This document shows, piece by piece, positions 1 to 64,000 of a stretch of 64,000 nt of DNA. The notes under the pieces were generated by a model. The model was not told the origin of the DNA. It made no database searches and was given only the letters and a program-made list of their open reading frames with translations. Source of the stretch: Lachnospiraceae bacterium (GTDB lineage Bacteria; Bacillota; Clostridia; Lachnospirales; Lachnospiraceae); NCBI GenBank assembly GCA_017543445.1, contig JAFYGB010000002.1, positions 1-64,000 on the forward strand, written 5' to 3'. The translations under genes and the position numbers were made by a program. The stretch's first letter is position 1. Each line of letters opens with the position of its first letter.

Positions 1-42
1 CGGGTATGAACCGTGTGCTCTAGCCAACTGAGCTATTCCGCC
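1..42 (-). tRNA. tRNA-Met (CAU), truncated by the window edge
   Basis: The reverse strand reads acceptor strand GGCGGAA, a D-arm of GCTC/GAGC, and anticodon stem CACGG with loop TTCATAC, giving anticodon CAT. The window stops inside the 3' side of the anticodon stem, so the T-arm and 3' end are not seen. It looks like an elongator rather than an initiator tRNA, because the anticodon stem is not the GGG/CCC type typical of initiators (inference). It lies 20 bases downstream of tRNA-Val in the same direction, so the two are probably cotranscribed. Confidence 0.85.
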
Positions 43-62
43 ATATGATGTTGTCTGAGGAG

Positions 63-135
63 TGGGACCTATAGGGCTCGAACCTATGACCCTCTGCTTG
101 TAAGGCAGATGCTCTCCCAGCTGAGCTAAGATCCC
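63..135 (-). tRNA. tRNA-Val (UAC)
   Basis: This is a complete 73-nt cloverleaf on the reverse strand. The acceptor GGGATCT pairs with AGGTCCC (one G-T pair). The D-arm is GCTC/GAGC. The anticodon stem TCTGC/GCAGA carries loop CTTACAA, giving anticodon TAC. The T-arm ATAGG/CCTAT carries loop TTCGAGC. The discriminator is A, and no CCA is encoded. It is the first gene of a small tRNA operon driven by the promoter just upstream. Confidence 0.96.
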
Positions 136-166
136 GCAAACGTGTAACACGCTTGACTGCCTTGCT

Positions 167-195
167 AGTATACCTTGCTTTTCACGGTTTGTCAA
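167..195 (-). promoter_or_regulatory. Promoter of the tRNA-Val/tRNA-Met operon
   Basis: On the reverse strand TTGACA is followed by 17 bases and TATACT, a near-consensus housekeeping promoter about 25 bases upstream of tRNA-Val. The -35 box is preceded by AAAAAAAGTGC, an extension also seen at the rpsT promoter and, in shorter form, at 11.15 kb. Confidence 0.85.
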
Positions 196-232
196 GCACT
201 TTTTTTAAAAGATTTTGAGAGGAAATTTGAAT

Positions 233-294
233 AAAAAAAAGCTCTCAAGGTCCGCCTTGGGCATGCCAGCATGCCCATGCGGGACTTTGAGAGC
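233..294 (-). terminator. Rho-independent terminator of the GT2 gene
   Basis: Arms GCTCTCAA (241-248) and TTGAGAGC (287-294) close a long GC-rich hairpin with an inner GGGCATGC/GCATGCCC dyad. On the minus strand it is followed by eight Ts. A related hairpin recurs at 22512-22576. Confidence 0.85.
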
Positions 295-310
295 CTAGTA
301 TCATAACATA

Positions 311-1333
311 TTAATTAAATCCAAAATGCTTTTGTGCGAAGTCGTAGCCCCAGAGCATGATCTTGCGGCCGACGCTTCCGGGCAGATTCATGCCGATACC
401 GAGGAAGGTACGGTAGCGCAATTTGTTGTACATCTTTTTGTCGTGTTCCTTCAGATCCTGCCAGAGTCTCTTCTTCTCTGCCAGGCTTTCTTTCGTTCCC
501 ATGCGTACCAAAAGAATAGAGGAAACCGTCATGATGATGCCCAGGTACTGGTACATGTAGTTCGCGAGCTTTTTATCCCGGAATTTGGACAGTTCGTAGG
601 AATTGATCATGATGCGGTTTACACGCAGCTGCTGGTCGATACGCGAGATCATGACGGATTCATTTACCGACTGGTCCTCACGGCCGATAAAGTAATGATA
701 GAGATCCACATTCACATAGCAGATCTTCTTAACATACGGCAGCGGATAATATACGAAGATGTTATCCACGTAGAAGGTATGCTCCGGAAGCTGCAGGCCG
801 GACTCACGCAGGAGGCCTGTACGATATACGACCGAGTGCATGAGGATGTACTGCCCCACCTTGAGTCTCTTCGCGTCTTTCCAGGTAAAGATCTTATGCT
901 GCGGAAGCGCGTTGTCGTACTTCATGACCGCCTTGTTCTTCACACCGACTTTATCGTAGATATAGTTCGCGACGAGCATGTCGACGCCGCCCTTCTTCTC
1001 TACCGCCTTCAGTTCTTTGATGATCTTTACAAATGCTGCAGCATCGAACCAGTCGTCACTGTCGCAAACCTTGAAGTATTTTCCGGTCGCGTTTGCAATG
1101 CCGGTATTTACCGCGCCGCCGTGGCCTTTATTCTCCTGATGGATCGCACGGATAATGGTCGGATGCTCTTTCGCCAGACGATCCGCGATCGCGGGCGTGT
1201 CATCCTTCTGTGAACCATCGTCCACGATCAGGATCTCTACATCCTCTCCGCCTACCAAAAGGCTCTGAATACATTTCTCCATGTAAGCAGCCGAATTATA
1301 ACAAGGTACGGCTATGGTGATCAGTTTACTCAT
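311..1333 (-). CDS. GT2-family glycosyltransferase
   Basis: This is a family 2 (GT-A fold) glycosyltransferase of about 340 residues. It probably transfers a sugar from a nucleotide-sugar to a cell-surface glycan; the substrate cannot be read. The N-terminus ITIAVPCYNSA is the canonical first strand. It is followed by VEILIVDDGSQ, GHGGAVNTGI and VCDSDDWF, which holds the DxD-type metal/nucleotide site near residue 95. The C-terminal third is hydrophobic and basic and may touch the membrane; no clear transmembrane helix was assigned. The start at 1333 (MSKLITI) is preferred over an upstream in-frame ATG because GAGGA lies 7-8 bases before it. It overlaps the end of the CPBP gene by 8 bases, so the two are translationally coupled. 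Confidence 0.9.
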   Translation of the reverse strand: MSKLITIAVPCYNSAAYMEKCIQSLLVGGEDVEILIVDDGSQKDDTPAIADRLAKEHPTIIRAIHQENKGHGGAVNTGIANATGKYFKVCDSDDWFDAAAFVKIIKELKAVEKKGGVDMLVANYIYDKVGVKNKAVMKYDNALPQHKIFTWKDAKRLKVGQYILMHSVVYRTGLLRESGLQLPEHTFYVDNIFVYYPLPYVKKICYVNVDLYHYFIGREDQSVNESVMISRIDQQLRVNRIMINSYELSKFRDKKLANYMYQYLGIIMTVSSILLVRMGTKESLAEKKRLWQDLKEHDKKMYNKLRYRTFLGIGMNLPGSVGRKIMLWGYDFAQKHFGFN

Positions 1334-2150
1334 GATGTTCCTCACTCTTCGATTTTTTAGTTATTATCTTTTTTGAATATACAATACCGAACAAGCCGGT
1401 AAATGTGATCAGCATGGTTCCGGCCAGGACGGAATAGTCCAAAATACCGCCATCGTCGGAAGGGATCATAGCAATGTAAGTTAAAAACCACGAAATCAGG
1501 TTCGCCGAACCATGAACGATGATCGGCGCCCAAACGGTGTGATAGATCTCCATCATATAGGCCAGAAGGATCCCCAGGAAAAAAGCATAGATAAATTGAA
1601 GTGCATTCCCGTGGAAGAAGCCAAACAACAAGCCCGAGATCAGGATCGTATACGGGGCCTTCATCAAAACTCGCATCCGCGTATAGATCAGACCTCTAAA
1701 CATCATCTCCTCGCACAGCGGTGCCAGGATCACGACGGCCAGGAAGGACAGCCACTGCAAGCTTTCATTCCAGAGGACCTCACTCGCCTCATCGTAGGTT
1801 TCCAAAATGGCCTGCGGCATAAACATGCCGAGCATATAATTCAATGCCAGACAGGCCGAAGCCCCGATCAGAGCCAGGATCGACCACGTAAAAAGCGGCA
1901 TGTTTGTTTTTTTCAATGGATATAGCATCCGATCACTCTTCCACATCAGGTAAAAGAGCGGGATCAAAAGCGCGTCGACCAGCGCAGTCATCTGCAGCAG
2001 GTTGTTGTTGATCAGTTTCTCTGCTTCTTCAACATTATGTGTTACCGCAGATGCATAGATCGCAAACAGGAAATAAACGACCAGCACGACGCCCACATAC
2101 AGGGCAAACGGAATCAAACTTTTCAGGAAATCATAAAGTTTCTGGTTCAT
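1326..2150 (-). CDS. CPBP-family intramembrane metalloprotease (CAAX/Abi type)
   Basis: This 274-residue polytopic membrane protein carries all three CPBP (Abi, Rce1-like) motifs: EEMMFR (E-E-x-x-x-R) near residue 152, FGFFHG (F-x-x-x-H) near 185 and HGSAN (H-x-x-x-N) near 220. These residues form the putative metal site of an intramembrane endopeptidase. About seven or eight hydrophobic segments are visible, and the tail is basic and cytoplasmic (KKIITKKSKSE). Substrates of such clostridial proteins are generally unknown; roles in peptide processing or self-immunity are described for relatives. It is coupled to the downstream glycosyltransferase and follows a second, degenerate paralogue, which points to local duplication. 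Confidence 0.88.
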   Translation of the reverse strand: MNQKLYDFLKSLIPFALYVGVVLVVYFLFAIYASAVTHNVEEAEKLINNNLLQMTALVDALLIPLFYLMWKSDRMLYPLKKTNMPLFTWSILALIGASACLALNYMLGMFMPQAILETYDEASEVLWNESLQWLSFLAVVILAPLCEEMMFRGLIYTRMRVLMKAPYTILISGLLFGFFHGNALQFIYAFFLGILLAYMMEIYHTVWAPIIVHGSANLISWFLTYIAMIPSDDGGILDYSVLAGTMLITFTGLFGIVYSKKIITKKSKSEEHHE

Positions 2151-2218
2151 AACCTCTTTCCTTCATCTCGGAACTGCTACGGTCGCACAAAAAACGACAG
2201 TATCAGTTTAACACAAAT

Positions 2219-2245
2219 CCGGGTGAATTACAAGCATTCACCCGG
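2219..2245 (-). terminator. Terminator hairpin after the degenerate CPBP gene
   Basis: Perfect 10-bp arms CCGGGTGAAT and ATTCACCCGG surround a 7-base loop. On the minus strand a T-rich tail ATTTGTGTT follows. It lies 8 bases past the stop codon of the gene ending at 2254. Confidence 0.7.
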
Positions 2246-2253
2246 ATAAGCAT

Positions 2254-3045
2254 TTACCATTTCGAGCCGTAAGGGCTGCCGTGTTTGCGATAGATCACAA
2301 ACAACAGGAAAATGACTCCGATCGCGCAAAGAAGAATGAAAACCGGAACCAGAATACTCATCTCGCCGTTGATGCCCGGAAGGATCAGGCTGATCGAGTA
2401 GAAGAAATAGCAGCCTAAAGAATAGCAGACACTGACGATCAGAGGTGCAGCCAAATTACGATAGTACTCATAAATAAAGGACAGGATCAACGCCATGATA
2501 ACGGAATCGACTGCGCGGTAAAAAATCGCCGCAACGATACCCACGATAACGATCGTCGGTAATGCCCCCGATTCCTCACGCATGCGCTGATGGAACAGGC
2601 CGCGAAACAGCAATTCAAAGCAGATCGGTTCGAGAACGAAGATCGCAATAAAGAAGGTCGGAACCGCTTTTACTGCGTCCATGGCATATTCGGAAACTCC
2701 GAAGAAAACCTCGCTAAGTTCACGGTTCAGCATTCCGCGCACTACGTAGATCTCACCAAATGCAAACAAAAGTCCGATGACCGGAAGCAAAAGCCACGCC
2801 GAAGCAGGCATCTCATTGCCCTCAAAGCCGTTCTGCTCACGATCCTTCATCCACATAAACAGGAATATAAAAGAACAGGATCCAAATAGCATCAACGGCA
2901 GATCGATGACCGTTTTGACGGCATTGTCCAAAGCGATGCCGCCGGTGATCGCAGAAAACGCCGATCCCAGAACAAAAAGCGAAAAAATCAAACTAGCTAC
3001 AAAGTAGATGATAAACGGAATACCCAAACGCAACAATCTTTCCAT
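2254..3045 (-). CDS. Degenerate CPBP-like membrane protein (probable pseudoenzyme)
   Basis: This 263-residue polytopic membrane protein has the size and hydrophobic profile of a CPBP protease. The first motif survives only in part: EPICFELLFRG has E and R but not the E-E pair of its neighbour. The regions that should carry the histidines read IFYRAVDSV and SVCYSLGCYF, with no F-x-x-x-H or H-x-x-x-N. It is therefore unlikely to be a protease and may act as a regulator, a partner or a decaying duplicate (inference). The start at 3045 has AGGAGGG eight bases upstream. It has its own promoter and terminator, so it is a separate unit from the intact paralogue. Confidence 0.75.
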   Translation of the reverse strand: MERLLRLGIPFIIYFVASLIFSLFVLGSAFSAITGGIALDNAVKTVIDLPLMLFGSCSFIFLFMWMKDREQNGFEGNEMPASAWLLLPVIGLLFAFGEIYVVRGMLNRELSEVFFGVSEYAMDAVKAVPTFFIAIFVLEPICFELLFRGLFHQRMREESGALPTIVIVGIVAAIFYRAVDSVIMALILSFIYEYYRNLAAPLIVSVCYSLGCYFFYSISLILPGINGEMSILVPVFILLCAIGVIFLLFVIYRKHGSPYGSKW

Positions 3046-3121
3046 AACAATACCCTCCTGTTTTCTGATTTGAGAGTTCCCTCATTTGACCATCGCCACA
3101 CATCTCAAATCAATTATCGAT

Positions 3122-3150
3122 ATTTTATCATCCGTTTATCATCCGGTCAA
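3122..3150 (-). promoter_or_regulatory. Promoter of the degenerate CPBP gene
   Basis: On the reverse strand TTGACC is followed by a 17-base spacer and TAAAAT. The spacer and -10 region contain a direct repeat of GGATGATAAA. The promoter lies about 75 bases upstream of the start codon at 3045. Confidence 0.75.
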
Positions 3151-3271
3151 TATACCGCTGATCTTTGTAAGATATCGTAAGGAAAACGTAAAACAGCGAA
3201 CAAAAAAACAGGCACCGGAGAATGATATGTACCCCCTTTACTGGACAACCAGTAAGGAGGGTACATATTTT

Positions 3272-3844
3272 ATGCGCTACAGTTACGAGTTCAAGAGAAA
3301 ATGTGTTGAGATGTATAAGGAGGGACAATGGCCAAAGACCCCAAGTGGGATAAAGAATCCCAGATACTTCCACAACATGATCAGACGATGGTGTCGTATG
3401 GAAGACGCAAATGGTCCGGATGTTTTGAGACATAAAGGACATAATAAGGAATGGAGTCCCGAAGAACGACTGGAGCTGGTCTGCGAAGTGCTTGCGGGAG
3501 AATCCATCTCAACAGTAGCATTCAGAGCAGGTATCAATAGCGGGTTGTTATACCAATGGGTTTCCAATTATAAGAAGGAGGGGTATAATGGTCTGGTAGG
3601 CAGAAAGAAAGGTCGACCACCAAAGGAGCCCGACATGAAGAAACTCAATTATAATAATCCGAGAAAGCTTGAAGAAACTGAGTATGAAGAACTCGTTCGA
3701 CTGAGAGCTGAGAACGCGTATATCAAAGCTGAGATCGAAGTAATAAAAAAAGAGATCGCCTTGAGAGAAGAAAAGGAAGCTGCGCGACTCAAGGCGAAAA
3801 AGCAGCGATCGTCAAAGAACTCAGAGAAACCGGATATCAGCTGA
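3272..3844 (+). CDS. IS3-family transposase OrfA (helix-turn-helix subunit)
   Basis: This 190-residue protein begins MRYSYEFKRKCVEMY, typical of the IS150/IS3 OrfA DNA-binding subunit. A helix-turn-helix follows (SISTVAFRAGINSGLLYQWV, near residues 90-110), then a charged C-terminal coiled coil with a leucine-zipper look (residues 135-175). The ATG at 3272 is chosen because AAGGAGG lies about 11 bases upstream and because the longer in-frame extension would start outside the element. Two slippery runs in the 3' part, A7G at 3745-3752 and GAAAAAG at 3796-3802, could support the -1 frameshift that makes OrfAB, the active transposase of the family. Confidence 0.92.
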   Translation: MRYSYEFKRKCVEMYKEGQWPKTPSGIKNPRYFHNMIRRWCRMEDANGPDVLRHKGHNKEWSPEERLELVCEVLAGESISTVAFRAGINSGLLYQWVSNYKKEGYNGLVGRKKGRPPKEPDMKKLNYNNPRKLEETEYEELVRLRAENAYIKAEIEVIKKEIALREEKEAARLKAKKQRSSKNSEKPDIS

Positions 3845-3861
3845 AACATCTTCTCAAAGCG

Positions 3862-4653
3862 ATGGATCTATCCAGATCCACTTACTATTATGAGATCTCG
3901 AAAGAAGACGCCGTGGCCAAGAGAAATGAAGAGATGGCCGGTATTATCAGGGATATCTTTGAACAAAACAAAGGGCGATACGGTGTCCGCAGAGTTCATC
4001 GCGAGCTGATCAACAGAGGCTATAAAGTAAACCATAAAAAGGTACAACGTCTGATGCACTGCATGGGCCTTAAAGGAAAACGTCCTAAAGAAAAGTACCA
4101 TTCTTATCAGGGAGTAGTAGGAAAGGTGGCGGAAAACCTCATCAACAGAGACTTCAGCACAACAAAGCCCCTTGAAAAGTGGACGACAGATGTCACCCAG
4201 TTCAGCTTCCCCTGGGGAAAATGCTATCTTTCTCCGATCCTTGACATGCATACGAACGAGATCGTCTCATATGACCTTTCACAGAGTCCGAATATGGATC
4301 AGATCCGCAGGATGTTGAAAAAGGCGCTTAGAAGGTTTTCCTCTCTTAATGGCCTGATATTTCATTCTGATCAGGGCTGGCAATACCAACACGCCTATTT
4401 CAGAAATACGATAAAAAAGAAAGGTATCATACAGTCTATGTCCCGAAAAGGCAACTGTTATGACAACTGCATTATGGAGACGTTCTTCGGGCGACTGAAG
4501 AACGAGATGTTTTACGGATGTGAGGAGGATTACCGATCCTATGAGGAGTTCTCTGCAGCCATAGCCGATTATATCGATTACTACAACAACGAACGCATCC
4601 AGGCAAAAACAAAGTGGATGCCCCCTGCAAAGTACAGGGTAGCATCCACTTGA
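3862..4653 (+). CDS. IS3-family transposase OrfB (DDE integrase domain)
   Basis: This is the catalytic DDE subunit with an rve-type integrase fold. Numbered from the ATG at 3862 (263 residues), the acidic triad is D110 (WTTDVTQ), D170 (FHSDQGWQY) and E206 (NCIMETFFGRLK), with 35 residues between the last two as in IS3 elements. An N-terminal HTH_21-like segment (NKGRYGVRRVHREL) precedes it. The frame is open upstream past the orfA stop to at least 3796, consistent with production as an OrfAB fusion by -1 frameshifting rather than independent initiation. All key residues are present, so it may be functional. Confidence 0.93.
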   Translation: MDLSRSTYYYEISKEDAVAKRNEEMAGIIRDIFEQNKGRYGVRRVHRELINRGYKVNHKKVQRLMHCMGLKGKRPKEKYHSYQGVVGKVAENLINRDFSTTKPLEKWTTDVTQFSFPWGKCYLSPILDMHTNEIVSYDLSQSPNMDQIRRMLKKALRRFSSLNGLIFHSDQGWQYQHAYFRNTIKKKGIIQSMSRKGNCYDNCIMETFFGRLKNEMFYGCEEDYRSYEEFSAAIADYIDYYNNERIQAKTKWMPPAKYRVAST

Positions 4654-4751
4654 TGAACCTCGGTCGTTAATCAATGTGTCCAGGAAACTGGGTACATATC
4701 AGAACCGGTGCCTGCTGTCTTATTTGAATTCGTTTTGTCTAACGTTTGTCA

Positions 4752-7577
4752 TCAATAATCGACCATAACGTTTGCGTTCTCATCGATCTCACCCTCATAG
4801 GTGTGCAGGATCTTGATGTAGGTCGCGGTAGGAAGTGCTGCGCAGAGATCCTTACCATCTGCCTCCGTCATATCGATGTTCATGTAAGCGTGAAGTTCCT
4901 TGTTGTAGCCGATATCCTCAACTACGTCGTCCTCTGCCTCATAGCGGGCAATGTGGAACTTGTCGACCATTTCATTTACCAGATCGTCACGATCCTGGTT
5001 ATCCATGTCTGCAAGCCAGAAGGAGAACTCCATGCAGTACGCACGGTTCTTGGTGTTACCGAAGTGAGACGGGAAGCCGCCTGCGGACTTGGTACGGATG
5101 TTGTTTGCCTTGCAGTAGCTCTGGATCGGCGAGTTGTTCGCACAGAAGATCACAAGCTTCGGGATCATGTTCTGACCCATCTTCGGGAAGAAGATACGGT
5201 TTCCGAGGCGGGTAGCCATCGGGGAAATGGTGATACGTCCGAGGCTGCGGCAGTTATACAACGCCTTATCCTCGATCGCGATAACGCTGTTCGGAATGTT
5301 GATATCGGTAAGCGATGTACATTCGTTGAACGCGTTCTGCTCGATAACGGAGATACCATCCGGAAGGACTGCCGTTACGAGATCCTTACAGTGTGCACAT
5401 ACGTTCTGGCTGATGTAGGTCGTACCTGCCGGGAAATTGATCGTCTTGATCGCACAACGATAGAATGCACCATTTCCGACATCCTTCGTTTCCTCAGGAA
5501 GATCTGCAATCGCAAGGCTCGTACAATAGCTGAATGCGTAGCTGCGGATCGTCTTCAATGCCGGGGAGAAGATGACTTTCTTCAGGTTCTCACAACCGTG
5601 GAATGCTTCCGATCCTACGAAACGGATCGCATCGGAGAAGTAAACGCTCTCAATCTCTTCGTTACGGCAGAAAGCTCTTGCGGAGATCGCAACGACCTTA
5701 AAGCCTTCGATGGTATCGGGAAGGTGTACATCCTTCGCGCCGGTTCCGATGTACTGGTCGATATAGATCTCTCCGTCGACCAGACGATATTTATAGTTTT
5801 CAGTAGCGGTCTCATCTGCAGGCGATACAACATCCACTTCCACTGCGGACTGGATCTCATATACAACAGAGCCATCGGCGTTTTCAACGACCTTACCGTC
5901 GCCCTTCTTCGCCTTCTCTTCTGCTGCTGCCTTAGCTGCTGCTTCTGCTGCCGCTGCCTCTTCAGCTGCCTTCTTCTCGGCTTCTGCCTTCGCTGCTGCT
6001 TCTGCCTCAGCTGCTGCCTTTGCTTCTGCCTCAGCCTTCGCTGCTGCTTCCGCTGCCGCTGCTGCCTCTGCTGCCGCTGCTGCTGCTTCTGCTTCTGCCT
6101 TCGCTGCCGCTTCCGCCTCAGCCTTCGCTGCTGCCTCTGCTGCCGCTGCCGCCGCTGCTGCTTCTGCCTCAGCCTTCGCTGCTGCCTCTGCCTCAGCTGC
6201 TGCCTTTGCTTCTGCCTCAGCCTTCGCTGCCGCTTCTGCTGCAGCCTTTGCTTCTGCCTCAGCTCTTGCAGCCTGTTCCGCTGCTTCCTGCTCTGCCTTC
6301 TTCTTAGCTGCACGCTCTTCCGCGTCGGCAAATGTATCCGGATCGATCGGTGTACCACAAATCGGACACTCGGTCATGCCAGGCTCGATCGGACAGCAAC
6401 ATACGGAGCAGAAATATCCGGTATCATCCACATCATCCGCAAGTGCGGCGTGATTACGAAGGCCTTCGAGTTCTTCACGAAGACCGTCAAACGTATGACG
6501 TGCCTCCTCGATGGAACCGTCGATCGAGGCAACCGCTTCGCGAACATCGCCCTTCGTTCTCTCGAGCTCATCGATGCCTTCCTGCAACTGACGCTTCTGT
6601 GCATCACATGCTTCAAAGCGGCGATCCAGTTCTGCCTTCTGCTCGTCAACAACGGCGAAGCCCTTCTCTAACTCGCCTCTGCGCTCCTGCAGTGAAACCA
6701 GTTCGGCCGCCAGCTCATCCTTCTCGTGCTCGAGTTCGGAATAGCTCTGGCGGAGCTGCTTCTTCTGGTCATCCAGTTTCGACATCTCGACAGTCATATC
6801 ATTCTTGCGAATCATCATCGTATTCATCGCATTCTTGAGTTCCATCTTCTGGGATGTCATCGTGGCCAATGTCTGCTCGAATACAGCCTTCTGCTCCTGC
6901 ATGCTGTTGATGGTCTCTTCATAGCTGGTATACTTCTCATTCAGCTGGTTCAAAGAGCCCTGCACATTCTGACGATCCGTCTCCAGATCGTTCATGCGCT
7001 GCTGCAGTTCGCTGCGCTGATTATCCATCTGTACGAGGGTACGTTCCACGTCCGCCTTCTGCGTAAGCATGGCCTCCATACCACTCTGCATCTCCGAGAT
7101 ACGGCGGCTCAGATCTTCCATGCTGTTTGTAAAGCTCTGGGTCTGTGCATTCACCTCGTTGATCTTCTTATCCATCTCGGCGTTCTGTCCGTCCACCGCG
7201 GAGATACGACTCTGGAGCAATGTCTTCTGCTCGTCGATCGCGCCAAAACGCTTCTCGAGTTCGATACGCTTCTCATCCAGCGCAACAAAACGAGACTCCA
7301 ACTCGCTCTTCTGCGCGTCCATCTCCTTAAACTGTGCCTCGACCTGGGATTTCTGCTCTACCATCTGAGCGAACTTCGAACTCATCTCCGTCTTCTCAGT
7401 CTCAAGAGCAGTCACACGATCCAAAATGTTCTGGCGTTCCGAATCCAGAGCTGTGTTCTTCTCATCCAGCATCCCCTTCTGTGATTCCAACGCAGAAACG
7501 CGGTTCTCCAACTCATTTTGGAGTTTTCCTTCCAGTTCGTTGATTAGATTTAGTAAGTCTTGTTGTTTCTCATTCAT
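4752..7577 (-). CDS. Large coiled-coil / zinc-ribbon / Ala-rich / leucine-rich-repeat protein
   Basis: This 941-residue protein has a mosaic architecture. Residues 1-385 are an almost uninterrupted coiled coil of short repeats resembling MDAQKSELESRF. Residues 387-410 form a zinc ribbon (CSVCCCPI...CPICGTPI). Residues 422-550 are Ala/Glu/Lys low-complexity (AKAEAEAKAAAE), likely an extended helix. Residues 600-835 are BspA-type leucine-rich repeats (GSEAFHGCENLKKVIF, IEQNAFNECTSLTDINIPNSV). Residues 840-941 are an acidic unknown domain. There is no signal peptide, transmembrane helix or LPxTG motif, so it is probably cytoplasmic and not an adhesin, although BspA repeats usually occur on surface proteins. 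The function is unknown; an elongated scaffold is the simplest reading. The repeat-rich DNA creates long antisense reading frames, which were not taken as genes. Confidence 0.85.
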   Translation of the reverse strand: MNEKQQDLLNLINELEGKLQNELENRVSALESQKGMLDEKNTALDSERQNILDRVTALETEKTEMSSKFAQMVEQKSQVEAQFKEMDAQKSELESRFVALDEKRIELEKRFGAIDEQKTLLQSRISAVDGQNAEMDKKINEVNAQTQSFTNSMEDLSRRISEMQSGMEAMLTQKADVERTLVQMDNQRSELQQRMNDLETDRQNVQGSLNQLNEKYTSYEETINSMQEQKAVFEQTLATMTSQKMELKNAMNTMMIRKNDMTVEMSKLDDQKKQLRQSYSELEHEKDELAAELVSLQERRGELEKGFAVVDEQKAELDRRFEACDAQKRQLQEGIDELERTKGDVREAVASIDGSIEEARHTFDGLREELEGLRNHAALADDVDDTGYFCSVCCCPIEPGMTECPICGTPIDPDTFADAEERAAKKKAEQEAAEQAARAEAEAKAAAEAAAKAEAEAKAAAEAEAAAKAEAEAAAAAAAAEAAAKAEAEAAAKAEAEAAAAAAEAAAAAEAAAKAEAEAKAAAEAEAAAKAEAEKKAAEEAAAAEAAAKAAAEEKAKKGDGKVVENADGSVVYEIQSAVEVDVVSPADETATENYKYRLVDGEIYIDQYIGTGAKDVHLPDTIEGFKVVAISARAFCRNEEIESVYFSDAIRFVGSEAFHGCENLKKVIFSPALKTIRSYAFSYCTSLAIADLPEETKDVGNGAFYRCAIKTINFPAGTTYISQNVCAHCKDLVTAVLPDGISVIEQNAFNECTSLTDINIPNSVIAIEDKALYNCRSLGRITISPMATRLGNRIFFPKMGQNMIPKLVIFCANNSPIQSYCKANNIRTKSAGGFPSHFGNTKNRAYCMEFSFWLADMDNQDRDDLVNEMVDKFHIARYEAEDDVVEDIGYNKELHAYMNIDMTEADGKDLCAALPTATYIKILHTYEGEIDENANVMVDY

Positions 7578-7819
7578 GCAACCTTCACTCCATCACATCA
7601 CTTATTTTGAGGTAGTTTCCCCCTTTTCTAACATTGTAGCACACATTTTTGATTTTGTCGCCCTCTTTTTTCATTTTTTTTACTAGATTCGCATCTTTTT
7701 GCTTTTTATTTTTCCATGGTTTCCGACCTTTTTCCACGATTTTCTCCCTTCGCGTTTTCGACCCGTGCATTTCCCGCCTCTGACACGTTTTCCTGCTGCC
7801 CGAAGGGTCGTTAAAGAAT
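7578..7819. other. Intergenic region upstream of the 941-residue gene
   Basis: About 240 bases without a supported gene. On the minus strand a -10-like TACAAT (7633-7638) lies about 56 bases before the start codon, but no convincing -35 box is present. The rest is T-rich on the plus strand, and short reading frames there have no ribosome binding site. Confidence 0.4.
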
Positions 7820-7856
7820 CAAAAAAGCCGACACAGTGGGTTAGTCTGTGTCAGCT
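7820..7856 (-). terminator. Rho-independent terminator of rpsT
   Basis: On the minus strand, arms AGCTGACACAG and CTGTGTCGGCT (one G-T pair) enclose about 9 bases and are followed by six Ts. It lies 50 bases beyond the rpsT stop. Confidence 0.88.
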
Positions 7857-7905
7857 CTATTTGATCTTCAGCCCAACGGGCCGCAAGTGTTGAAAAATCT
7901 TGCAA

Positions 7906-8169
7906 TTAGTTGATACCGTTAACTGCAACCGTCAAACGGGAAATCTTGCGGGAAGCGGTATTTCTGTGGTATACGCCCTTGCTCTGCGCCTTGGAGATCT
8001 CAGAGATCGCATCCTTCAGCGCTGCAGAAGCTACGGCCTTATCACCTGCTGCAACTGCTGCGTCAACCTTCTTGATGTAGGTCTTAACCTTAGACTTGAT
8101 CGCCTTGTTGCGTTCGGTTCTGGTCTTGATAACGTCAATACGCTTCTTTGCGGATTTAATGTTTGCCAT
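7906..8169 (-). CDS. rpsT: 30S ribosomal protein S20
   Basis: This 87-residue basic protein of the 30S subunit binds 16S rRNA. The start MANIKSAKKRI and the helical, Lys/Ala-rich body ending in the conserved YHRNTASRKISRL segment are diagnostic for S20. The start at 8169 is preferred over a longer in-frame extension because GGAGG lies 8 bases upstream. It forms a monocistronic unit with a strong promoter and its own terminator. It is followed upstream by holA in the common rpsT/holA neighbourhood of Firmicutes. Confidence 0.97.
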   Translation of the reverse strand: MANIKSAKKRIDVIKTRTERNKAIKSKVKTYIKKVDAAVAAGDKAVASAALKDAISEISKAQSKGVYHRNTASRKISRLTVAVNGIN

Positions 8170-8292
8170 TATGGCACCTCCATATAATTCATACGATTCA
8201 GTACGATCAAAAGGAGAGTGAAATCTTTCTCTCATACCGGGCGTTTTATGCGTCCTATCTATTGAGACACGTAATACGACGCATACTCAATA

Positions 8293-8321
8293 AATATACG
8301 CGAACCCGAATGGAAAGTCAA
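8293..8321 (-). promoter_or_regulatory. Promoter of rpsT
   Basis: On the reverse strand TTGACT is followed by 17 bases and TATATT. The -35 box is preceded by AAAAAAGTGC, matching the extension at the tRNA promoter. The leader to the rpsT start is about 115 bases and contains an imperfect ATGCGTC/GACGCAT dyad. Confidence 0.85.
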
Positions 8322-8364
8322 GCACTTTTTTCATTTTTTTACGGAAAATGGAGCATTTTCCGCT

Positions 8365-9345
8365 TTATCCTCTCCGCGCGATCTTCACAAAGGCCAGTTC
8401 AGCGCCGAGTTTGTCGGCGAGGTCGCCTCTTTTCACTGCATGCTCCATCTCGATGCACGTTTTGGAATAGGTCGTCAGCTGCTCCTCGGTAAATCTGTGG
8501 GCCTGTCCCAGCAGTTTCTTCGCAACGAACGGCCGAACCGCCAGTTGCTTCGCGATCGCGTCGGCGCTCATGCCGAGCCGCTGCAGTTCCTTCGTCTGAA
8601 GCAGCTGGCGGATCAGTTTACCCACCATGAAGAGGATCCGCATGGGCGGTTCCTTCAAGGCCAGGAGGTCATAATACATCGAAAGTGCGTTCTTCTCACG
8701 CCCCTCTGCCATCGCATCCATCATCTGGAAAATGCGGTTCTGAATCCACAGCGTGGTGACGGTCTGCACATCCTCGATCCGAATCTCCTTCGTCGCATCG
8801 ACGTAGGATGCCAGTTTCTCGAACTCACTGATCATATTCTCCATGTTGTCGGAGGTCCGCATCACGAATTCTTCCGCTGCCGATCGTGTGATCTTCAAAC
8901 CGTTTGCTTTACAGCGCGCCAGGACCCAGTTTAAAAGTTCCTCCTCGCTCGGCTTCTTCATCTCCACCACTCGGCCGACTTTCTCGACCGTTTTAAAAAG
9001 TTTGGTACGCTTATCCGCCTTTTCTTCGTTGAACACGACCACCGTCGTCTCCGGCAGGTTTGCGATGCACTCGGCCCAGTCTTCGGCTGATTTTGTAAAC
9101 AGACCGGAGTCCTGCACCAGTGCAAAACGGTAGTCGGCAAAAAAAGGCAGCGTCTCCGTAAAATCCCGGAACGCGGAAAGTTCGATATCATTTTCCGAAA
9201 AAACAGCACAGTTCATCGTGTCTTCCTGCGTAACGGCCTTCATGAGTGCTTTCGCGTAATAATTCCGCAGATAACTCTCCTCGCCGTACAGCAGATAGAC
9301 CCTCGCAAATGTTCGATCTTTGATCTGTGCGTTCAGTTCCTTCAT
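8365..9345 (-). CDS. holA: DNA polymerase III subunit delta
   Basis: This 326-residue clamp-loader subunit opens the beta clamp during loading. The N-terminus IKDRTFARVYLLYGEESYLRNYYAKAL is the HolA signature: a degenerate P-loop-like region with the LLYGEE motif, followed by the AAA+-like first domains. The C-terminal helical collar domain contains SMYYDLLALKEPPMRILFMVGKLIRQLL, typical of the family. Length is normal. It starts 2 bases after the stop of the upstream gene, so the two are cotranscribed. A CGGAAAATG/CATTTTCCG hairpin (8342-8362) follows the stop but has no T-tract on this strand. Confidence 0.95.
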   Translation of the reverse strand: MKELNAQIKDRTFARVYLLYGEESYLRNYYAKALMKAVTQEDTMNCAVFSENDIELSAFRDFTETLPFFADYRFALVQDSGLFTKSAEDWAECIANLPETTVVVFNEEKADKRTKLFKTVEKVGRVVEMKKPSEEELLNWVLARCKANGLKITRSAAEEFVMRTSDNMENMISEFEKLASYVDATKEIRIEDVQTVTTLWIQNRIFQMMDAMAEGREKNALSMYYDLLALKEPPMRILFMVGKLIRQLLQTKELQRLGMSADAIAKQLAVRPFVAKKLLGQAHRFTEEQLTTYSKTCIEMEHAVKRGDLADKLGAELAFVKIARRG

Positions 9346-9347
9346 GC

Positions 9348-10607
9348 TTACGTTCTCCTCGCAGCCGGGATCGTTCCCGTGATAGTCACTTTATCGCCGC
9401 CGGTGATCTCCAGCGTCGATTTCTTATCATTGCAGGCGATCTTCTGATCCCCCGTAAATCGTTTTCGATAGCGCCCGTAGGCCACCTCCGTCGTAAGAGG
9501 TTCGCCGCCCCGCATACGGCCTTCAAACTTCGCGGTAAACCCCTTATATCCGTTCTCCAGGTCGATCTTGATATCGCCGCGTCCGCTTGTGATCACAGCC
9601 TTCGTGTCGCCCTCGATCGCAAGATCGATATCACCGTCAGTCGCGCTGACCTTAATGCGGTCGGCCGCCACCTTACGTGCCGTCAAATCGCTTCGGTCGA
9701 TCTCCGCGGCCAATGCTTTGAACGTCGCTTCATTTAAGCATACATCGCCGCTCTTTTTTATAATGCTCAGTTTCTTTCCTTTTACGCGTTCCAGTTTTGC
9801 GTCGCCGCTTCGAAGTGCGGAAACCGCGAAGTCATCGCAGGTTATGTCGGTCAACCCGCAATCCCCCGAAAGTGTACGTGCCGCGATGTAATGTGAAAAC
9901 AGTTTCGAGACACGGATATCCGCCTTCGTCGTGACCAGCGTCATATCCTGGATGCGCGGACATCTTTCATCGGGATCCGAAAGCCCGATCACGTCGATAT
10001 TTCCGTGGATCGTATGCACATCCATGTACGAAAGCGTTTTCGTCCTGCCCTCACCCGGACTTATGTAGATCTCGATGTCTCCCGACTCCGAACGGATCTC
10101 CAGACTACGAAAACCGATCGGAAGCCCGACGAAGATCGGTGCGTTTTCGGTAATATGTTTCTTCAAATTCTCGCGTTGGCGACTGTAGAACAGCGCGCCC
10201 GTATTTCCCACCATTTTACGAACGTCGAGGTCGGCGATCTCCGTAAGAAAATCCCCGAAAAACCTGCGGCGCCCTTCGGAAGTCTTTAAGTCATCCGCCA
10301 TGCGGCGCATATGTTCCTTCTCCTGTTTTATCGTCTCCGGGCTCACGGCTTCGTTCAGAGCCTTTGACAAGGTCTCGGAAAATGTAGGATCCTCCGGGTT
10401 CGAGTGAAGGTACAGGCCTCCCTTCGTCTCGCGTTTCGCGATCGGTACAGCACGAAAACAACGCGCCTGGGAAAAGCGCGCATCGCAGAAAACATATACA
10501 CTGGAGTCCGATGTAGAAATACTCAGCCCCGGTTTATCACAGGCGATCGCCTCCTCGCTTTTAAGCGCACGAAGGATCTCCTCGGTAAAACGATCATTTT
10601 CCTGCAT
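9348..10607 (-). CDS. DUF4097-like beta-repeat protein
   Basis: This protein of about 419 residues has an N-terminal helical segment (roughly 1-150). A long beta-rich region follows, in which short strands recur around Ser/Gly-Asp turns (RSESGDIEIYISPG, LRSGDAKLERV, IKKSGDVCLNEA, SATDGDIDLAIEGD, SGRGDIKIDLENG). This pattern is characteristic of DUF4097/DUF4098 right-handed beta-solenoid proteins, whose function is unknown. There is no signal peptide or membrane segment. The ATG at 10607 is preferred over one 16 codons upstream because AGAGG precedes it and the longer form would run through the upstream terminator. It overlaps no neighbour and is probably transcribed with holA. Confidence 0.75.
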   Translation of the reverse strand: MQENDRFTEEILRALKSEEAIACDKPGLSISTSDSSVYVFCDARFSQARCFRAVPIAKRETKGGLYLHSNPEDPTFSETLSKALNEAVSPETIKQEKEHMRRMADDLKTSEGRRRFFGDFLTEIADLDVRKMVGNTGALFYSRQRENLKKHITENAPIFVGLPIGFRSLEIRSESGDIEIYISPGEGRTKTLSYMDVHTIHGNIDVIGLSDPDERCPRIQDMTLVTTKADIRVSKLFSHYIAARTLSGDCGLTDITCDDFAVSALRSGDAKLERVKGKKLSIIKKSGDVCLNEATFKALAAEIDRSDLTARKVAADRIKVSATDGDIDLAIEGDTKAVITSGRGDIKIDLENGYKGFTAKFEGRMRGGEPLTTEVAYGRYRKRFTGDQKIACNDKKSTLEITGGDKVTITGTIPAARRT

Positions 10608-10635
10608 GGTACCTCTTTCTGTATCGAAACAGACG

Positions 10636-10665
10636 ATAAAAAAGGGGCTCTTCAACAGCCCCTTT
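10636..10665 (-). terminator. Terminator of the 127-residue gene
   Basis: On the minus strand, AAGGGGCT, a 7-base loop and AGCCCCTT are followed by a T-run (A-run 10638-10643 on the plus strand). It lies 9 bases past the stop at 10674 and just upstream of the DUF4097-like start. Confidence 0.85.
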
Positions 10666-10673
10666 CTTACTAC

Positions 10674-11057
10674 TTATCCACGATAGTTTTTCGATTTCGG
10701 GTTCGTCAGATCCAAAAGTTCGATCAAACGGTTGCCGTCCGCCATAGAGAACTTAAACTTACGGTTGAACATCTTATCACCGTATTCGTTCAGTTCGCGG
10801 TATACGATATCGAGCTCTTTACGGCTCTCTTTCTTTCTCTCAAGTTCCGCCATGAGTTTTTCGTACTTTTTTACTTTACCTCTCTGCTGGTAATTCAGAG
10901 CCTGAACTTCCAAAAGGTTTAATTCATTGATACGCTCATGGTACTGCTCGGTCCGGTTTTGAATGAGCTTAATAATGTCTACCGCATTCTCGGAGATGAT
11001 ACGTCGCGCGGACTCATCGCCTTTCAGGGGATAAAATTTCTTATACAAGTCAATCAT
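10674..11057 (-). CDS. Small helical protein of unknown function
   Basis: This 127-residue protein is charged and mostly helical. A central stretch (roughly residues 40-95, NELNLLEVQALNYQQ...ELERKKESRKELDIVYREL) looks like a coiled coil. There is no signal peptide, transmembrane segment or known motif, and no family was recognised. The ATG at 11057 is chosen because AGGAG lies 8 bases upstream; a GTG three codons earlier sits inside that ribosome binding site region. It forms its own unit with promoter and terminator, so it is regulated independently of the ribosomal operon upstream. Confidence 0.7.
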   Translation of the reverse strand: MIDLYKKFYPLKGDESARRIISENAVDIIKLIQNRTEQYHERINELNLLEVQALNYQQRGKVKKYEKLMAELERKKESRKELDIVYRELNEYGDKMFNRKFKFSMADGNRLIELLDLTNPKSKNYRG

Positions 11058-11121
11058 GGCTCTCACTCCTTCCGGAATAATTCGTTAGATAATTTGCAAA
11101 GAATTGTGTCTTTGTACAAAC

Positions 11122-11150
11122 AGTATAGCATAGTGAATCAAAAGAATCAA
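11122..11150 (-). promoter_or_regulatory. Promoter of the 127-residue gene
   Basis: On the reverse strand TTGATT is followed by 17 bases and TATACT, about 65 bases upstream of the start at 11057. The -35 is preceded by AAAAGTGC, as at rpsT and the tRNA operon. Confidence 0.8.
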
Positions 11151-11204
11151 GCACTTTTCCTGCCGATTTTGCACGTTTTATTGCACGCTTTGCACATTTT
11201 TCGG

Positions 11205-11247
11205 ACCGGAAAATAACAAAACGGCCGCAAGGCTTCCCTTGCGGCCG
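11205..11247 (-). terminator. Terminator of the rpmG-secE-nusG-rplK-rplA operon
   Basis: Perfect 10-bp arms CGGCCGCAAG and CTTGCGGCCG enclose 6 bases, followed on the minus strand by TTTTGTTATTTT. It lies 25 bases beyond the rplA stop. Confidence 0.88.
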
Positions 11248-11271
11248 GATATAAACTTCGGTCGATACCGA

Positions 11272-11967
11272 TTAGTTCATAAGTTTGATCGGGTTGAGCT
11301 TAACGCCCGGTCCCATCGTAGAAGCGATCGTTACGCTCTTAAGGTACTGACCCTTAACAGCCGAAGGCTTAGCCTTGATGATCGCATCCATAACTGCCTG
11401 GAAGTTGTCTGCTAACTGCTCCTCAGTGAAAGATACCTTACCTACCGGAACATGTACGATGTTGGACTTGTCCAGACGGTACTCGATCTTACCTGCTTTG
11501 ATTTCATTGACCGCTTTGGTGATATCCATGGTTACGGTACCGGCCTTCGGGTTCGGCATGAGACCCTTCGGTCCGAGTACACTGCCCAAACGACCTACAA
11601 CGCCCATCATGTTCGGTGTAGCAACTACAACGTCGAAATCCAGCCATCCTTCGTTCTGGATCTTCGGAATCAGTTCCTCAGCTCCTACGTAATCTGCGCC
11701 TGCTGCAGCAGCCTCGTCAGCCTTGTCACCCTTAGCGAATACAAGGATACGAACCGTCTTACCGGTTCCGTGAGGGAGTACAACAGCGCCACGGATCTGC
11801 TGATCTGCGTGACGTCCGTCACAACCTGTACGAACATGGATCTCTACCGTCTCGTCGAACTTAGCGGTAGATGCCTTCTTAACCAATGCGATCGCGTCAG
11901 CTACATCATACTGTGTAGAACGATCTACCAGTTTTGCAGCCTCAATGTATTTCTTTCCTCTTTTCAT
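11272..11967 (-). CDS. rplA: 50S ribosomal protein L1
   Basis: This 231-residue protein of the ribosomal L1 stalk binds 23S rRNA and helps release deacylated t[19 protein letters not shown] at the N-terminus and the central [21 protein letters not shown] block are diagnostic, and the length is normal. In many bacteria L1 also represses its own operon by binding the L11-L1 leader; no such site was identified here. It is the last gene of the operon, 61 bases after rplK, and is followed by a strong terminator. Confidence 0.98.
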
Positions 11968-12028
11968 GATGAAAACCTCCTAGTGGTATTTGCGGGAATA
12001 TCCCTCCCACGTGTCATTATTCTGTATG

Positions 12029-12454
12029 TTATTCCTCTACTGTGATGCCCATGCTGCGCGCGGTACCGGCGATCATGCTCATCGCTGCTTCAACACTTGC
12101 TGCGTTAAGATCCGGCATCTTGAGCTCAGCGATCTTCTGAAGCTCTGCCTTGGAGATCTTAGCAACCTTGATCTTGTTGGACTTAGCGGAACCGGACTCG
12201 ATCTTACAAGCCTTCTTAAGAAGAACGGCTGCAGGCGGAGTCTTTGTGATGAAGCTGAAGCTTCTGTCCGCATAAACGGTAATAACTACAGGAATGATCA
12301 TGCCTGCCTGATCGGCGGTTCTGGCGTTAAATTCCTTTGTGAACTGCACGATGTTGACACCATGCTGACCCAGAGCAGGGCCTACGGGCGGAGCCGGGGT
12401 AGCCTTCGCTGCGGGGATCTGTAACTTAATGTAACCTGTAACTTTTTTTGCCAT
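12029..12454 (-). CDS. rplK: 50S ribosomal protein L11
   Basis: This 141-residue protein of the GTPase-associated centre binds the 23S rRNA thiostrepton loop and is needed for the RelA-type stringent response. The N-terminal domain contains [21 protein letters not shown]-type sequence, and the C-terminal RNA-binding domain ends in [12 protein letters not shown]. It is preceded by AGGAGG and lies 74 bases after nusG in the conserved secE-nusG-rplK-rplA order. Confidence 0.98.
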
Positions 12455-12528
12455 AGTGGCACCTCCTGAATAAAATGTGGTGATTGCGGGAATGTCCCTC
12501 CCACGGGGCGGTCAAAACGAATGCCCCA

Positions 12529-13056
12529 TTAAAGTTTCTTTACATCTGTAAAGCTAAGCTCGACTGCGGTCTCGCGGCCGAACATTTCAACATTGATCGT
12601 AATACGCTGTTTTCCGGTATTGATGCTCTTGATATCGCTTACGGTATCAGCCCAAGGACCGGCGATAACGCGTACCATGTCGCCGACTTCAAACGGCACG
12701 GTCGTATCCGGCGGATACATTCCGAGTTTTGCAACTTCCTCTTCCGAAAGGGGAACGGGCTTCGATCCCGGACCAACAAATCCGGTAACGCCTCGTGTAT
12801 TGCGAACCACGTACCAGGTATCGTCGTTCATGCACATATGAAGCAATACATAGCCCGGGAAGATCTTCCTCTGGACCTGACGCTTCTCTCCGTTCTTTAA
12901 TTCGAACTCCGTCATCATCGGGACCTGAACATCCAGGATCTGATCCTGCAGGTTGCGGTTCTCGATCGTCTTCTCGATGTCGACTTTGACTTTATTCTCA
13001 TATCCGGAGTACGTATGAACCACATACCAATGCGGTTTTCCGTCATAATTTGCCAT
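12529..13056 (-). CDS. nusG: Transcription termination/antitermination protein NusG
   Basis: This 175-residue transcription elongation factor binds RNA polymerase and couples it to Rho or the ribosome. The NGN domain starts HWYVVHTYSGYENKV, and the KOW domain contains FEVGDMVRVIAGPWADTVSDI near residue 125. Length and domain order are standard. It lies 18 bases after secE in the same operon. Confidence 0.98.
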   Translation of the reverse strand: MANYDGKPHWYVVHTYSGYENKVKVDIEKTIENRNLQDQILDVQVPMMTEFELKNGEKRQVQRKIFPGYVLLHMCMNDDTWYVVRNTRGVTGFVGPGSKPVPLSEEEVAKLGMYPPDTTVPFEVGDMVRVIAGPWADTVSDIKSINTGKQRITINVEMFGRETAVELSFTDVKKL

Positions 13057-13074
13057 ACTTACCGTCCCTCACTA

Positions 13075-13248
13075 TTAAGAAATCACATAGATCAAAGTTT
13101 TGAAAGCGATATCAGCCACATAGATGATCGCGCCGACAGCTGCCGATACAGCAACAACCGCAACTGTTTCCTTCGCAACATCATCTTTGCTGGGCCAAAC
13201 GATCTTGGAAAACTCTGTTTTTACTCCTTTGAAGAAGCCTTTCTTCAT
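13075..13248 (-). CDS. secE: Preprotein translocase subunit SecE
   Basis: This 57-residue single-span SecE clamps the SecY channel in the membrane. The amphipathic helix FFKGVKTEFSKIVWPSKDD is the SecE signature and is followed by one C-terminal transmembrane helix (TVAVVAVSAAVGAIIYVADI). The start at 13248 (MKKGFF) is chosen over a longer extension because it gives the compact length usual in Firmicutes and because the extra residues resemble no SecE. Confidence 0.93.
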   Translation of the reverse strand: MKKGFFKGVKTEFSKIVWPSKDDVAKETVAVVAVSAAVGAIIYVADIAFKTLIYVIS

Positions 13249-13299
13249 AATTACTCCATTCTTCTGTCTTAAGACAGACGGGATCGTGGTCAATGATGA

Positions 13300-13449
13300 C
13301 TACTTGGTTTCCTTGTGCATCGTGTGCTTCTTGCAGAACTTGCAGTACTTCTTGGTTTCCATACGTTCCGGATGAGTCTTCTTATCCTTCATCAGGTTGT
13401 AGTTACGCTGTTTGCAATCTGTACACTCCAGTGTGATCTTAACACGCAT
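13300..13449 (-). CDS. rpmG: 50S ribosomal protein L33
   Basis: This 49-residue L33 has two zinc-binding CxxC pairs (ECTDCKQ and YCKFCKK), so it is the zinc-containing C+ paralogue. [12 protein letters not shown] is the typical start, and a GGAGGTGGAG ribosome binding site precedes it. It is the first gene of the rpmG-secE-nusG-rplK-rplA operon. C+ forms are often swapped for zinc-free paralogues under zinc starvation (known); no zinc-regulator site was seen upstream. Confidence 0.96.
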
Positions 13450-13650
13450 GATCTCCACCTCCAATAAATAATTTAGGTGGTCCAAGTGTCAAAGGACAGG
13501 GCTCTTACCATAGGAAAAGCACTTTCCATCGACACCCGAACCGTTAGCAGCATATCAGCTCTTTTTCTTTTGTTCATCTACGGCCAATGTACCGATCGCC
13601 CGTAAATTTGTGCATAAAAAAAAGACCTGATCTCTTCCATATGCCCTAAT

Positions 13651-13679
13651 ACTATATCACGGCGTTTAGGTAAAGTCAA
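13651..13679 (-). promoter_or_regulatory. Promoter of the rpmG-secE-nusG-rplK-rplA operon
   Basis: On the reverse strand TTGACT is followed by 17 bases and TATAGT. It lies about 200 bases upstream of rpmG, leaving a long leader that holds no obvious ORF or recognised riboswitch. Confidence 0.85.
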
Positions 13680-13712
13680 GTCTTTTTTATATTTTTTTCA
13701 CAGCCGGAAGTA

Positions 13713-13928
13713 CTACATGTTATTCCGGCTGAAATTCACGATAAACCCGAGGATCATGGCCACGACCAGAATGAGTATTCCGATCGCACACATCCTCGCA
13801 TATTTCTTTCTCTTCTCTTCGTTCTTCCGGTCTGCTACCATGGCCCCGACCCACCGGATCACCGAGTACAGGACCAGCAGGAATATACACCCGATAAAAA
13901 CGATAGTCGCTATGTTCCAAAAGTCCAT
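13713..13928 (-). CDS. Small two-helix membrane protein
   Basis: This 71-residue protein has two predicted transmembrane helices (roughly residues 7-29 and 47-66). They are joined by a strongly basic linker (DRKNEEKRKKYARM), placing both termini outside and the linker inside by the positive-inside rule. GAGGGAATGCT precedes the ATG. No family was recognised. The stop codon lies inside an AGCCGGAA/TTCCGGCT hairpin (13701-13731), which has no T-tract on this strand and so is not a clear terminator. Confidence 0.6.
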   Translation of the reverse strand: MDFWNIATIVFIGCIFLLVLYSVIRWVGAMVADRKNEEKRKKYARMCAIGILILVVAMILGFIVNFSRNNM

Positions 13929-14015
13929 AGCATTCCCTCATACGGAAGTGTTTTTCGCGGGTGACCGTTTTCGTCCACCCGCGAAAACTTACTTGAGTTC
14001 TAATCTATTTCTGTT

Positions 14016-15941
14016 TCAGTCTTCGCCCTTCATCTGCCGCTTGTTTTCATACATGCGGACGTCGGCGCGCCGAAAGATGGCACTGTAGTCATCGCCCATG
14101 TGCTCGAAGCAGTCTGCCATGCCCGAAGCGACGGACAGCCGGTCAATGGGTGAAATATCGGGGTTCGCATTCAACTCTGCCATACGATCACGCATGCCGT
14201 TCAAAAGTTCATAGCGTTGCGTATAGTCATCGTGGACTGCAATGGCAATGAATTCATCGCCGCCGATGCGGAACACCGGGCTGTGCTTAAAGGTATTACA
14301 GATGAGTTTACAACATTTGCGGATGTATTCATCTCCCGCTTCATGGCCCAAGGCGTCATTTACCTGCTTCAGGTAGTTGATATCGAAGCAGACTACCGCA
14401 AACGGATCGAAATCACCGGAAAGCATCGTGGACTCCAGCTGCTTCACATAACGGTCGTAGGCCGTGCGGTTCTTAACAAACGTCAGGGAGTCTTTTTCCA
14501 TCAGCATGGAAAGCTTTGCATTCAGCGCGGTGAGCTGCATATTACGCCGATACGATACCAGTGCGCGGTTGAAACGGTTCTGGCACTGCTGGAAGTATTT
14601 TTCCGGGATCCAGTTGATCCGATCGGCTATGGCTATGTAGCCGCAGACGAAGCTCTCATAGAAGATCGGGATAAAGAAATATACCCGGTTCTTTCCGGTG
14701 GACGGATCATCCGGGAAAAGCTGCGAGGTAGGGATGACGCCCGCCTCGATCGGCTTGCTGTCCCGTTTCGCAACGATGGTGTCCATCACATCCGAAAAAC
14801 GGTACTTCGGGTGCTCCACCAGCTCCGTCAGGGAGAAATCCACGATGTGCGGATCCAGCATAATATAGAAGGTATCGCCCTCCTGCCCATTCGAAAAATG
14901 GTACAGACGACGCAGTTTCGCCTTCATGTCTTCGTAATCCGCCGCCTGGATAATGTCATTTTCCATCGCGTGGAAACGGCCGTCGGTCACGTCGAAGATC
15001 ATGGACTTTCGGGGGTTGTTGCGTCCCAGCATCCGGCGCCGTTCGTCATCGTTGCGGCAGTTCATGCAACCGCAGCTCTCACCGGGACGGAAGCGGCAGT
15101 TCACCAACAGTTCCTTAGGTGCTTCCCTGCCCTCAAAGATCGCAGTCAGCACCTCTACGGTCTTCTCACCGACCTCGTTGTAGCACTGGTCCACGGTCGC
15201 AATGGAAGGGTAGAAACTCTGGCTCTCCTCAGTGTAGTCAAATCCGGTCACGATGACTCTGTCCATCGGCACTCCATTGTCCGAAAGGACATAACTGATG
15301 GTCTCCGCCAGCTGGTCATTCGCGCAGACGAAAGCATCCGGGAGTTTATCCCCTCTGCGGATGCGGTTCGCAAATTCATACAAGATCTGTCCCACTTCCC
15401 AGTTCGAATAGTAAACATTCGAATCGGCGAACGTCAGTCCATGCGCATACATGGAGTCCTTCAGGGCAATGAGGCGCTTGTTGGAGTCTTCGTTTTCCCG
15501 GGAACCCGCGATGAACATGATGTCGCGGGCACCGTGTACCTCGATGATATGGTCACAGAGCTGGCGCATGCCGGTATAGTTATTGATGCCGATATAATAG
15601 AAGCCCGGATGTTGCATACCGATGATGATGACTGGGATTCCGGAGTTCTCCAGGCGTTCCAGGAGGTGGTTGATCACCTCCGTAAAATTCAGTCCGGGCA
15701 CGAACATAATGGCCGCATCGAATGTCTTCAGATCCGGCAAATCATAGATCGCGCACAGGCTTTTTAACTCCACATCGGTGGAGGAATAGATTCCGTAACT
15801 TACAAATACATAATAGTCGATGGTTTCTTCCGGTGTTTTTTCGGACAGTCCCGTTAGATACCTCTGAACGTTCTCGGCATTCCATCCGTTGACAAATACA
15901 GCTACTTTTCTCTTTCTCTTTCTCGTTTCCTGGGTCTCCAT
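14016..15941 (-). CDS. LacI-like sensor domain fused to a GGDEF diguanylate cyclase
   Basis: This 641-residue protein probably makes cyclic di-GMP from two GTP in response to a ligand. Residues 8-285 resemble the periplasmic-binding-protein-like core of LacI regulators (AVFVNGWNAENVQRYL, DAFVCANDQLAETISYVL, VTGFDYTEE). There is no helix-turn-helix and no signal peptide, so sensing would be cytoplasmic. A Cys cluster (ESCGCMNCRND) near residue 290 links to a GAF-like middle region. The C-terminal domain (480-640) has an intact RIGGDEF near residue 558 and MEKDSLTFVKNRTAYD upstream. The usual inhibitory RxxD site is not evident. It has no operon partner. Type IV pili lie in the same window, and c-di-GMP controls pili in other clostridia, but a link here is inference. 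Confidence 0.88.
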   Translation of the reverse strand: METQETRKRKRKVAVFVNGWNAENVQRYLTGLSEKTPEETIDYYVFVSYGIYSSTDVELKSLCAIYDLPDLKTFDAAIMFVPGLNFTEVINHLLERLENSGIPVIIIGMQHPGFYYIGINNYTGMRQLCDHIIEVHGARDIMFIAGSRENEDSNKRLIALKDSMYAHGLTFADSNVYYSNWEVGQILYEFANRIRRGDKLPDAFVCANDQLAETISYVLSDNGVPMDRVIVTGFDYTEESQSFYPSIATVDQCYNEVGEKTVEVLTAIFEGREAPKELLVNCRFRPGESCGCMNCRNDDERRRMLGRNNPRKSMIFDVTDGRFHAMENDIIQAADYEDMKAKLRRLYHFSNGQEGDTFYIMLDPHIVDFSLTELVEHPKYRFSDVMDTIVAKRDSKPIEAGVIPTSQLFPDDPSTGKNRVYFFIPIFYESFVCGYIAIADRINWIPEKYFQQCQNRFNRALVSYRRNMQLTALNAKLSMLMEKDSLTFVKNRTAYDRYVKQLESTMLSGDFDPFAVVCFDINYLKQVNDALGHEAGDEYIRKCCKLICNTFKHSPVFRIGGDEFIAIAVHDDYTQRYELLNGMRDRMAELNANPDISPIDRLSVASGMADCFEHMGDDYSAIFRRADVRMYENKRQMKGED

Positions 15942-16063
15942 AGGCTTCCCCCTTAGTGTCTCTGTGATCCTTTTCTCTATTGACGTTCTGTAATGCTTCT
16001 GGAATATATTATACTACAAAATGGAAGAAAATGCACGAATTTTCCAAAATAAGCCACAACCTG

Positions 16064-16480
16064 TTATGAGCGTGGCTCGATCCACTCCAGTCCCAGGTCC
16101 TTATCGTACGGAAAATCCACCAGCAGACGTGTGCGGATCATGACTTCCCCATCGGGCGTGCGGTCCGCCGCGTTTCGCTCGGCGGCATTTTCGATGATGC
16201 GAATCCGTCCCCGTTTCACGCACCGATAGCGGCGGAACTCGCCGCGGACGTGAAAGATGCCCATGTAACCCAGAAAAGTCAGATACACCAGCAACATGAC
16301 CGCGTAATAACAAATGTATCCCCAGCCTGCTTCTGTCCGGACCGCCTGAACGACGCGTACGCACATCCAGACCGCCATCCCGGCCGAAATCAGGCAGAAA
16401 AGCCCCATTACGAGGGTCTGCCGAAGGTATTTCTTTTTCAGGTAGTTTGCCTCCTGCGGGCTCGCTTCTCTCCCGTCCAT
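16064..16480 (-). CDS. Two-helix membrane protein of unknown function
   Basis: This 138-residue protein has two hydrophobic helices (about residues 20-45 and 55-77). They precede a basic cytoplasmic segment (RGEFRRYRCVKRGRIRII) and a C-terminal tail of about 50 residues ending LGLEWIEPRS. AGGAGGCAGTCC precedes the start. No family was recognised. It lies between the GGDEF gene and the sugar-kinase unit and has no obvious partner. Confidence 0.6.
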   Translation of the reverse strand: MDGREASPQEANYLKKKYLRQTLVMGLFCLISAGMAVWMCVRVVQAVRTEAGWGYICYYAVMLLVYLTFLGYMGIFHVRGEFRRYRCVKRGRIRIIENAAERNAADRTPDGEVMIRTRLLVDFPYDKDLGLEWIEPRS

Positions 16481-16514
16481 GGACTGCCTCCTCTCCGTTC
16501 ATAAACCACATCGT

Positions 16515-16569
16515 TCGGAAACAAAAGCCGCAGGGATCGCCGACAAAAGCGGTGACCGGCTGCGGCTTT
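16515..16569 (-). terminator. Terminator of the esterase-kinase operon
   Basis: On the minus strand, AAAGCCGCAG and CTGCGGCTTT arms (10 bp) close a hairpin with an inner imperfect dyad, followed by TTTTGTTT. It lies 17 bases past the kinase stop. Confidence 0.85.
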
Positions 16570-16585
16570 ATATCTTGCGAACGGC

Positions 16586-18175
16586 TTACAGTGCTTCCGT
16601 CGCTTTCTTTTCAATCGCTAATCCCTTGCGGTAACGCTCGGTATATGCAGCAAAGCCAGCCGTTCCGGCAGCATCTGCCTCGCAGGTCTTCTTCGTAACA
16701 TCTGCGAAGATTTCCTGCTCCAGGTAGTCGGAAAGGCTCTGGCCGTCCTTCTTACAAACGGTGTAATCTGCGAGAAGCGCGATGCCGTAAGCGCCACCCT
16801 CTCCGGCCGGTCCCTGCATTACGGAAACCGGCGCGTCGATCGCGTCCGCCAGGATCTGCTGGCCCACGCCCTCGGTCTTAAACAGGCCGCCGTGTCCGAG
16901 CACGCTGGTAATACGGACCTGCTCCTCTTTCAAAATGTCGAGGCCCATCTTCAGGGTAGCCAGGGATGCGTACAGGTGGGTGCGCATGAAATTGGCCAAT
17001 GTAAACTTTGCATCCGGTGTGCGGACGAACAACGGGCGTCCCTGCCCCATGTCCGTTACATGCTCGCCGGAGAAATAGTTGTATGCCAGAAGGCCGCCGC
17101 AGTCGGCGTCGCCTTCCATCGCCTTGCGGTACAGGCTTCCGTAGAGTTCATCCGCGGACAGGCTCTGGCCCGTCAGCTTCGCGAACTCACCGAAGAGGCC
17201 GACCCAGGCGTTTAAGTCAGAAGTACAATTGTTGCAGTGCACCATCGCAACAGTATCACCGGACGGCGTCGTTACGAGGTCGATCTCGGAGTGCACCTTC
17301 TTCAGGTCTTTTTCCAGTACGACCATAGCGAAAACGGAGGTTCCCGCGGAAACATTGGCCGTGGTCGGACGAACGGAATTCGTAGCGACCATGCCGGTGC
17401 CTGCATCGCCTTCCGGAGGGCAGAAAACAGCGCCCGCCTGGAGAGTTCCGGTCGGATCGAGCAGAGCCGCGCCTTCTTTCGTCAGGGTTCCAGCGTTATC
17501 GCCCGCGCACAGAACCTTCGGAAGCAGGGACGCGATAGGCTGCGTAAAGCCCTTCGCCTGCGCCAGTTTGTCAAATGTAGCCAACAGATCCGTGCGGTAA
17601 TCGCAGGTCTTCGAATCGATGGGGAATACACCGGAAGCCGCGCCGACGCCCAGGACCTTCTGTCCGGTCAGCATGTAGTGAACATAGCCGTCCAGGTCGG
17701 TCATGAAGCGGATGTCCTTCGTGTGGGACTCCCCATTTAAGATAGCCTGCCACAGGTGGGCAATGCTCCAGCGCTGCGGGATCGGGTAGGCAAATGCCTC
17801 GGTCAGCTGCGTGGACGCTTCCTGCGTCATCGTGTTTCTCCAGGTGCGGAACGGTGCCAGAAGCTTACCGTTTTCATCAAATACCAAATAGCCGTGCATC
17901 ATGGCGCTGATGCCGATGCCTGCGAGGTTTTTGATCGTCGTGCCGTACTGCTTCTGTACGTCCTTATTCAGGTCGGCATAGGCACTCTGCATGCCCTGCC
18001 ATACATCGTCCAATGTATAGGTCCAAACGCCATTTTCCAGGCGGTTCTCCCACTCGTGGCTGCCCGATGCGATGGGCGCCTTATCCTCACCCAAAAGCAC
18101 CGCCTTGATGCGGGTCGATCCCAATTCGATACCGAGACGGCCCTGGCCGGCTTCGATCCATTCTCTACTGTTCAT
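16586..18175 (-). CDS. FGGY-family carbohydrate kinase
   Basis: This 529-residue ATP-dependent sugar kinase is of the hexokinase/Hsp70 actin fold. The N-terminal phosphate-1 motif is [17 protein letters not shown], and [18 protein letters not shown] is the conserved second strand. [28 protein letters not shown] carries the adenosine/phosphate-2 region. Near the C-terminus, [19 protein letters not shown] and [16 protein letters not shown] complete the fold. The substrate is a guess: relatives phosphorylate ribulose, xylulose or related ketoses. It is cotranscribed with the upstream esterase (22-base gap), so the pair may act on one imported or deacylated carbohydrate (inference). Confidence 0.88.
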
Positions 18176-18197
18176 AATCTGTCTCCTTATTATTCAT

Positions 18198-19850
18198 TTA
18201 TTCCGTAAAGCAGCCTTTGATGGTCTCATACTCGCCACCCGCGATGCTGCCGTCCGGCAGTCTGCGGAAGCTGCTCATAAATCTCCATGCGTTTTCGCAA
18301 GTATGCTCGCGGCATTCGTGGCCCTGGCCGCTGACGCCGGCGAGCGCGTTATAACACTTTCCGTCCGCTCTCTTAAACAGTTCGATGGTAAGTGTTGCCT
18401 TGCGTGCGGGATCGAAGGTCTTCACGGCTTCGTCGCCGTTTACGCCCCAGATCTTATTTTCCCAGTTCTCTTTATCTTCCAGGGTAACATCGTCGGTCTT
18501 CACCGCGCCGTTCAGCTTCAGGATGTACTGGATGCGGTCGAGGCACTTCTGCGCCTGGAACGGCAGTTCCGGAAGCGGCGTCTCCTCTCCGCCCGCATAG
18601 AAGCACGGCACCGGAACGGTGGTGTTCAGCTCGTACGGCGAAGGCTGGCCGAATACGTTGATACCCATCTCGAACGTAGCGTCCATGGGCGCTGCCGCCG
18701 CCAGATAGGACGGATGCTCCGCAACGAAATCCCAGCTCTTGCAGCCGCCCATCGAGAAACCGCTGCAGTAGATCCGCGTGGTGTCGATGTTGTATTTTCC
18801 TTTGAGGCGCTCGATCAGCTCGGTCATCTCGGTCGCAGTACTGTTCAAGTGATGCTCGATCGCCACCAGCAGGAAATCGTGTCTGTGGGCAATGTTTGCC
18901 CAGCCGGATACATACGAGATGTAGAACGCGCTGTCGCCGCCGCCGTGGAATACCAGCAACAGGGGCGCCGGTCCTTTGTCGAAGATGCCCTTATTGTAGA
19001 ATGCTAAGTAACCGACTCTGTGTTCCTCGGTTCCTTTATCGTCGCCGTTGTTATCCTTCGACGTCGGAAGCGTCTCGCTGCCGGGCTCGATCACCATGCC
19101 CTCGGACTCGAGATCCGGATCCAGTTCGAGCTCACCCAGCATTCTCCGGAACTTCCTGGAAAATGCGTAGAAGTCCGCGCGTACATCCTGCTTCTCTTCG
19201 ATGCGCAGGTATTTTACCTTCTCCTTAAGAGCCTCATTGACCGCGTCCGAGTTTCCGACGGAAATGACGGGAATATCGTCCGCCTGCACATCCGGGATCA
19301 CGGAAAGGCGCTCCAGGATACAGGTAACAGCAGCGCTGTCCGCTCCGTCGAACCACAGGCCGTGCCCCTTAAAGTGCATCAGATAGTTCTTTGCGATAAA
19401 ATCAGCAGACGCGCCGTAACCGTACAGGTTCGTGCGGAACAATGCGCCGCGGATGTGATAGTCATCCAACTGGTGCGTGAAGCGGTTCCAGCACTCCGCC
19501 ACACCATCTTTGTAATACTGGTTGATCCGCGAATTCTCGAGGATCTCGTCGAAGATCTTCGGGTCGGCATCCTTCCAGCCGTTCACGGACGTCGGGTAGA
19601 TATAAACGACGCTCGTCGCGAAATCCTGCGCCAACTTGAAGAAGCCCTGCTCCTTCGCGAAACGCTCCGCCTCGTCGAAACCGAACTTCGTCTCGGTAAA
19701 CACTAAAAGATACGGCGCGATGAAACCGTAATTCAACAATTTGTCATCCTTATCGTTCTCCGGCACATAGCACACAGCGCTGAAGCGTTCAAAGGTATGC
19801 TCCCAGCAAGCACCGCTCGCCGTTCTCACAACATTCGGCATTTCCTTCAT
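18198..19850 (-). CDS. Alpha/beta-hydrolase esterase of PHB-depolymerase/feruloyl-esterase type
   Basis: This 550-residue protein has an alpha/beta-hydrolase domain in the C-terminal half. The oxyanion-hole motif LLLVFHGGGDS is near residue 300, and the nucleophile elbow GFSMGG is near residue 362. Histidines near the end (GQGHECREHTCENAWRFM) fit the catalytic base. The N-terminal 250 residues are an unassigned domain. No signal peptide is seen, so the enzyme is probably cytoplasmic and cleaves an acyl ester of a small carbohydrate rather than a polymer (inference). It is the first gene of the operon with the FGGY kinase. GGGAG 10 bases upstream of the start lies in one arm of an operator-like palindrome. 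Confidence 0.82.
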   Translation of the reverse strand: MKEMPNVVRTASGACWEHTFERFSAVCYVPENDKDDKLLNYGFIAPYLLVFTETKFGFDEAERFAKEQGFFKLAQDFATSVVYIYPTSVNGWKDADPKIFDEILENSRINQYYKDGVAECWNRFTHQLDDYHIRGALFRTNLYGYGASADFIAKNYLMHFKGHGLWFDGADSAAVTCILERLSVIPDVQADDIPVISVGNSDAVNEALKEKVKYLRIEEKQDVRADFYAFSRKFRRMLGELELDPDLESEGMVIEPGSETLPTSKDNNGDDKGTEEHRVGYLAFYNKGIFDKGPAPLLLVFHGGGDSAFYISYVSGWANIAHRHDFLLVAIEHHLNSTATEMTELIERLKGKYNIDTTRIYCSGFSMGGCKSWDFVAEHPSYLAAAAPMDATFEMGINVFGQPSPYELNTTVPVPCFYAGGEETPLPELPFQAQKCLDRIQYILKLNGAVKTDDVTLEDKENWENKIWGVNGDEAVKTFDPARKATLTIELFKRADGKCYNALAGVSGQGHECREHTCENAWRFMSSFRRLPDGSIAGGEYETIKGCFTE

Positions 19851-19856
19851 ATGAAA

Positions 19857-19919
19857 TTGACTCCCTTTCTCAAAATGGTAGTAAAAAATGATACTACTAT
19901 TTTAATATAAGGGAGTCAA
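19857..19919 (-). promoter_or_regulatory. Promoter with an 11-bp perfect inverted repeat upstream of the esterase operon
   Basis: On the reverse strand TTGACT (19914-19919) is followed by 17 bases and TAGTAT (19891-19896). Arms TTGACTCCCTT and AAGGGAGTCAA, perfect over 11 bp, lie at 19857-19867 and 19909-19919. One therefore covers the -35 and the other the ribosome binding site. The layout suits repression by a dimeric regulator that loops the two half-sites, but the regulator is unknown. Confidence 0.6.
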
Positions 19920-19978
19920 ATATACAAGTGGAAATCGCAGTTTTCGCGAAATCTTCACTGATGTTTTGTGCACAAAAA

Positions 19979-20128
19979 TGTGACAGTGGGGACGGTTCTT
20001 TCTGTCACGGTGACAGTGGGGACGGTTCTTTTTGTCACGGTGACAGTGGGGACGGTTCTTTTTGTCACGGTGACAGTGGGGACGGTTCTTTTTGTCACGG
20101 TGACAAAAAGAACCGTCCCCACTGTCAC
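19979..20128. repeat. Tandem 30-bp palindromic repeat (REP-like), five units
   Basis: Four direct copies of a 30-bp unit, identical except for one base, span 19981-20100. An inverted copy follows at 20101-20128. Each unit is itself a hairpin: GTGACA and TGTCAC ends flank a GTGGGGACGGTTC core. The array fills the gap between the esterase promoter and the 3' end of the ABC gene. Short reading frames through it (GDSGDGSFCH repeats) are artefacts. Similar GGGGACGGTTC palindromes are, from memory, dispersed in many Firmicutes genomes and may be mobilised by RAYT-type transposases. No such gene is in this window. Confidence 0.9.
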
Positions 20129-20140
20129 ACAAGTCACGCT

Positions 20141-22327
20141 TTATGCGCCGGCCTGCGCCTGCATCTCCAGCTGCGCCTTTACCAGGCGGTAGTAGATGCC
20201 CTTCTTCGCCACGAGTTCTTCATGGGTTCCGATCTCGGCGATCGTGTGGTCGTCGATGACCAGAAGGCGATCCGCGTTCTTCAGCGTGGACAGACGGTGC
20301 GCGATGGCAAATGTCGTCCGGCCTTCCGTCAGACGCTCCAGCGCCTGCTGGATCAGGAACTCGCTCTCGGTATCCAAGCTCGCCGTCGCCTCATCCAGGA
20401 TGAGCAGGCGCGGCTGCTTCAGGATGGCGCGGGCGATCGCGATACGCTGGCGCTCGCCGCCGGAGAGGGTCATGCCCTTCTCACCGACATAGGTGTTGTA
20501 GCCATCCGGCATCTTCGAGATGAAGTCGTGCGCATTGGCCAGTTTCGCTGCACGAACGACCTCTTCGTAGGTCGCGTCCGGCTTCGCAAAACGAATGTTG
20601 CTCAAAATAGTTCCGGTGAACAGGAAGGTCTCCTGCAGAACGACGCCCAGCTGTGCGTGGTAATAATCGTTCTGGATCTCCTTCAGCGGAATGCCGTCGA
20701 TGAACAGTTCACCGTCATCGATCTCATACAGGCGCATCAAGAGGTTGATGAGGGTGGATTTGCCGGCGCCCGAAGGACCGACGATACCGATCATTTCGCC
20801 CTTCTTTACCTTCAGGTTGATGTCCTCGAGCACGGGCTCGTAGGACTTGTAACCGAAGGATGCGTGGCGGAATTCCACCTCACCGTCGATATCGTGTGCG
20901 ACTGCGTTCTCATCGTCACGGATACGCGCTTCCTGCATCATAACGTCGTTGATACGCTCCATACTTTCGACCAGGCCCGTAAGTTCACGCGGCATCGACG
21001 TCATCCACTGGATGTACTGATACAGCATGTTCGTGTACGTTACGAACTTAAAGAGGTCGCCGGCCGACATGTGTTCATCGAGCACCTGCATGCCGCCGTA
21101 CAGAAGTACGAAGAAAATACCGAAGCCCATGATGAACTGGATGAGCGGGTTGAAGAGCGACCAGAAGCGCTCGTTACTGAACGATACTTTGGCGAACTCA
21201 TCCGCCAGATCGTCGAATTTCTCCTTCTCTTTAGCTTCTTTTCCATAGGTCTTCACGACACGCATACCGGAGATGACGTCCTGCAGATTGCTGCTGACAT
21301 CGTCCATCTTCATCCACTGCAGATGGTATCTGCGGTGAATGTTCTTACGGAATTTCAGCGTGAACCAGACGCCGAAGGGCGCGCTGGAAAATGCGAGCAG
21401 GGCCAGCTTCCAGTTCATGGCCAGCATGAAAATGACATCCAGCCCGAAAATGAAGGCCACCGTAAACAGGTTACAGAACGTATGCTGCATGAAATCCCTG
21501 ATATTGCCCGTGTCGTAAACGACACGATCCATCAACTCGCCGGGACGGCGGTCGTTGATGAACTGCACGGACAATGCCTGAAGTTTGTCAAACATTTTCT
21601 TACGCACATCCTTCGCGATCTGCGCGCCCAGCAACGTACAGAGGTACGTCTTCAGCACATTGATCACGACGATGCCCGCGCCGAGGATGAACATCGCGGT
21701 CAGGAAGAAAAGCGCCTTTCCCATGGTCCCGTCTTCACTCTTGAAAACGTCATCGATCAGTTTGCCCTGCAAATGCGGGTTCAAAAGCGTCACGACGGAG
21801 GCCAGGATCATCACGATGGTGATCCGCACGATCTGCCATTTGTACGGCGTTACCATCTCCTTGAAATCGTGGAAGAAGCCGCCTTTATTGTCACACTTCG
21901 GGCACTGGCCAGACTCCGTGAGCGCACGTCCGCACTTCGGACATAAGGTCTCGCGTTCGTGGCTTTCCACCTTCTCGGTGCGCCCCTTACTCAAAATGTT
22001 GATACCACGCGCCATGTAAGCAAACCGTGTCCGGTGCTTCGCCGAATAGCGCACGATGAAATGCTGCACGCCGTTGATCGTCGTCACGAGCATACCGCCG
22101 CCGATGGTCACCTCGGCCCGCGTATGCTTCATCTCGCTGATCGTATAAGTCGCCTGGACCTTCGATCCGCGCAGGACGAACACCCGCTTTGAACTCACCG
22201 CCAGATACCCGTCGGTGATCCAGCTGCGGTCCTCCTGCGAGACGTCATACGGCACGCAATAATATAACTCCTCCCCTTTCTCTAAGGGCAATGCACTTAG
22301 AGCGGGGATATCGTATTTTAGCTCCAT
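20141..22327 (-). CDS. ABC exporter with N-terminal domain and zinc ribbon (second of a pair)
   Basis: This 728-residue half-transporter probably exports an unknown substrate. Residues 1-115 are a beta-rich N-terminal domain with ELKYDIPALSALPLEKGEEL. A zinc ribbon (CPKCGRALTESGQCPKC) sits near 127. Six membrane helices span about 150-440. The C-terminal ATPase has Walker A GPSGAGKST near 517, signature LSGGERQRIAIARA near 622 and Walker B LLILDEATASLD. It pairs with the larger ABC gene upstream (23148-25484), which has the same domain order, and the two presumably form a heterodimer. The DUF1854 gene between them suggests a three-component system. Both ATPase sites look intact. Confidence 0.88.
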   Translation of the reverse strand: MELKYDIPALSALPLEKGEELYYCVPYDVSQEDRSWITDGYLAVSSKRVFVLRGSKVQATYTISEMKHTRAEVTIGGGMLVTTINGVQHFIVRYSAKHRTRFAYMARGINILSKGRTEKVESHERETLCPKCGRALTESGQCPKCDNKGGFFHDFKEMVTPYKWQIVRITIVMILASVVTLLNPHLQGKLIDDVFKSEDGTMGKALFFLTAMFILGAGIVVINVLKTYLCTLLGAQIAKDVRKKMFDKLQALSVQFINDRRPGELMDRVVYDTGNIRDFMQHTFCNLFTVAFIFGLDVIFMLAMNWKLALLAFSSAPFGVWFTLKFRKNIHRRYHLQWMKMDDVSSNLQDVISGMRVVKTYGKEAKEKEKFDDLADEFAKVSFSNERFWSLFNPLIQFIMGFGIFFVLLYGGMQVLDEHMSAGDLFKFVTYTNMLYQYIQWMTSMPRELTGLVESMERINDVMMQEARIRDDENAVAHDIDGEVEFRHASFGYKSYEPVLEDINLKVKKGEMIGIVGPSGAGKSTLINLLMRLYEIDDGELFIDGIPLKEIQNDYYHAQLGVVLQETFLFTGTILSNIRFAKPDATYEEVVRAAKLANAHDFISKMPDGYNTYVGEKGMTLSGGERQRIAIARAILKQPRLLILDEATASLDTESEFLIQQALERLTEGRTTFAIAHRLSTLKNADRLLVIDDHTIAEIGTHEELVAKKGIYYRLVKAQLEMQAQAGA

Positions 22328-22329
22328 AT

Positions 22330-22577
22330 AAATGCTCCTTTATAATGATACTGTGGATTTCTCCGCTACCTAATAGCGGAGGCTTTTCGAGCCTTGTATC
22401 ATATTTCCATGATACTACGGATTTCTCCGCGTTTCACGCTCTCGAAATCCTACAAACATTCGTATTCCGCTCATTTTTCTTCGAAAAATGGCTCCGTACT
22501 CATGTTTGTTCGGCTCTCAAGGTCCCGCTTTCGCATGCTAGCATGCGCATCGGGGACTTTTCGAGCCTTGTATCATG
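22330..22577. repeat. Intergenic cluster of related hairpin repeats
   Basis: This 250-bp gap between the ABC gene and the DUF1854 gene contains two direct copies of TGATACTRYGGATTTCTCCGC (from about 22346 and 22412). Each starts a segment that closes with a CGAGCCTTGTATCA end (about 22388-22401 and 22562-22575). The second segment encloses a CATTTTTC/GAAAAATG dyad and a hairpin GGCTCTCAAGGTCCCGC...GGGACTTTTCGAGCC. That last hairpin (22512-22576) matches the terminator region at 241-305 closely. No T-tract follows on the minus strand, so it is better described as a dispersed repeat than as a terminator. Confidence 0.7.
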
Positions 22578-23132
22578 TCACATGAACAGATCTAACCTTC
22601 TCTGCTCCTTTTGGGTCAGTTTGGTCACGTCGCGGATCTCGAAGCGATTTTCATCGAGGTCAGTGATCAGGAGGCGTGTCTCGGACAGACGTACCACGGC
22701 ACTAGCGCCCATGTTGATAGCAAATTTGCATTCACCGGCGTCGGTCATTACGTGGAAATACGCATAGCCGTACTCGTCCTTGATGCTGAAGATCTTCGTG
22801 ATCTGCGGTGTGAAGTAATACAAGGCCAGCTGTTCGTGGATGAGATCCTGTGTCTCTTTCGACATCGCAGACAGTTCCTCGATCACGCCGATCTCGCGGT
22901 CCTTATCATTATGGTCACGGACGGAGATGTAGCGCTCCGGGTCTGTGAACGGGAAGAGGCGCAGCACCTTCACGCGCGCATACTCTTTTCCATCGCTCTT
23001 CATGCTCAGAAAACCGCCCTCCGTCTTTGTAAACTGTACGTTGTCGTCGGAGAGTATCCGCGTTGTGATCATCTGATCCACGGCCTCCTGCGACACGCCG
23101 ACATTCTTTCTGTCATTTATCTCTTTACTCAT
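22578..23132 (-). CDS. DUF1854 family protein
   Basis: This 184-residue soluble protein fits DUF1854, with the conserved FPFTDPERYISVRD, REIGVIEELSAMSKETQDLIHEQLALYYFTPQI and YFHVMTDAGECKF blocks. DUF1854 proteins are known to accompany ABC transporters, and in some proteobacteria they occur with cyanophycin genes; no cyanophycin genes are visible here. The start at 23132 (MSKEIND) has GGAGG 7 bases upstream; an earlier TTG would lie in that site. It follows the first ABC gene by 15 bases and precedes the second, so the three are one operon. It may couple the two half-transporters or bind their beta-rich N-terminal domains (inference). Confidence 0.85.
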   Translation of the reverse strand: MSKEINDRKNVGVSQEAVDQMITTRILSDDNVQFTKTEGGFLSMKSDGKEYARVKVLRLFPFTDPERYISVRDHNDKDREIGVIEELSAMSKETQDLIHEQLALYYFTPQITKIFSIKDEYGYAYFHVMTDAGECKFAINMGASAVVRLSETRLLITDLDENRFEIRDVTKLTQKEQRRLDLFM

Positions 23133-23147
23133 TTTATCCTCCAAGCG

Positions 23148-25484
23148 TTACTCCTGCTCCAGTTCCTTAAGTGCCAGAGACTGGGTCTGTAACGTACTTA
23201 ATTTGTGGTAAATGCCGCCCAATGCGTCCAGTTCTTCGCGGCTTCCCTCTTCCTCGATGCGTCCGTTCTCGATCACGATCAGGTGCTTCGCGTCACGCAG
23301 CGTCGACAAACGGTGCGCGATGGAAAGTGTCGTTCTACCCTGGATCAAACGGTTCAGCGAGTTCTGGATGATCTTCTCCGTCTCGGTATCCACGCTGGCG
23401 GTCGCCTCATCCAGGATCAGGATCTGCGGGTTCGCAACGATGGCGCGGGCAATAGAAATACGCTGACGCTCACCGCCGGAAAGCTGACGGCCTGCAGAAC
23501 CGATGATGGTGTCGTAACCATCCGGCATCTTCGAAATGAAATCATGCGCTCCGGCCAGTTTCGCCGCCTCAATGACCTCTAAACGGGACACGCCCTCACG
23601 GGCATAGGCGATATTGTCCAGAACGGAACCCATGAAGATATAGGTTTCCTGGGAAACCATGGCAATGTTGCGCCGCAAGTCCTTAAAGGAAAGCTTCTTA
23701 ACGTCGATGCCGTCGATCTCGATACATCCGTCATCCACGTCGTACAGACGGGATAACAGGGAAACCAGCGTCGTCTTTCCGGCGCCGGAACGGCCCACGA
23801 TACCCAGCATCTCACCGGGCTGAACGTGCAGGTTGATCTTCTTTAAGATCGGGCGGTTCGCGTCGTATCCGAAGCTCATGTCACGGATCACTATCTCACC
23901 ACGCGGGTTCGTAAGCGGGATCGGGTTCGCGTCCTCGCGAACTTCCGGAACCGCATCGATGATCTCGAACATACGCTGCGCCGCATTGATCGAATCCGAC
24001 CAGCTGCGGAACATCCATGAGAAGGACTGCAGCGGACCGTTCATCTGGCCGACATAGCCGACGAAGGTGATCAGGTCGCCATAGCTCATGCTCTTCACAT
24101 TCAGGACCATGAACGAACCCAGGACCCATACCCAGATACTGGATACCTGCTGAATCAATTCGTATAAAAGTGTAAAACGGTTGTTGTATTTGACGATACG
24201 TACTTCTGCGTCACGCAGGTACTCGTTCGGCGACTCGAAACGTGACGTCTCGGGCTCTTCCTGTCCGAAGGCACGAACGACACGCGCGCCGGTCAGGTTA
24301 TCATTGACCCGGCTGTTGACGGAACTCTCCGCACGGTGGCGGCGTCCGTTCAGGATCCACAGACCCGGCTTCAGTTTCACCGACAGTACGACCAAAAGCG
24401 GCAACAGGATCGACGCAACGATCGACATCTGCCAGTTCATGCGGTAAATGACCACGAACGTGATGATGATCGAGATCGAATTCACGATCAATCCCGGAGC
24501 GCCGTCCAGGAAGAAGCCGCTGATACGCTCGGCATCACGCAGGCAGCGTGTCATCAGCGTACCGGTCTGCTTCGATGTGTAAAAGCGCATGGAGAGTTTC
24601 TCCATGGAGGCAAATACATCCTTCTTCATGGTCAGGACCGACCGCACAACGATGAACGACGACACCATACCGTGCACCATACTGTTCAACATATTGAGTA
24701 ATCGAGAACCGAGCAATGTGATGACCAGAACGATCAAAAGCATCGTGTGCTTACCGGAAAGTCCCAGGAAATCAAAGACCGGAACTTCCTTCTTCTCGAG
24801 CACCTGACCATACAGGATCGAACCTGTGAAATACGGCCAGATCAGGCCGATAGCTGCCGACAGGCCGAAGCCAGCGAACATGACGATCAAAGCCAGCTTA
24901 TACTTCGTGAAATACTTCAGCGCACGGACGAAGATCGACTTTTTGCTCATGCAGTTCGGACAGATCTTCCGTTTCGGATCCGGATATTTCGTATGGCAGA
25001 TCGGACAGAACAGATCGGGGTCTTCCTCCTGCTCCTCATTTTTACGGATCGCCTGCTCCGGGTTTTCATAGACTTTGAGCAAGTGGTTCATGGTTCCCAT
25101 GTACAGGTTGGTAAATGCGCAGATCTGCACGGACTCACCGCCGATCGTCGCTACCAACAGGTTCGTCGCCACCTGGTGCTCCATCTTAAGGTCGCTGATC
25201 TTCTCGCGATCCCAGATGGCCACCTTAACGTCGGATTCCACCGGCGTTGGCTCGACCTTCTTTTTCTTCTTTTTCGGTGCATAGCCCTTAAAAACGCGCA
25301 CTTCTTCCACGCGCTTGTCGTAGAGGGCCAGCGCCAGTTTGGTTTTTGTTAATACCAAATACCCGTCCAGATACTCCGCCTCAAAGGATAAGTCTAAGGG
25401 GCTCGATGCTAAGATCTCATCGGCCTCGATCCCACTCACCTTTAAGGCGTCGGCCACCTTCGGGGTTATCTTTTCCTCTATCAT
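23148..25484 (-). CDS. ABC exporter with zinc ribbon (first of a pair)
   Basis: This half-transporter of about 778 residues has an N-terminal DUF-like domain (residues 1-140) with a Lys-rich insertion (APKKKKKKVEPTP). A zinc ribbon (CPICHTKYPDPKRKICPNC) follows near 160, then six membrane helices (about 180-490) and an ATPase. The ATPase has Walker A GRSGAGKTT near 565, signature LSGGERQRISIARA near 670 and Walker B ILILDEATASVD. The start at 25484 (MIEEKI) is chosen for its GGGAGG 6 bases upstream; it overlaps the 3' end of comFC by 68 bases. With the DUF1854 protein and the second ABC gene it forms a three-gene operon. The substrate is unknown. Confidence 0.88.
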   Translation of the reverse strand: MIEEKITPKVADALKVSGIEADEILASSPLDLSFEAEYLDGYLVLTKTKLALALYDKRVEEVRVFKGYAPKKKKKKVEPTPVESDVKVAIWDREKISDLKMEHQVATNLLVATIGGESVQICAFTNLYMGTMNHLLKVYENPEQAIRKNEEQEEDPDLFCPICHTKYPDPKRKICPNCMSKKSIFVRALKYFTKYKLALIVMFAGFGLSAAIGLIWPYFTGSILYGQVLEKKEVPVFDFLGLSGKHTMLLIVLVITLLGSRLLNMLNSMVHGMVSSFIVVRSVLTMKKDVFASMEKLSMRFYTSKQTGTLMTRCLRDAERISGFFLDGAPGLIVNSISIIITFVVIYRMNWQMSIVASILLPLLVVLSVKLKPGLWILNGRRHRAESSVNSRVNDNLTGARVVRAFGQEEPETSRFESPNEYLRDAEVRIVKYNNRFTLLYELIQQVSSIWVWVLGSFMVLNVKSMSYGDLITFVGYVGQMNGPLQSFSWMFRSWSDSINAAQRMFEIIDAVPEVREDANPIPLTNPRGEIVIRDMSFGYDANRPILKKINLHVQPGEMLGIVGRSGAGKTTLVSLLSRLYDVDDGCIEIDGIDVKKLSFKDLRRNIAMVSQETYIFMGSVLDNIAYAREGVSRLEVIEAAKLAGAHDFISKMPDGYDTIIGSAGRQLSGGERQRISIARAIVANPQILILDEATASVDTETEKIIQNSLNRLIQGRTTLSIAHRLSTLRDAKHLIVIENGRIEEEGSREELDALGGIYHKLSTLQTQSLALKELEQE

Positions 25485-26283
25485 TTTTTCCTCCCGCGTA
25501 CGGATCCTCACGTGATCCGACGCCTCTCCCAATACTATAATTCACCAGATACACTTCCTGTACGCCCTTTGTGAGTAACTGCGAAACGCATACATAGGCC
25601 GTGCTTCCGGTCGTAAAAATATCATCCAGTAATATCACACGGCGGTAAGCCGCCGCACGGTCCGTCGCGGAAAATGCTCCCTGCAGATTATCCAGCCGCT
25701 CCTGCAGCCCGAGTTTCTTCTGCGCCACCGTTTTCTTCACCCGGACCAGCACCTTCGTATCCACCGGGATACCGAGTTTTCGTCCGAGTTTTTTTGCCAA
25801 GACCTCCGCCTGGTTGTAACCTCTCTCTCGCTTCTTACTTTTATGCACGGGTACGGGCAGGATCACCTCTGCCTGCCAGTTTTGGATTTGTGCTCCGTAA
25901 CGGGCGATCATTTCTTCAGTCAAAAATGCCGCAAACTCGCGGCCATTCTCATACTTTAATTTCCACAACAAGTGCGCCGCGGCTTCACAGGTATAGTCCA
26001 TCAGCGCGATCCCCTGTACAAAATTTCGGTTCTTCGTCCGGCATTCCGGGCAGAATTCGTCTTCCTTCCGGATCAACATGGCGCCGCACTTATAGCACGT
26101 CGCCCCGCCGACGAAGCGGATCTTCGGATAGCAGGCATTGCAACACAGGCCGTTATGCAGGTTCCCTGCATTCGACACTATGTCGAAACAGACTGGACAC
26201 CGTCGGGGCCAGATCAGCTGCATCACAGCCTCTCCGATCCGCTTCGGCCATCGTTTTCGGTCTATGTTTCTTTGTTCTACCAT
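25417..26283 (-). CDS. comFC: ComFC-type phosphoribosyltransferase-fold protein
   Basis: This 288-residue protein of the ComF family is involved in DNA uptake in naturally competent bacteria, probably on the cytoplasmic side. It has an N-terminal zinc module (CPVCFDI, CCNAC, CYKCGAM, CPECRTK; residues 35-85). A PRTase fold follows, with PVPVHKSKKRERGYNQAEVLAKKL and the PRPP-type loop VILLDDIFTTGSTA near residue 220. After VNYSIGRG there is a tail of about 40 residues rich in Gly/Arg/Asp that overlaps the next gene and may be a late readthrough extension. Its neighbours recD2 and the window's type IV pili fit a DNA-uptake theme, but other com genes are absent from the window. Confidence 0.85.
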   Translation of the reverse strand: MVEQRNIDRKRWPKRIGEAVMQLIWPRRCPVCFDIVSNAGNLHNGLCCNACYPKIRFVGGATCYKCGAMLIRKEDEFCPECRTKNRNFVQGIALMDYTCEAAAHLLWKLKYENGREFAAFLTEEMIARYGAQIQNWQAEVILPVPVHKSKKRERGYNQAEVLAKKLGRKLGIPVDTKVLVRVKKTVAQKKLGLQERLDNLQGAFSATDRAAAYRRVILLDDIFTTGSTAYVCVSQLLTKGVQEVYLVNYSIGRGVGSREDPYAGGKNDRGKDNPEGGRRLKGEWDRGR

Positions 26284-26337
26284 ACGAATCGTGTACGAGA
26301 TCCTCCGTTTGGTTTGCTTTTTTTCACCGATCTACGG

Positions 26338-28692
26338 TTACAAGACTTCCGCGAGCCGCTCTTTCAGCCCGCTGTAGCGCTTCATTTGCCGCTCGTTCTG
26401 GATCATGCCTCGGAACGTTTCCACGCTGCCGACGACAGTCACGCAGCTTTTAGCACGCGTAACGGCCGTGTAGAGCAGGTTTCGGTTCATCAGCATCATC
26501 GGGCCGGACAAAAGCGGCAGGATCACTGCCGGATACTCGCTTCCCTGCGACTTGTGGATCGTGACGGCGTAGGCCTGATCCAGCTCCTCCAGTTCCGCGT
26601 AGGTATACTCTGCGATCCGTCCCTCATCGAACTCGACTTCGACGCGCTCGGTAAACAGGTTAATGGTCTTAATGATCCCCAGATCCCCGTTGAAAACGCC
26701 CATTCCCTTGGCGATGGGAATGTTGAATTTGCCGCGGACCTCCCACTCCTTCTGGTAGTTGTTGCGGATCTGCATCACTTTGTCGCCTTCGCGGAAAATG
26801 ATGTTCCCCGCCTCTTTTTCCCGCAGGTTTTCGCGGGGAGGGTTCAATGCGTTTTGCAACTCGCGATTTAGGTTCTCAACCCCGAGGACGCCCTTTCGCA
26901 TGGGAGTCAGGACCTGAATGTCCCGCACCGGAGCATGTACATACTGCGGCAGTTTCTCCCTAAGTAGCGTGATCGTCGCACCGATGATCTGGGCGGCGAC
27001 GTCCCTCTTAACGAACAGGAAATCCCGGCTCTTTGGATCCGGCTGCACGTCCTGTCCGCGATTGATCTTATGTGCATTGATGATAATATCGCTCATGGCG
27101 GCCTGGCGGAAGATCTTCGTCAGCTTCACGACCGGAAAACGTTCCGATTCGATGATGTCGCGAAGTACGCACCCCGGTCCGACACTGGGCAGCTGATCTA
27201 CGTCGCCAACCAGCACGACGTGCATGCCCCGAACCAGCGCCTTCAACAGGCCGTTCATCAGGAATATATCAACCATACTCATCTCGTCGACGATCACCAC
27301 ATCCTCATCGAGCGGGGTGAGCTCATCCCGTCCGAACTTCATGCCTGCGCCGTCCGGCGCGCCGGAAACCTCCAGCAGGCGGTGGATCGTCTTTGCTTCA
27401 TGTCCTGTCGTTTCCGACATTCGTTTCGCCGCGCGACCGGTCGGCGCGGCCAGGGCGATGATGTGCCCCTTCTTCTGGAAGTACCGGATCATCGCATTGA
27501 TGATCGTTGTTTTTCCGGTACCCGGACCTCCGGTCACGATGGTCAGTCCGTGGGTGATCGCGGTCAATACCGCCAGCCGCTGGTTCTCATCCAGCTCCTT
27601 AAGCTGCGTCTCCTCTTCGATCACGCGGTCCAGTTCGGCTTCGATCTTCTCCCGTTTCTCCTGCGTACGGATCGCGGCCGACGCCAGGTCGGTCAGTTTC
27701 CTCGCCACCGCCAGTTCGGTGTAGTAGTACGCAGACAGGTAGATCTCCGGGTCCTCATTGACCATGTCCGAAACCGCGGATCGGTCGTCCGAAAAAGGAT
27801 CCGATATGCTCTCTACGTTAAACTCTTCCGAGGAGTCGCGCATAGCTGAAACTCCCGCAGTTCCATAGTCCGTGCCCTTATCTGGCTGGATCATCGGCTT
27901 CTTAGCGATGACCGTCCGTGTCAGGATCATGTCGGTCAGGTTCTTCTCGACCAGTGAAACATCGACCTGCAGAAGTTCCTGCGCGCGTGTCACCAGCTCT
28001 CCCCTCGGTAGATAGGTGTGCCCCTCGCCGCCGGCTTCCTGCAGCAAATGCGTCATAGCCGCGCAGATCCGAAACTCCGAGTCGAATGCCAGTCCCTGCC
28101 GGAGCGCGATCGCATCTGCCGTCTTAAAGCCGATACCAGACACCTTCTCCACCAGGTCGTACGGATTCACCCGAAGGACATTGTAAATATTCTCTTTGTA
28201 GATCTCATAGATGCGGACCGCCATGGACGTTCCGATCCCTAAGTTCTGGAGGAAAATGATCGCATCGCGCAGCTGCCTCTTTCCCTGCACCTGTGCAGCG
28301 ATCTCGTAAGCCTTCCCCTGGCTGATGCCTTTTACTTCAGCCAGCCGCTCGGGCTCCTCCTCCATGATCCGGAACGTGTCCGTCCCGAACTTATCAACGA
28401 TACGCGATGCAAGCTTCTCACCGATGCCTTTGATCGCGCCCGATCCTAAGTAATTTCGGATCGAGATCACGTCCTGAGGCACCTTTCGCTCATAGGAAGT
28501 CACCTTGATCTGAGGGCCGTACATCGGATGCTCCAAATACTCACCCTCGACCTGCACATAATCGCCGATCTCCGCTAAAGGCATGAGCCCGACGATGGTG
28601 TACTCCCCATCCTGCGTTTCGAGGGTCATGACCTTATAGCCGTTTTTTTCATTTTCATAAACCACGTGCCCGATGGCACCCTCGATCGTCAT
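26338..28692 (-). CDS. recD2: RecD2-type ATP-dependent DNA helicase
   Basis: This 784-residue superfamily 1B 5'-3' helicase is of the RecBC-independent RecD2 class. The long N-terminal region has an OB-like start (GAIGHVVYENEKNGYKVMTL) and helix-hairpin-helix segments (GIGEKLASRIVDKFG, VSGIGFKTADAIA). The motor has Walker A GGPGTGKTT near residue 390 and Walker B DVVIVDEMSMVD. Late motifs include VDQLPSVGPG and AYAVTIHKSQGSEYP. An insertion of about 100 residues near 275-345 (YGTAGVSAMRDSSEEFN...) is acidic and unusual. The gene lies between mreB and comFC on the same strand with no terminator before comFC, so the two are probably cotranscribed. Confidence 0.93.
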   Translation of the reverse strand: MTIEGAIGHVVYENEKNGYKVMTLETQDGEYTIVGLMPLAEIGDYVQVEGEYLEHPMYGPQIKVTSYERKVPQDVISIRNYLGSGAIKGIGEKLASRIVDKFGTDTFRIMEEEPERLAEVKGISQGKAYEIAAQVQGKRQLRDAIIFLQNLGIGTSMAVRIYEIYKENIYNVLRVNPYDLVEKVSGIGFKTADAIALRQGLAFDSEFRICAAMTHLLQEAGGEGHTYLPRGELVTRAQELLQVDVSLVEKNLTDMILTRTVIAKKPMIQPDKGTDYGTAGVSAMRDSSEEFNVESISDPFSDDRSAVSDMVNEDPEIYLSAYYYTELAVARKLTDLASAAIRTQEKREKIEAELDRVIEEETQLKELDENQRLAVLTAITHGLTIVTGGPGTGKTTIINAMIRYFQKKGHIIALAAPTGRAAKRMSETTGHEAKTIHRLLEVSGAPDGAGMKFGRDELTPLDEDVVIVDEMSMVDIFLMNGLLKALVRGMHVVLVGDVDQLPSVGPGCVLRDIIESERFPVVKLTKIFRQAAMSDIIINAHKINRGQDVQPDPKSRDFLFVKRDVAAQIIGATITLLREKLPQYVHAPVRDIQVLTPMRKGVLGVENLNRELQNALNPPRENLREKEAGNIIFREGDKVMQIRNNYQKEWEVRGKFNIPIAKGMGVFNGDLGIIKTINLFTERVEVEFDEGRIAEYTYAELEELDQAYAVTIHKSQGSEYPAVILPLLSGPMMLMNRNLLYTAVTRAKSCVTVVGSVETFRGMIQNERQMKRYSGLKERLAEVL

Positions 28693-28767
28693 TTTCGATA
28701 AACCTCACACTCTTTATGAAATGCATTTTCCGCTTCGATCGGCCCCTGCATTTCACTTTTTGTAAAC

Positions 28768-28818
28768 ATAAAACGTGCTTCTGCACGGGAAATAACTCCC
28801 CGAGAAACAGAAGCACGT
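28768..28818 (-). terminator. Terminator of mreB
   Basis: On the minus strand, 11-bp arms ACGTGCTTCTG (28808-28818) and CAGAAGCACGT (28773-28783) close a 24-base loop and are followed by TTTTATGTTT. It lies 10 bases beyond the mreB stop. Confidence 0.85.
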
Positions 28819-28828
28819 CAAGCAACCA

Positions 28829-29821
28829 TTATTCGCCCATCTCGTCCAGGAACTCAATATATTTGCCGGTTCCGATAGCAACTGCAGTCATCGGATCCTC
28901 AGCAGTGATCGTATTGATCCCCGTCTTCTCTTCGATCAGTTCTTCCAGACCGCGCAGCAACGAACCGCCGCCGGTCAGGACGATGCCCCGATCGGAAATA
29001 TCCGCCGCCAACTCCGGAGGCGTACGCTCCAGCACCGCATGGACGGCATCCACAATTTGTGTTGCAGGCTCGCGAAGGGCCTCCAACGTCTCATCCGAGG
29101 TGAACGTCACGGTCTTAGGCAGACCCGTGACCAGGTTTCGTCCCCGCACGTCCATCGTCAGGACATCCTGACGCGGATAGCAGGTTCCGATATTGATCTT
29201 GATCTCCTCAGCGGTGCGCTCACCGATCAGGAGATTGTGCTTCTTACGCATGTAACGAACGATCGCATCATCGAAATCATCGCCCGCGACCTTGATGGAA
29301 TTACTAACCACCGTTCCGCCGAGGGAGATAACCGCGATATCCGATGTTCCACCGCCGATATCGACGATCATATTTCCGCATGCCTTGGAAATGTCTACGC
29401 CTGCGCCGATCGCTGCTGCCAGCGGCTCCTCAATGATGCGGACGTCGCGCGCGCCGGCTTCGTAGGTCGCATCCTCGACTGCCTTACGCTCAACTTCCGT
29501 GATCTCACTGGGCACACAAATGCAGATACGCGGCTTACGCAGCGTACGCCGACCCGTAGCTTTACGGATAAAATACTTCAACATCTTCTGGGTCGCGATG
29601 TAATCGCTGATAACGCCCTGCCGAAGCGGACGGATCGCCACGATATTACCGGGCGTACGTCCGATCATCAGACGCGCGTCCTCTCCGATCGCCTTGATCT
29701 CATTCGTTTCGCGGTCAATGGCAACGACCGACGGCTCCTTGAGCACGACGCCCTTACCCTTAACATATACTAAGATACTGGCCGTTCCCAAATCGATGCC
29801 GATATCTGAAGATAACATCAT
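28829..29821 (-). CDS. mreB: Rod-shape-determining protein MreB
   Basis: This 330-residue bacterial actin homologue polymerises under the membrane and guides lateral cell-wall synthesis. Nucleotide-binding motifs are intact: IGIDLGTASILVYVKG (phosphate 1), MIVDIGGGTSDIAVISLGG (phosphate 2) and IVLTGGGSLLRGLEELI (adenosine). The start at 29821 is chosen over a longer extension because AGGAGG lies 8 bases upstream and because MreB/Mbl proteins begin close to this point. No mreC or mreD follows. It stands alone with its own terminator, so it may be an Mbl/MreBH-type paralogue rather than the mreBCD copy (inference). Confidence 0.93.
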   Translation of the reverse strand: MMLSSDIGIDLGTASILVYVKGKGVVLKEPSVVAIDRETNEIKAIGEDARLMIGRTPGNIVAIRPLRQGVISDYIATQKMLKYFIRKATGRRTLRKPRICICVPSEITEVERKAVEDATYEAGARDVRIIEEPLAAAIGAGVDISKACGNMIVDIGGGTSDIAVISLGGTVVSNSIKVAGDDFDDAIVRYMRKKHNLLIGERTAEEIKINIGTCYPRQDVLTMDVRGRNLVTGLPKTVTFTSDETLEALREPATQIVDAVHAVLERTPPELAADISDRGIVLTGGGSLLRGLEELIEEKTGINTITAEDPMTAVAIGTGKYIEFLDEMGE

Positions 29822-30189
29822 AATTCGATCCTCCTGATTATAGGTAGCAAAACGACCTATAATGTATGAAGTGTAGTTCCGTTGCAAAGCCGAAGTAAAA
29901 CGCGATATCCCACGCACAACGCTCCCGAATCTGACCGTTTCGATCCGATCCGAGGGGTCGTCGCAGACGCAAAATAATACTTCAAGCCGGAAAGGTCATA
30001 AGGAGACCTTCCACACTGTTGACCCGATTACGACCAAACAGTGCCACTTATAAATTTAACATAAAACAGCAAGTCTGACAAGGAGAAAATGCAGATTTCC
30101 GCCCACTTTTTCCAAAATATTTTTTCATCCTTTTTTTAGAAAGACTTTATACTTATTTTAGAAACCCATCATATTTAGGACATATTTAT
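29822..30189. other. Non-coding region upstream of mreB
   Basis: About 370 bases without a supported gene. It presumably carries the mreB promoter and leader. AT-rich stretches at 30110-30190 offer several -10-like hexamers (TATAAA, TATAAT-like) on both strands, but no -35 partner at 16-18 bases was convincing. Confidence 0.4.
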
Positions 30190-30404
30190 ACCTTATCATG
30201 GAACCATGAAGCGAGGGAAAGAACTGCAAGGCAGTTTCTCCCGTACCAGTTCCCGAAGCTTCCGTACGGAACGAAAGTTCCGATCATGCATGCACAAAGC
30301 ATCTTATAAGTTTTTTCCTTTTCCTAGCTGCGGGCGGCCTGCCACCGCCCCGTAACTTCGCTTTTAAAACCACAGCCCCCTCCAACTAACTGTGGTTTTT
30401 GCCA
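30190..30404 (+). ncRNA. Candidate structured RNA ending in a terminator-like hairpin (low confidence)
   Basis: This stretch is dense in inverted repeats when read on the plus strand. They are GGGA..GAACTGC/GCAGTTTC..TCCC near 30214-30241, GGAAC-GAAA-GTTCC near 30269-30282, and GGGCGG/CCGCCC near 30334-30352. A possible long-range AGCGA/TCGCT closure adds to these. It ends in AACCACAG...CTGTGGTT plus a T-run (30369-30400), usable as a terminator on the plus strand. No good promoter was found upstream, so it could instead be a leader structure of mreB read on the other strand. No known riboswitch or housekeeping RNA motif was recognised. Confidence 0.35.
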
Positions 30405-30578
30405 TAGAGTCACGAAAGTGACACTTTTTGTTTTCATTTTCCTATTTCCTTCTTGTTATTTCCACACGGCCGGGTTTCCCCCCATAAGCCGTGTGGTTTT
30501 GTTATGCGCGGAAATTTACAGCGGGTGTGAAAAAGAGTGGACATGGAGTGTATCTCTTCCCCCGCCGCGCCCGTAAAG

Positions 30579-30740
30579 CAACCAAAAGGTTCTAATCTTT
30601 CCCTTCTGGTGGCCGTCCATACGCGGTTACTCACGCCTTTCCTCTCATAAAGCAACCATATACATCAAATCCTTCTCTTCCGGTGGTAGCACGTCCACAT
30701 CCTCTCGTCCATCCTCTCTCAAAAACAACCATAAATACCA
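30579..30740. repeat. 73-bp degenerate tandem repeats, upstream flank of the nuclease-like gene
   Basis: GCAACCA (or ACAACCA) occurs at 30579, 30652 and 30725, exactly 73 bp apart. In each complete unit a CTGGTGGC or CCGGTGGT element follows about 29 bases later, an imperfect inverted partner of GCAACCA. The remaining sequence is pyrimidine-rich and only partly conserved. The last copy runs into the ribosome binding site of the gene at 30763. Homologous units resume after the gene at 31284. Confidence 0.75.
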
Positions 30741-30762
30741 ACAAAACAAAGGAGACTCAATT

Positions 30763-31266
30763 ATGCAAATCAAAGAAATCACAAAAGAAATCGAAGTCCT
30801 CGAACAGAAACTACACAGTATTTCAGCCGAATTAGAGAAGCTGAGAAAGCTTCTTCCCAAGGGCGGTCGTCTTCATGCCCTCCGGCATGGAAAAACGTAT
30901 CAATATTATATGCGAAACGGTCTTCGTGTACGCTCGAAATCCGAGATCCTGATCGCGGATATCTTAGATGAGATGTCGATTCCCTTCCTCTATGAAAAGC
31001 CTCTGCTATTAAGTTCGGGCCTCTACCATCCTGACTTTACCTTGTTGAATATAAAGGAAAGAAAAGAAGTATATTGGGAGCATTTCGGAATGATGGATGA
31101 CATGGATTATCGTAACAGCGCCTTTAAAAAAATACGGAGATATGAAGCAAGTGGTTTATTTCACCCGGACTCGTTCCTCTGGACCTTTGAAACTGGACGC
31201 TATCCTTTAGAAACCAAGCCCCTTCGTCGAATGGTCAATGAACTAAAAATCAATTTGGGATACTGA
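30763..31266 (+). CDS. PD-(D/E)XK-like nuclease-fold protein embedded in repeats
   Basis: This 167-residue protein has a coiled-coil N-terminus (residues 3-31, EITKEIEVLEQKLHSISAEL). A compact domain follows with the order E61 (RSKSE), D91 (YHPDFTLL) and E106-x-H... in VYWEHFGMMDD. Together these resemble the catalytic E...PD...E-x core of PD-(D/E)XK (Vsr/restriction-like) nucleases; the usual lysine of ExK is replaced by H-F. GLRVRSKSEILIADIL and IPFLYEKPL fit the first helix and strand. AAAGGAG precedes the ATG. The gene is flanked on both sides by homologous 73-bp repeats, a layout expected of a small mobile or self-maintaining element. Activity and target are unknown. Confidence 0.72.
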   Translation: MQIKEITKEIEVLEQKLHSISAELEKLRKLLPKGGRLHALRHGKTYQYYMRNGLRVRSKSEILIADILDEMSIPFLYEKPLLLSSGLYHPDFTLLNIKERKEVYWEHFGMMDDMDYRNSAFKKIRRYEASGLFHPDSFLWTFETGRYPLETKPLRRMVNELKINLGY

Positions 31267-31283
31267 GCAGTCTTAGATATGCG

Positions 31284-31600
31284 GCAACCTAACATGCCCT
31301 TTTCGCCCATACTGGTTGTTTTTTCATCAAAATGCTGCGAGTTTTTTAGTGCCACTACCACCAAACAAACCTTCTTCAGCACTGCTGGTTGCTTTTCCGA
31401 TCGAAAGCTCAGTATTCCATTAGTGCCACAGCAACCAAAAAACCATTTTCTTCTCCTCTGGTTGCTTTTCCGCCATATTCTTCGGGTTTTCTCTGGCGCA
31501 ACGGCCACCAATAAGCCCATTTCGGCTCTCCTGGTTGTTTTTTCAACAAATAGCCTCCAGTTTCTCAGCTTAGCGACACGCTCCAAAGAAAAAGGCAACC
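31284..31600. repeat. 73-bp degenerate tandem repeats, downstream flank of the nuclease-like gene
   Basis: GGTTG occurs at 31314, 31387, 31460 and 31533, exactly 73 bp apart. The paired GCAACCA-like elements lie at 31284, 31357, 31431 and 31504, with one extra base in one unit. The best unit has perfect arms GCAACCA (31431) and TGGTTGC (31459) with a 21-base loop, followed by TTTTCC. A GTGCCAC-like block sits before most GCAACCA copies. A final GCAACCA at 31595 is out of phase. Because 73 is not a multiple of 3, translated repeats shift frame every unit, so the reading frames here are not genes. Confidence 0.8.
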
Positions 31601-31630
31601 AAAAGCAGTTCTCCCCCCCTCTCCCCTATC

Positions 31631-31659
31631 TTGACATCCTCCTTCCAAAACGCTAAAAT
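31631..31659 (+). promoter_or_regulatory. Promoter of the AraC-family gene
   Basis: TTGACA is followed by 17 bases and TAAAAT on the plus strand, leaving a leader of about 92 bases before the ATG at 31759. Confidence 0.8.
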
Positions 31660-31758
31660 GGTACCAACGACAGTCGGATCGTATCGCACACCTTTACGAT
31701 CTGTAAAACATCATCAAACCAATGATTCATTTCGATCCAAAAGCAGAAGGAGGTCGCC

Positions 31759-32550
31759 ATGATCGTTGACTATATCGGATGCCATCATAAGCATTCGGAG
31801 GATTTTCATATCTCCAGGCCGCAGGGGCTGGAAAATCATATCCTGCTCCTCATCAAATCGCCGGCGCTCTTTTCGATCGATGGCGAGTTGGTTCCTGTGC
31901 GCAAAAACAGCTTTGTAATATACAGGGCCGGGACGCCTCACGAATACTGCGCGAATAAAGAGTCCTACATTGACGACTTTATCCACTTTCATTTCGAGGA
32001 GGGGGATGAAGAATTCTTCACGGCACATAACATGGTCTTCGACCGCCCCGTGTACGTCGGTGAATTGACCGAGTGCTCCGAGATCCTGCGCAATATGTGC
32101 TTTGAATTCTGCACACCGGGCGAGGACCGCAACGAAGGCCTGAACCTCTACTTCCGCCTGCTGATCCTGAAACTGGGCCGTGCCCTGCGCGGTGCATCCT
32201 TGACCGCATCCGACCTGAACTCAGACCATTTCCAGTCGCTGCGCACGATACGCGAGAAGATCTTCAGCACGCACGCCTTCCACATGTCCATCGATGAAAT
32301 GGCGCGTGCGGCAAATGTCAGTCGTTCGTATTTTCAACATTCGTATAAGATGCTTTTCGGACAGAGCGTCCGTGACGATATCCTGCAGAGCCGGATGTCA
32401 CACGCGAAGCTGCTCCTCTCTTCTACACGTGTCCCGGTATCTGCCATCGCAGAGCAATGCGGCTACAACAACGACGTTCACTTTATGCGGCAGTTCAAAA
32501 ACTACACCGGCTTGACACCCACCGAATATAGAAAACAATACAGCGCGTAG
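31759..32550 (+). CDS. AraC-family transcriptional regulator
   Basis: This 263-residue regulator has an N-terminal cupin-like sensor (residues 1-110; GELVPVRKNSFVIYRAGTPHEY and FIHFHFEEGDEEFF, with several histidines). A C-terminal pair of helix-turn-helix motifs (about 165-260) contains MSIDEMARAANVSRSYFQHSYKMLFG and VSAIAEQCGYNNDVHFMRQFKNYTGLTPTEYRK, the AraC/XylS signature. AGGAGG lies 5 bases before the start. It is one of the few plus-strand genes and has no cotranscribed partner, so its target is not evident. The orphan RNA 110 bases downstream is a candidate neighbour target (inference). Confidence 0.93.
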   Translation: MIVDYIGCHHKHSEDFHISRPQGLENHILLLIKSPALFSIDGELVPVRKNSFVIYRAGTPHEYCANKESYIDDFIHFHFEEGDEEFFTAHNMVFDRPVYVGELTECSEILRNMCFEFCTPGEDRNEGLNLYFRLLILKLGRALRGASLTASDLNSDHFQSLRTIREKIFSTHAFHMSIDEMARAANVSRSYFQHSYKMLFGQSVRDDILQSRMSHAKLLLSSTRVPVSAIAEQCGYNNDVHFMRQFKNYTGLTPTEYRKQYSA

Positions 32551-32628
32551 AATACGCGCTGTTTTCTTTTTGCAATGTTTTACACGAAACGAAGCACAAA
32601 ACATCAGTATATATAACACATATGTCTA

Positions 32629-32657
32629 TTGTGAATTGTATGAAAAAAGAGTATATT
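32629..32657 (+). promoter_or_regulatory. Promoter of the orphan non-coding transcript
   Basis: TTGTGA (32629-32634) is followed by 17 bases and TATATT (32652-32657). Transcription would start near 32664, in a stretch with no ribosome binding site or ORF but with a terminator about 340 bases on. Confidence 0.7.
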
Positions 32658-32663
32658 TATACC

Positions 32664-33002
32664 GTGAGTTGAATTCAAAACTTACGTGGTGTGATGGAAT
32701 ACCTGTACGGACTAAAGTGTTTCATTTCCCACGTTGTCTCACTGGATAGATGGCTCAATCCTTTGATAGAAAGCTGATTTCAACGGTTTAAGGTCAGGAC
32801 TAACCCCTCGACCGGCTGTGAACCGCAATCCTTCTGCTGCAGGCGGAGATGCAATCCATCGCGCTACACACGTCCACGTCAGGACATTCTAATTCCTTTC
32901 TTGCGAGCGTCGCCGCCCGCGGTTCACACGAATCACAGCACAAAACATAGGTTGCAAAAGATAGATAGAGATAGATGACGGCTCCCGAAAGGGAGTTTTT
33001 TT
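32664..33002 (+). ncRNA. Candidate structured non-coding RNA of about 340 nt, unknown class
   Basis: A promoter, no coding potential and a clear terminator (CTCCC-GAAA-GGGAG then seven Ts, 32982-33002) define an independent transcription unit. The interior holds strong pairings. ACGTGG (about 32693) pairs with CCACGT, enclosing GTGATGGAA/TTTCAT-type inner pairing. GTGAACCGC (about 32818) pairs with GCGGTTCAC (about 32919), closing a 110-base domain. AGGTCAGGACTAA and CGTCAGGACATTCTAA repeat a GTCAGGAC element. Diagnostic motifs of RNase P, tmRNA, SRP RNA and common riboswitches were looked for by eye and not found. 6S RNA cannot be excluded but would be unusually long. Confidence 0.55.
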
Positions 33003-33064
33003 GTGCACAAAATGCATATGCCCGCCCTTAGCACAGCCGAAACAACCGTTACAAAACAGAAATA

Positions 33065-33104
33065 TAAAACAGCAGCCGAAATCTCATTTCGAGACTTCGG
33101 CTGC
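33065..33104 (-). terminator. Terminator of the trkA-trkH operon
   Basis: On the minus strand, 9-bp arms GCAGCCGAA and TTCGGCTGC with an inner TCTCGAAATGAGA dyad are followed by TGTTTTATATT. It lies 23 bases past the trkH stop. Confidence 0.85.
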
Positions 33105-33127
33105 CAACTAACATATTTACATATTCA

Positions 33128-34570
33128 TCAGTCTTTCCACGTTCCCCGTACGAGTAATACAAACATGGGCAGAATCTCCAGACGGCCGGCCAGCATGTCA
33201 AACATCAGGACTGACTTCGACAAAACGCTAAGCGATGCGTAGTTGCCGGCGGCACCGACGCGTCCCAAGCCGGGACCGATGTTGTTCAACGTCGCCGCGA
33301 CGGAGGTGAAGGTTTCTGTGAAATCCATCGTATCCAGAGAAACGATGATACAAGAAGTAACAAAAACCAGAATATAAGCGACCAAGAAGCGTTCCACCGA
33401 ATGGATCACGTTCTTCTCCACCGGGCGTCCCTCGAAGTGTACACGGTGTACGCTACGGGGATGGATCGTCCTTCCCAACTCGTTTTTACAAGACTTGAAC
33501 AAAAGGATCCAACGCGACACCTTCATACCGCCGCCGGTACTGCCGGCGCAGGCGCCGATGAACATCAACAGCACTAGAAGTGTCTTCGAAAAGGTCGGCC
33601 ACATATTGAAGTCCGCCGTCGAAAAACCAGTCGTCGTCATGATCGAACCGACCTGGAATGCGGAATGATGCACCGCCTCGCGGACATCGGAATACACTCC
33701 ACACGTATAGATATTGGCCGTGATCATTGCGATCGCAGCGACGATGATGATTACGTAGTAACGAAGCTCTTCGCACTTAAGTGCCTGCTTCGGCTTCTTC
33801 ATCAGGAACAGGAAATACACGTTGAAATTCACGCCGAACAGGATCATGAAGATCGTGATCGCACTCTGCTGCCCCCACGTATATGCACCGACGCTCGAAT
33901 TCAAGATACCGAAACCACCGGTGCCGGCCGTAGCGAAGGAAAGCGCCAACGAGTCGAACGGCTTCATCCCCAGAATGAGCAGCGTTCCGACCTCAGCAAC
34001 CGTGATGAAAATGTAGATGCCGTAGAGGATCTGCGCCGTCTCACGGATACGCGGAACCAGTTTGCCGACCGAGGGGCCGGGGCTCTCCGCCTTCATCAGA
34101 TACATATCCGAGCCGCCCGTCATGGGCAGGAACGCCAGCAGGAAGACCAGAACGCCCATGCCGCCGATCCAATGCGTGAACGAACGCCACATCAGCCCCG
34201 TCTTACTCATCGCCTCGACATCCGTCAGGATGCTCGCACCGGTCGTCGTAAAGCCGGAGATGCTCTCGAAAAACGCATCCACGAACGACGGGATCTCGCC
34301 GCTGATGACGAATGGCAACGCGCCGACCAGACTCATCAGGATCCAGGCAAAGGCAACGGTCACCAGACCTTCTCGCGCGTAGAATCCCTTCTGGCCACGC
34401 TTGATGTACCGTCCCAGCGTCCCCAAAAGCAGGCTTCCCGCCATCACGATCAAGTACGCGATCCCCACATGCTCGCGGTAGAACAGCGCCGTGATGCACG
34501 GCAACGCCATGAAGATGCCCTGGAACTGCAGCACGCGGCTCAGGATATAGAATATCATGGGATAATTCAT
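33128..34570 (-). CDS. trkH: Trk/Ktr-type potassium uptake membrane subunit
   Basis: This 480-residue K+ translocation subunit of the TrkH/KtrB family sits in the cytoplasmic membrane. Several M1-P-M2 units are visible, with filter-like glycines in SGFTTTGAS, ATAGTGGFG and TTTGFSTADFN and a fourth repeat near LNNIGPGLG. HWIGGMGVLVFLLAFLP is a family signature. It starts 1 base after trkA ends, so the two are translationally coupled. TrkA would gate it by nucleotide-dependent conformational change. Confidence 0.95.
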   Translation of the reverse strand: MNYPMIFYILSRVLQFQGIFMALPCITALFYREHVGIAYLIVMAGSLLLGTLGRYIKRGQKGFYAREGLVTVAFAWILMSLVGALPFVISGEIPSFVDAFFESISGFTTTGASILTDVEAMSKTGLMWRSFTHWIGGMGVLVFLLAFLPMTGGSDMYLMKAESPGPSVGKLVPRIRETAQILYGIYIFITVAEVGTLLILGMKPFDSLALSFATAGTGGFGILNSSVGAYTWGQQSAITIFMILFGVNFNVYFLFLMKKPKQALKCEELRYYVIIIVAAIAMITANIYTCGVYSDVREAVHHSAFQVGSIMTTTGFSTADFNMWPTFSKTLLVLLMFIGACAGSTGGGMKVSRWILLFKSCKNELGRTIHPRSVHRVHFEGRPVEKNVIHSVERFLVAYILVFVTSCIIVSLDTMDFTETFTSVAATLNNIGPGLGRVGAAGNYASLSVLSKSVLMFDMLAGRLEILPMFVLLVRGTWKD

Positions 34571-34571
34571 A

Positions 34572-35930
34572 CTAACCCTCCAAAATATCCTTCACGTCAT
34601 GCAGGCCGGTGTGTGTCGTGATCACGATGACCGTATCGCCGACCATGATCTTATCCTGGCCGCCGGGGATCAGGATGGATCCCTTACGGTTGATGCACGC
34701 CAGCAACAGATTATCCTTCAAAGCCAGCTCCGACAGTGGCACGCCGACCACCGGCGACGCCTCGCGGATCCAGAACTCGAGAGCTTCCGCCCGGTTATCG
34801 ACCAGCTGGTACAGCGTCTCCACATTACTTCCGAGCGAGTTCGACATCGCACGCACGTAACGCACGATCTCCTCCGCCGTCGTGAACTTCGGGAAAACGA
34901 TACTTCCCGCGTCCAGTGTCTTTATCAATTCATCATAATAAATTCGGTGGATGCGCGTCACGACCTTCGCCTGCGAGACCTTACGCGCAAACATCGACAA
35001 CATGATGTTCTCTTCGTCCAAATTCGTCATGGAGACAAACGCGCTCGCGCGGGCAATGCCCTCCTCCATGAGTACGCTCCGATCCGCGCCGTCACCGCAG
35101 ATGATCGAAGCATCCGGCAGAAGTTCACACAGTTCGTCTGCACGCTCCGGATCACGCTCGATGATCTTCGTCGCGATACCATTGCCCAAAAGCTCCTGCG
35201 CCAGATAATACGTCGTGGAACCGCCGCCGACGATGAGCGCATCCTTTACCGCGTTCGTCGCCATACCCATGGCACGGAAGAACTTCACGATATTCTTCGG
35301 CGTCGCCGCCACATGGATGACGTCCATCTCCTGCAGGGTAAAATTACCACCGGGGATGAAGACTTCGTCGTTGCGCTCAACGATACAGATCAGCACGTTG
35401 CAGCCCAACTTCGCGGAAACCTCGCGCAATGTCAGGCCGACCAGCACATTCTTCGCTTCCAGCTTGAAACTCGACAGTTCGACCTTACCCTTCGCGAACG
35501 TCTCGACCGAGATCGCCGACGGGAACTTCAAGAGCCTCGCGATCGCATGCGCCGTCGCGAGCTCCGGGTTGATGGTCATGGACAGACCGAGTTCCTCCTT
35601 AATGAAGTCGATCTCACGGTTGTAGACCGGGTTGCGCACACGCGCGATGGTCGAGCAGTCGCCGGCCTTCTTCGCGATCAGACAGCACAGGAGGTTCACC
35701 TCATCCGAGTCGGTCACCGCGATCAACAGATCCGCGGACGCAACGCCCGCCTCCATCTGCGTCGAATATCTCGCGCCGTCACCGACAACGCCCATAATAT
35801 CACACTTATTGGCCAATGCTTCCAGCGACTCCTTCGTGTCGTCGATCACGGTCACATTATGCCCTTCTTTTACCAGCTGCTCCGTCAGCGCTCCGCCGAC
35901 ATTACCGCAACCCACTACGATGATCTTCAT
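34572..35930 (-). CDS. trkA: Trk potassium uptake regulatory subunit
   Basis: This 452-residue cytoplasmic gating ring subunit has two RCK units. Each has a Rossmann domain (IIVVGCGNVGGALTEQL at the N-terminus, ALIVGGGSTTYYLAQELL near 230) followed by a TrkA-C domain (FIPGGNFTLQEMDVIHVAA, LIPGGQDKIMVGDTVIVIT). The first glycine motif is canonical; the second is modified. The start at 35930 (MKIIVVG) has AGGAG 7 bases upstream. An extended -10 (TGGTATAAT, 35966-35971) lies 36 bases before the start, so the operon may begin here despite the closely spaced LTA-synthase-like gene upstream. Confidence 0.95.
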   Translation of the reverse strand: MKIIVVGCGNVGGALTEQLVKEGHNVTVIDDTKESLEALANKCDIMGVVGDGARYSTQMEAGVASADLLIAVTDSDEVNLLCCLIAKKAGDCSTIARVRNPVYNREIDFIKEELGLSMTINPELATAHAIARLLKFPSAISVETFAKGKVELSSFKLEAKNVLVGLTLREVSAKLGCNVLICIVERNDEVFIPGGNFTLQEMDVIHVAATPKNIVKFFRAMGMATNAVKDALIVGGGSTTYYLAQELLGNGIATKIIERDPERADELCELLPDASIICGDGADRSVLMEEGIARASAFVSMTNLDEENIMLSMFARKVSQAKVVTRIHRIYYDELIKTLDAGSIVFPKFTTAEEIVRYVRAMSNSLGSNVETLYQLVDNRAEALEFWIREASPVVGVPLSELALKDNLLLACINRKGSILIPGGQDKIMVGDTVIVITTHTGLHDVKDILEG

Positions 35931-35965
35931 AAACAATCTCCTATAAGCCTAAAGCCTGTATGCTC

Positions 35966-35971
35966 ATTATA
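35966..35971 (-). promoter_or_regulatory. Extended -10 element upstream of trkA
   Basis: TGGTATAAT on the minus strand matches an extended -10 (TGnTATAAT). No -35 box at the usual distance is clear. It lies between the stop at 35979 and the trkA start. Confidence 0.5.
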
Positions 35972-35978
35972 CCACAAA

Positions 35979-38033
35979 TCAGTCTCTTATGGGGACCCAT
36001 ATGTCATTACATATGTCCTCTCCGTAGATCTGATCGTACTGGATCAAGGATTTGATATGTATACTTTCGTCGATCTTCTCCGTCGTGATATCCACGATCT
36101 CGCGATCCTCATTCATCATATAGTTCAAACAATCCGAGGACAAACAGGACTCATAATAGTTCTCCAGCAAAGCCATCTTCGTCATAGGAAGGGCGCTCTT
36201 CTGAATGATCCTGGATCCCAGTACGCTCAGGTTACTTAGCGACATATCCATGTCCGCGTCATCCAGACAGTTGCTCCACGCAACGACCGGCACCGAATAC
36301 AGCGATTGGATATCTTGTATCATCTTCTCCGAATATCCCGAACGCACCACGGTCGGCGTCCAGTTGACGTTTACCTGGCCCTTAAGATATCCGGCGTCGA
36401 GCAAACTCGTAAATGAAAGGCCCGGGCAATGATCTCCGAACATGATCAGGATCACCGGCTCGTCCTGACTTTCAAAATACCGAACGAGTTTCGCGTACGC
36501 TTCACTGCCCTCATAAACGCCGTTCACCTGCCGAAGCATGGCTTTATATTCATCATCCGTCCATCCGCTCTTTTTGTCGATCGAGACGGTATAAGGATAA
36601 TTCGCATTCAGCGGCTCTGAGTATTCCAGATACGTCCCGTGCGCTGCAACGGAAACCGAGAAAATAAATGCCTGGTCGGCGCTTTTGTTTTCAAATTCAT
36701 AAATGATCTGGTCCGCCAGCGAATCATCGTTGATATATCGATCAAACGTGTTTCTGAACTTCATGTCCGGATCGAACGTCATATGATCGAAGCCCAGACT
36801 TTCGTAGAGTTTATCCCGGCTGTAGAATTCCCCATAATAAGGGTGGATCGCATGCGTATCATAACCCAAACGATTGAAGTATTCTACGATCGAGTGGATC
36901 TTGCGATCCGATATGTCCGTCGTTATCGTGGAGGAATTGCTGAAATATTTCGCATTCCATCCAGTCAGGAACTCCAGTTCCGAACTGATCGTGCCACCGC
37001 CGAAAATATTGACTCCGGCGCTGCCCCATTTCACTTTATCGCCCAGTTCCTTCACCGGGCCGAGCGGATCCTTTGACATGGTCATCTTAGCCGGATCCGC
37101 CTGATCCATGTGCCACCAGGACTCATTCATGATCACGATCACGTTCGGGTATTGATCCTTATCCCGTTTCGCTCCGCTCTCATTTTCCTTATACTCTTCG
37201 ATCAATCTTCCGATCGTCTCGCGATAGGTTTCCGCCACCTCTTCTTCCGAATACGATGTGGATTTCTTCTCCAAAAATCGATAAACAACATAATCCGAGG
37301 GATGGTCAGATAGAAACACCAGTCTCTGCGTTACATCGCCCTTAAGCATCGCGCGGTCAATGCGTGCCTGATAGCCAAACAGCGCAGCGACCATAAGCAC
37401 TCCGAGAACGATCCGAATGCCCCAAAAGCATATCTTCTCTTTGCGCACTAGTGCCTTTCGATCTGCACTTACGATACGATCCGTGAAAAACGCGATCGTC
37501 ACAAACAGAGCCAGAACAAACAACAGCCCCAGAAACCGCACGCCGACGTTCAGGGTCAGATAGTTTTTCGCCATACCGGCCGCTTCCGTAAGGCGCAGGT
37601 CCTGAATATTCAGAAGCTCCATACGGTTTTTGAATTTCAACTTACTCGCGTAGCAAAGCACTATGCCGAGTATGCCGGAACTCAGAAGCGTGATCCATCC
37701 TCTCTGGATCACAAAGAAAAGCGCCAACGACAGAAAGAATATGATAAGGATCGCATACGCATTGTAGAAATTCGGGTACAGTGCGTTCGGCGCCGCAAAC
37801 AAAAAATGGAAAACATCGTAGAAATAGTCCAGGAAATAGATGCCCAGGTAGGAAAAAAAGTTCTCATCCACATCGGACACGTAGTACTCCATGGTCCCGG
37901 AAAACAGAATGGAAAACACATAGAGTTCCAAAAGCATCAACGGATAATAAGCGGCCGCCCTCTTCCCTCGGGTGTTGAAGACTTCTTTTAACGTCCGCTG
38001 TTTTTTTTCTTTTTGGATCGTTTCGTTTTCCAT
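35979..38033 (-). CDS. LTA-synthase-like sulfatase-fold membrane enzyme (second tandem copy)
   Basis: This 684-residue protein has five or so N-terminal membrane helices (about 30-230) and a large extracellular alkaline-phosphatase/sulfatase domain (about 295-650). Catalytic-site features are present: PNVIVIMNESWWHMD, nucleophile threonine in FGGGTISSELEFLTGW, AAHGTYLEY and LIMFGDHCPG. It probably transfers glycerol-phosphate or a related group to a surface polymer, as lipoteichoic acid synthases do. The specific product is unknown. It starts 17 bases after its paralogue (38051-40135), with which it shares about half its residues by eye, so it is a tandem duplicate in the cysK-led operon. Confidence 0.85.
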   Translation of the reverse strand: MENETIQKEKKQRTLKEVFNTRGKRAAAYYPLMLLELYVFSILFSGTMEYYVSDVDENFFSYLGIYFLDYFYDVFHFLFAAPNALYPNFYNAYAILIIFFLSLALFFVIQRGWITLLSSGILGIVLCYASKLKFKNRMELLNIQDLRLTEAAGMAKNYLTLNVGVRFLGLLFVLALFVTIAFFTDRIVSADRKALVRKEKICFWGIRIVLGVLMVAALFGYQARIDRAMLKGDVTQRLVFLSDHPSDYVVYRFLEKKSTSYSEEEVAETYRETIGRLIEEYKENESGAKRDKDQYPNVIVIMNESWWHMDQADPAKMTMSKDPLGPVKELGDKVKWGSAGVNIFGGGTISSELEFLTGWNAKYFSNSSTITTDISDRKIHSIVEYFNRLGYDTHAIHPYYGEFYSRDKLYESLGFDHMTFDPDMKFRNTFDRYINDDSLADQIIYEFENKSADQAFIFSVSVAAHGTYLEYSEPLNANYPYTVSIDKKSGWTDDEYKAMLRQVNGVYEGSEAYAKLVRYFESQDEPVILIMFGDHCPGLSFTSLLDAGYLKGQVNVNWTPTVVRSGYSEKMIQDIQSLYSVPVVAWSNCLDDADMDMSLSNLSVLGSRIIQKSALPMTKMALLENYYESCLSSDCLNYMMNEDREIVDITTEKIDESIHIKSLIQYDQIYGEDICNDIWVPIRD

Positions 38034-38050
38034 CTTACTCTGCCTTTACA

Positions 38051-40135
38051 TTAATCCGTCATCGGTAACCAGACATCCTTACAGATGTCATCCCCGTACA
38101 TCAGATCGTACTGAATAAGCGTCTTGATCCGAATGCTTTCGTCGATCTCATCCGTCGTTCGGAAGATCAGGTTCTGATCCGGATCTATCATAAAGAAGTT
38201 ATTATCCGTCGCCAGTTGGGACTCGTAATAATTCTCCAGAAGTGTCATCTCCGTCATGGGAAGTTTCGCCTTTTGCAGGATGCGGGATCCCAAAACGCAA
38301 AGATTATTCATCGACATATCCATGTCCGCGTCATCCAGACAATTACTCCAGGAAACCACGGGAACGGAATACAACAGCTCGATATCCGCGATCGTCTCCT
38401 CTGAATAGTTCTCACGTACCGCCGTAGGAACCCAGTTTTTATCATTGCCGCCCTTCAGAATGCCCACATCCGCCAAGTCCTTTATTTCAACGCCCGGGCA
38501 ATGATCTCCAAACATGACGAGGATCACCGGTTCGTTTTGGCTTTCGAAATACGAAACCAACTTCGCGTAGGCCGCGCTGGATTCATAGAAGCCATTAACA
38601 AGTCGTTTGAAACCGTTAAACGCGGTCTCGTCCCACTCTTCAAACGGCGCCCAGTTCTTACCCCGTTCCATCGAAACGATGTAGGGATAATCGTCGTTGA
38701 ATGGAGTCGGTGACCCCATGTATGTGGAATGTGAAGCGACGGATACCGAGAAGATGAACGCCTTATCCGCACTTCGGTTTTCAAATTCGTAGATGATCTG
38801 GTCCGCCAGCGCACCATCGCTGATATACCGGTCGAACGGTTCTCTGTATTTCATATCCGGTTCGAAAGTGATGTGGTCGAATCCCAGGTTCTCATATAGA
38901 TCCCGACGATTGTAGAACTCGCCGAAGAACGGGTGGATCCCGTGCGTATCATATCCGAGCGCATTGAAATACTCAACCAAAGAATGGTTCTTTCTACCCG
39001 TCTGATCTGATACCACCGATATGGAATTGCGGAAGTATTTCGAATTCCAACCAGTCAAAAACTCGGTTTCCGAACTGATCGTGCCACCGCCGAAAATATT
39101 CACGCTGGCACTGCCCCACGAGACTTTATCGCCCAACTCCTTCAACGGACCGAACGGATCCTGCGACAGTACCATCTTATCCGGATCGGTGTGATCCAGG
39201 TACCACCAGGATTCGGACATGATCACGATCACATTCGGGTATTCATCGGCCGACGCCGTTTTATAAGCCTCCTTATCAAACTGTTCGGTCAATGTATTCC
39301 GGATCTCGTTGTAGGTTTTTTCCACCTCTTCTTTCGAATAACTGGTGGTTTTGTTTTCAAAGAAATGATACACAACATAATCTGTAGGATGGTCCGAAAG
39401 GAACAACATACGTTTTGTTACATCGCCCTGCATCAGATAATGGTTGATCCTGCTTTGATAGTGGAAGAAGGCCAGTATCATCAGGAGGCCCAAGCTAACA
39501 CGTATTCCCCAGAAGATAAGTTTTTCCTTCCGGATCATAGCTTTTCGATCTTTCAGGATCAGGCGATCCGTAAAGAAGGCTGCCACCCCGAACAAAAGCA
39601 TGATGAACAACAATGCCAGGAAACGAATGCCAAATTCCGGCGTCAGATACTTCGTAGCCATGCCGGCTGCTTCCGTAAGCGACAGATCCTGAATGTTCAG
39701 GAATTCCATGCGGTTGCGGAATTTGATCTTACTGGCATAGCACAGAAGCATACCCAGTGTTCCACCAGTCAGGATCGCGATGTACCCTCTTTGAAATACA
39801 AAGAAGACAAACAACACAATGATCAAAAAGATCACGATCGAGAAAGCATGATAAAACTCCGCTGACGTTGTTTTGGGAAATGAAAACACATACCTCGGAA
39901 TATCATAAAAGTAAAACAGAAAATACTTCGTGATCACGTAGGAGAAGAAATTCTCCGATGCATCCGTCATGTAATATTCCATACTTCCGGTAAAAAGGAT
40001 GGAAAACACATATAATTCCAAAAAAGTCAACAAGAAATAGCCGGCGCCTCTCTTGCCCCGGGTATTGAAGATATCCTTAAACTTCAGATCCTTTTTGCTC
40101 TTCGGTTTGCTATCAATTACTTCATTTTCTTCCAT
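38051..40135 (-). CDS. LTA-synthase-like sulfatase-fold membrane enzyme (first tandem copy)
   Basis: This 694-residue paralogue of the downstream gene has the same layout: an acidic/basic cytoplasmic N-terminus, five membrane helices, then the sulfatase-fold domain. It shows PNVIVIMSESWWYLD, nucleophile threonine in FGGGTISSETEFLTGW, VASHSTYMGS and LVMFGDHCPG. A short insertion (KNWAPFEEWDETAFNG) near residue 515 distinguishes it from the other copy. It follows cysK by 25 bases. Two near-identical enzymes side by side could act on different acceptors or split primase and polymerase roles, as known for some LtaS/LtaP pairs (inference). Confidence 0.85.
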   Translation of the reverse strand: MEENEVIDSKPKSKKDLKFKDIFNTRGKRGAGYFLLTFLELYVFSILFTGSMEYYMTDASENFFSYVITKYFLFYFYDIPRYVFSFPKTTSAEFYHAFSIVIFLIIVLFVFFVFQRGYIAILTGGTLGMLLCYASKIKFRNRMEFLNIQDLSLTEAAGMATKYLTPEFGIRFLALLFIMLLFGVAAFFTDRLILKDRKAMIRKEKLIFWGIRVSLGLLMILAFFHYQSRINHYLMQGDVTKRMLFLSDHPTDYVVYHFFENKTTSYSKEEVEKTYNEIRNTLTEQFDKEAYKTASADEYPNVIVIMSESWWYLDHTDPDKMVLSQDPFGPLKELGDKVSWGSASVNIFGGGTISSETEFLTGWNSKYFRNSISVVSDQTGRKNHSLVEYFNALGYDTHGIHPFFGEFYNRRDLYENLGFDHITFEPDMKYREPFDRYISDGALADQIIYEFENRSADKAFIFSVSVASHSTYMGSPTPFNDDYPYIVSMERGKNWAPFEEWDETAFNGFKRLVNGFYESSAAYAKLVSYFESQNEPVILVMFGDHCPGVEIKDLADVGILKGGNDKNWVPTAVRENYSEETIADIELLYSVPVVSWSNCLDDADMDMSMNNLCVLGSRILQKAKLPMTEMTLLENYYESQLATDNNFFMIDPDQNLIFRTTDEIDESIRIKTLIQYDLMYGDDICKDVWLPMTD

Positions 40136-40160
40136 GACTTTTCCTAATCATCCGTAACTA

Positions 40161-41102
40161 TTATTTTACGTAGTCCTCGTCAAACAGCGGTGTCGAGAAG
40201 TAGCGCTCCGCCGTATCCGGGAGCACGGTTACTACCGTCTTTCCGGGGCCCAGTTTCTTCGCTAACTGCAGAGCTGCCGCTACATTCGTGCCACTGGAGA
40301 TACCGCACAGAATGCCTTCCATACGTGCCAGATTCTGCGCCGTGGAGATAGCCTCCTCGTCCGTGACAACATAGATATGACTGTAGATGTTCTGGTTCAG
40401 GATCGGCGGGATCAGACCATCGCCGATACCCATCTGAAGATGCGTGCCGATGGTTCCGCCGGCCAGGATGGCCGCATTCTCCGGCTCCACTGCCCAGATC
40501 TCGATATCCGGGTTCTGTGCTTTAAGCACCTCACCGATTCCAGTGAGTGTACCGCCGGTACCGATACCGGAACAGAAGCCATGAATCTCGCACTCCGCCT
40601 GCTCCAGGATCTCCACGCCGGTATGATGCCGGTGTGCGCGGGGATTCGCCGGATTTTCGAACTGCTGCGGCACGAAAACATTCGGGTTCTCCGCCTTCAT
40701 ACGAAGAGCCGTCTTTACGCATTCGTCGATGCATTCACCGATGTTTCCATCATCGTGGATCAGGATAACTTCTGCCCCATAATGCTCCACGAGTTTACGG
40801 CGTTCTTCGCTGACCGAATCCGGCATGATGATGACCGTACGCAGTCCTTTTACTGCACCGACCAATGCCAGACCGATTCCCTGATTGCCGCTCGTCGGCT
40901 CCACAATGATCGTGTCCTTCGTAATGAGCCCACGCTTCTCTGCATCACGGATCATGCAATACGCCGTCCGCGTCTTGATCGAGCCACCCACATTCAGGCC
41001 TTCAAACTTCACCAGGACCTGTGCGCTGTCCGGTCCCACCATACGATTAAGGCGCACCAGCGGCGTATGGCCGATCGCCTCCAGAATATTGTTCAAAATC
41101 AT
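40161..41102 (-). CDS. cysK: Cysteine synthase family protein
   Basis: This 313-residue pyridoxal-phosphate beta-family enzyme makes L-cysteine from O-acetylserine (or a related serine derivative) and sulfide. Features are ILEAIGHTPLVRLNRM, the PLP lysine in GGSIKTR, the substrate loop EPTSGNQGIGLA, the phosphate cup GIGTGGTLTG, and ISSGTNVAAALQLA. Two departures from classic CysK stand out: the loop has TSGNQG where most have TSGNTG, and SIKTR where most have S-x-KDR. The start at 41102 (MILNNIL) has GGGAG 5 bases upstream. It has a consensus promoter and leads into the two LTA-synthase-like genes without a terminator. The exact substrate is uncertain. Confidence 0.88.
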   Translation of the reverse strand: MILNNILEAIGHTPLVRLNRMVGPDSAQVLVKFEGLNVGGSIKTRTAYCMIRDAEKRGLITKDTIIVEPTSGNQGIGLALVGAVKGLRTVIIMPDSVSEERRKLVEHYGAEVILIHDDGNIGECIDECVKTALRMKAENPNVFVPQQFENPANPRAHRHHTGVEILEQAECEIHGFCSGIGTGGTLTGIGEVLKAQNPDIEIWAVEPENAAILAGGTIGTHLQMGIGDGLIPPILNQNIYSHIYVVTDEEAISTAQNLARMEGILCGISSGTNVAAALQLAKKLGPGKTVVTVLPDTAERYFSTPLFDEDYVK

Positions 41103-41177
41103 AAAAACTCCCAACTGCGACGTCTCTTGATCGACGCCATACATCACAATAAAGCAGGTTCAGGACCCGCCCGTAAC

Positions 41178-41206
41178 ATTATAGCAAAAAGGAACCGTAT
41201 TTGCAA
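41178..41206 (-). promoter_or_regulatory. Promoter of the cysK operon
   Basis: On the reverse strand TTGCAA is followed by 17 bases and TATAAT, about 75 bases upstream of the cysK start. No T-box or S-box leader was recognised in this short stretch. Confidence 0.8.
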
Positions 41207-41248
41207 GGAAAGGCCCGTGACAAAACGATCTCTCGTTTGTCACAGGCC
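41203..41248 (-). terminator. Terminator of the Na/Pi cotransporter gene
   Basis: On the minus strand GGCCTGTGACAAACGA and TCGTTTTGTCACGGGCC form a long, nearly perfect stem with loop GAGA, followed by TTTCCTTG. The stem is strong and the T-tract modest. Confidence 0.75.
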
Positions 41249-41276
41249 GTAGTGGTCATATTATTCCTACATCAAC

Positions 41277-43091
41277 TCAAGCTTCGGCCGGTGCGGTTTT
41301 CGTTCCCTCTGCCAATGCCTGCTTCGCATTCTCGCCTCTCTCAGGAAGTTTGTATTTCTCCATGTATTCGTCGTAGGTGCGGTTGTAGTTGCTGATGTCG
41401 TTGTCGCGGATCTTCTGCTGATATTCGTGCATCTCCAGGCTGTCCTGCGCGATCTCGAGCATACACAGTGCGACGTTCGAACAGTGGTCAGAAACACGTT
41501 CCAGGTTCGTCAGGATATCCGCCAGTATAAAGCCCATCTCAATGGTGCATTCATTGCGCTGTAAGCGCTGTACATGGCGTTTTTTGATCGCAGACTTAAG
41601 ATAGTCCACCGTCTGCTCTAAAGGCTCTACATGGAGCGCTAACGCGAGGTCATCGGTTGTAAACGCGGTGAGTGTCATGTTCAGGATCTCGAGGACGGCA
41701 CGCGTCATGGTGTCAAGTTCCACCGTCGCTTCCGCAGAGAAAGCCAGACCTTTGTCGGCGATCTCCTGCGCGGTCTCCAGGATGTTGACCGCATGGTCGC
41801 TGATTCGTTCGAAATCCCCGATCATGTGCAGCAATTTCGTAACCTCATGGCTGTCCGCCTCGGTCATATCACGTCCGGACAGTTTAACCAAATAGGTACC
41901 GAGCATATCCTCGTAGTGGTCGACCTCCTCCTCGCCTTCGCGGATCGTATTGCCCACCTTTTCGGTGTAATTTGACAAAAGATCCAGCGAAGTCGCCAGC
42001 GTGTCGCAGGCCAGCACTGCCATGTTGTTCGTCGCCTCACGGCAGCGATCCAGCGCGATGGACGGAGTATCCAGGAGACGTTCGTCCAGGACCTCGATCT
42101 TCTCTTCCGATTTTGCATCGGGAACGGTCTTTACCGCCAGGGTGACCAGTTGCTTCGAGAACGGTGCCCACAGGGTCAGCGCCGTAAGTTTAAATGCAGT
42201 ATGAACGACAGCAATACCGACCGGTCCTGCCGCCCTGCTCAGGAAGGGGATTGAGATCAGATTCGAGATCAGAATGTAGATACCCAAAAGGACGACGGCA
42301 GCGATCACGTTGAAATACAAGTGGATCCACGCTGCTCTCTTCGCGTTTTTCGTAGCACCGACCGAGGAGATCATGGCCGTGATACAAGTACCGATGTTCT
42401 GGCCCATGACGATAGGGATCGCGGTTCCATACGAGATCGCGCCGGTCGTGGACAGTGCCTGCAAAATACCGACCGAAGCGCCGGAACTCTGGATGGCCGC
42501 CGTGATCGCGGTACCGACAAACAGTCCCAGGAACGGATTGGAAAACTTCACCATCAGGTTTTTGAAGGATTCCATCTCAGCCAAGGGCGCTACCGCGTCG
42601 GACATCGCCTCCATGCCGTACAGAAGCACGGAAACACCGAGCAGGATCAGACCCAGGTCTTTCTTTTTGCCCTTCCCCAAAAATACGTAGTAAAGCACGC
42701 CGATAAATGCCAGGATCGGCATAAAGAACGACGGTCTAAAAAACTGAAGAATAAAGATACTGGTACCCTCGAACTGGGAAGTCGCAAGGATCCAGCTCGT
42801 GATCGAAGCACCCAGGTTCGCACCCATGATAACGCCGACCGACTGCTGCAGTGTCATGAAGCCGGAGTTAACGAAGCCGACGACCATGACCGTTGTAGCC
42901 GATGAAGACTGGACTACGATGGTAACGACCAGTCCCAGGAAAAAGCCCTTCACCGTACTGGTCGTAAGTGACGACCAAACATTCTTCAAACGGCCGCTGG
43001 CCTGTTTCTTCAGCGACTCTCCCATCAGGTTCATACCGAACAGGAACAGTGCCAAACCTCCCAGCAAGCTCAGAACGTTTTGATAATTCAT
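41277..43091 (-). CDS. Na+/Pi cotransporter with C-terminal PhoU-like domain
   Basis: This 604-residue protein is of the NptA/PNaS family. The N-terminal half holds two inverted Na_Pi_cotrans repeats with the family QSSSATT and QSSGASVG motifs (near 65-70 and 195-200). The helices end near 330. The C-terminal half (about 355-580) is a PhoU-like helical domain with SDHAVNILE and SDHCSNVALCM, found in many bacterial members and thought to regulate transport. The start at 43091 (MNYQNVL) has GGAGG 5 bases upstream. The gene is monocistronic. Confidence 0.92.
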   Translation of the reverse strand: MNYQNVLSLLGGLALFLFGMNLMGESLKKQASGRLKNVWSSLTTSTVKGFFLGLVVTIVVQSSSATTVMVVGFVNSGFMTLQQSVGVIMGANLGASITSWILATSQFEGTSIFILQFFRPSFFMPILAFIGVLYYVFLGKGKKKDLGLILLGVSVLLYGMEAMSDAVAPLAEMESFKNLMVKFSNPFLGLFVGTAITAAIQSSGASVGILQALSTTGAISYGTAIPIVMGQNIGTCITAMISSVGATKNAKRAAWIHLYFNVIAAVVLLGIYILISNLISIPFLSRAAGPVGIAVVHTAFKLTALTLWAPFSKQLVTLAVKTVPDAKSEEKIEVLDERLLDTPSIALDRCREATNNMAVLACDTLATSLDLLSNYTEKVGNTIREGEEEVDHYEDMLGTYLVKLSGRDMTEADSHEVTKLLHMIGDFERISDHAVNILETAQEIADKGLAFSAEATVELDTMTRAVLEILNMTLTAFTTDDLALALHVEPLEQTVDYLKSAIKKRHVQRLQRNECTIEMGFILADILTNLERVSDHCSNVALCMLEIAQDSLEMHEYQQKIRDNDISNYNRTYDEYMEKYKLPERGENAKQALAEGTKTAPAEA

Positions 43092-43190
43092 AGGATCCTC
43101 CAAAAAAGCTAGTATTCTTCCTAATAATTCGCACGAAATCATTATATCCTCAAATTGTAAAGAACATAGATAGTATGTGTAAAAACCATG

Positions 43191-43224
43191 TAAAATATCC
43201 GGATGAGAATTCTCACCCGGATAT
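43191..43224 (-). terminator. Terminator of the MdoB-like gene
   Basis: On the minus strand, ATATCCGG...CCGGATAT arms with an inner GTGAGAATTCTCAT dyad are followed by TTTTACATGG. It lies 8 bases past the stop at 43232. Confidence 0.75.
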
Positions 43225-43231
43225 TCGTGAA

Positions 43232-44857
43232 TTATCGATCGAAGCCTGCCAGCTTCTTGTTGTAAAATGAGGAGTTCTTCATGATTTCCTTATCAAAATA
43301 ATCCTTTCCCAACTCCTCATAGAGAGTCGGCGTAGTAGAAAACAGGTTCGTACCCAGTCCCAGACGGTCTCCCTCGATCGTAGCACCCAGTGCAGCGATC
43401 GTAGTAGGATACATGTCGATCACCTGGTACAAACGAGCAGTGTCACAAGGGTTCTCGACGGCAGCATTGATCACTGCTATGAAGTTGCGGCGCACATAAT
43501 CATCCGTTGCATACTTCAGGTCATTGTAGTAGCGGCTGTCCATGGTCGGATGGTCTCCGATCACAACGATCGTGGTATTCTCATAAAACGGCTGCTGCTG
43601 CACCCATTCAACAAATGCACTCACCAGTTTTGACGAACAAGCGATAACATTATCATACTGCTTCGGATACGTATCCTCACAATGTTCACACATATAGCCA
43701 TCCGTGAAATGTGTATCCATCGTCATCAAAGTCAATGCAAACGGCTGATCGGAAGTGCTCGCTTCATTTAAGTAATCCTTCGCAAATTCAAAAAGTTTAT
43801 AATCTTCGAAGCCCCACCAAACAAAGTAACCTCTGGGAATCAGTTTATTATCCCTATAGTAGTAATAGTCGCGGATCTGATAATCACCATGCTTACGCAT
43901 GAAAACATCCATCGCTACAAACCGCGCGTCGGAACCGACCAGATAACACAGGTCATAACCTTCGCGTTTTAACATGTCACCGAGATTATATGCGCCGGGA
44001 AGGTATTCTTCCACGCCCTCTCCCATCATGGCTGAGTCAAAGCCGAAATTGATCGGAATACCGCAGGTCTGACCGACCAGAGAAGCCATAGTCCATGCGT
44101 TCTGATATACCGGCGTAGGTCCATGCAAAATCTTCCTGTCTCTGTCTCCGAAATTTTCATATTTGAGTGATAACTCGGTCAATTCCGGAATCAGGTTATA
44201 CTCTGACACGCCGCCATATTCCGGAGTCGCATAGGAGTTCTCTACAGACTCCAAATAAATGTAGATCAAGTTGCGTTTCTTCTCGGGAAATGTTACGTTC
44301 GCCGTCTTCGGATTCACATAATAATTCTCATAGATACGTGTTGTATCAAAGCGTTGCTTCAAATATGGGATCACATTAAAATGCGAACAGATCACAACAA
44401 ATGCAACGATCGGATACGCAACGATAACGATATTCCGGATAACGATATAGAGGGTTCGATTTGGACGCAAACCGCGAATAAACAAAGCAGAACAAGCTTT
44501 TCCTAGAATCCACAAAAGCAAGGAGGCAACCGCAATATTCACAGCTAGCCACTGATACAATCCCTTGAAATTCGCGATATCATTACTGGTGATCTGAACA
44601 TGCATATGGAAAAACAAAGATGCCAGATCGGTTTCCGCGAAATTATGCTTCATCCAGAAGGTCGCCGTCAATAGGCCGGATCCGATCATGAAAGCCAAAT
44701 ACGTGATACCGTGAGCGATGAAAAATCGAACAGGAAGTTTTTTAGAAATGTTGCCTTTCTTACGTCTTCTCTTCTCTAAAATGATATCGAGAACCATTAA
44801 AACTACAAAGGTCGATACACAGGAAGTCGTAAGCAATAAACTATAGGGATTCATCAA
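43232..44857 (-). CDS. MdoB/LTA-synthase-like phosphoglycerol transferase
   Basis: This 541-residue membrane enzyme of the alkaline-phosphatase superfamily has five N-terminal helices (about 5-165) and an extracellular catalytic domain (about 195-520). YIYLESVENSYATPEYGG holds the metal-binding Glu. NAWTMASLVGQTCGIP carries the nucleophile Thr in a context typical of MdoB (OpgB) phosphoglycerol transferases. DTHFTDGYMCEHCE and VVIGDHPTMDSRY supply further metal ligands. It probably moves glycerol-phosphate to a membrane glycan or lipid. It is monocistronic and differs clearly from the two tandem LTA-synthase-like proteins, so the window has three enzymes of this type. Confidence 0.87.
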   Translation of the reverse strand: MMNPYSLLLTTSCVSTFVVLMVLDIILEKRRRKKGNISKKLPVRFFIAHGITYLAFMIGSGLLTATFWMKHNFAETDLASLFFHMHVQITSNDIANFKGLYQWLAVNIAVASLLLWILGKACSALFIRGLRPNRTLYIVIRNIVIVAYPIVAFVVICSHFNVIPYLKQRFDTTRIYENYYVNPKTANVTFPEKKRNLIYIYLESVENSYATPEYGGVSEYNLIPELTELSLKYENFGDRDRKILHGPTPVYQNAWTMASLVGQTCGIPINFGFDSAMMGEGVEEYLPGAYNLGDMLKREGYDLCYLVGSDARFVAMDVFMRKHGDYQIRDYYYYRDNKLIPRGYFVWWGFEDYKLFEFAKDYLNEASTSDQPFALTLMTMDTHFTDGYMCEHCEDTYPKQYDNVIACSSKLVSAFVEWVQQQPFYENTTIVVIGDHPTMDSRYYNDLKYATDDYVRRNFIAVINAAVENPCDTARLYQVIDMYPTTIAALGATIEGDRLGLGTNLFSTTPTLYEELGKDYFDKEIMKNSSFYNKKLAGFDR

Positions 44858-44926
44858 AAATATACCTTCTTACTGGCTCGAAGCGAGCCGAAATGTTCAT
44901 ACATAGAATGAACGTACAATACAGCA

Positions 44927-44955
44927 AGTATACCACAACTAAGTTAGATCTTCAA
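44927..44955 (-). promoter_or_regulatory. Promoter of the MdoB-like gene
   Basis: On the reverse strand TTGAAG is followed by 17 bases and TATACT. The leader contains a palindrome GTTCAT-N7-ATGAAC (44895-44913), which may be an operator or a leader hairpin. Confidence 0.78.
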
Positions 44956-44994
44956 GTAAAAAACCCGTTGTTCTCATGTCGAGAACAACGGGTT
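44955..44994 (-). terminator. Terminator of the pilus operon
   Basis: Perfect 14-bp arms (AACCCGTTGTTCTC and its complement) with a 5-base loop are followed by about seven Ts on the minus strand. It is one of the strongest terminators in the window, 20 bases past the last minor pilin gene. Confidence 0.92.
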
Positions 44995-45013
44995 TTTCGA
45001 AATTCTATAGATA

Positions 45014-46297
45014 TTAATTCGGATATCTTACACTAACTTTTGCTGTACCAAGAAGTGTATTCTTATAATATACATCGATCGTGTAAAGAGCTACAAGTCC
45101 TTTACCCTGTTCGGTACTCTGACCTGTCTGACGGAAGATCAGGTGCGTAGAACGATCATCCAAGCAAAGTCTGAATACACCCTTAAAGGTCTTACCACTA
45201 ACATTGAAGTCCTGTTCAAGAATATTCACCTGTGAACCTTGTCCACCAGAAATCGAAATTTTATCTGTTTGTCTTGAAACCAGATCAGGTGAACCAGGAG
45301 TACCGATTTGCAAACTGATACGATACTTCACATCACTGCAGTGTGTATCAAAGCCTTTGATCGAAATGTAGTCACAAACCTGCTCAACATCCTGAAGACG
45401 AACCGTTGAAAGCTGTGACTCGCCATTTCCGAGTCCAACAACTACCGGATCAAAGGAAAGGCGGATCTTATAGTCATTACCACCCTTAATACAAGTTACG
45501 ACACAACCACCTGCGGAAGAAGCCGAGGTAGAAACCGAATCTTTGATCTTAACGGTTCCAAGAGCATTAAAATCATAACAACCTGCATCTGCACCGGATG
45601 TAACAATGTTCGAACCATTTGTCTTGATCTTGCTGACGCCAAACAAAGTACACAGATTATATGTCTTGTAACGAAGAACATTCAGCTCTGCATCGTAGTC
45701 ATTCTCGACCGGATTGGAGTTACCACCGTCACTGCTGGTGCCCGGCTTATTTCTCATGTAAACACTCTGGTTTACGCCGATCTCACGATCCATGTTCTTG
45801 TAATTCATCGAAAGATAAACAACATCACCATCTTCCAGATCATCCGTATTTAATGACAATCCCTCAACGCGGTTCGACAAAAGAGCACGACCTGTGCTGC
45901 CACCCTTCACTGCATTCGGGTTAGTTGCGAGAAGTGTCTTCACATTCTCAGCGGTATTATCATCCTCGGAGAGTGCGTTATCAAAAGTTGAAAGGAAAAC
46001 GCCATCCGACTCTTCGGAAACCACGTGAACCACATCTTTATCAACGATGTAGATCGAACTTCCGACCTGGCCGGCATAAACTTCACAGTCCGTAAGTAAA
46101 GCCCCAACCTGGTTGGTTACGATCTGCGCTTCTTCCTGAACATCCAGCTCACGGCTCCCCTTAGAAAACATCTTTGCCGCGGATGCCATCATGCTCAAAA
46201 ATGCAGAAATAACCAAAAGCAGGATCGCAGATGAAATAATAAGTTCGACCAGAGTCATACCTTTGTTGTTCTTAAGGATTTTCTTTAACTGTTTCAT
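45014..46297 (-). CDS. Type IV pilus minor pilin, PilW-like
   Basis: This 427-residue prepilin-like protein has a class III signal KNNKG|MTLVELI with Glu at +5, followed by a hydrophobic helix (IISSAILLLVISAFLSMMA) and a large C-terminal domain rich in Ser, Gly and Asn. The size, the N-terminus and its position last in a minor-pilin set fit PilW-type or GspJ-type proteins that prime pilus assembly. GGGAGGAGG precedes the start. PilD would cleave the leader. The domain LDDRSTHLIFRQTG...YYKNTLLGTAKVSVRYPN near the end is beta-rich by look; no adhesin motif was recognised. Confidence 0.8.
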   Translation of the reverse strand: MKQLKKILKNNKGMTLVELIISSAILLLVISAFLSMMASAAKMFSKGSRELDVQEEAQIVTNQVGALLTDCEVYAGQVGSSIYIVDKDVVHVVSEESDGVFLSTFDNALSEDDNTAENVKTLLATNPNAVKGGSTGRALLSNRVEGLSLNTDDLEDGDVVYLSMNYKNMDREIGVNQSVYMRNKPGTSSDGGNSNPVENDYDAELNVLRYKTYNLCTLFGVSKIKTNGSNIVTSGADAGCYDFNALGTVKIKDSVSTSASSAGGCVVTCIKGGNDYKIRLSFDPVVVGLGNGESQLSTVRLQDVEQVCDYISIKGFDTHCSDVKYRISLQIGTPGSPDLVSRQTDKISISGGQGSQVNILEQDFNVSGKTFKGVFRLCLDDRSTHLIFRQTGQSTEQGKGLVALYTIDVYYKNTLLGTAKVSVRYPN

Positions 46298-46311
46298 AAC
46301 TGCCTCCTCCC

Positions 46312-46839
46312 TTACTTCATATAAACTTTGCCGGTTGCAACAACAATATGAACATCATAATGGGTTCCAGCCGACTGGCCACACTGGAAAATGATCTCGC
46401 TAGCACCCGGGAAAGGGTTACCTGCTCCACCGGTGAAATGTGACGACTTCACGCCGCCGGAGGATTTCGAGAATGTTATATTCAACTCCATCCCCGGAGT
46501 AAACGTGTAGGCAATTCCAGGCATATAAGCCTGAACCGGAATTTTATTAGTTCCGATACACTGTTTATTTCCCGCAGCACCGACGCGCACATACACATCT
46601 CCGTTCGCTTCACAAGAAACGATCAAATCATAGGTATCTTTTACTCTGCCCATCGTATCACTACGAGCAGTAGCAATCGCCTGCTTCAGGGTTGTTGCAT
46701 AGGATTTAGCTGATCCGCGACCGACGATCGAGTACGTGATTGTAATGAACCCGAGCAATACGGCCATAATAGCAACAACGACCATCAACTCAACTAAGGA
46801 GAAGCCGGCATTGCGTTTGTTTTTTACATCCACTGACAT
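46312..46839 (-). CDS. Type IV pilus minor pilin, GspH/FimU-like
   Basis: This 175-residue prepilin has the cleavage motif KRNAG|FSLVELM with Glu at +5, a hydrophobic helix, then ARSDTMGRVKDTYDLIVSCEANGDVYVRVG, typical of GspH/FimU minor pilins. The start at 46839 (MSVDVK) has AGGAGG 8 bases upstream; a longer in-frame form lacks such a site. It lies between the PilX-like and PilW-like genes. Confidence 0.82.
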   Translation of the reverse strand: MSVDVKNKRNAGFSLVELMVVVAIMAVLLGFITITYSIVGRGSAKSYATTLKQAIATARSDTMGRVKDTYDLIVSCEANGDVYVRVGAAGNKQCIGTNKIPVQAYMPGIAYTFTPGMELNITFSKSSGGVKSSHFTGGAGNPFPGASEIIFQCGQSAGTHYDVHIVVATGKVYMK

Positions 46840-46871
46840 AAAATGTCCCTCCTTACTTATCGCTTGTTTTA

Positions 46872-48350
46872 TCAATCGTACTCGTTAATACGCCAATTAG
46901 AAACTTTTACAGTAGTTTTCTTCGAGCCACCGCCAGGGTTAGCTACGTTAAACAAATTACTCAGGAAGTTCGAAGTTGTTTCTCTGGGATAGAGAATATC
47001 ATCATACTTCAGATCCGGAGAACTTGCATACGATGTACCCGGAACGTACTTCTTCGGGTTCGTGATCTCTGTAGCATCCTGCAGCTTGATCGAAGGAATA
47101 CTCAGCTGACGAAGCTGCTGATATACTTCCGGATCCATATGGGTCGTTACATACTGTTTCTGAACTGCCATCAGAACTCGTCCAGGTGTGATTACGGTAG
47201 AGTTGAAGTAATTACCGGACTGAACTTTGATTCTGGCATTTGAAATGAAAAGTGTATTGGTGAAACCATTGAAGGTCTGACCGGAATCCAGTTTATGATA
47301 GAACATAAATGCGGTATAGGTCTGTCCACCGATTGTCGTTGTCTTAGAAACCTTGCAATCTTCACGATAGAGGTTCTTACCTACGTTCAAATTCTGATAC
47401 TGGCCAGATCCGTTCTTACCCCAAATCGAGAAATCACGGTAGAGGCCCTGGGTAACGGTGCCACCCTCCAGTGCGGTGTCGACGCTGATGCCTGTACCAG
47501 TTGTAATATTTCCAGATCCTAATACACGCGTATTGGAACCGGTTCTGGAAATCGTACCGGAAATCTTACATTCGGAAGAAACGATCAGCGTTGCATTACC
47601 GGAAAGCTTAACATTACCAGTGATGATACATGTACCACCCAAAATATGAAGCACTGCATTATCCTGAATTACCAGGTCACCATTAATGATGGCTGCCTCG
47701 GAAATGATATTCAAAGTACTGTTGCTGATCAACTTCATCGCGGTAGAATCGGTGTTAGACTTCTTACCACAGTACAGATAACCATAAACGTGTGAGTTCG
47801 TTGCACGCATCTGTGTTTCATCATCCATGGAGAAATCCTGGTCACACAGAATACTGAAGTCGTTGATATCGAGATTATAACGACCACCGGAAGTAGCTGT
47901 AATGGTGATATCCGTCTTAACGTTTGACTCAAAACCATCTACTACGCTGGATGCTGTAACACCTCTGAAGATGATCGTGTTCGGGATCGAGTCATCGATC
48001 GAATCATAGGTTACAACCACTTGGTCATCCGTAGAGTTTGCCTCCGATGCTGCCATCGGATAAAAAGCAGAAGCCGAGAATGTTTTTGTCGTTTTGTTAA
48101 CTTTCGTAGTATCGTTCAAAAGAGTCATAACGCCATTCAGATCATCCTTCGAACGAAGAACCGACTGGAGTTCACCCATGGCCATCTCTGCCGTATAGGT
48201 GTTATCCTGTGCTCTCGCATTATTTTTCTTCATGATCAGATTTGAATAGGATACGGAAAGCAACGTGGTTCCCAATATCGCTATAAACATGATCGTAATG
48301 ACCGCCGTGACAAGCGCGGCACCGCGGTTATCTTTTCTTAATCGTTTCAT
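46872..48350 (-). CDS. Type IV pilus minor pilin, PilX-like, with a beta-solenoid-like body
   Basis: This protein of about 492 residues starts MKRLRKDNRG|AALVTAVITIMFIAILGTTLLSVSYSN. That is a PilX-type N-terminus with a hydrophobic helix but no Glu at +5. It is much longer than the roughly 170-200 residues of classical PilX. Residues 195-285 contain short strand repeats (STLNIISEAAIINGDLVIQDNAVLHILGG, GNVKLSGNATLIVSS, GSGNITTG) that look like a small right-handed beta-solenoid, similar to bactofilin-like repeats. GGGAGG precedes the ATG at 48350. It probably sits at the pilus tip complex (inference from family). Confidence 0.72.
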   Translation of the reverse strand: MKRLRKDNRGAALVTAVITIMFIAILGTTLLSVSYSNLIMKKNNARAQDNTYTAEMAMGELQSVLRSKDDLNGVMTLLNDTTKVNKTTKTFSASAFYPMAASEANSTDDQVVVTYDSIDDSIPNTIIFRGVTASSVVDGFESNVKTDITITATSGGRYNLDINDFSILCDQDFSMDDETQMRATNSHVYGYLYCGKKSNTDSTAMKLISNSTLNIISEAAIINGDLVIQDNAVLHILGGTCIITGNVKLSGNATLIVSSECKISGTISRTGSNTRVLGSGNITTGTGISVDTALEGGTVTQGLYRDFSIWGKNGSGQYQNLNVGKNLYREDCKVSKTTTIGGQTYTAFMFYHKLDSGQTFNGFTNTLFISNARIKVQSGNYFNSTVITPGRVLMAVQKQYVTTHMDPEVYQQLRQLSIPSIKLQDATEITNPKKYVPGTSYASSPDLKYDDILYPRETTSNFLSNLFNVANPGGGSKKTTVKVSNWRINEYD

Positions 48351-48367
48351 ACTCAATACCTCCCACA

Positions 48368-48883
48368 TCAATCCTTATTCTGAACCGATCCAGTTAAGTG
48401 GACCAGACAATCTCCCGACAAGGAAGCCCCGGCTCCTTTATTCATATATACCCAAACATTGACAGCATACATGAAATACTTGTTGCCTGTGTTCGTATTC
48501 ACGGTACCGCCCTTCGTAATATCCGCTACTACATTCAGGTTCATATCCTGATAATGAACGCCCGTAAACAATAACTTGACCTCATCCGTATCATGTGTGG
48601 TACGTGCAAAAGTAACTGTTCCACAACCCAGGGGAAGAATGTTACCCGCTACATCGGCATAGGGCATATCGTCTCTCAATTCTTGAACGTTGTAACGTTC
48701 AATATTATCCAGAACCGACTGCGCCATCTGAGTAGCCTTTAACACCCCTCTGGCACGCGAATTCGCCTGGATCGAACTGGAAAAAGCCCGGAATAAAGGC
48801 CCGATAACGATCGCAAATAAAGCAACCGCTACGATCAGTTCAACCAAGGTGAAACCGCCATTTTTTCTCTTTTTCTCCACCAT
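48368..48883 (-). CDS. Type IV pilus minor pilin, PilV/GspI-like
   Basis: This 171-residue prepilin has signal KNGG|FTLVELIVAVALFAIVIGPLF, with Glu at +5 and the proline-containing helix, followed by a short globular domain ending VHLTGSVQNKD. MAQSVLDNIERYNVQEL after the helix resembles PilV/GspI minor pilins. The start at 48883 (MVEKKR) has AGGAGAGG upstream. The region before it (48884-49059) contains a perfect 11-bp hairpin GGCGGCGGGAG/CTCCCGCCGCC (49012-49038) without a T-tract. That may be a processing or partial-attenuation site between the pilO-like gene and the minor pilins. Confidence 0.8.
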   Translation of the reverse strand: MVEKKRKNGGFTLVELIVAVALFAIVIGPLFRAFSSSIQANSRARGVLKATQMAQSVLDNIERYNVQELRDDMPYADVAGNILPLGCGTVTFARTTHDTDEVKLLFTGVHYQDMNLNVVADITKGGTVNTNTGNKYFMYAVNVWVYMNKGAGASLSGDCLVHLTGSVQNKD

Positions 48884-49059
48884 AGTATCCTCTCCTTTTT
48901 TACACATATTCCTGATTTATGTCATCGCCACGCCTTATCGTGACGTATTATCCAATTTCATATTTCCTTTTATAGTTTTTTACTGCGTTTTCTCTACATT
49001 ATCCTTCCATGGGCGGCGGGAGGAGTGCTCCCGCCGCCGGGAAAGATCTTTATTCGGAA

Positions 49060-49908
49060 TTAATAAGCTTCCGAACTGGTTTCTTCTGCTGTTGTGGTCG
49101 GTGTCAGATCGCCGAATACGCAATCCAAACCGATAATGTCGTCGTTCTCATACTTTGTTTCGCCGGTATCCGGATCTGTGGAAACGATCGTCTCGGGTAC
49201 ATACTCTTCTCCGTTCGGCTGACCGTCTGTAAAGGTCTTCTCATAAACCTTCTCATAGCCCGGAACCTTAACCGGTACGTATACGCGATCCTTATTGTTA
49301 TCATCATCGATTGCAAAGGAACTGAACTCAATATCACCCTTCAACGGGAAGTCTCCAGTCCACTTTACTTCGATGTTCATGTTACGGATCATACGCTTTG
49401 TGTCATCATTTGCATAAATCACACGAACCATTTCTTTCAGTGTTTCATAGTCGCAAATGAACTCTGCTTTCGTATTCGCATCCAACAGCGAGATATGACG
49501 AGGAGTCATATTCAACTTTCCGATTACACTTTCTACCATGGTTGCTTCGGTGAACGTATAGCGATCGAAGTAGATCTTCATCTTCTTCTCTTCGTCGTCC
49601 AACAGTTCATCACGCTTCTCCATGTAGTTTAGGAAAAGGATGCCATCCTCATACCACTGATTTGCCGGGAATTCATCGATCTTTGCCTTAACTTCCTTAT
49701 CCTGCTCAGCCATCTGTGTGCGGAACAGATTTTCGGATCTCTTTTTCATCTTCAGATCTTCGATCTCCGTTTTCAAAGTAGCGATCTCATCTTCCTTCTT
49801 TGAAATATCATCCAGTTTTGTCTTGAGATAGAACTGGTAGGTGATGAATGCACTCAGAATACCGATCAAAAGCAAAATGACTTTAATATCTCTTTTAGTT
49901 ATTCTCAT
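49060..49908 (-). CDS. PilO-like pilus alignment protein
   Basis: This 282-residue inner-membrane protein has one N-terminal transmembrane helix (residues 9-28, IKVILLLIGILSAFITYQFY), a coiled coil (about 30-75) and an alpha/beta domain (about 90-215) with the ferredoxin-like pattern of PilO. The C-terminal 65 residues are acidic, Thr-rich and probably disordered (PTTTAEETSSEAY). Position directly after the PilM-PilN fusion supports PilO. In other systems PilN and PilO form a heterodimer that links PilM to the rest of the machine. The sequence similarity itself is weak. Confidence 0.75.
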   Translation of the reverse strand: MRITKRDIKVILLLIGILSAFITYQFYLKTKLDDISKKEDEIATLKTEIEDLKMKKRSENLFRTQMAEQDKEVKAKIDEFPANQWYEDGILFLNYMEKRDELLDDEEKKMKIYFDRYTFTEATMVESVIGKLNMTPRHISLLDANTKAEFICDYETLKEMVRVIYANDDTKRMIRNMNIEVKWTGDFPLKGDIEFSSFAIDDDNNKDRVYVPVKVPGYEKVYEKTFTDGQPNGEEYVPETIVSTDPDTGETKYENDDIIGLDCVFGDLTPTTTAEETSSEAY

Positions 49909-49921
49909 GACCTACACCCCC

Positions 49922-51715
49922 TTACTGTGCTGCCGCCGCCGAAGGCGCCGCTGCAGCAGTTGTATCTCCAAAGATAACAGCTGCGTCTTTGTAAATGCAG
50001 GTGATGGTCAACGTGAGATCATGCTCAACCGTCGTAGGCTCGATCGTCTCGCCGTTCTCGTCGGTCTCGATCACCGGTTCGGTGGTCTCTGCGATCGTGT
50101 AGATCGGGATAGTCTCACCATTCTCATCGATGATGTAACCCATGCTCTCGGGAGCTGTTGTAGCCTTCTCGTGCTCTTCAACCGTAGACAAACCGATGAT
50201 GTCGATCGTGTTGAATGTACGGAACTGCTGAATGATCTCAGCTGCATCCGCTTTCGTAGCACATGTGATCTCGAAGGATACGCCTTCTTCCGTAACGTGC
50301 ATCTTAAATGCTTCGAAACTTGTAGGCATCTTTCTCTCAACCTCATCGAGGAAAGCTACCAACTTCTCGTTCGGGTTACGAGTTGTTTTATACATGGTCA
50401 TGAACTTATCGAATGTCGTCTGCGAGTCGTTCTTCGCATCGATAACGACTTCGATCGTCTTAAGTGTCTCTTTCTCAGCCTTCAGTTCTTCGACTTCATT
50501 GACCTTCTGGTCATATGTGAAGCTTCCGTAGAACCACATTGCTACTGCACCGACGATACCTGCCAGGCAGACAACGATCGGAACGAGCATGGAGTCATTC
50601 TTAACTTTCTTCGTCTTGAAGACTTCAGGCATCAGGTTCATGGAACCCTTAGTTGCGCCGACTGCCGGAAGCATAACTGCACAGGAGTCTGCGCCGCCGG
50701 TAGGATTATAGCTTGCTCCGGGAAGAGCCGTTACAGCCTTAACTGCGCTACCGATTTCGAACGAGAAGAGTTCGCGCATACCACGGAACTCAGCGCCGAT
50801 ACCGGAGAGGAAGATCATGTCGATACGAGCGCCCGGTGTCTTCGACATGTAGTAGTCGATAACACGTACGATGTTTCCGAGAAGGAAACGAAGGGACTCG
50901 GTAACTTCATTACGGATCTTCTCATCCTCAGTCAGGATCTCCTGCTCGCGGGAGTTGTCATCCTCCGGAATGACCGTGTTGATCAGCTGCTGGCTCATAA
51001 AGAGCTCGTAAGCCTTCTGTTCGTCCATGGTCTCGTCGTAACGATACTTATCAATCGAAAGCAACGTCTCGACTGCGCTGTTCGCGCCGTAAGATACGAC
51101 TCTCTGAAGGTTCAGGACGCCGTTCTCCAGAATGGTCACATAGGTGTTTGTTTCACCTACATGGATGGAGATGCTGGTTCCCTGGGTCTTCATTTCCTTC
51201 AGGACCTGGAAGATCGAGTTTCCTGCATAATCGATGGTAACGATCGTGAGGCCCATGGTTCTGGCCAGGTCGAAGTACGCTTCGATCATGTCGAGGGGGG
51301 CTGCAATGAGCAGCAACTTCAGTTTCTTTTCTTCGCTGGATACCGCCTTCTCAAGCACGGTATAGGTCAGGTAGTAGTTGGAGATGTCCATCGGGAAGTA
51401 ATCCGATGCATTTGCCCGTACCATAGACATGATCTTGTCTCTGGATACCAGAGGCAAGAAGACCTCTCTCGTGGCGATCTTACTGGAAGATACCGTGAAT
51501 ACTACCTTCTTCGTTTTGATCTGGTTCGAAGCCAGTTTTGCATGCAGCACATCGATGAATTCATCCGCCTCTTTCACGTAGCCATCTTCGATGGTCCCCT
51601 TCGGCGTTTCGAACGTAAAGCTGTTGTAGACTTTGGCGTTCGCTGAGCGATAATCCATCTCGCACACCTTTGTGAGAACGTTTCCGATCTCAATACTTAT
51701 GACTTTTCCTGCCAT
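49922..51715 (-). CDS. pilM: PilM-PilN fusion protein
   Basis: This 597-residue protein joins two normally separate pilus proteins. Residues 1-360 are PilM, an actin-like cytoplasmic ATPase fold (ISIEIGNVLTKVCEMDY, VVFTVSSSKIATREVFLP, VTIDYAGNSIFQVL, IFLSGIGAEFRGMREL). SMNLMPEVF near 368 matches the PilN N-terminal peptide that inserts into PilM in other bacteria (INLLP type). A transmembrane helix (about 383-405) follows, then a coiled coil and a PilN-like ferredoxin domain (about 410-530). The C-terminus is Thr/Glu-rich with an Ala tail. The fusion makes the PilM-PilN link covalent. GGAGG precedes the ATG, and the gene follows pilD by 87 bases. Confidence 0.88.
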   Translation of the reverse strand: MAGKVISIEIGNVLTKVCEMDYRSANAKVYNSFTFETPKGTIEDGYVKEADEFIDVLHAKLASNQIKTKKVVFTVSSSKIATREVFLPLVSRDKIMSMVRANASDYFPMDISNYYLTYTVLEKAVSSEEKKLKLLLIAAPLDMIEAYFDLARTMGLTIVTIDYAGNSIFQVLKEMKTQGTSISIHVGETNTYVTILENGVLNLQRVVSYGANSAVETLLSIDKYRYDETMDEQKAYELFMSQQLINTVIPEDDNSREQEILTEDEKIRNEVTESLRFLLGNIVRVIDYYMSKTPGARIDMIFLSGIGAEFRGMRELFSFEIGSAVKAVTALPGASYNPTGGADSCAVMLPAVGATKGSMNLMPEVFKTKKVKNDSMLVPIVVCLAGIVGAVAMWFYGSFTYDQKVNEVEELKAEKETLKTIEVVIDAKNDSQTTFDKFMTMYKTTRNPNEKLVAFLDEVERKMPTSFEAFKMHVTEEGVSFEITCATKADAAEIIQQFRTFNTIDIIGLSTVEEHEKATTAPESMGYIIDENGETIPIYTIAETTEPVIETDENGETIEPTTVEHDLTLTITCIYKDAAVIFGDTTAAAAPSAAAAQ

Positions 51716-51802
51716 ACGTAACCTCCATTTTTTGCACCCGCATCTTGCATTCCAAGGCGGTATGCATCATCCTTTTTGAGGAGTTGCCTCCTCGGGCATC
51801 CA

Positions 51803-52576
51803 TTACTCTTTCGGGAAAAAGAATGCCTTATACCACTCGAGGAATTTGTTTCCCCAGAGTGCTGCCAGCAGGATACCTGCCGACAGGTACGGTCCCAACG
51901 CCAAGACTCTTCCGGCCTTAGAAACAACCATGCGAGTCAAATGAATGATGGTACCGATGATGCATCCGAGAACGAATGCAAGTAAGATGTTTTTCCAACC
52001 GATGAGGAGCCCTGCAGCAGCCATCAGTTTTATATCACCGCCGCCGATGCCGCGACCGCGGGTGATGAGCGAAAATAACAAGAGCGGAACCGATACGGCA
52101 AAGAAGCCGATCACGTACAACGGCCAGTTTTCTAGGTCTAAGGCCAGCGCACCAAGTCCCAGTGCTCCAATAAAAAGGTTAATGCCGAACGGGATCTCGA
52201 AAGTCCGGAAGTCGATCACGGAAATGACCAACAGCGCCGATGCCAGCAGACAGTAGAGAATGGTGATCGGCTCAAAGCCGCAAACCCATACCACCAGCAG
52301 ATACAGGAGCATATTCGCAGCTTCCACGATGGGATACTGCTTCGAGATCGGGTGCTTACAAGTCCGGCACTTTCCTTTGAGTCCGATCCAGGAAAACAAC
52401 GGGATCAGCTCAAACCAGTGAAGTTTCGTCTTGCAATGAGGACAATGGGAAGGTTCCAATGCGATCCCCTCGCCTCTGGGAATACGATAGATGCAGACGT
52501 TTAAAAAGCTTCCGATCAGTAAACCCAACAACCCGGCGATCACATAACCTGCAATAAGCAACTGTCCTTCCGACAT
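51803..52576 (-). CDS. pilD: Prepilin peptidase / N-methyltransferase
   Basis: This 257-residue polytopic aspartic protease cleaves the leader of prepilins and usually N-methylates the new Phe. Two cytoplasmic CxxC pairs (CPHCKTKLHW, CRTCKHP) form the zinc loop of the methyltransferase domain. The catalytic aspartates are in SVIDFRTFEIP and RGIGGGDIKLMAAAG. The ATG at 52576 has AGGGGG 8 bases upstream; a GTG two codons earlier is less likely. It has its own strong promoter and probably starts the operon pilD-pilMN-pilO-minor pilins, which runs to the terminator at 44955. Confidence 0.95.
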   Translation of the reverse strand: MSEGQLLIAGYVIAGLLGLLIGSFLNVCIYRIPRGEGIALEPSHCPHCKTKLHWFELIPLFSWIGLKGKCRTCKHPISKQYPIVEAANMLLYLLVVWVCGFEPITILYCLLASALLVISVIDFRTFEIPFGINLFIGALGLGALALDLENWPLYVIGFFAVSVPLLLFSLITRGRGIGGGDIKLMAAAGLLIGWKNILLAFVLGCIIGTIIHLTRMVVSKAGRVLALGPYLSAGILLAALWGNKFLEWYKAFFFPKE

Positions 52577-52607
52577 GCCCACTACCCCCTAATCCTTTTT
52601 ATACTTT

Positions 52608-52636
52608 ATTATAGCACAGGGGGTATTAAATATCAA
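52608..52636 (-). promoter_or_regulatory. Promoter of the pilD-pilMN-pilO-minor pilin operon
   Basis: On the reverse strand TTGATA is followed by 17 bases and TATAAT, about 32 bases before the pilD start. The pilin-type upstream motif (ACGYTCAC...) is not present here, so the machinery and pilin promoters are controlled differently. Confidence 0.82.
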
Positions 52637-52753
52637 ACAGAATCTGCAATATTTTCGAAAAATTTAATACTTTCAGATGATTCTCGGAGGTTACATTTCA
52701 AAAGTACCGTAAATCTATGCAGATCCACCATTTGACATGCCTCTATGCGTTCC

Positions 52754-52784
52754 AAAAGCACCGTTTTTTCATTTAGGTCGGTGC
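52754..52784 (-). terminator. Terminator of the third pilin gene
   Basis: On the minus strand, GCACCG and CGGTGC arms close a 15-base loop and are followed by TTTT. The stem starts inside the last codons of the pilin gene. Confidence 0.7.
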
Positions 52785-53258
52785 GTTTTCGTTTGCAAAT
52801 GACGAGTTCGCCGGCACAGAGATGGTAAGGATCTTATATACCATCGTAGTAGCATTATACGTATAAGTCAGCTGAATGTTATTACCAGCAAGAAACGTCT
52901 TGTATTCTTTGGATTTAAACTTAGATACCGGTCCGGTAGATCCATACAAAGTCGCGTACGCCTCTCTTTGGAACTTCGCAGCTGTGGCAGCATCCCAACC
53001 CGTAACCGAAATGGCTCCATTCGCGTCCATAGAGAATACAGGCGTTGCACCATTCGCCAAGGAATCGTAAGCTTCACTGTCTTCTACCGTGATCATGATC
53101 ACATCGATCAGGTGCTTTACGATCGCATCGTCCTCGCGGATCTTAGCTTTTTCAACATAGCGGATGTACTGAGGCGCTAAAAGTGCCATCAATACCGCCA
53201 GCATCGCAACAACGATGATCAACTCAACCATCGAAAAACCTTTATTATTTCGTCTCAT
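52773..53258 (-). CDS. Type IV pilin (third of three)
   Basis: This 161-residue prepilin has signal MRRNNKG|FSMVELIIVVAMLAVLMALLAPQYIRYVEKAKIREDD, with Glu at +5 and a Pro at +22, as in major pilins. The globular part contains VKHLIDVIMITVEDSEAYDSLANGATPVFSMDANGAISVTGW and no cysteine pair. Among the three paralogues it is the most divergent in the last 60 residues. AAGGAGG precedes the ATG. It has its own promoter and terminator. Confidence 0.9.
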   Translation of the reverse strand: MRRNNKGFSMVELIIVVAMLAVLMALLAPQYIRYVEKAKIREDDAIVKHLIDVIMITVEDSEAYDSLANGATPVFSMDANGAISVTGWDAATAAKFQREAYATLYGSTGPVSKFKSKEYKTFLAGNNIQLTYTYNATTMVYKILTISVPANSSFANENAPT

Positions 53259-53300
53259 AGCATACCTCCTTATGACTGATAACTATAGAAACCTACCCTA

Positions 53301-53374
53301 TCTATAGCACAGTATCAGACATAGATACAAGGCTTGTTCTGTTAATGTATGCGTTTGTTTGTAATCGTGAGCGT
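53301..53374 (-). promoter_or_regulatory. Promoter and variant upstream motif of the third pilin gene
   Basis: On the reverse strand TTGTAT (53325-53330) is followed by 18 bases and TATAGA (53301-53306). The half-site ACGCTCAC lies at 53367-53374. It is followed by AAACAAACG and a CATTAACA element, as in the first pilin promoter, but the distance from ACGCTCAC to the -35 is 36 rather than 30 bases. Confidence 0.6.
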
Positions 53375-53394
53375 TTCTTTGTTTTAATACTCCA

Positions 53395-53422
53395 ACAGCC
53401 CCCGCGAAACCGCGGGGGCTGT
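53395..53422 (-). terminator. Strong hairpin downstream of the second pilin gene
   Basis: Perfect 12-bp arms ACAGCCCCCGCG and CGCGGGGGCTGT enclose a 4-base loop. No T-tract follows on the minus strand (TGGAGTATT), so termination is plausible but not canonical. It separates the second pilin unit from the third pilin promoter. Confidence 0.5.
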
Positions 53423-53495
53423 CATCATACCCTTACTTATTTACACATGCAAGGCTCCTATCCTACTATCGGGCGATCCATGTCTTTCTAGTGTT

Positions 53496-53951
53496 TTACT
53501 GGTGATAAATACTCAGATCCGGGAAATTATAATACTCGGTAACATACGCGAGCAAATTCGGATCATAATGCAAGCGAATGTACAAGCCGCTGCTTCCGGC
53601 GAATGTTCTCGACGTAAAACCGCCGGATGGGGTCGTCGTACCGTAAACGCTTGTGTTGATCTCATCCAGGAAATCTGCCGACATAGCGCCGACTCCGTTT
53701 AACTGATATGCAACTCCCTGATTGTTGATATACACCGTCACATCCCCGGCGATCGACTCATAAAACTTATCATCTACGACGAGCGCATTTGCCGCCTTCT
53801 GGATGTTGGTGATCACAGCGTCATCATGGCGAATACGTGATTGTTCCAGATACCGAACGTAACTGGGCATCAAAATAGCCATCAACACCGCCATGATCGA
53901 AACCACAACGATCAGTTCAACCAGTGAAAAACCTCCATCTCTCTTATTCAT
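53496..53951 (-). CDS. Type IV pilin (second of three)
   Basis: This 151-residue prepilin has signal MNKRDGG|FSLVELIVVVSIMAVLMAILMPSYVRYLEQSRIRHDD, with Glu at +5. The mature N-terminal half is very close to the other two pilins. The C-terminal half (AGDVTVYINNQGVAYQLNGVGAMSADFLDEINTSVYG...) diverges but keeps the SVYGTTTPSGG-type ending seen in the set. AAAGGG precedes the start. Its promoter has the same upstream motif and spacing as that of the first pilin, so the two are probably co-regulated. Confidence 0.9.
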   Translation of the reverse strand: MNKRDGGFSLVELIVVVSIMAVLMAILMPSYVRYLEQSRIRHDDAVITNIQKAANALVVDDKFYESIAGDVTVYINNQGVAYQLNGVGAMSADFLDEINTSVYGTTTPSGGFTSRTFAGSSGLYIRLHYDPNLLAYVTEYYNFPDLSIYHQ

Positions 53952-54101
53952 GTATACAATCCCTTTCGTGTATAGACATGCGCAAAAACGTGGGGATCGT
54001 CCTTCGCATGCAGATCCATCTGCTTTCGTCTATCACGCCGGTCTTCCGGGCCGAACTTGGAACAGAAACAAAATAGTTGCAACTGTTCATCAGACACCTA
54101 T

Positions 54102-54168
54102 CTTATATCACGCTGGCACATCATTCGCAAGTCATTTTATGTCAGTGGGCGAAAATCCATGTGAACGT
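54102..54168 (-). promoter_or_regulatory. Promoter and upstream motif of the second pilin gene
   Basis: On the reverse strand the order is ACGTTCAC (54161-54168), 9 bases, CGCCCACTGACA (54140-54151), 9 bases, TTGCGA (54125-54130), 17 bases, TATAAG (54102-54107). The spacings equal those at the first pilin promoter. The leader to the start codon is about 145 bases; no c-di-GMP riboswitch was recognised in it. Confidence 0.75.
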
Positions 54169-54231
54169 GAAGAAAAAGCCCATGGATCTCCGTATTCGAA
54201 GCAAAACCCCATAGGCGTCAGGCTCTAAGAG

Positions 54232-54274
54232 GAAAAGAAAAAGGCCTCTCATCGGTAGGGCCGATAAGAGGTCT
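54232..54274 (-). terminator. Terminator of the first pilin gene
   Basis: On the minus strand GACCTCTTATCGGC and its near-complement CCGATGAGAGGCC form a stem with a short loop, followed by TTTTTCTTTT. It lies 40 bases past the stop at 54314. Confidence 0.85.
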
Positions 54275-54313
54275 TTTAGTTCAAACTATATGATTATTAG
54301 ATTTGAGCTATTA

Positions 54314-54778
54314 TCACGTGGTCTGAGCGGTCTCGTACTTGGAGTCTGTGATACCGTTGAATACGCTCTTTGTCCAAGTGTACAGGCTCTGAGTCCAGGT
54401 GTAAGTTGCTGTGGATGTAGCGGTACCAGCGTAAGCCTTAGACTTAAACTTGTTAGCTGCGGTTGCGGAACCGTAAAGAGATGTGTGCATCTCGTTTACG
54501 AAAGTACCAGCCATGGAACCAAGACCAGTAACAGAAACAGCACCAGTGGAGTGTGTCATAGTAACAACAACAGTTGTAGAAGCTACGGTGTAGTACTTCT
54601 CATCAGCAAGGAGTGCAGATGCAGCCTTGTCCATATCGGAGATGATGGAGTCATCAGCACGGATACGGGTCTTCTCAACGTAACGGATGTACTGAGGAGC
54701 CAGGATACCCATAAGGACAGCCATGATAGCTACTACGATGATAAGTTCAACGAGTGAAAAACCTTTGTTATTCTTCAT
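54314..54778 (-). CDS. pilA: Type IV pilin, probable major pilin (first of three)
   Basis: This 154-residue prepilin has signal MKNNKG|FSLVELIIVVAIMAVLMGILAPQYIRYVEKTRIRADD, with Glu at +5 and Pro at +22. The globular part is Ala/Thr/Ser-rich (KAASALLADEKYYTVASTTVVVTMTHSTGAVSVTG) with no cysteines. It has the best promoter of the three, a canonical ribosome binding site (AAAGGAAG) and a strong terminator, so it is the likeliest major subunit. The degenerate 64-bp repeat array begins about 280 bases upstream. The codons in the 3' half favour GCT/ACA more than neighbouring genes, as expected for an abundant protein (by eye). Confidence 0.9.
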   Translation of the reverse strand: MKNNKGFSLVELIIVVAIMAVLMGILAPQYIRYVEKTRIRADDSIISDMDKAASALLADEKYYTVASTTVVVTMTHSTGAVSVTGLGSMAGTFVNEMHTSLYGSATAANKFKSKAYAGTATSTATYTWTQSLYTWTKSVFNGITDSKYETAQTT

Positions 54779-54887
54779 AATTTTTTCTTCCTTTCACATA
54801 TGGATTATTGTGTTTCTTCCGATCCCCTACAAACCGGAAGGTTTTTCTCGGATGCGTTTCTTTTGTTCGCATCTCTTTGATGATTAA

Positions 54888-54954
54888 GTTATACCACATG
54901 GACTAATCCCCCGCAATACATGTTTTGTAAGTGTACGTTTGTTTGTGTGAGCGT
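54888..54954 (-). promoter_or_regulatory. Promoter and upstream motif of the first pilin gene
   Basis: On the reverse strand the order is ACGCTCAC (54947-54954), 9 bases, CGTACACTTACA (54926-54937), 9 bases, TTGCGG (54911-54916), 17 bases, TATAAC (54888-54893). The two blocks look like direct half-sites of an activator placed just upstream of a poor -35 box. The leader is about 105 bases with a CCTTCCGG...TCGGAAG dyad. Confidence 0.78.
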
Positions 54955-55049
54955 ACAAACAAAGCTTTTTTTCGTTTTGCGAGCGTTGATTTATACGGCT
55001 TTTCGTTGAAGGGTATAGATGATCGAAAGCATTGAAAATACTAGGTTTC

Positions 55050-55905
55050 CTACCCCATTCTTCTTGGATTTCTCCACCCGCTCCGTTTTGCACGTACGTA
55101 AACGAACGCCAGGCCCGATCACCTGCGAGCGTATCCCTGGTTTATCCCGTTGTGCGCATATATCTAGTAGCTCCGGCGCAGATCTGCCACACGCTTTTTT
55201 CTTGACTCCCGTTGTTTTGAGCGTATGGCAAGAGGCTTCAGCACGTGTCTCTTACGCGCTTTTTCTTGATTTCTCTTGTTTTACGCGTATGGCATAGGAC
55301 CCCAGCGGGTATCTCTTACGCGTTTTTTCCTGAATATCTTCGATTTGCGCGTATGGCTTAAGGCTACAGAACGATTATCCTACGCGCAGTTTCTTATATT
55401 TTCTTGTTTCACGAGTATGGAAAGCGCCATAACCGCGACTCTCCTACGCGTAACTTCTTGAAATTCCTTGTTCTGCGCGTATAGAAACAGACACAGGCGC
55501 AGATCTTCTACTCTCTTTTTCTTGTTTTTCTTTGTTTTGCGCATATGGAAACGGGCTTCAGTACGGTACAGCTACGCGTATTTTCTTGATTTTCTTAAAT
55601 TTGCGCGTATCGAAACACACTCTGGCGCGGGGCTTCTACGCGTATTTTCTCGGTTTTCCCTTTTTTGCGCGTATGACAAGCAGCTCCAGCGATGATCCAC
55701 TACGCGCTTATTCTTGTTTTTCTTCCTTTTGCGCGTATGAAAAGCTGCTTCAGTGCCGATCTACTACGCGCTTTTTCCCGATTTACTTCGTTTAGCGCGT
55801 AAAACTTGCTGCTCCAATGCTGATCCACCATGCGTTTTTCACGGTTTCCGTTGTTTTGCGCATATGTCACAAGTTCTCCCCCGGTTCTTCTACGTGCATT
55901 TCGGT
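55050..55905. repeat. Degenerate tandem array with a 64-bp period between pilC and pilA
   Basis: GCGCGTATG-like elements start at 55090, 55154, 55219, 55283, 55347, 55411, 55475, 55539, 55603, 55667, 55731, 55795 and 55858. The interval is 64 bp in ten of twelve cases and 65 or 63 in the others. Each unit reads GCGCGTATG, about 24 loosely conserved bases (consensus near AAGCAGCTTCAGCGCGGATC), CTACGCG, then about 24 bases of T/C-rich sequence (TTTTTCTTGATTTTCTTTG). GCGCGTA and TACGCGC can pair; where one outer base changes (A for G) the partner also changes (T for C). The units differ widely in sequence, so this is not a CRISPR array. 64 is not a multiple of 3, so it is not coding. Confidence 0.85.
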
Positions 55906-55919
55906 TTCAGGCCTACCCT

Positions 55920-56236
55920 TGAGTTGAGAAACCTAAGCATTTACTAGAAAAGCAAGGATGCTTAATCCTTTCCTAAACATTTAAAGGCATCCGCCCTCAG
56001 CCAAATGTTTAACTGCGGCCTCTCCTCGCGGAGCGCCGCCGTTAAGTATCTGGGTTGTAATGATAGTTCGGGCTTAGCCCTCTCCCAAATGTTTTGGGTT
56101 GTTGCCCAGGTATACAAGGAAGGTTTGCTCCGCAAACCCTCAGAGGCTCGAAATTTATTTTACCCCGGCACAGCAAGCTGCACCGGGGTAAAACCAAATT
56201 TCTCACATGATAGTTCGGGCTCCGCCCTCACTATCA
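55920..56236. repeat. Hairpin-rich non-coding segment downstream of pilC
   Basis: Two copies of ATGATAGTTCGGGCT lie at about 56057 and 56199; the second closes as TGATAGT...ACTATCA right at the pilC stop. Other hairpins are ACCCCGG...CCGGGGT (56163-56190) and AAGGTTTGC...GCAAACC (56120-56139). GGAAGGTTTGCTCCGCAAACC has a relative at 61974-62000. No T-tract suitable for termination follows any of them on the minus strand. The segment separates the pilB-pilT-pilC unit from the 64-bp array. Confidence 0.6.
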
Positions 56237-57448
56237 TTACATCATTTCGCTGAGGCTCTCGTACAGTGTGAGCATAGGCATCAGACATGCGCCGATGAGT
56301 ACGCCGACAACGCCGGCCAGCAGGATAATGATCATAGGCTCCATTGCAGTCATAAGACCTGCAACGGCAACTTCAACTTCTTCTTCGAAGTAACCGGCAC
56401 AACGATCGAGCATTTCCTCGATATTACCGGTATCTTCACCGATCTTCGTCATGTGACAGATCATGACCGGGAACAGACCGCTCTTACGAAGCGGGTCAGA
56501 CATCTGAACACCCTTTTCTACTTCGTCCTTCGCATAAAGGAGTGCATCCTTATACAGAACGTTAGGCATGTTCTTCGATGTGATCTCGAGCGCATCTACG
56601 ATCGAGATACCTGCGGAAAGCAGTGTGGACATGGTACGTGCAAAACGAGCAGCTGCGGACTTCGTGATAACCGGTCCGACAAACGGCATCTTCATGCTCG
56701 TACGGCCGATGATGACCTGACCGGTCGGGGAAGCCGCAAACACTCGCCATGCGATAACGATAATTACGATAACCGCAAGGAGAATAACGACATTCGCCTT
56801 CATCCAGTCGGACATGGCTACAACGACCTTCGTCAGTGTAGGAAGTTCCGTATCGAGATCCTTAAACATCTCGGTGAACTGCGGGATAACGAAGTTCAAC
56901 ATGATGATGACAACGGCAACAGCAACTACCAATACCACGATCGGGTATACGAGTGCTTTCTTAATGGTCGCCTTCAAGCGGGCATCCTTCTCGAACTGGA
57001 TCGCCAGACGGTCGAATGAGTTCTCGAGGGAACCGGATGCTTCACCGGCATCGACCATGTTTACCATCATCGGGGTAAATACGTTTGGATGTTCCTTCAG
57101 GCTTCGTGCCAGATTTTCACCCTTTGCTACGTTTGACATAACGTCACGGAGTGCGGCCTGCATGATTTTGTTGTCGCACTGGTCGGCCAACATACCGAAT
57201 GCATCGACGATGGATACGCCGGCATTCAAAAGGCTCACCATCTGACGGCAGAACACCGCCATGGTACGAGGCTTTACGGAGGAGCCGCCCAGGGAAACGT
57301 TCTCAGCGAACATGGATTCCTTAACCTGAATAGGAATAAGGCCTTCCAGTTTTAGTGTACGCTCCGCTCTGGATGAATCAGGTGCTTCGATTTTGCCTTT
57401 ACGTTTGGCGCCTTTTTGATCGACGGCCACATATTGATAGGTGGGCAT
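56237..57448 (-). CDS. pilC: Type IV pilus inner-membrane platform protein
   Basis: This 403-residue GspF/PilC protein connects the cytoplasmic ATPases to the growing pilus. The start MPTYQYVAVDQKGAKRKGKIEAPDSSRAERTL is the family signature. Two T2SSF repeats (about 70-190 and 270-395) each carry a membrane helix pair; FCRQMVSLLNAGVSIVDAFGML and FARTMSTLLSAGISIVDALEI are the matching repeat starts. AGGAGG precedes the ATG. It follows pilT by 155 bases. Confidence 0.96.
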   Translation of the reverse strand: MPTYQYVAVDQKGAKRKGKIEAPDSSRAERTLKLEGLIPIQVKESMFAENVSLGGSSVKPRTMAVFCRQMVSLLNAGVSIVDAFGMLADQCDNKIMQAALRDVMSNVAKGENLARSLKEHPNVFTPMMVNMVDAGEASGSLENSFDRLAIQFEKDARLKATIKKALVYPIVVLVVAVAVVIIMLNFVIPQFTEMFKDLDTELPTLTKVVVAMSDWMKANVVILLAVIVIIVIAWRVFAASPTGQVIIGRTSMKMPFVGPVITKSAAARFARTMSTLLSAGISIVDALEITSKNMPNVLYKDALLYAKDEVEKGVQMSDPLRKSGLFPVMICHMTKIGEDTGNIEEMLDRCAGYFEEEVEVAVAGLMTAMEPMIIILLAGVVGVLIGACLMPMLTLYESLSEMM

Positions 57449-57602
57449 AGAAGTTTCACCTCCTGAAATTACTAATAGTTATATCTAACAACCTTCCGTC
57501 CTCTCTTCTCTCCTGCGGGCCATCCCTTCCTGCAGCGGCATCCACGTTCCGTTCTCTTCCCGTTACGAGTTCGGATAGGGGCTTTGGGTCATTATTCGAT
57601 TA

Positions 57603-58715
57603 TTAAACTTCTCCCTGTCCCATGACACGCTTCATCATGGCAGCCGTATCCTGTGCATAGCTGATGGCGATCTCAGAGGTGATACGGTGACCGGAGCACA
57701 GTTCGAAGATCGCGTCATCCATGGTAACCATACCCTGACGGCGGCTGGTCTGAACGATCGCGGGGATCATGTGGATCTTCGCCTCACGGATGAGGTTTCG
57801 GATCGCGGGCGTTGCATGCATGACTTCGAATGCGGCTACACGGCCGGATCCATCTGCCAGAGGCATGAGCTGCTGGGAGATAACGCACTCCAATACGTTC
57901 GCCAGCTGAACACGGATCTGCTGCTGCTGGTACGGAGGGAATACGTCGATGATACGGTCGATGGTGCTCGCCGCACCGATGGTATGCAGGGTGGAGAATA
58001 CGAGGTGTCCGGTCTCTGCTGCGGTGATCGCAGTAGAAATGGTATCCAGGTCACGCATCTCACCTACGAGGATAACATCGGGGTCCTGACGAAGAGCGGC
58101 ACGAAGCGCACTCTCGAAAGAAATGGAGTCCAGACCGATCTCTCGCTGGTTAACCATCGCCTTATTATGCTTATGAAGGTACTCGATCGGGTCCTCCAAA
58201 GTGATAACGTGGTGATGATAGGTCTTACTGATCAAGTCGATCAAGGAAGCCAGTGTTGTTGACTTACCGGATCCGGTAGGTCCCGTAACGAGTACCATAC
58301 CTCTCTTACGGTTAATGAGGTCGATAACGGACGAGTTCAAACCAAGAGACTCAGGTCTCGGAATGACATCCGCGATCAGACGCAATGCTGCGCCGTAAGC
58401 GCCACGCTGCTTATAAACATTAACACGGCATCTTCCCACGGAACGAACGGAATAGGAAAAGTCCGTCTGTCCGGTCTCTGCCAACTCATCGCGGCAGGGC
58501 TTGGGAATGATCGGTTCGATCATCATCTGTGTGTTCTCAGGCGTAAGCGGAACGGTTCCGATCTTGATCAGCTGACCGTTGATACGCAAAATAGGCGGAA
58601 CACCTGCGGTAATATGAACGTCAGACGCATGACGCTTCGCAGCTAATTTTACTAAATCGGCAACCTCGAGTGCACCCTGAGGCCGCTGCTGGCCGCTTTC
58701 AATTCCTTCTGGCAT
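57603..58715 (-). CDS. pilT: Type IV pilus retraction ATPase
   Basis: This 370-residue hexameric ATPase depolymerises the pilus. It has an N-terminal PAS-like domain (LVKLAAKRHASDVHITAGVPPILRINGQL), Walker A GPTGSGKST near 145, Asp box, Walker B (DPDVILVGEMRDLDTI), His box (TGHLVFSTLHTIGAASTIDRIIDVFP) and the PilT-specific AIRNLIREAKIHMI near 300. The start at 58715 (MPEGIES) has AAGGAG 9 bases upstream; the in-frame ATG 11 codons earlier lacks a well-spaced site. Presence of PilT predicts twitching or DNA-uptake-competent pili rather than a pseudopilus. Confidence 0.96.
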   Translation of the reverse strand: MPEGIESGQQRPQGALEVADLVKLAAKRHASDVHITAGVPPILRINGQLIKIGTVPLTPENTQMMIEPIIPKPCRDELAETGQTDFSYSVRSVGRCRVNVYKQRGAYGAALRLIADVIPRPESLGLNSSVIDLINRKRGMVLVTGPTGSGKSTTLASLIDLISKTYHHHVITLEDPIEYLHKHNKAMVNQREIGLDSISFESALRAALRQDPDVILVGEMRDLDTISTAITAAETGHLVFSTLHTIGAASTIDRIIDVFPPYQQQQIRVQLANVLECVISQQLMPLADGSGRVAAFEVMHATPAIRNLIREAKIHMIPAIVQTSRRQGMVTMDDAIFELCSGHRITSEIAISYAQDTAAMMKRVMGQGEV

Positions 58716-58804
58716 AATTCCACTCTCCTTATCCTTATTCAAGGCCATATCTTCCGGAATGGCCCTTCCTGTATTTCTCTACGATCCAAACGTTACCGGA
58801 TCTC

Positions 58805-60502
58805 TTATGCCTCGTATACGATACGACGCAATTCACTCATGGAAGTGATACCCTGTTTAACCTTGATACCGCAAGCCATGGACAGCGTGTTCATGCCCTC
58901 TTTCAAAGCTTCTTCTTTGATCTCGTCGGCATTTGCGCCGCGGGCAATGACGGTACTCAAGTGGTGTGTTACTTCCATGATCTCATAGATACCGATACGT
59001 CCGCGATAGCCGGCCTTCTCACATGCAGGACAGCCGACGGGTTCGTAAATACGAAGCGGTGTTGCAGCATCTACGCCAAGGATTCTCTTATCTTCCTCAG
59101 ATGCAAGAACTTCTCTCTTACAATCCGGGCACAGACGGCGAACCAGTCGCTGTGCGATAATACCTACTACAGAGTCCGCGATGAGGTAGTTTTCTACGCC
59201 CATATCTTCCAGACGGGTTACGGTGCTGGCAGCGGAGTTTGTATGGAGGGTACTAACAACCAAGTGGCCGGTGATAGCGGCCTTAACAGCGATCTCGGCG
59301 GTCTCACCGTCTCGAATCTCACCGATCATGATGATATCAGGGTCCTGACGCAAGATAGCACGAAGGGCAGATGCGAATGTAAGATCTACCTTCGGGTTTA
59401 CATGGACCTGATTGATACCATCGACATTTGCCTCGACAGGGTCCTCAACGGTGACGATGTTGATATCTTCACGGTTGAGCTCTGAGAGTGCGGTGTACAA
59501 TGTGGTGGACTTACCGGAACCGGTAGGTCCTGTTACCAGCACGATACCGTGCGGGTGAGACAGGATACGGTCGAACTTGATCATCTCGGTGTCCTCGAAA
59601 CCGAGCTGTTTCTTCTCACGGTTGAGGGCTCTCTTATTCTGGAGACGCATTACGATCTTCTCACCGAATACCGTAGGAAGAACGTTAACACGGATATCGT
59701 ACTCGACACGGTCTACCCATGCGGTGATACGACCATCCTGAGGTTTACGCTTCTCGGAAATATCCATGCCGCCGATGATCTTGATACGGGCTACGATAGC
59801 CGGAAGCAGTTTGATGTCATATTTCATTCGCTCATAGAGCGCACCATCGATACGGTACCGGACGCGGACATTCTCTTCCATCGCCTCGATATGAATATCG
59901 GATGCTCTCTGACGAGCTGCCTGCTCGATCATGGTACGTACGAGTACGACGATCGGGGAGTTATCGAGGGTCGCCGAGTCTTCGGTCGCCTCTTCCAGTT
60001 CTTTGTCGAAGCCTCGCTCCTCTGCGTACTGCTTCGCAACGTCCATGGCCTGGGAACTACCATAGTAGCGGTCCAATGCGGCCATAACATCCGTCGCCGT
60101 ACAGATAACAGGCTCGATCTGCATGTTCGTTACGATACCGATATCATCTGCTGCCACGATATCCATGGGATCGGACATCGCCAGACGCAAGATGTTCGGG
60201 TTACGCTCGGATACTGCAAACGGGATAACATGGTACTTACGGAGCACGTCTGGCTTAACCAGGTTCAGGATCTCCTCCGGGATCGTTACCGAAGAAAGAT
60301 CGACAAACTTATATCCTAACTGATATTCCAGGGCACGGGCAATACGTTTCTCGCTCGTGACACCGCTTTCAACGAGGTATTCACCGATACGCTTGCCTTC
60401 TTCTTTCGCTCTGACAAGTGCATCCTTTAACACTTCCGGGGTGATAACGCCCTGCTCGATGAGAATATCACCGATTCGCATACGTTTTCTTGTATAATCC
60501 AT
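58805..60502 (-). CDS. pilB: Type IV pilus extension ATPase
   Basis: This 565-residue hexameric assembly ATPase has an N-terminal MshEN-type domain (RMRIGDILIEQGVITPEVLKDALVRAKEEGKRIGEYLVESG), which in relatives can bind c-di-GMP. The core has Walker A GPTGSGKSTT near 330, Walker B DPDIIMIGEIRD and His box TGHLVVSTLHTNSAASTVTRL. A tetracysteine zinc site (CPDCKRE...GCPACEKAGYRGRIGIYE) lies near 460-500. Length and order match PilB. It heads the pilB-pilT-pilC unit with a consensus promoter. Confidence 0.96.
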   Translation of the reverse strand: MDYTRKRMRIGDILIEQGVITPEVLKDALVRAKEEGKRIGEYLVESGVTSEKRIARALEYQLGYKFVDLSSVTIPEEILNLVKPDVLRKYHVIPFAVSERNPNILRLAMSDPMDIVAADDIGIVTNMQIEPVICTATDVMAALDRYYGSSQAMDVAKQYAEERGFDKELEEATEDSATLDNSPIVVLVRTMIEQAARQRASDIHIEAMEENVRVRYRIDGALYERMKYDIKLLPAIVARIKIIGGMDISEKRKPQDGRITAWVDRVEYDIRVNVLPTVFGEKIVMRLQNKRALNREKKQLGFEDTEMIKFDRILSHPHGIVLVTGPTGSGKSTTLYTALSELNREDINIVTVEDPVEANVDGINQVHVNPKVDLTFASALRAILRQDPDIIMIGEIRDGETAEIAVKAAITGHLVVSTLHTNSAASTVTRLEDMGVENYLIADSVVGIIAQRLVRRLCPDCKREVLASEEDKRILGVDAATPLRIYEPVGCPACEKAGYRGRIGIYEIMEVTHHLSTVIARGANADEIKEEALKEGMNTLSMACGIKVKQGITSMSELRRIVYEA

Positions 60503-60612
60503 ATACCCACCATCCTATTTAACAACACTTTTAGGGAAATTAATACCCTCCCTGCCCGTGTTCCGATCTTCCGTTTGGGCGCATTTGGGTACAATTCCCT
60601 AAGTTTGTTTAT

Positions 60613-60641
60613 ATTTTAATACATTTCAGTGTCGTTGTCAA
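60613..60641 (-). promoter_or_regulatory. Promoter of the pilB-pilT-pilC unit
   Basis: On the reverse strand TTGACA is followed by 17 bases and TAAAAT, about 110 bases before the pilB start and 15 bases past the stop of the upstream gene. The leader contains a short GGGAATT...AATTCCC-like dyad but no recognised riboswitch. Confidence 0.85.
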
Positions 60642-60655
60642 TGTTTTTCGTGCTA

Positions 60656-61930
60656 TTAATTCACAACGTGAACCGTCAGAACCGTCACTGCAGAATTGTG
60701 TTTATCTGTATCCTTGACGGAGACTTTCAGCACATAAGTACCGACCTTATTCGTGGAGAATTTATCCCATCCTTCGACACGGATACGCTGTACCAGCACG
60801 TCACGGCTGTCCTTATCGTCATAGAGCTGATCGATCAGGTTCCGATAGTGGAAATACGAGCCTTTCTTCACCGTGACTTCGGTCTGTTTCAAAGTGATGA
60901 CCGGGATGCCGTTATTGACCGGTGCGGGCTTCTCTTCGTTCGTCTCGATCACGAGCTGGCAGGTCAGGCCCTGATAGCGGATGTTGAATACATTCTTACC
61001 CTTAACGAACGTCTTGCCGACGTCGTCGCACTCCCAACCGTAGATATCGATGCGTTTACCATTATCAGTAACGCCCTGAAGCAAAATGTCGTTTCCGACC
61101 GACGTTTCGCCGATGTAGCGCTGCGGTCCGATGAATACGGGAATGATCTCGTAGATCGTCTCGCCGTTCGGGCCGATCGCCGTAGGCTTATCTGCCGTTG
61201 TAGGCTCAGGTGTCGTTTCTTCCGGTGTCGTCTCCTCCGGTGTCGTTTCCTCCGGAGTCGTCTCCTCGGCAGTCGTTACCTCTGGAGTGGTCTCCTCAGA
61301 AGTTGTCTCTTCCGGTGTCGTCTCTTCCAACGTTGTGGGTGCCTCGGTCGTCACCTCTGCGGTCGTGACTTCAGCCGTGGTTTTTTCCTCGGTAGATGCC
61401 TCTGTGCTCTCCTCGGTAGACTCCGGTGCCTGTGTCGGCGCCTGTGTCGTTTCTACCGGCACCTGCGTCTCTTCCGGTCTATTCTTATCCGGATCCGTTT
61501 TATTCGATGCGCTCTCCTTCGTCAGACTGCGGACGCACGTCTCGGTCGTCAGGTTACCTCTGCTGTCGCGCACCTGATACGAAACGCGGACCTCCGTCTC
61601 TGAGATCTTCTCAGTCGCAGGAAGAACGATGATTTTCTTCGTGATATCGCCGTCACGGTTATCCGTGGCGGTAACGCCTGCCAAAAGGCCGGACGTGTCC
61701 CCTCCGGGCACGTAGCTCACCGGATCCTCGGAAAATGCGATCACCGGCGCCTTTCGGTCATCCGACAAATAAATGAGCAAGTAAATAAGACCGAGAACCG
61801 CTACAATGATCCCCAGCTGAATGGCCTCCCGCTTTAAGCGGTGTACTTTTCTCCATCTCGTCCCGATTTTCATAAGGTCTTTCATCCTCTTGAGGCGGTC
61901 CGACCCCCGTGTCGGATCCATGCCTTGCAT
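60656..61930 (-). CDS. Membrane-anchored surface protein with DUF5011/Ig-like domains and a Thr/Glu repeat stalk
   Basis: This protein of up to 424 residues has a basic N-terminus and one transmembrane helix (about residues 37-58, GIIVAVLGLIYLLIYL). An Ig-like DUF5011 domain follows (APVIAFSEDPVSYVPGGD...ATDNRDGDITKKI, about 62-140). A stalk of Thr/Glu/Pro repeats (TTPEETTPEETT, about 150-245) and a C-terminal beta domain ending DTDKHNSAVTVLTVHVVN complete it. The orientation places the C-terminus outside. The start is uncertain: ATGs at 61930, 61921, 61885 and 61873 are possible. It precedes the pilB promoter but is not clearly part of the pilus unit. The role is unknown; it may be an extracellular binding protein. 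Confidence 0.75.
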   Translation of the reverse strand: MQGMDPTRGSDRLKRMKDLMKIGTRWRKVHRLKREAIQLGIIVAVLGLIYLLIYLSDDRKAPVIAFSEDPVSYVPGGDTSGLLAGVTATDNRDGDITKKIIVLPATEKISETEVRVSYQVRDSRGNLTTETCVRSLTKESASNKTDPDKNRPEETQVPVETTQAPTQAPESTEESTEASTEEKTTAEVTTAEVTTEAPTTLEETTPEETTSEETTPEVTTAEETTPEETTPEETTPEETTPEPTTADKPTAIGPNGETIYEIIPVFIGPQRYIGETSVGNDILLQGVTDNGKRIDIYGWECDDVGKTFVKGKNVFNIRYQGLTCQLVIETNEEKPAPVNNGIPVITLKQTEVTVKKGSYFHYRNLIDQLYDDKDSRDVLVQRIRVEGWDKFSTNKVGTYVLKVSVKDTDKHNSAVTVLTVHVVN

Positions 61931-62019
61931 CCCCGGCCCGCTGCCACGAGCCTTCCTCTCCTAAACCAATACAAGGAAGGCCTGCAACGCAAACCTTCCT
62001 CGCAAAAATCCTATAACTT

Positions 62020-62577
62020 TTATGCGCGTGACAGGTACTCGCCTGTACGTGTGTCGATCTTGATCTTCTCGCCGTTATCTACGAACAACGGAACCATGAC
62101 CTGAGCACCGGTCTCAACGATCGCGGGCTTTGTAGCGCCGGTCGCAGTGTTGCCCTTAAATCCGGGCTCTGTCTCAGTGATCTCAAGCTCTACGAAAAGC
62201 GGAGGCTCAATAGCAAATACTGCACCGTTGTGGGACAGCATCTTAACCATCTCGTTTTCCTTAACGAACTTCAGAGCGTCGCCGACCTGGTCGGGAGTCA
62301 TCTGGATCTGCTCGAACGTATTAACGTCCATGAAGTAGAAGAAATCGCCGTCGTTATACAGGTACTGCATATCTGCGCGATCGATCCGGGCTGCCGGGAA
62401 CTTCTCGGTAGGACGGAACGACTTCTCAACAACGCCGCCGTTCTTGATATTCTTTAATGTTGTGCGCACGAAAGCCGCTCCCTTACCGGGTTTTACGTGC
62501 TGGAAATCAATGATCTGATACACGTTGTTGTCCATCTCGATCGTAATGCCGTTTCTGAAATCGCCTGCAGAAATCAT
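62020..62577 (-). CDS. efp: Elongation factor P
   Basis: This 185-residue tRNA-shaped factor relieves ribosome stalling at polyproline. It has an N-terminal KOW domain with the tip loop [19 protein letters not shown] (modifiable Lys at about residue 32), an OB domain with [20 protein letters not shown], and a C-terminal domain ending [17 protein letters not shown]. The length is canonical. AGGAGG precedes the ATG. A hairpin AGGAAGG/CCTTCCT (61974-62000) follows the stop, with only weak T content. Confidence 0.97.
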
Positions 62578-62654
62578 CTTTTAATCATCCTCCTAGGGTG
62601 GTATAAATCGGTTATTCTTTTCAAAACCTAACTATCATTGTAACTTACGAGCAG

Positions 62655-62687
62655 AAAAAAAGCAAGAGTTTTTTTATTTCCTCTTGC
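62655..62687 (-). terminator. Terminator of the nrdR-YqeG unit
   Basis: On the minus strand GCAAGAG and CTCTTGC arms close a 12-base A-rich loop and are followed by seven Ts. The 5' arm lies in the last codons of the YqeG gene. Confidence 0.88.
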
Positions 62688-63180
62688 GTTTTTCGTAGAA
62701 ATACAGCAGAATCTTCTCGATCTTCCGCTTAAACACGATCTGGATCTCTTCCTTCGGACTGATTGGTTCGGTCAGGATCGAAACGAGTTGCGCCCGGTTC
62801 GCTCCATAAATATCCGTCAGCAACTGATCGCCGACAAAGAGTGTATTCTCCCGTGTCGTACCCATGCGGCGCATCGCCTTCACATAACTCTTCCGCGAAG
62901 GTTTATTCGCCTTCCACACAGCGTGCGAATGCACCGCCTTCGCAAACGGCGTCACGCGTTCCTTACTGTTATTCGAGATCAGGCACGTGGAAAAGCCCAT
63001 CGCGTGCAGGCGGTCGAACAGCTCTTTCGCGTGTTCGTCCGCCGGCGCGTCATGGCAGACCAAAGTATTGTCGATATCGTAGATGATCCCGCGATACCCC
63101 TTCGCTAAGAAATCCTCATATGGGATCGTATATGCGGACTTGTAGCGCATCGTGGGATAAAAACGCCCAAACAAACTCAT
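62674..63180 (-). CDS. YqeG-family HAD phosphatase
   Basis: This 168-residue HAD-superfamily phosphatase of the YqeG/PGPase type shows motif I IIYDIDNTLVCHDAP (nucleophile Asp near residue 36), motif II LISNNSKERV, motif III Lys in WKANKPSRKSYVKAM and motif IV VGDQLLTDIYGANRAQLVSILTEPI. Relatives dephosphorylate phosphatidylglycerophosphate or act near ribosome assembly genes; the substrate here is open. It overlaps nrdR by 4 bases (ATGA), so translation is coupled. The C-terminus is very basic (KRKIEKILLYFYEKRKRK). Confidence 0.88.
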   Translation of the reverse strand: MSLFGRFYPTMRYKSAYTIPYEDFLAKGYRGIIYDIDNTLVCHDAPADEHAKELFDRLHAMGFSTCLISNNSKERVTPFAKAVHSHAVWKANKPSRKSYVKAMRRMGTTRENTLFVGDQLLTDIYGANRAQLVSILTEPISPKEEIQIVFKRKIEKILLYFYEKRKRK

Positions 63181-63671
63181 GCTTCTTCGTTATCCTTCTT
63201 ATCTTTTGCCGCGGTCTTTTTCTTCTTCAGAAGCTTCTTCAACTCCTCGGCAAATGTATTCACGTCGGTAAATTCACGATACACCGATGCGAAACGCACG
63301 TAAGCGACCTCCTCGAGATCCTTTAAGTGCTCCATGATCAGCTCGCCGATCTGCGCACTCGCGATCTCCGTCTCCGCCCGGCGGAAGATCTCATTTTCCA
63401 CGTCATCCAGGAGTTTCTGGATGTCCTGCATGGGGATGGGCCGCTTGTGGCACGCACGCATAACGCCGGCTTCCATCTTCGAACGGTCGTAGGGTTCGCG
63501 GGTGTTATCCTTCTTTACGACCATCAGGGGAAATGTCTCGATCTTCTCATAGGTCGTGAAACGGCGGCCGCAGGCCTCGCACGAACGGCGGCGGCGGATC
63601 TCTCTTCCGTCCTCACTCGGACGTGAGTCAACGACCTTCGTTGTTTCTACTCCACAGAATGGACAGCGCAT
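63177..63671 (-). CDS. nrdR: Transcriptional repressor NrdR
   Basis: This 164-residue ATP/dATP-sensing repressor of ribonucleotide reductase genes has an N-terminal zinc ribbon (MRCPFCGVETTKVVDSRPSEDGREIRRRRSCEACGRRFTTYE) and an ATP-cone domain (PLMVVKKDNTREPYDRSKMEAGVMRACHKRPI). These are diagnostic. The last 20 residues are a Lys-rich tail (KKLLKKKKTAAKDKKDNEE) not needed in the family. No NrdR box is expected or seen at its own gene. It is coupled to the YqeG gene. Confidence 0.97.
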   Translation of the reverse strand: MRCPFCGVETTKVVDSRPSEDGREIRRRRSCEACGRRFTTYEKIETFPLMVVKKDNTREPYDRSKMEAGVMRACHKRPIPMQDIQKLLDDVENEIFRRAETEIASAQIGELIMEHLKDLEEVAYVRFASVYREFTDVNTFAEELKKLLKKKKTAAKDKKDNEEA

Positions 63672-63681
63672 ATCTTACCTC

Positions 63682-64000
63682 CTAATCGGTTCCGAACTCG
63701 GACAGCACAAGCCCCGGGTTCCTGTCGAGGACCATGTTCACGCTCCATGCGTTCACGAACAGCAAAAGCGGACGGTCCTTCAGATCCTTGATGCGTTTCA
63801 TGTCGGATGTACCGACGATCTTCGTCACATCGTAGTTCTCGTTTTCGATCCAGCGGATGTGCTCATAGGGCAGCGGATCCAGGCGGATCTCAACATTATA
63901 TTCGCTCTTTAAGCGATATTCCAAAACTTCAAATTGCAGAACGCCGACCACGCCGACGATGATCTCTTCCATACCGGTGTTGAATTCCTGGAAGATCTGG
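63682..64000 (-). CDS. prfC: Peptide chain release factor 3, C-terminal part (cut by window edge)
   Basis: The open frame reaches the window end and covers about the last 105 residues: QIFQEFNTGMEEIIVGVVGVLQFEVLEYRLKSEYNVEIRLDPLPYEHIRWI...LLLFVNAWSVNMVLDRNPGLVLSEF. This matches the C-terminal domain of RF3, a GTPase that recycles RF1/RF2 from the ribosome. The GTPase domain lies beyond the window. It ends 10 bases before nrdR starts. Confidence 0.9.
   Translation of the reverse strand, partial: QIFQEFNTGMEEIIVGVVGVLQFEVLEYRLKSEYNVEIRLDPLPYEHIRWIENENYDVTKIVGTSDMKRIKDLKDRPLLLFVNAWSVNMVLDRNPGLVLSEFGTD

Follow-up and report, generated by a model that had tools for sequence, protein, structure and literature searches.

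An orphan phased inverted-repeat array beside pilA belongs to a dispersed repeat family linked to genes for nuclease-like proteins

The window, by which we mean the whole 64,000-nt stretch of DNA analysed here, carries a tandem array of 64-bp units between a pilC-like and a pilA-like gene. The array (55124..55864) is real, yet it is no pilin element. We favor the explanation that it is an orphan copy of the cognate site array of a nuclease-like protein that would bind, cut and spread such arrays in a REP/RAYT-like manner. That the array is a site array of this kind, taken by itself, we consider very likely.

The array in the pil locus

The locus has the following features.

54314..54778, minus strand: major pilin-like gene (pilA), flanking gene, from sequence
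54779..55013, minus strand: pilA upstream region also present in two relatives without the array, G005 and G001 (about 77% identity), from comparison; the array lies just beyond
55124..55864, minus strand: orphan (gene-less) phased array of the TACGCGC family, 64-bp unit, from sequence
55124..55160, minus strand: outlying inverted-repeat element of the array with three arm mismatches, from pattern match
55253..55801, minus strand: nine consecutive 37-bp inverted-repeat elements, TACGCGC-N23-GCGCGTA, from pattern match, some arms with one or two mismatches
56237..57448, minus strand: pilC-like gene, flanking gene, named from its sequence

Self-identity across 55001-55950 is 54% at a lag of 64, 52% at 128, 49% at 192 and 46% at 256, and does not exceed 35% at lags below 400 other than multiples of 64. 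The nine central elements start at 55253, 55317, 55381, 55445, 55509, 55573, 55637, 55701 and 55765, in exact 64-bp steps, and within an element the starts of the arms TACGCGC and GCGCGTA are 30 bp apart. With up to four arm mismatches allowed, we found 11 matches, namely the ten elements and a further one at 55282 that is out of register, whereas 200 base shuffles gave a mean of 0.21. Each end of the array has a shifted, degenerate unit, at about 55188 and 55828, and we therefore count 11-12 units with a sure extent of about 55124-55864. The sequence-only reading of this DNA was right about the array and its 64-bp period, but its count of at least thirteen units was too high, and the half-sites that it placed every 31-33 bp in fact have starts alternating by 30 and 34 bp. 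The A-rich strand of the array is the minus strand, the sense strand for pilC and pilA.

The length of the array is far better preserved than its sequence. The mean pairwise identity of the units is 0.58, and the arms are kept slightly better than the remainder (0.69 vs 0.55; 723 of 20,000 random draws were as high). Relative to their consensus, the nine central elements have accumulated 188 substitutions and no shift, compared to 46 substitutions with 4 gaps and 48 substitutions with 3 gaps when the array-free pilA upstream region is aligned to two relatives. This agrees with the earlier proposal that indels are not tolerated and that length or phase is constrained. A further proposal, that covarying arms form a hairpin in RNA or single-stranded DNA, was not supported. 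Covariation is at chance both for the hairpin originally drawn (154 of 500 shuffles score as high) and for an alternative one (500 of 500), and within this family the arms keep their sequence, whereas the stretch between them varies in sequence but not in length. Hairpin units are thus not supported. A known RNA family was also ruled out as the identity of the array, since Rfam covariance models at gathering thresholds gave no match there and, in the window, just Clostridiales-1 and one tRNA. The Clostridiales-1 RNA (Rfam RF01699, 119.6 bits) lies at 22410-22575 on the minus strand and is a catalogued RNA that is not known to have an assigned function.

The search near pilA in related genomes, suggested along with the idea that the array serves the pilin gene, went against that idea. 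The gap between pilC and pilA is 1,458 bp here versus about 470 bp, free of any array, in G005 and G001, the two close relatives for which the whole gap is available, and the same arrays are found beside many unrelated genes. The pilA protein of G005 is 94% identical to that of the window. With these two relatives the gap is clearly shared only in its pilA-proximal 230 bp or so, and the comparison revealed no clean boundary that would serve as an insertion signature. The 390 bp examined upstream of pilA in G004 hold no array; G002 and G003 fall outside the comparison because the contig begins inside pilA. Contigs break inside pilA at the starts of G001:C30, G003:C4 and G002:C30, as if pilA varied between strains. 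The array had also been placed next to the strongest pilin promoter, a label we could not confirm because 54700-56300 has 3 promoter-like sites, about as many as shuffled sequence yields (mean 2.1).

Dispersal and spacing of TACGCGC arrays

The same repeat family occurs at several further places in the window genome and in all six genomes of the genus (6/6). Each of six assemblies has intergenic TACGCGC...GCGCGTA arrays at some 6-14 places; in these counts the array next to the gene in the window genome is omitted, and in at least two assemblies one split array enters twice. Scanning one genome per species for the exact pattern identified 87 stretches, mostly in rumen Lachnospiraceae and including the isolates G41, C7 and RM5. 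Single matches in Methylobacterium, Nonomuraea, Burkholderia and a few more appear to be due to chance, and viral contigs contain no TACGCGC array pattern. Among 299 genomes drawn from the taxonomic family, only two, both of the window genus, have more than two pattern matches, indicating that the half-site family is patchily distributed. Contig starts or ends fall inside arrays in several cases (L031, L033, L064, L104, L205, L211), and assemblies therefore probably undercount them; contigs C74 and C57 of the window genome (G000) end or start inside arrays and may join. Several short TACGCGC arrays lie on one contig of C7.

Spacing in this family behaves as a ruler. All 34 exact TACGCGC sites of the window genome lie in arrays, with a gap of 23 in 32 and 24 in 2, and at one locus the loop sequence is unrelated to that of the others. 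When gaps of 15-31 were allowed in G41, C7 and RM5, 35 of 37 sites had a gap of 23. Across 89 chained arrays, 394 of 422 elements have an arm distance of 30 and 318 of 333 intervals a period of 64 or 63; this set includes a few chance or overlapping arrays and, unlike the 15-31 test, was fetched with gaps of 21-25 and 25-29 and so is not blind to length. Between arrays, loops and linkers vary in sequence and hardly in length; both intervals between arms are alike within one array and different between arrays. In the AT-rich RM5 the arms and spacing are kept, and two steps of 75 correspond to 64 plus about one helical turn. Exact spacing combined with free sequence argues for a protein that would act on double-stranded DNA.

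The arrays are kept at the same place in several species, in a comparison restricted, three exceptions apart, to arrays of at least three elements and cleared of two chance loci. No called gene is overlapped by any of the TACGCGC arrays listed. The flanking genes, judged by eye from 40 proteins, are mixed housekeeping genes with no regulon theme, and we rejected such a theme. An apparent strand bias of 29 sense versus 3 antisense shrinks to about 15 versus 6 (p 0.08) when orthologous places are counted once, by hand, and was therefore not used as evidence of transcription.

Arrays of this architecture with other arms are also present. A search for alternating 7-mers and their complements yielded 117 clusters in 1.2 Mb (114 stretches, partly overlapping) versus none in block-shuffled sequence. 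These sister arrays, often nearby, have periods near 52, 61-62 and 73-75 bp, with single clusters at 59 and 96. The GCGAACA family forms both gene-adjacent and gene-less arrays in the genus, with at least 13-22 sites in each of 5 genomes; the gap is 21-22 in nearly all matches listed, and control matches were zero.

The nuclease-like gene family and its arrays

Directly downstream of a TACGCGC array in the window genome (G000:C54:162203-163006) is a gene for a protein of about 265 aa, and genes for proteins of 265-268 aa lie directly behind the array in relatives and in RM5 as well. The protein carries a putative nuclease domain of PD-(D/E)XK/EDxHD type and is in no Pfam or NCBIfam family. E162, D193 and H209 are invariant in 38 of 38 of these nuclease-like proteins and D214 is present in 31; by analogy with the EDxHD motif, these four may be the catalytic positions. 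In a sample of 50 genomes, chosen as 9 known array genomes and 41 others out of the 299, close orthologues (48-100% identity) were found in G000, G001, G002, G003, G005, G41 (two), C7 and RM5 and a fragment in G004. These nine genomes with a TACGCGC-clade gene or fragment are the array genomes, and the 41 others have neither the clade nor arrays, apart from a single match to the pattern in G063. Upstream of its TACGCGC-clade gene, C7 has decayed sites and also a tandem of GCAAGATCTCGCTTTCATAGTAATATTTCATTTTCACA-like units.

The family extends well beyond this clade, with up to 9 paralogues per genome and members in 31 of 196 genomes of the order and 19 of 341 of the class (limits 1e-25 and 1e-40). 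The C-terminal nuclease domain is shared with the PADLOC phage-defence candidate PDC-S68 and with AAA ATPase/helicase proteins on plasmids. Among phage and plasmid records a full-length match occurs just in one short unverified record, MT839528, in which no array was found, and viral contigs contain 8 loci with the C-terminal domain only.

Members of the family are linked to arrays. A phased inverted-repeat array lies within 1.5 kb of 67 of 113 genes (63 upstream, 9 downstream, 5 both), compared to a base rate of 3 in 120 bulk windows drawn from the window, one G000 stretch, three of G41 and two of RM5. All three bulk hits are in the window, two being the pil array and one the tandem at 19980. 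The gene counts omit the duplicates L198 (= L248), L249 (= L189) and L299 (= L217), and the detector requires exact 6-mers and misses decayed arrays such as those of C7 and of a second module in the window. Genes of the TACGCGC clade are not independent evidence of linkage because they were found through adjacency to arrays; when they are removed from the first gene set, 35 of 54 genes have an array. Further support for linkage is provided by sets picked by protein alone, where 14 of 29 genes have any hit and 11 of 29 pass a two-hit rule, and by a second protein-only set in which 16 of 22 genes have an array, all upstream.

The half-sites, which fall into 31 distinct arm groups, track protein relatedness. 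An arm 6-mer is shared by 15 of 16 protein pairs at 80% identity or more and by 9 of 10 at 70-80%, versus 1 of 17 at 60-70%, 7 of 54 at 50-60% and 4 of 1,072 below 50%.

The window itself holds a second, probably decayed nuclease-array module at 30578-31538.

30578..30731, plus strand: upstream array remnant, arms GCAACCA..TGGTTGC (at most one mismatch, or GCCACCA/TGGTGGC), forward arms 73-74 bp apart, from sequence
30763..31266, plus strand: second gene of the nuclease-like family, 167 aa, from alignment
31284..31538, plus strand: downstream array remnant, arms GCAACCA..TGGTTGC, 73-74 bp apart, from sequence

Most of the N-terminal half of the 167-aa product is absent from the alignment and the gene is therefore probably decayed; the exact detector misses both array remnants. 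Other repeats of the window are a tandem 30-bp repeat, GTGACAGTGGGGACGGTTCTTTTTGTCACG, with 4.2 copies at 19980-20128, and low-complexity tandem repeats that lie within open reading frames or overlap them, at 5918-6284 and 61205-61328. The GTGACAGTGGGGACGGTTCTTTTTGTCACG repeat resembles a REP-like motif of clostridia, yet no Y1_Tnp was found in G000, which carries it.

Periods across the family cluster near 42, 52, 63, 74 and 84 bp, that is, in steps of a helical turn (10.5 bp; 10.1-10.6 depending on the rule used). In 34 array clades defined at 55% identity, median periods fall at 41-42, 51-54, 61-64, 73-74 and 83-85 bp; 32 are within 1.5 bp of a multiple of 10.5 bp, and the best step is 10.55 bp (R 0.86, phase near zero). 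Clades at 45% identity give a best step of 10.50 bp with 18 of 19 within 1.5 bp, and clades at 70% give 10.60 bp with 42 of 47, a concentration reached in 0 of 2,000 uniform draws, where clade p-values assume that clades are independent. The period was the smallest well-supported one in this analysis and the commonest one under a stricter rule (at least 5 hits and an unambiguous period; 49 genes), which omits L237, L272 and L274 as ambiguous; L245 (53 or 71 bp) was scored as 53. Under the stricter rule, 35 of 37 clades at 70% identity are within 1.5 bp (best step 10.6), as are 24 of 27 at 55% (10.1) and 14 of 16 at 45% (10.05), the lower steps arising because one clade averages 85 and 96 bp. 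In most clades one of the two arm distances is about 28-32 bp and the second takes values of about 21, 33, 45, 56 and 66 bp; exceptions include L199, L200, L295 and L296. Since periods step by the helical turn, the spacing would appear to be read on double-stranded DNA. In the simplest reading, one dimer would span the constant arm pair (about three turns) and the linker would merely keep neighbours in phase. The earlier suggestion that a DNA-binding protein would meet the half-sites on one face is strongly supported by these family-wide whole-turn periods and by the two +11-bp steps in RM5.

Explanations and known systems

Our preferred explanation assigns these features to the nuclease-like protein. 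It would bind as a dimer across one 37-bp element, with half-sites about three turns apart, and its dimers would align on one face of the double helix. The nuclease domain may then cut within the array or next to it, and repairing the break would copy or resize arrays in whole units. Break repair may also carry arrays into other intergenic sites and maintain their uniformity, as proposed for REP/BIME by RAYT. In a broader form, a nuclease family with changeable half-site specificities would read helical phase and drive its own phased arrays through Clostridia, a self-propagating system unrelated to RAYT; we regard this as a serious possibility and advance it tentatively.

It is unlikely, though worth weighing, that the arrays instead serve the host as architectural or regulatory elements (a domain boundary, supercoil sink or autoregulator), with nuclease activity secondary. 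The BIME-2/gyrase arrays of E. coli offer a loose model. The strongest argument for such a role is that several species retain arrays at the same place, and the avoidance of called genes among the TACGCGC arrays listed, the phase constraint and the fit of an array directly upstream of the gene to autoregulation agree with it. Against it, the catalytic-type residues are invariant in 38 of 38 proteins, presence at pil differs between close relatives, and the 40 flanking genes gave it no theme by eye.

A restriction-like defence, in which the nuclease attacks incoming DNA that carries its half-sites while chromosomal arrays hold or license it, is improbable. The C-terminal domain common to PDC-S68 and the plasmid AAA ATPase/helicase proteins would suit it, as would as many as 9 paralogues per genome with many half-sites, but restriction has no need of exact whole-turn arrays and the viral contigs lack the TACGCGC array pattern. 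Still less probable is a type III toxin-antitoxin-like system with the tandem array as antitoxin RNA for the nuclease. Despite the position of the array directly upstream of a small nuclease-like gene, gene-less arrays are common, the periods step by a helical turn, a DNA property, with free sequence between the arms, and five paralogues searched in Pfam and NCBIfam gave no ToxN/CptN/TenpN-type toxin. We give hardly any credence to the original idea of an RNA or single-stranded DNA hairpin array or pilA cis-regulator, where pairable arms and a place upstream of pilA in this genome are set against chance-level covariation, absence at pil in two relatives and arrays beside many unrelated genes. 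Neutral minisatellite debris, suggested by variable unit numbers and by units homogenised within arrays and diverged in the window, is equally hard to credit and as a main account is refuted by quantised periods and gene linkage, the spacing being identical across loci, species and unrelated loop sequences.

If the preferred explanation is right, the nuclease-like proteins and their arrays answer the REP/RAYT problem, the origin and persistence of bacterial intergenic repeats, in a second and unrelated way, and the question becomes testable, as a given gene predicts which half-site and arrays go with it. Periods of whole turns amount to a natural series of helical spacings, a rare one that runs from 4 to 8 turns and perhaps to 9, in which phase reading could be studied. 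The pairing of half-sites with proteins offers material for working out a DNA-recognition code in a nuclease family unnamed in Pfam and NCBIfam. A full-text literature search returned nothing like this gene-array system, which is weak evidence of novelty given that most subscription papers and preprints lie outside it.

CRISPR and TIGR (TIGR-Tas) systems likewise place a repeat array next to a protein gene, but the arrays described here have no unique spacers, and five paralogues gave no Nop or Cas match in Pfam. The PDC-S68 models span 1,202-1,273 positions, whereas the present protein consists of the nuclease domain and a short N-terminal half only. The nearest fold for the putative nuclease domain, with its conserved E, D and H, appears to be that of the EDxHD (I-Bth0305I) homing endonucleases, a family described as binding an exceptionally long target of nearly 60 bp as a dimer (PMC3943268). 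In contrast to EDxHD homing endonucleases as far as that account goes, the protein here is free-standing in the loci seen, has many paralogues per genome and keeps its own site array beside the gene and elsewhere.

The closest likeness is to REP/BIME repeats and REPINs, thought to be spread by RAYT (TnpA-REP) transposases (PMC2817692, PMC8266576, PMC3116915). As in the accounts given there, one dedicated nuclease- or transposase-like gene lies next to the repeats, gene-less copies are dispersed in intergenic DNA as regularly spaced inverted units, and repeats and protein co-vary, seen here as shared arm 6-mers against protein identity. RAYT itself was rejected as the actor, as PF01797 (Y1/HUH) has no match in G000, G001, G042 (C7) or G043 (RM5); there is one match each in G003 and G005 and 8, mostly partial, in G041. 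Set beside the compact hairpins of REP, recognised as single strands, the TACGCGC arms can pair, and they are widely spaced with covariation at chance level. Relative to the REP/BIME-RAYT systems as those sources present them, the protein here is no Y1/HUH transposase, compact hairpins are replaced by wide-spaced half-site pairs with a mostly fixed distance of about 30 bp and whole-turn periods, and long tandem arrays stand upstream of the gene.
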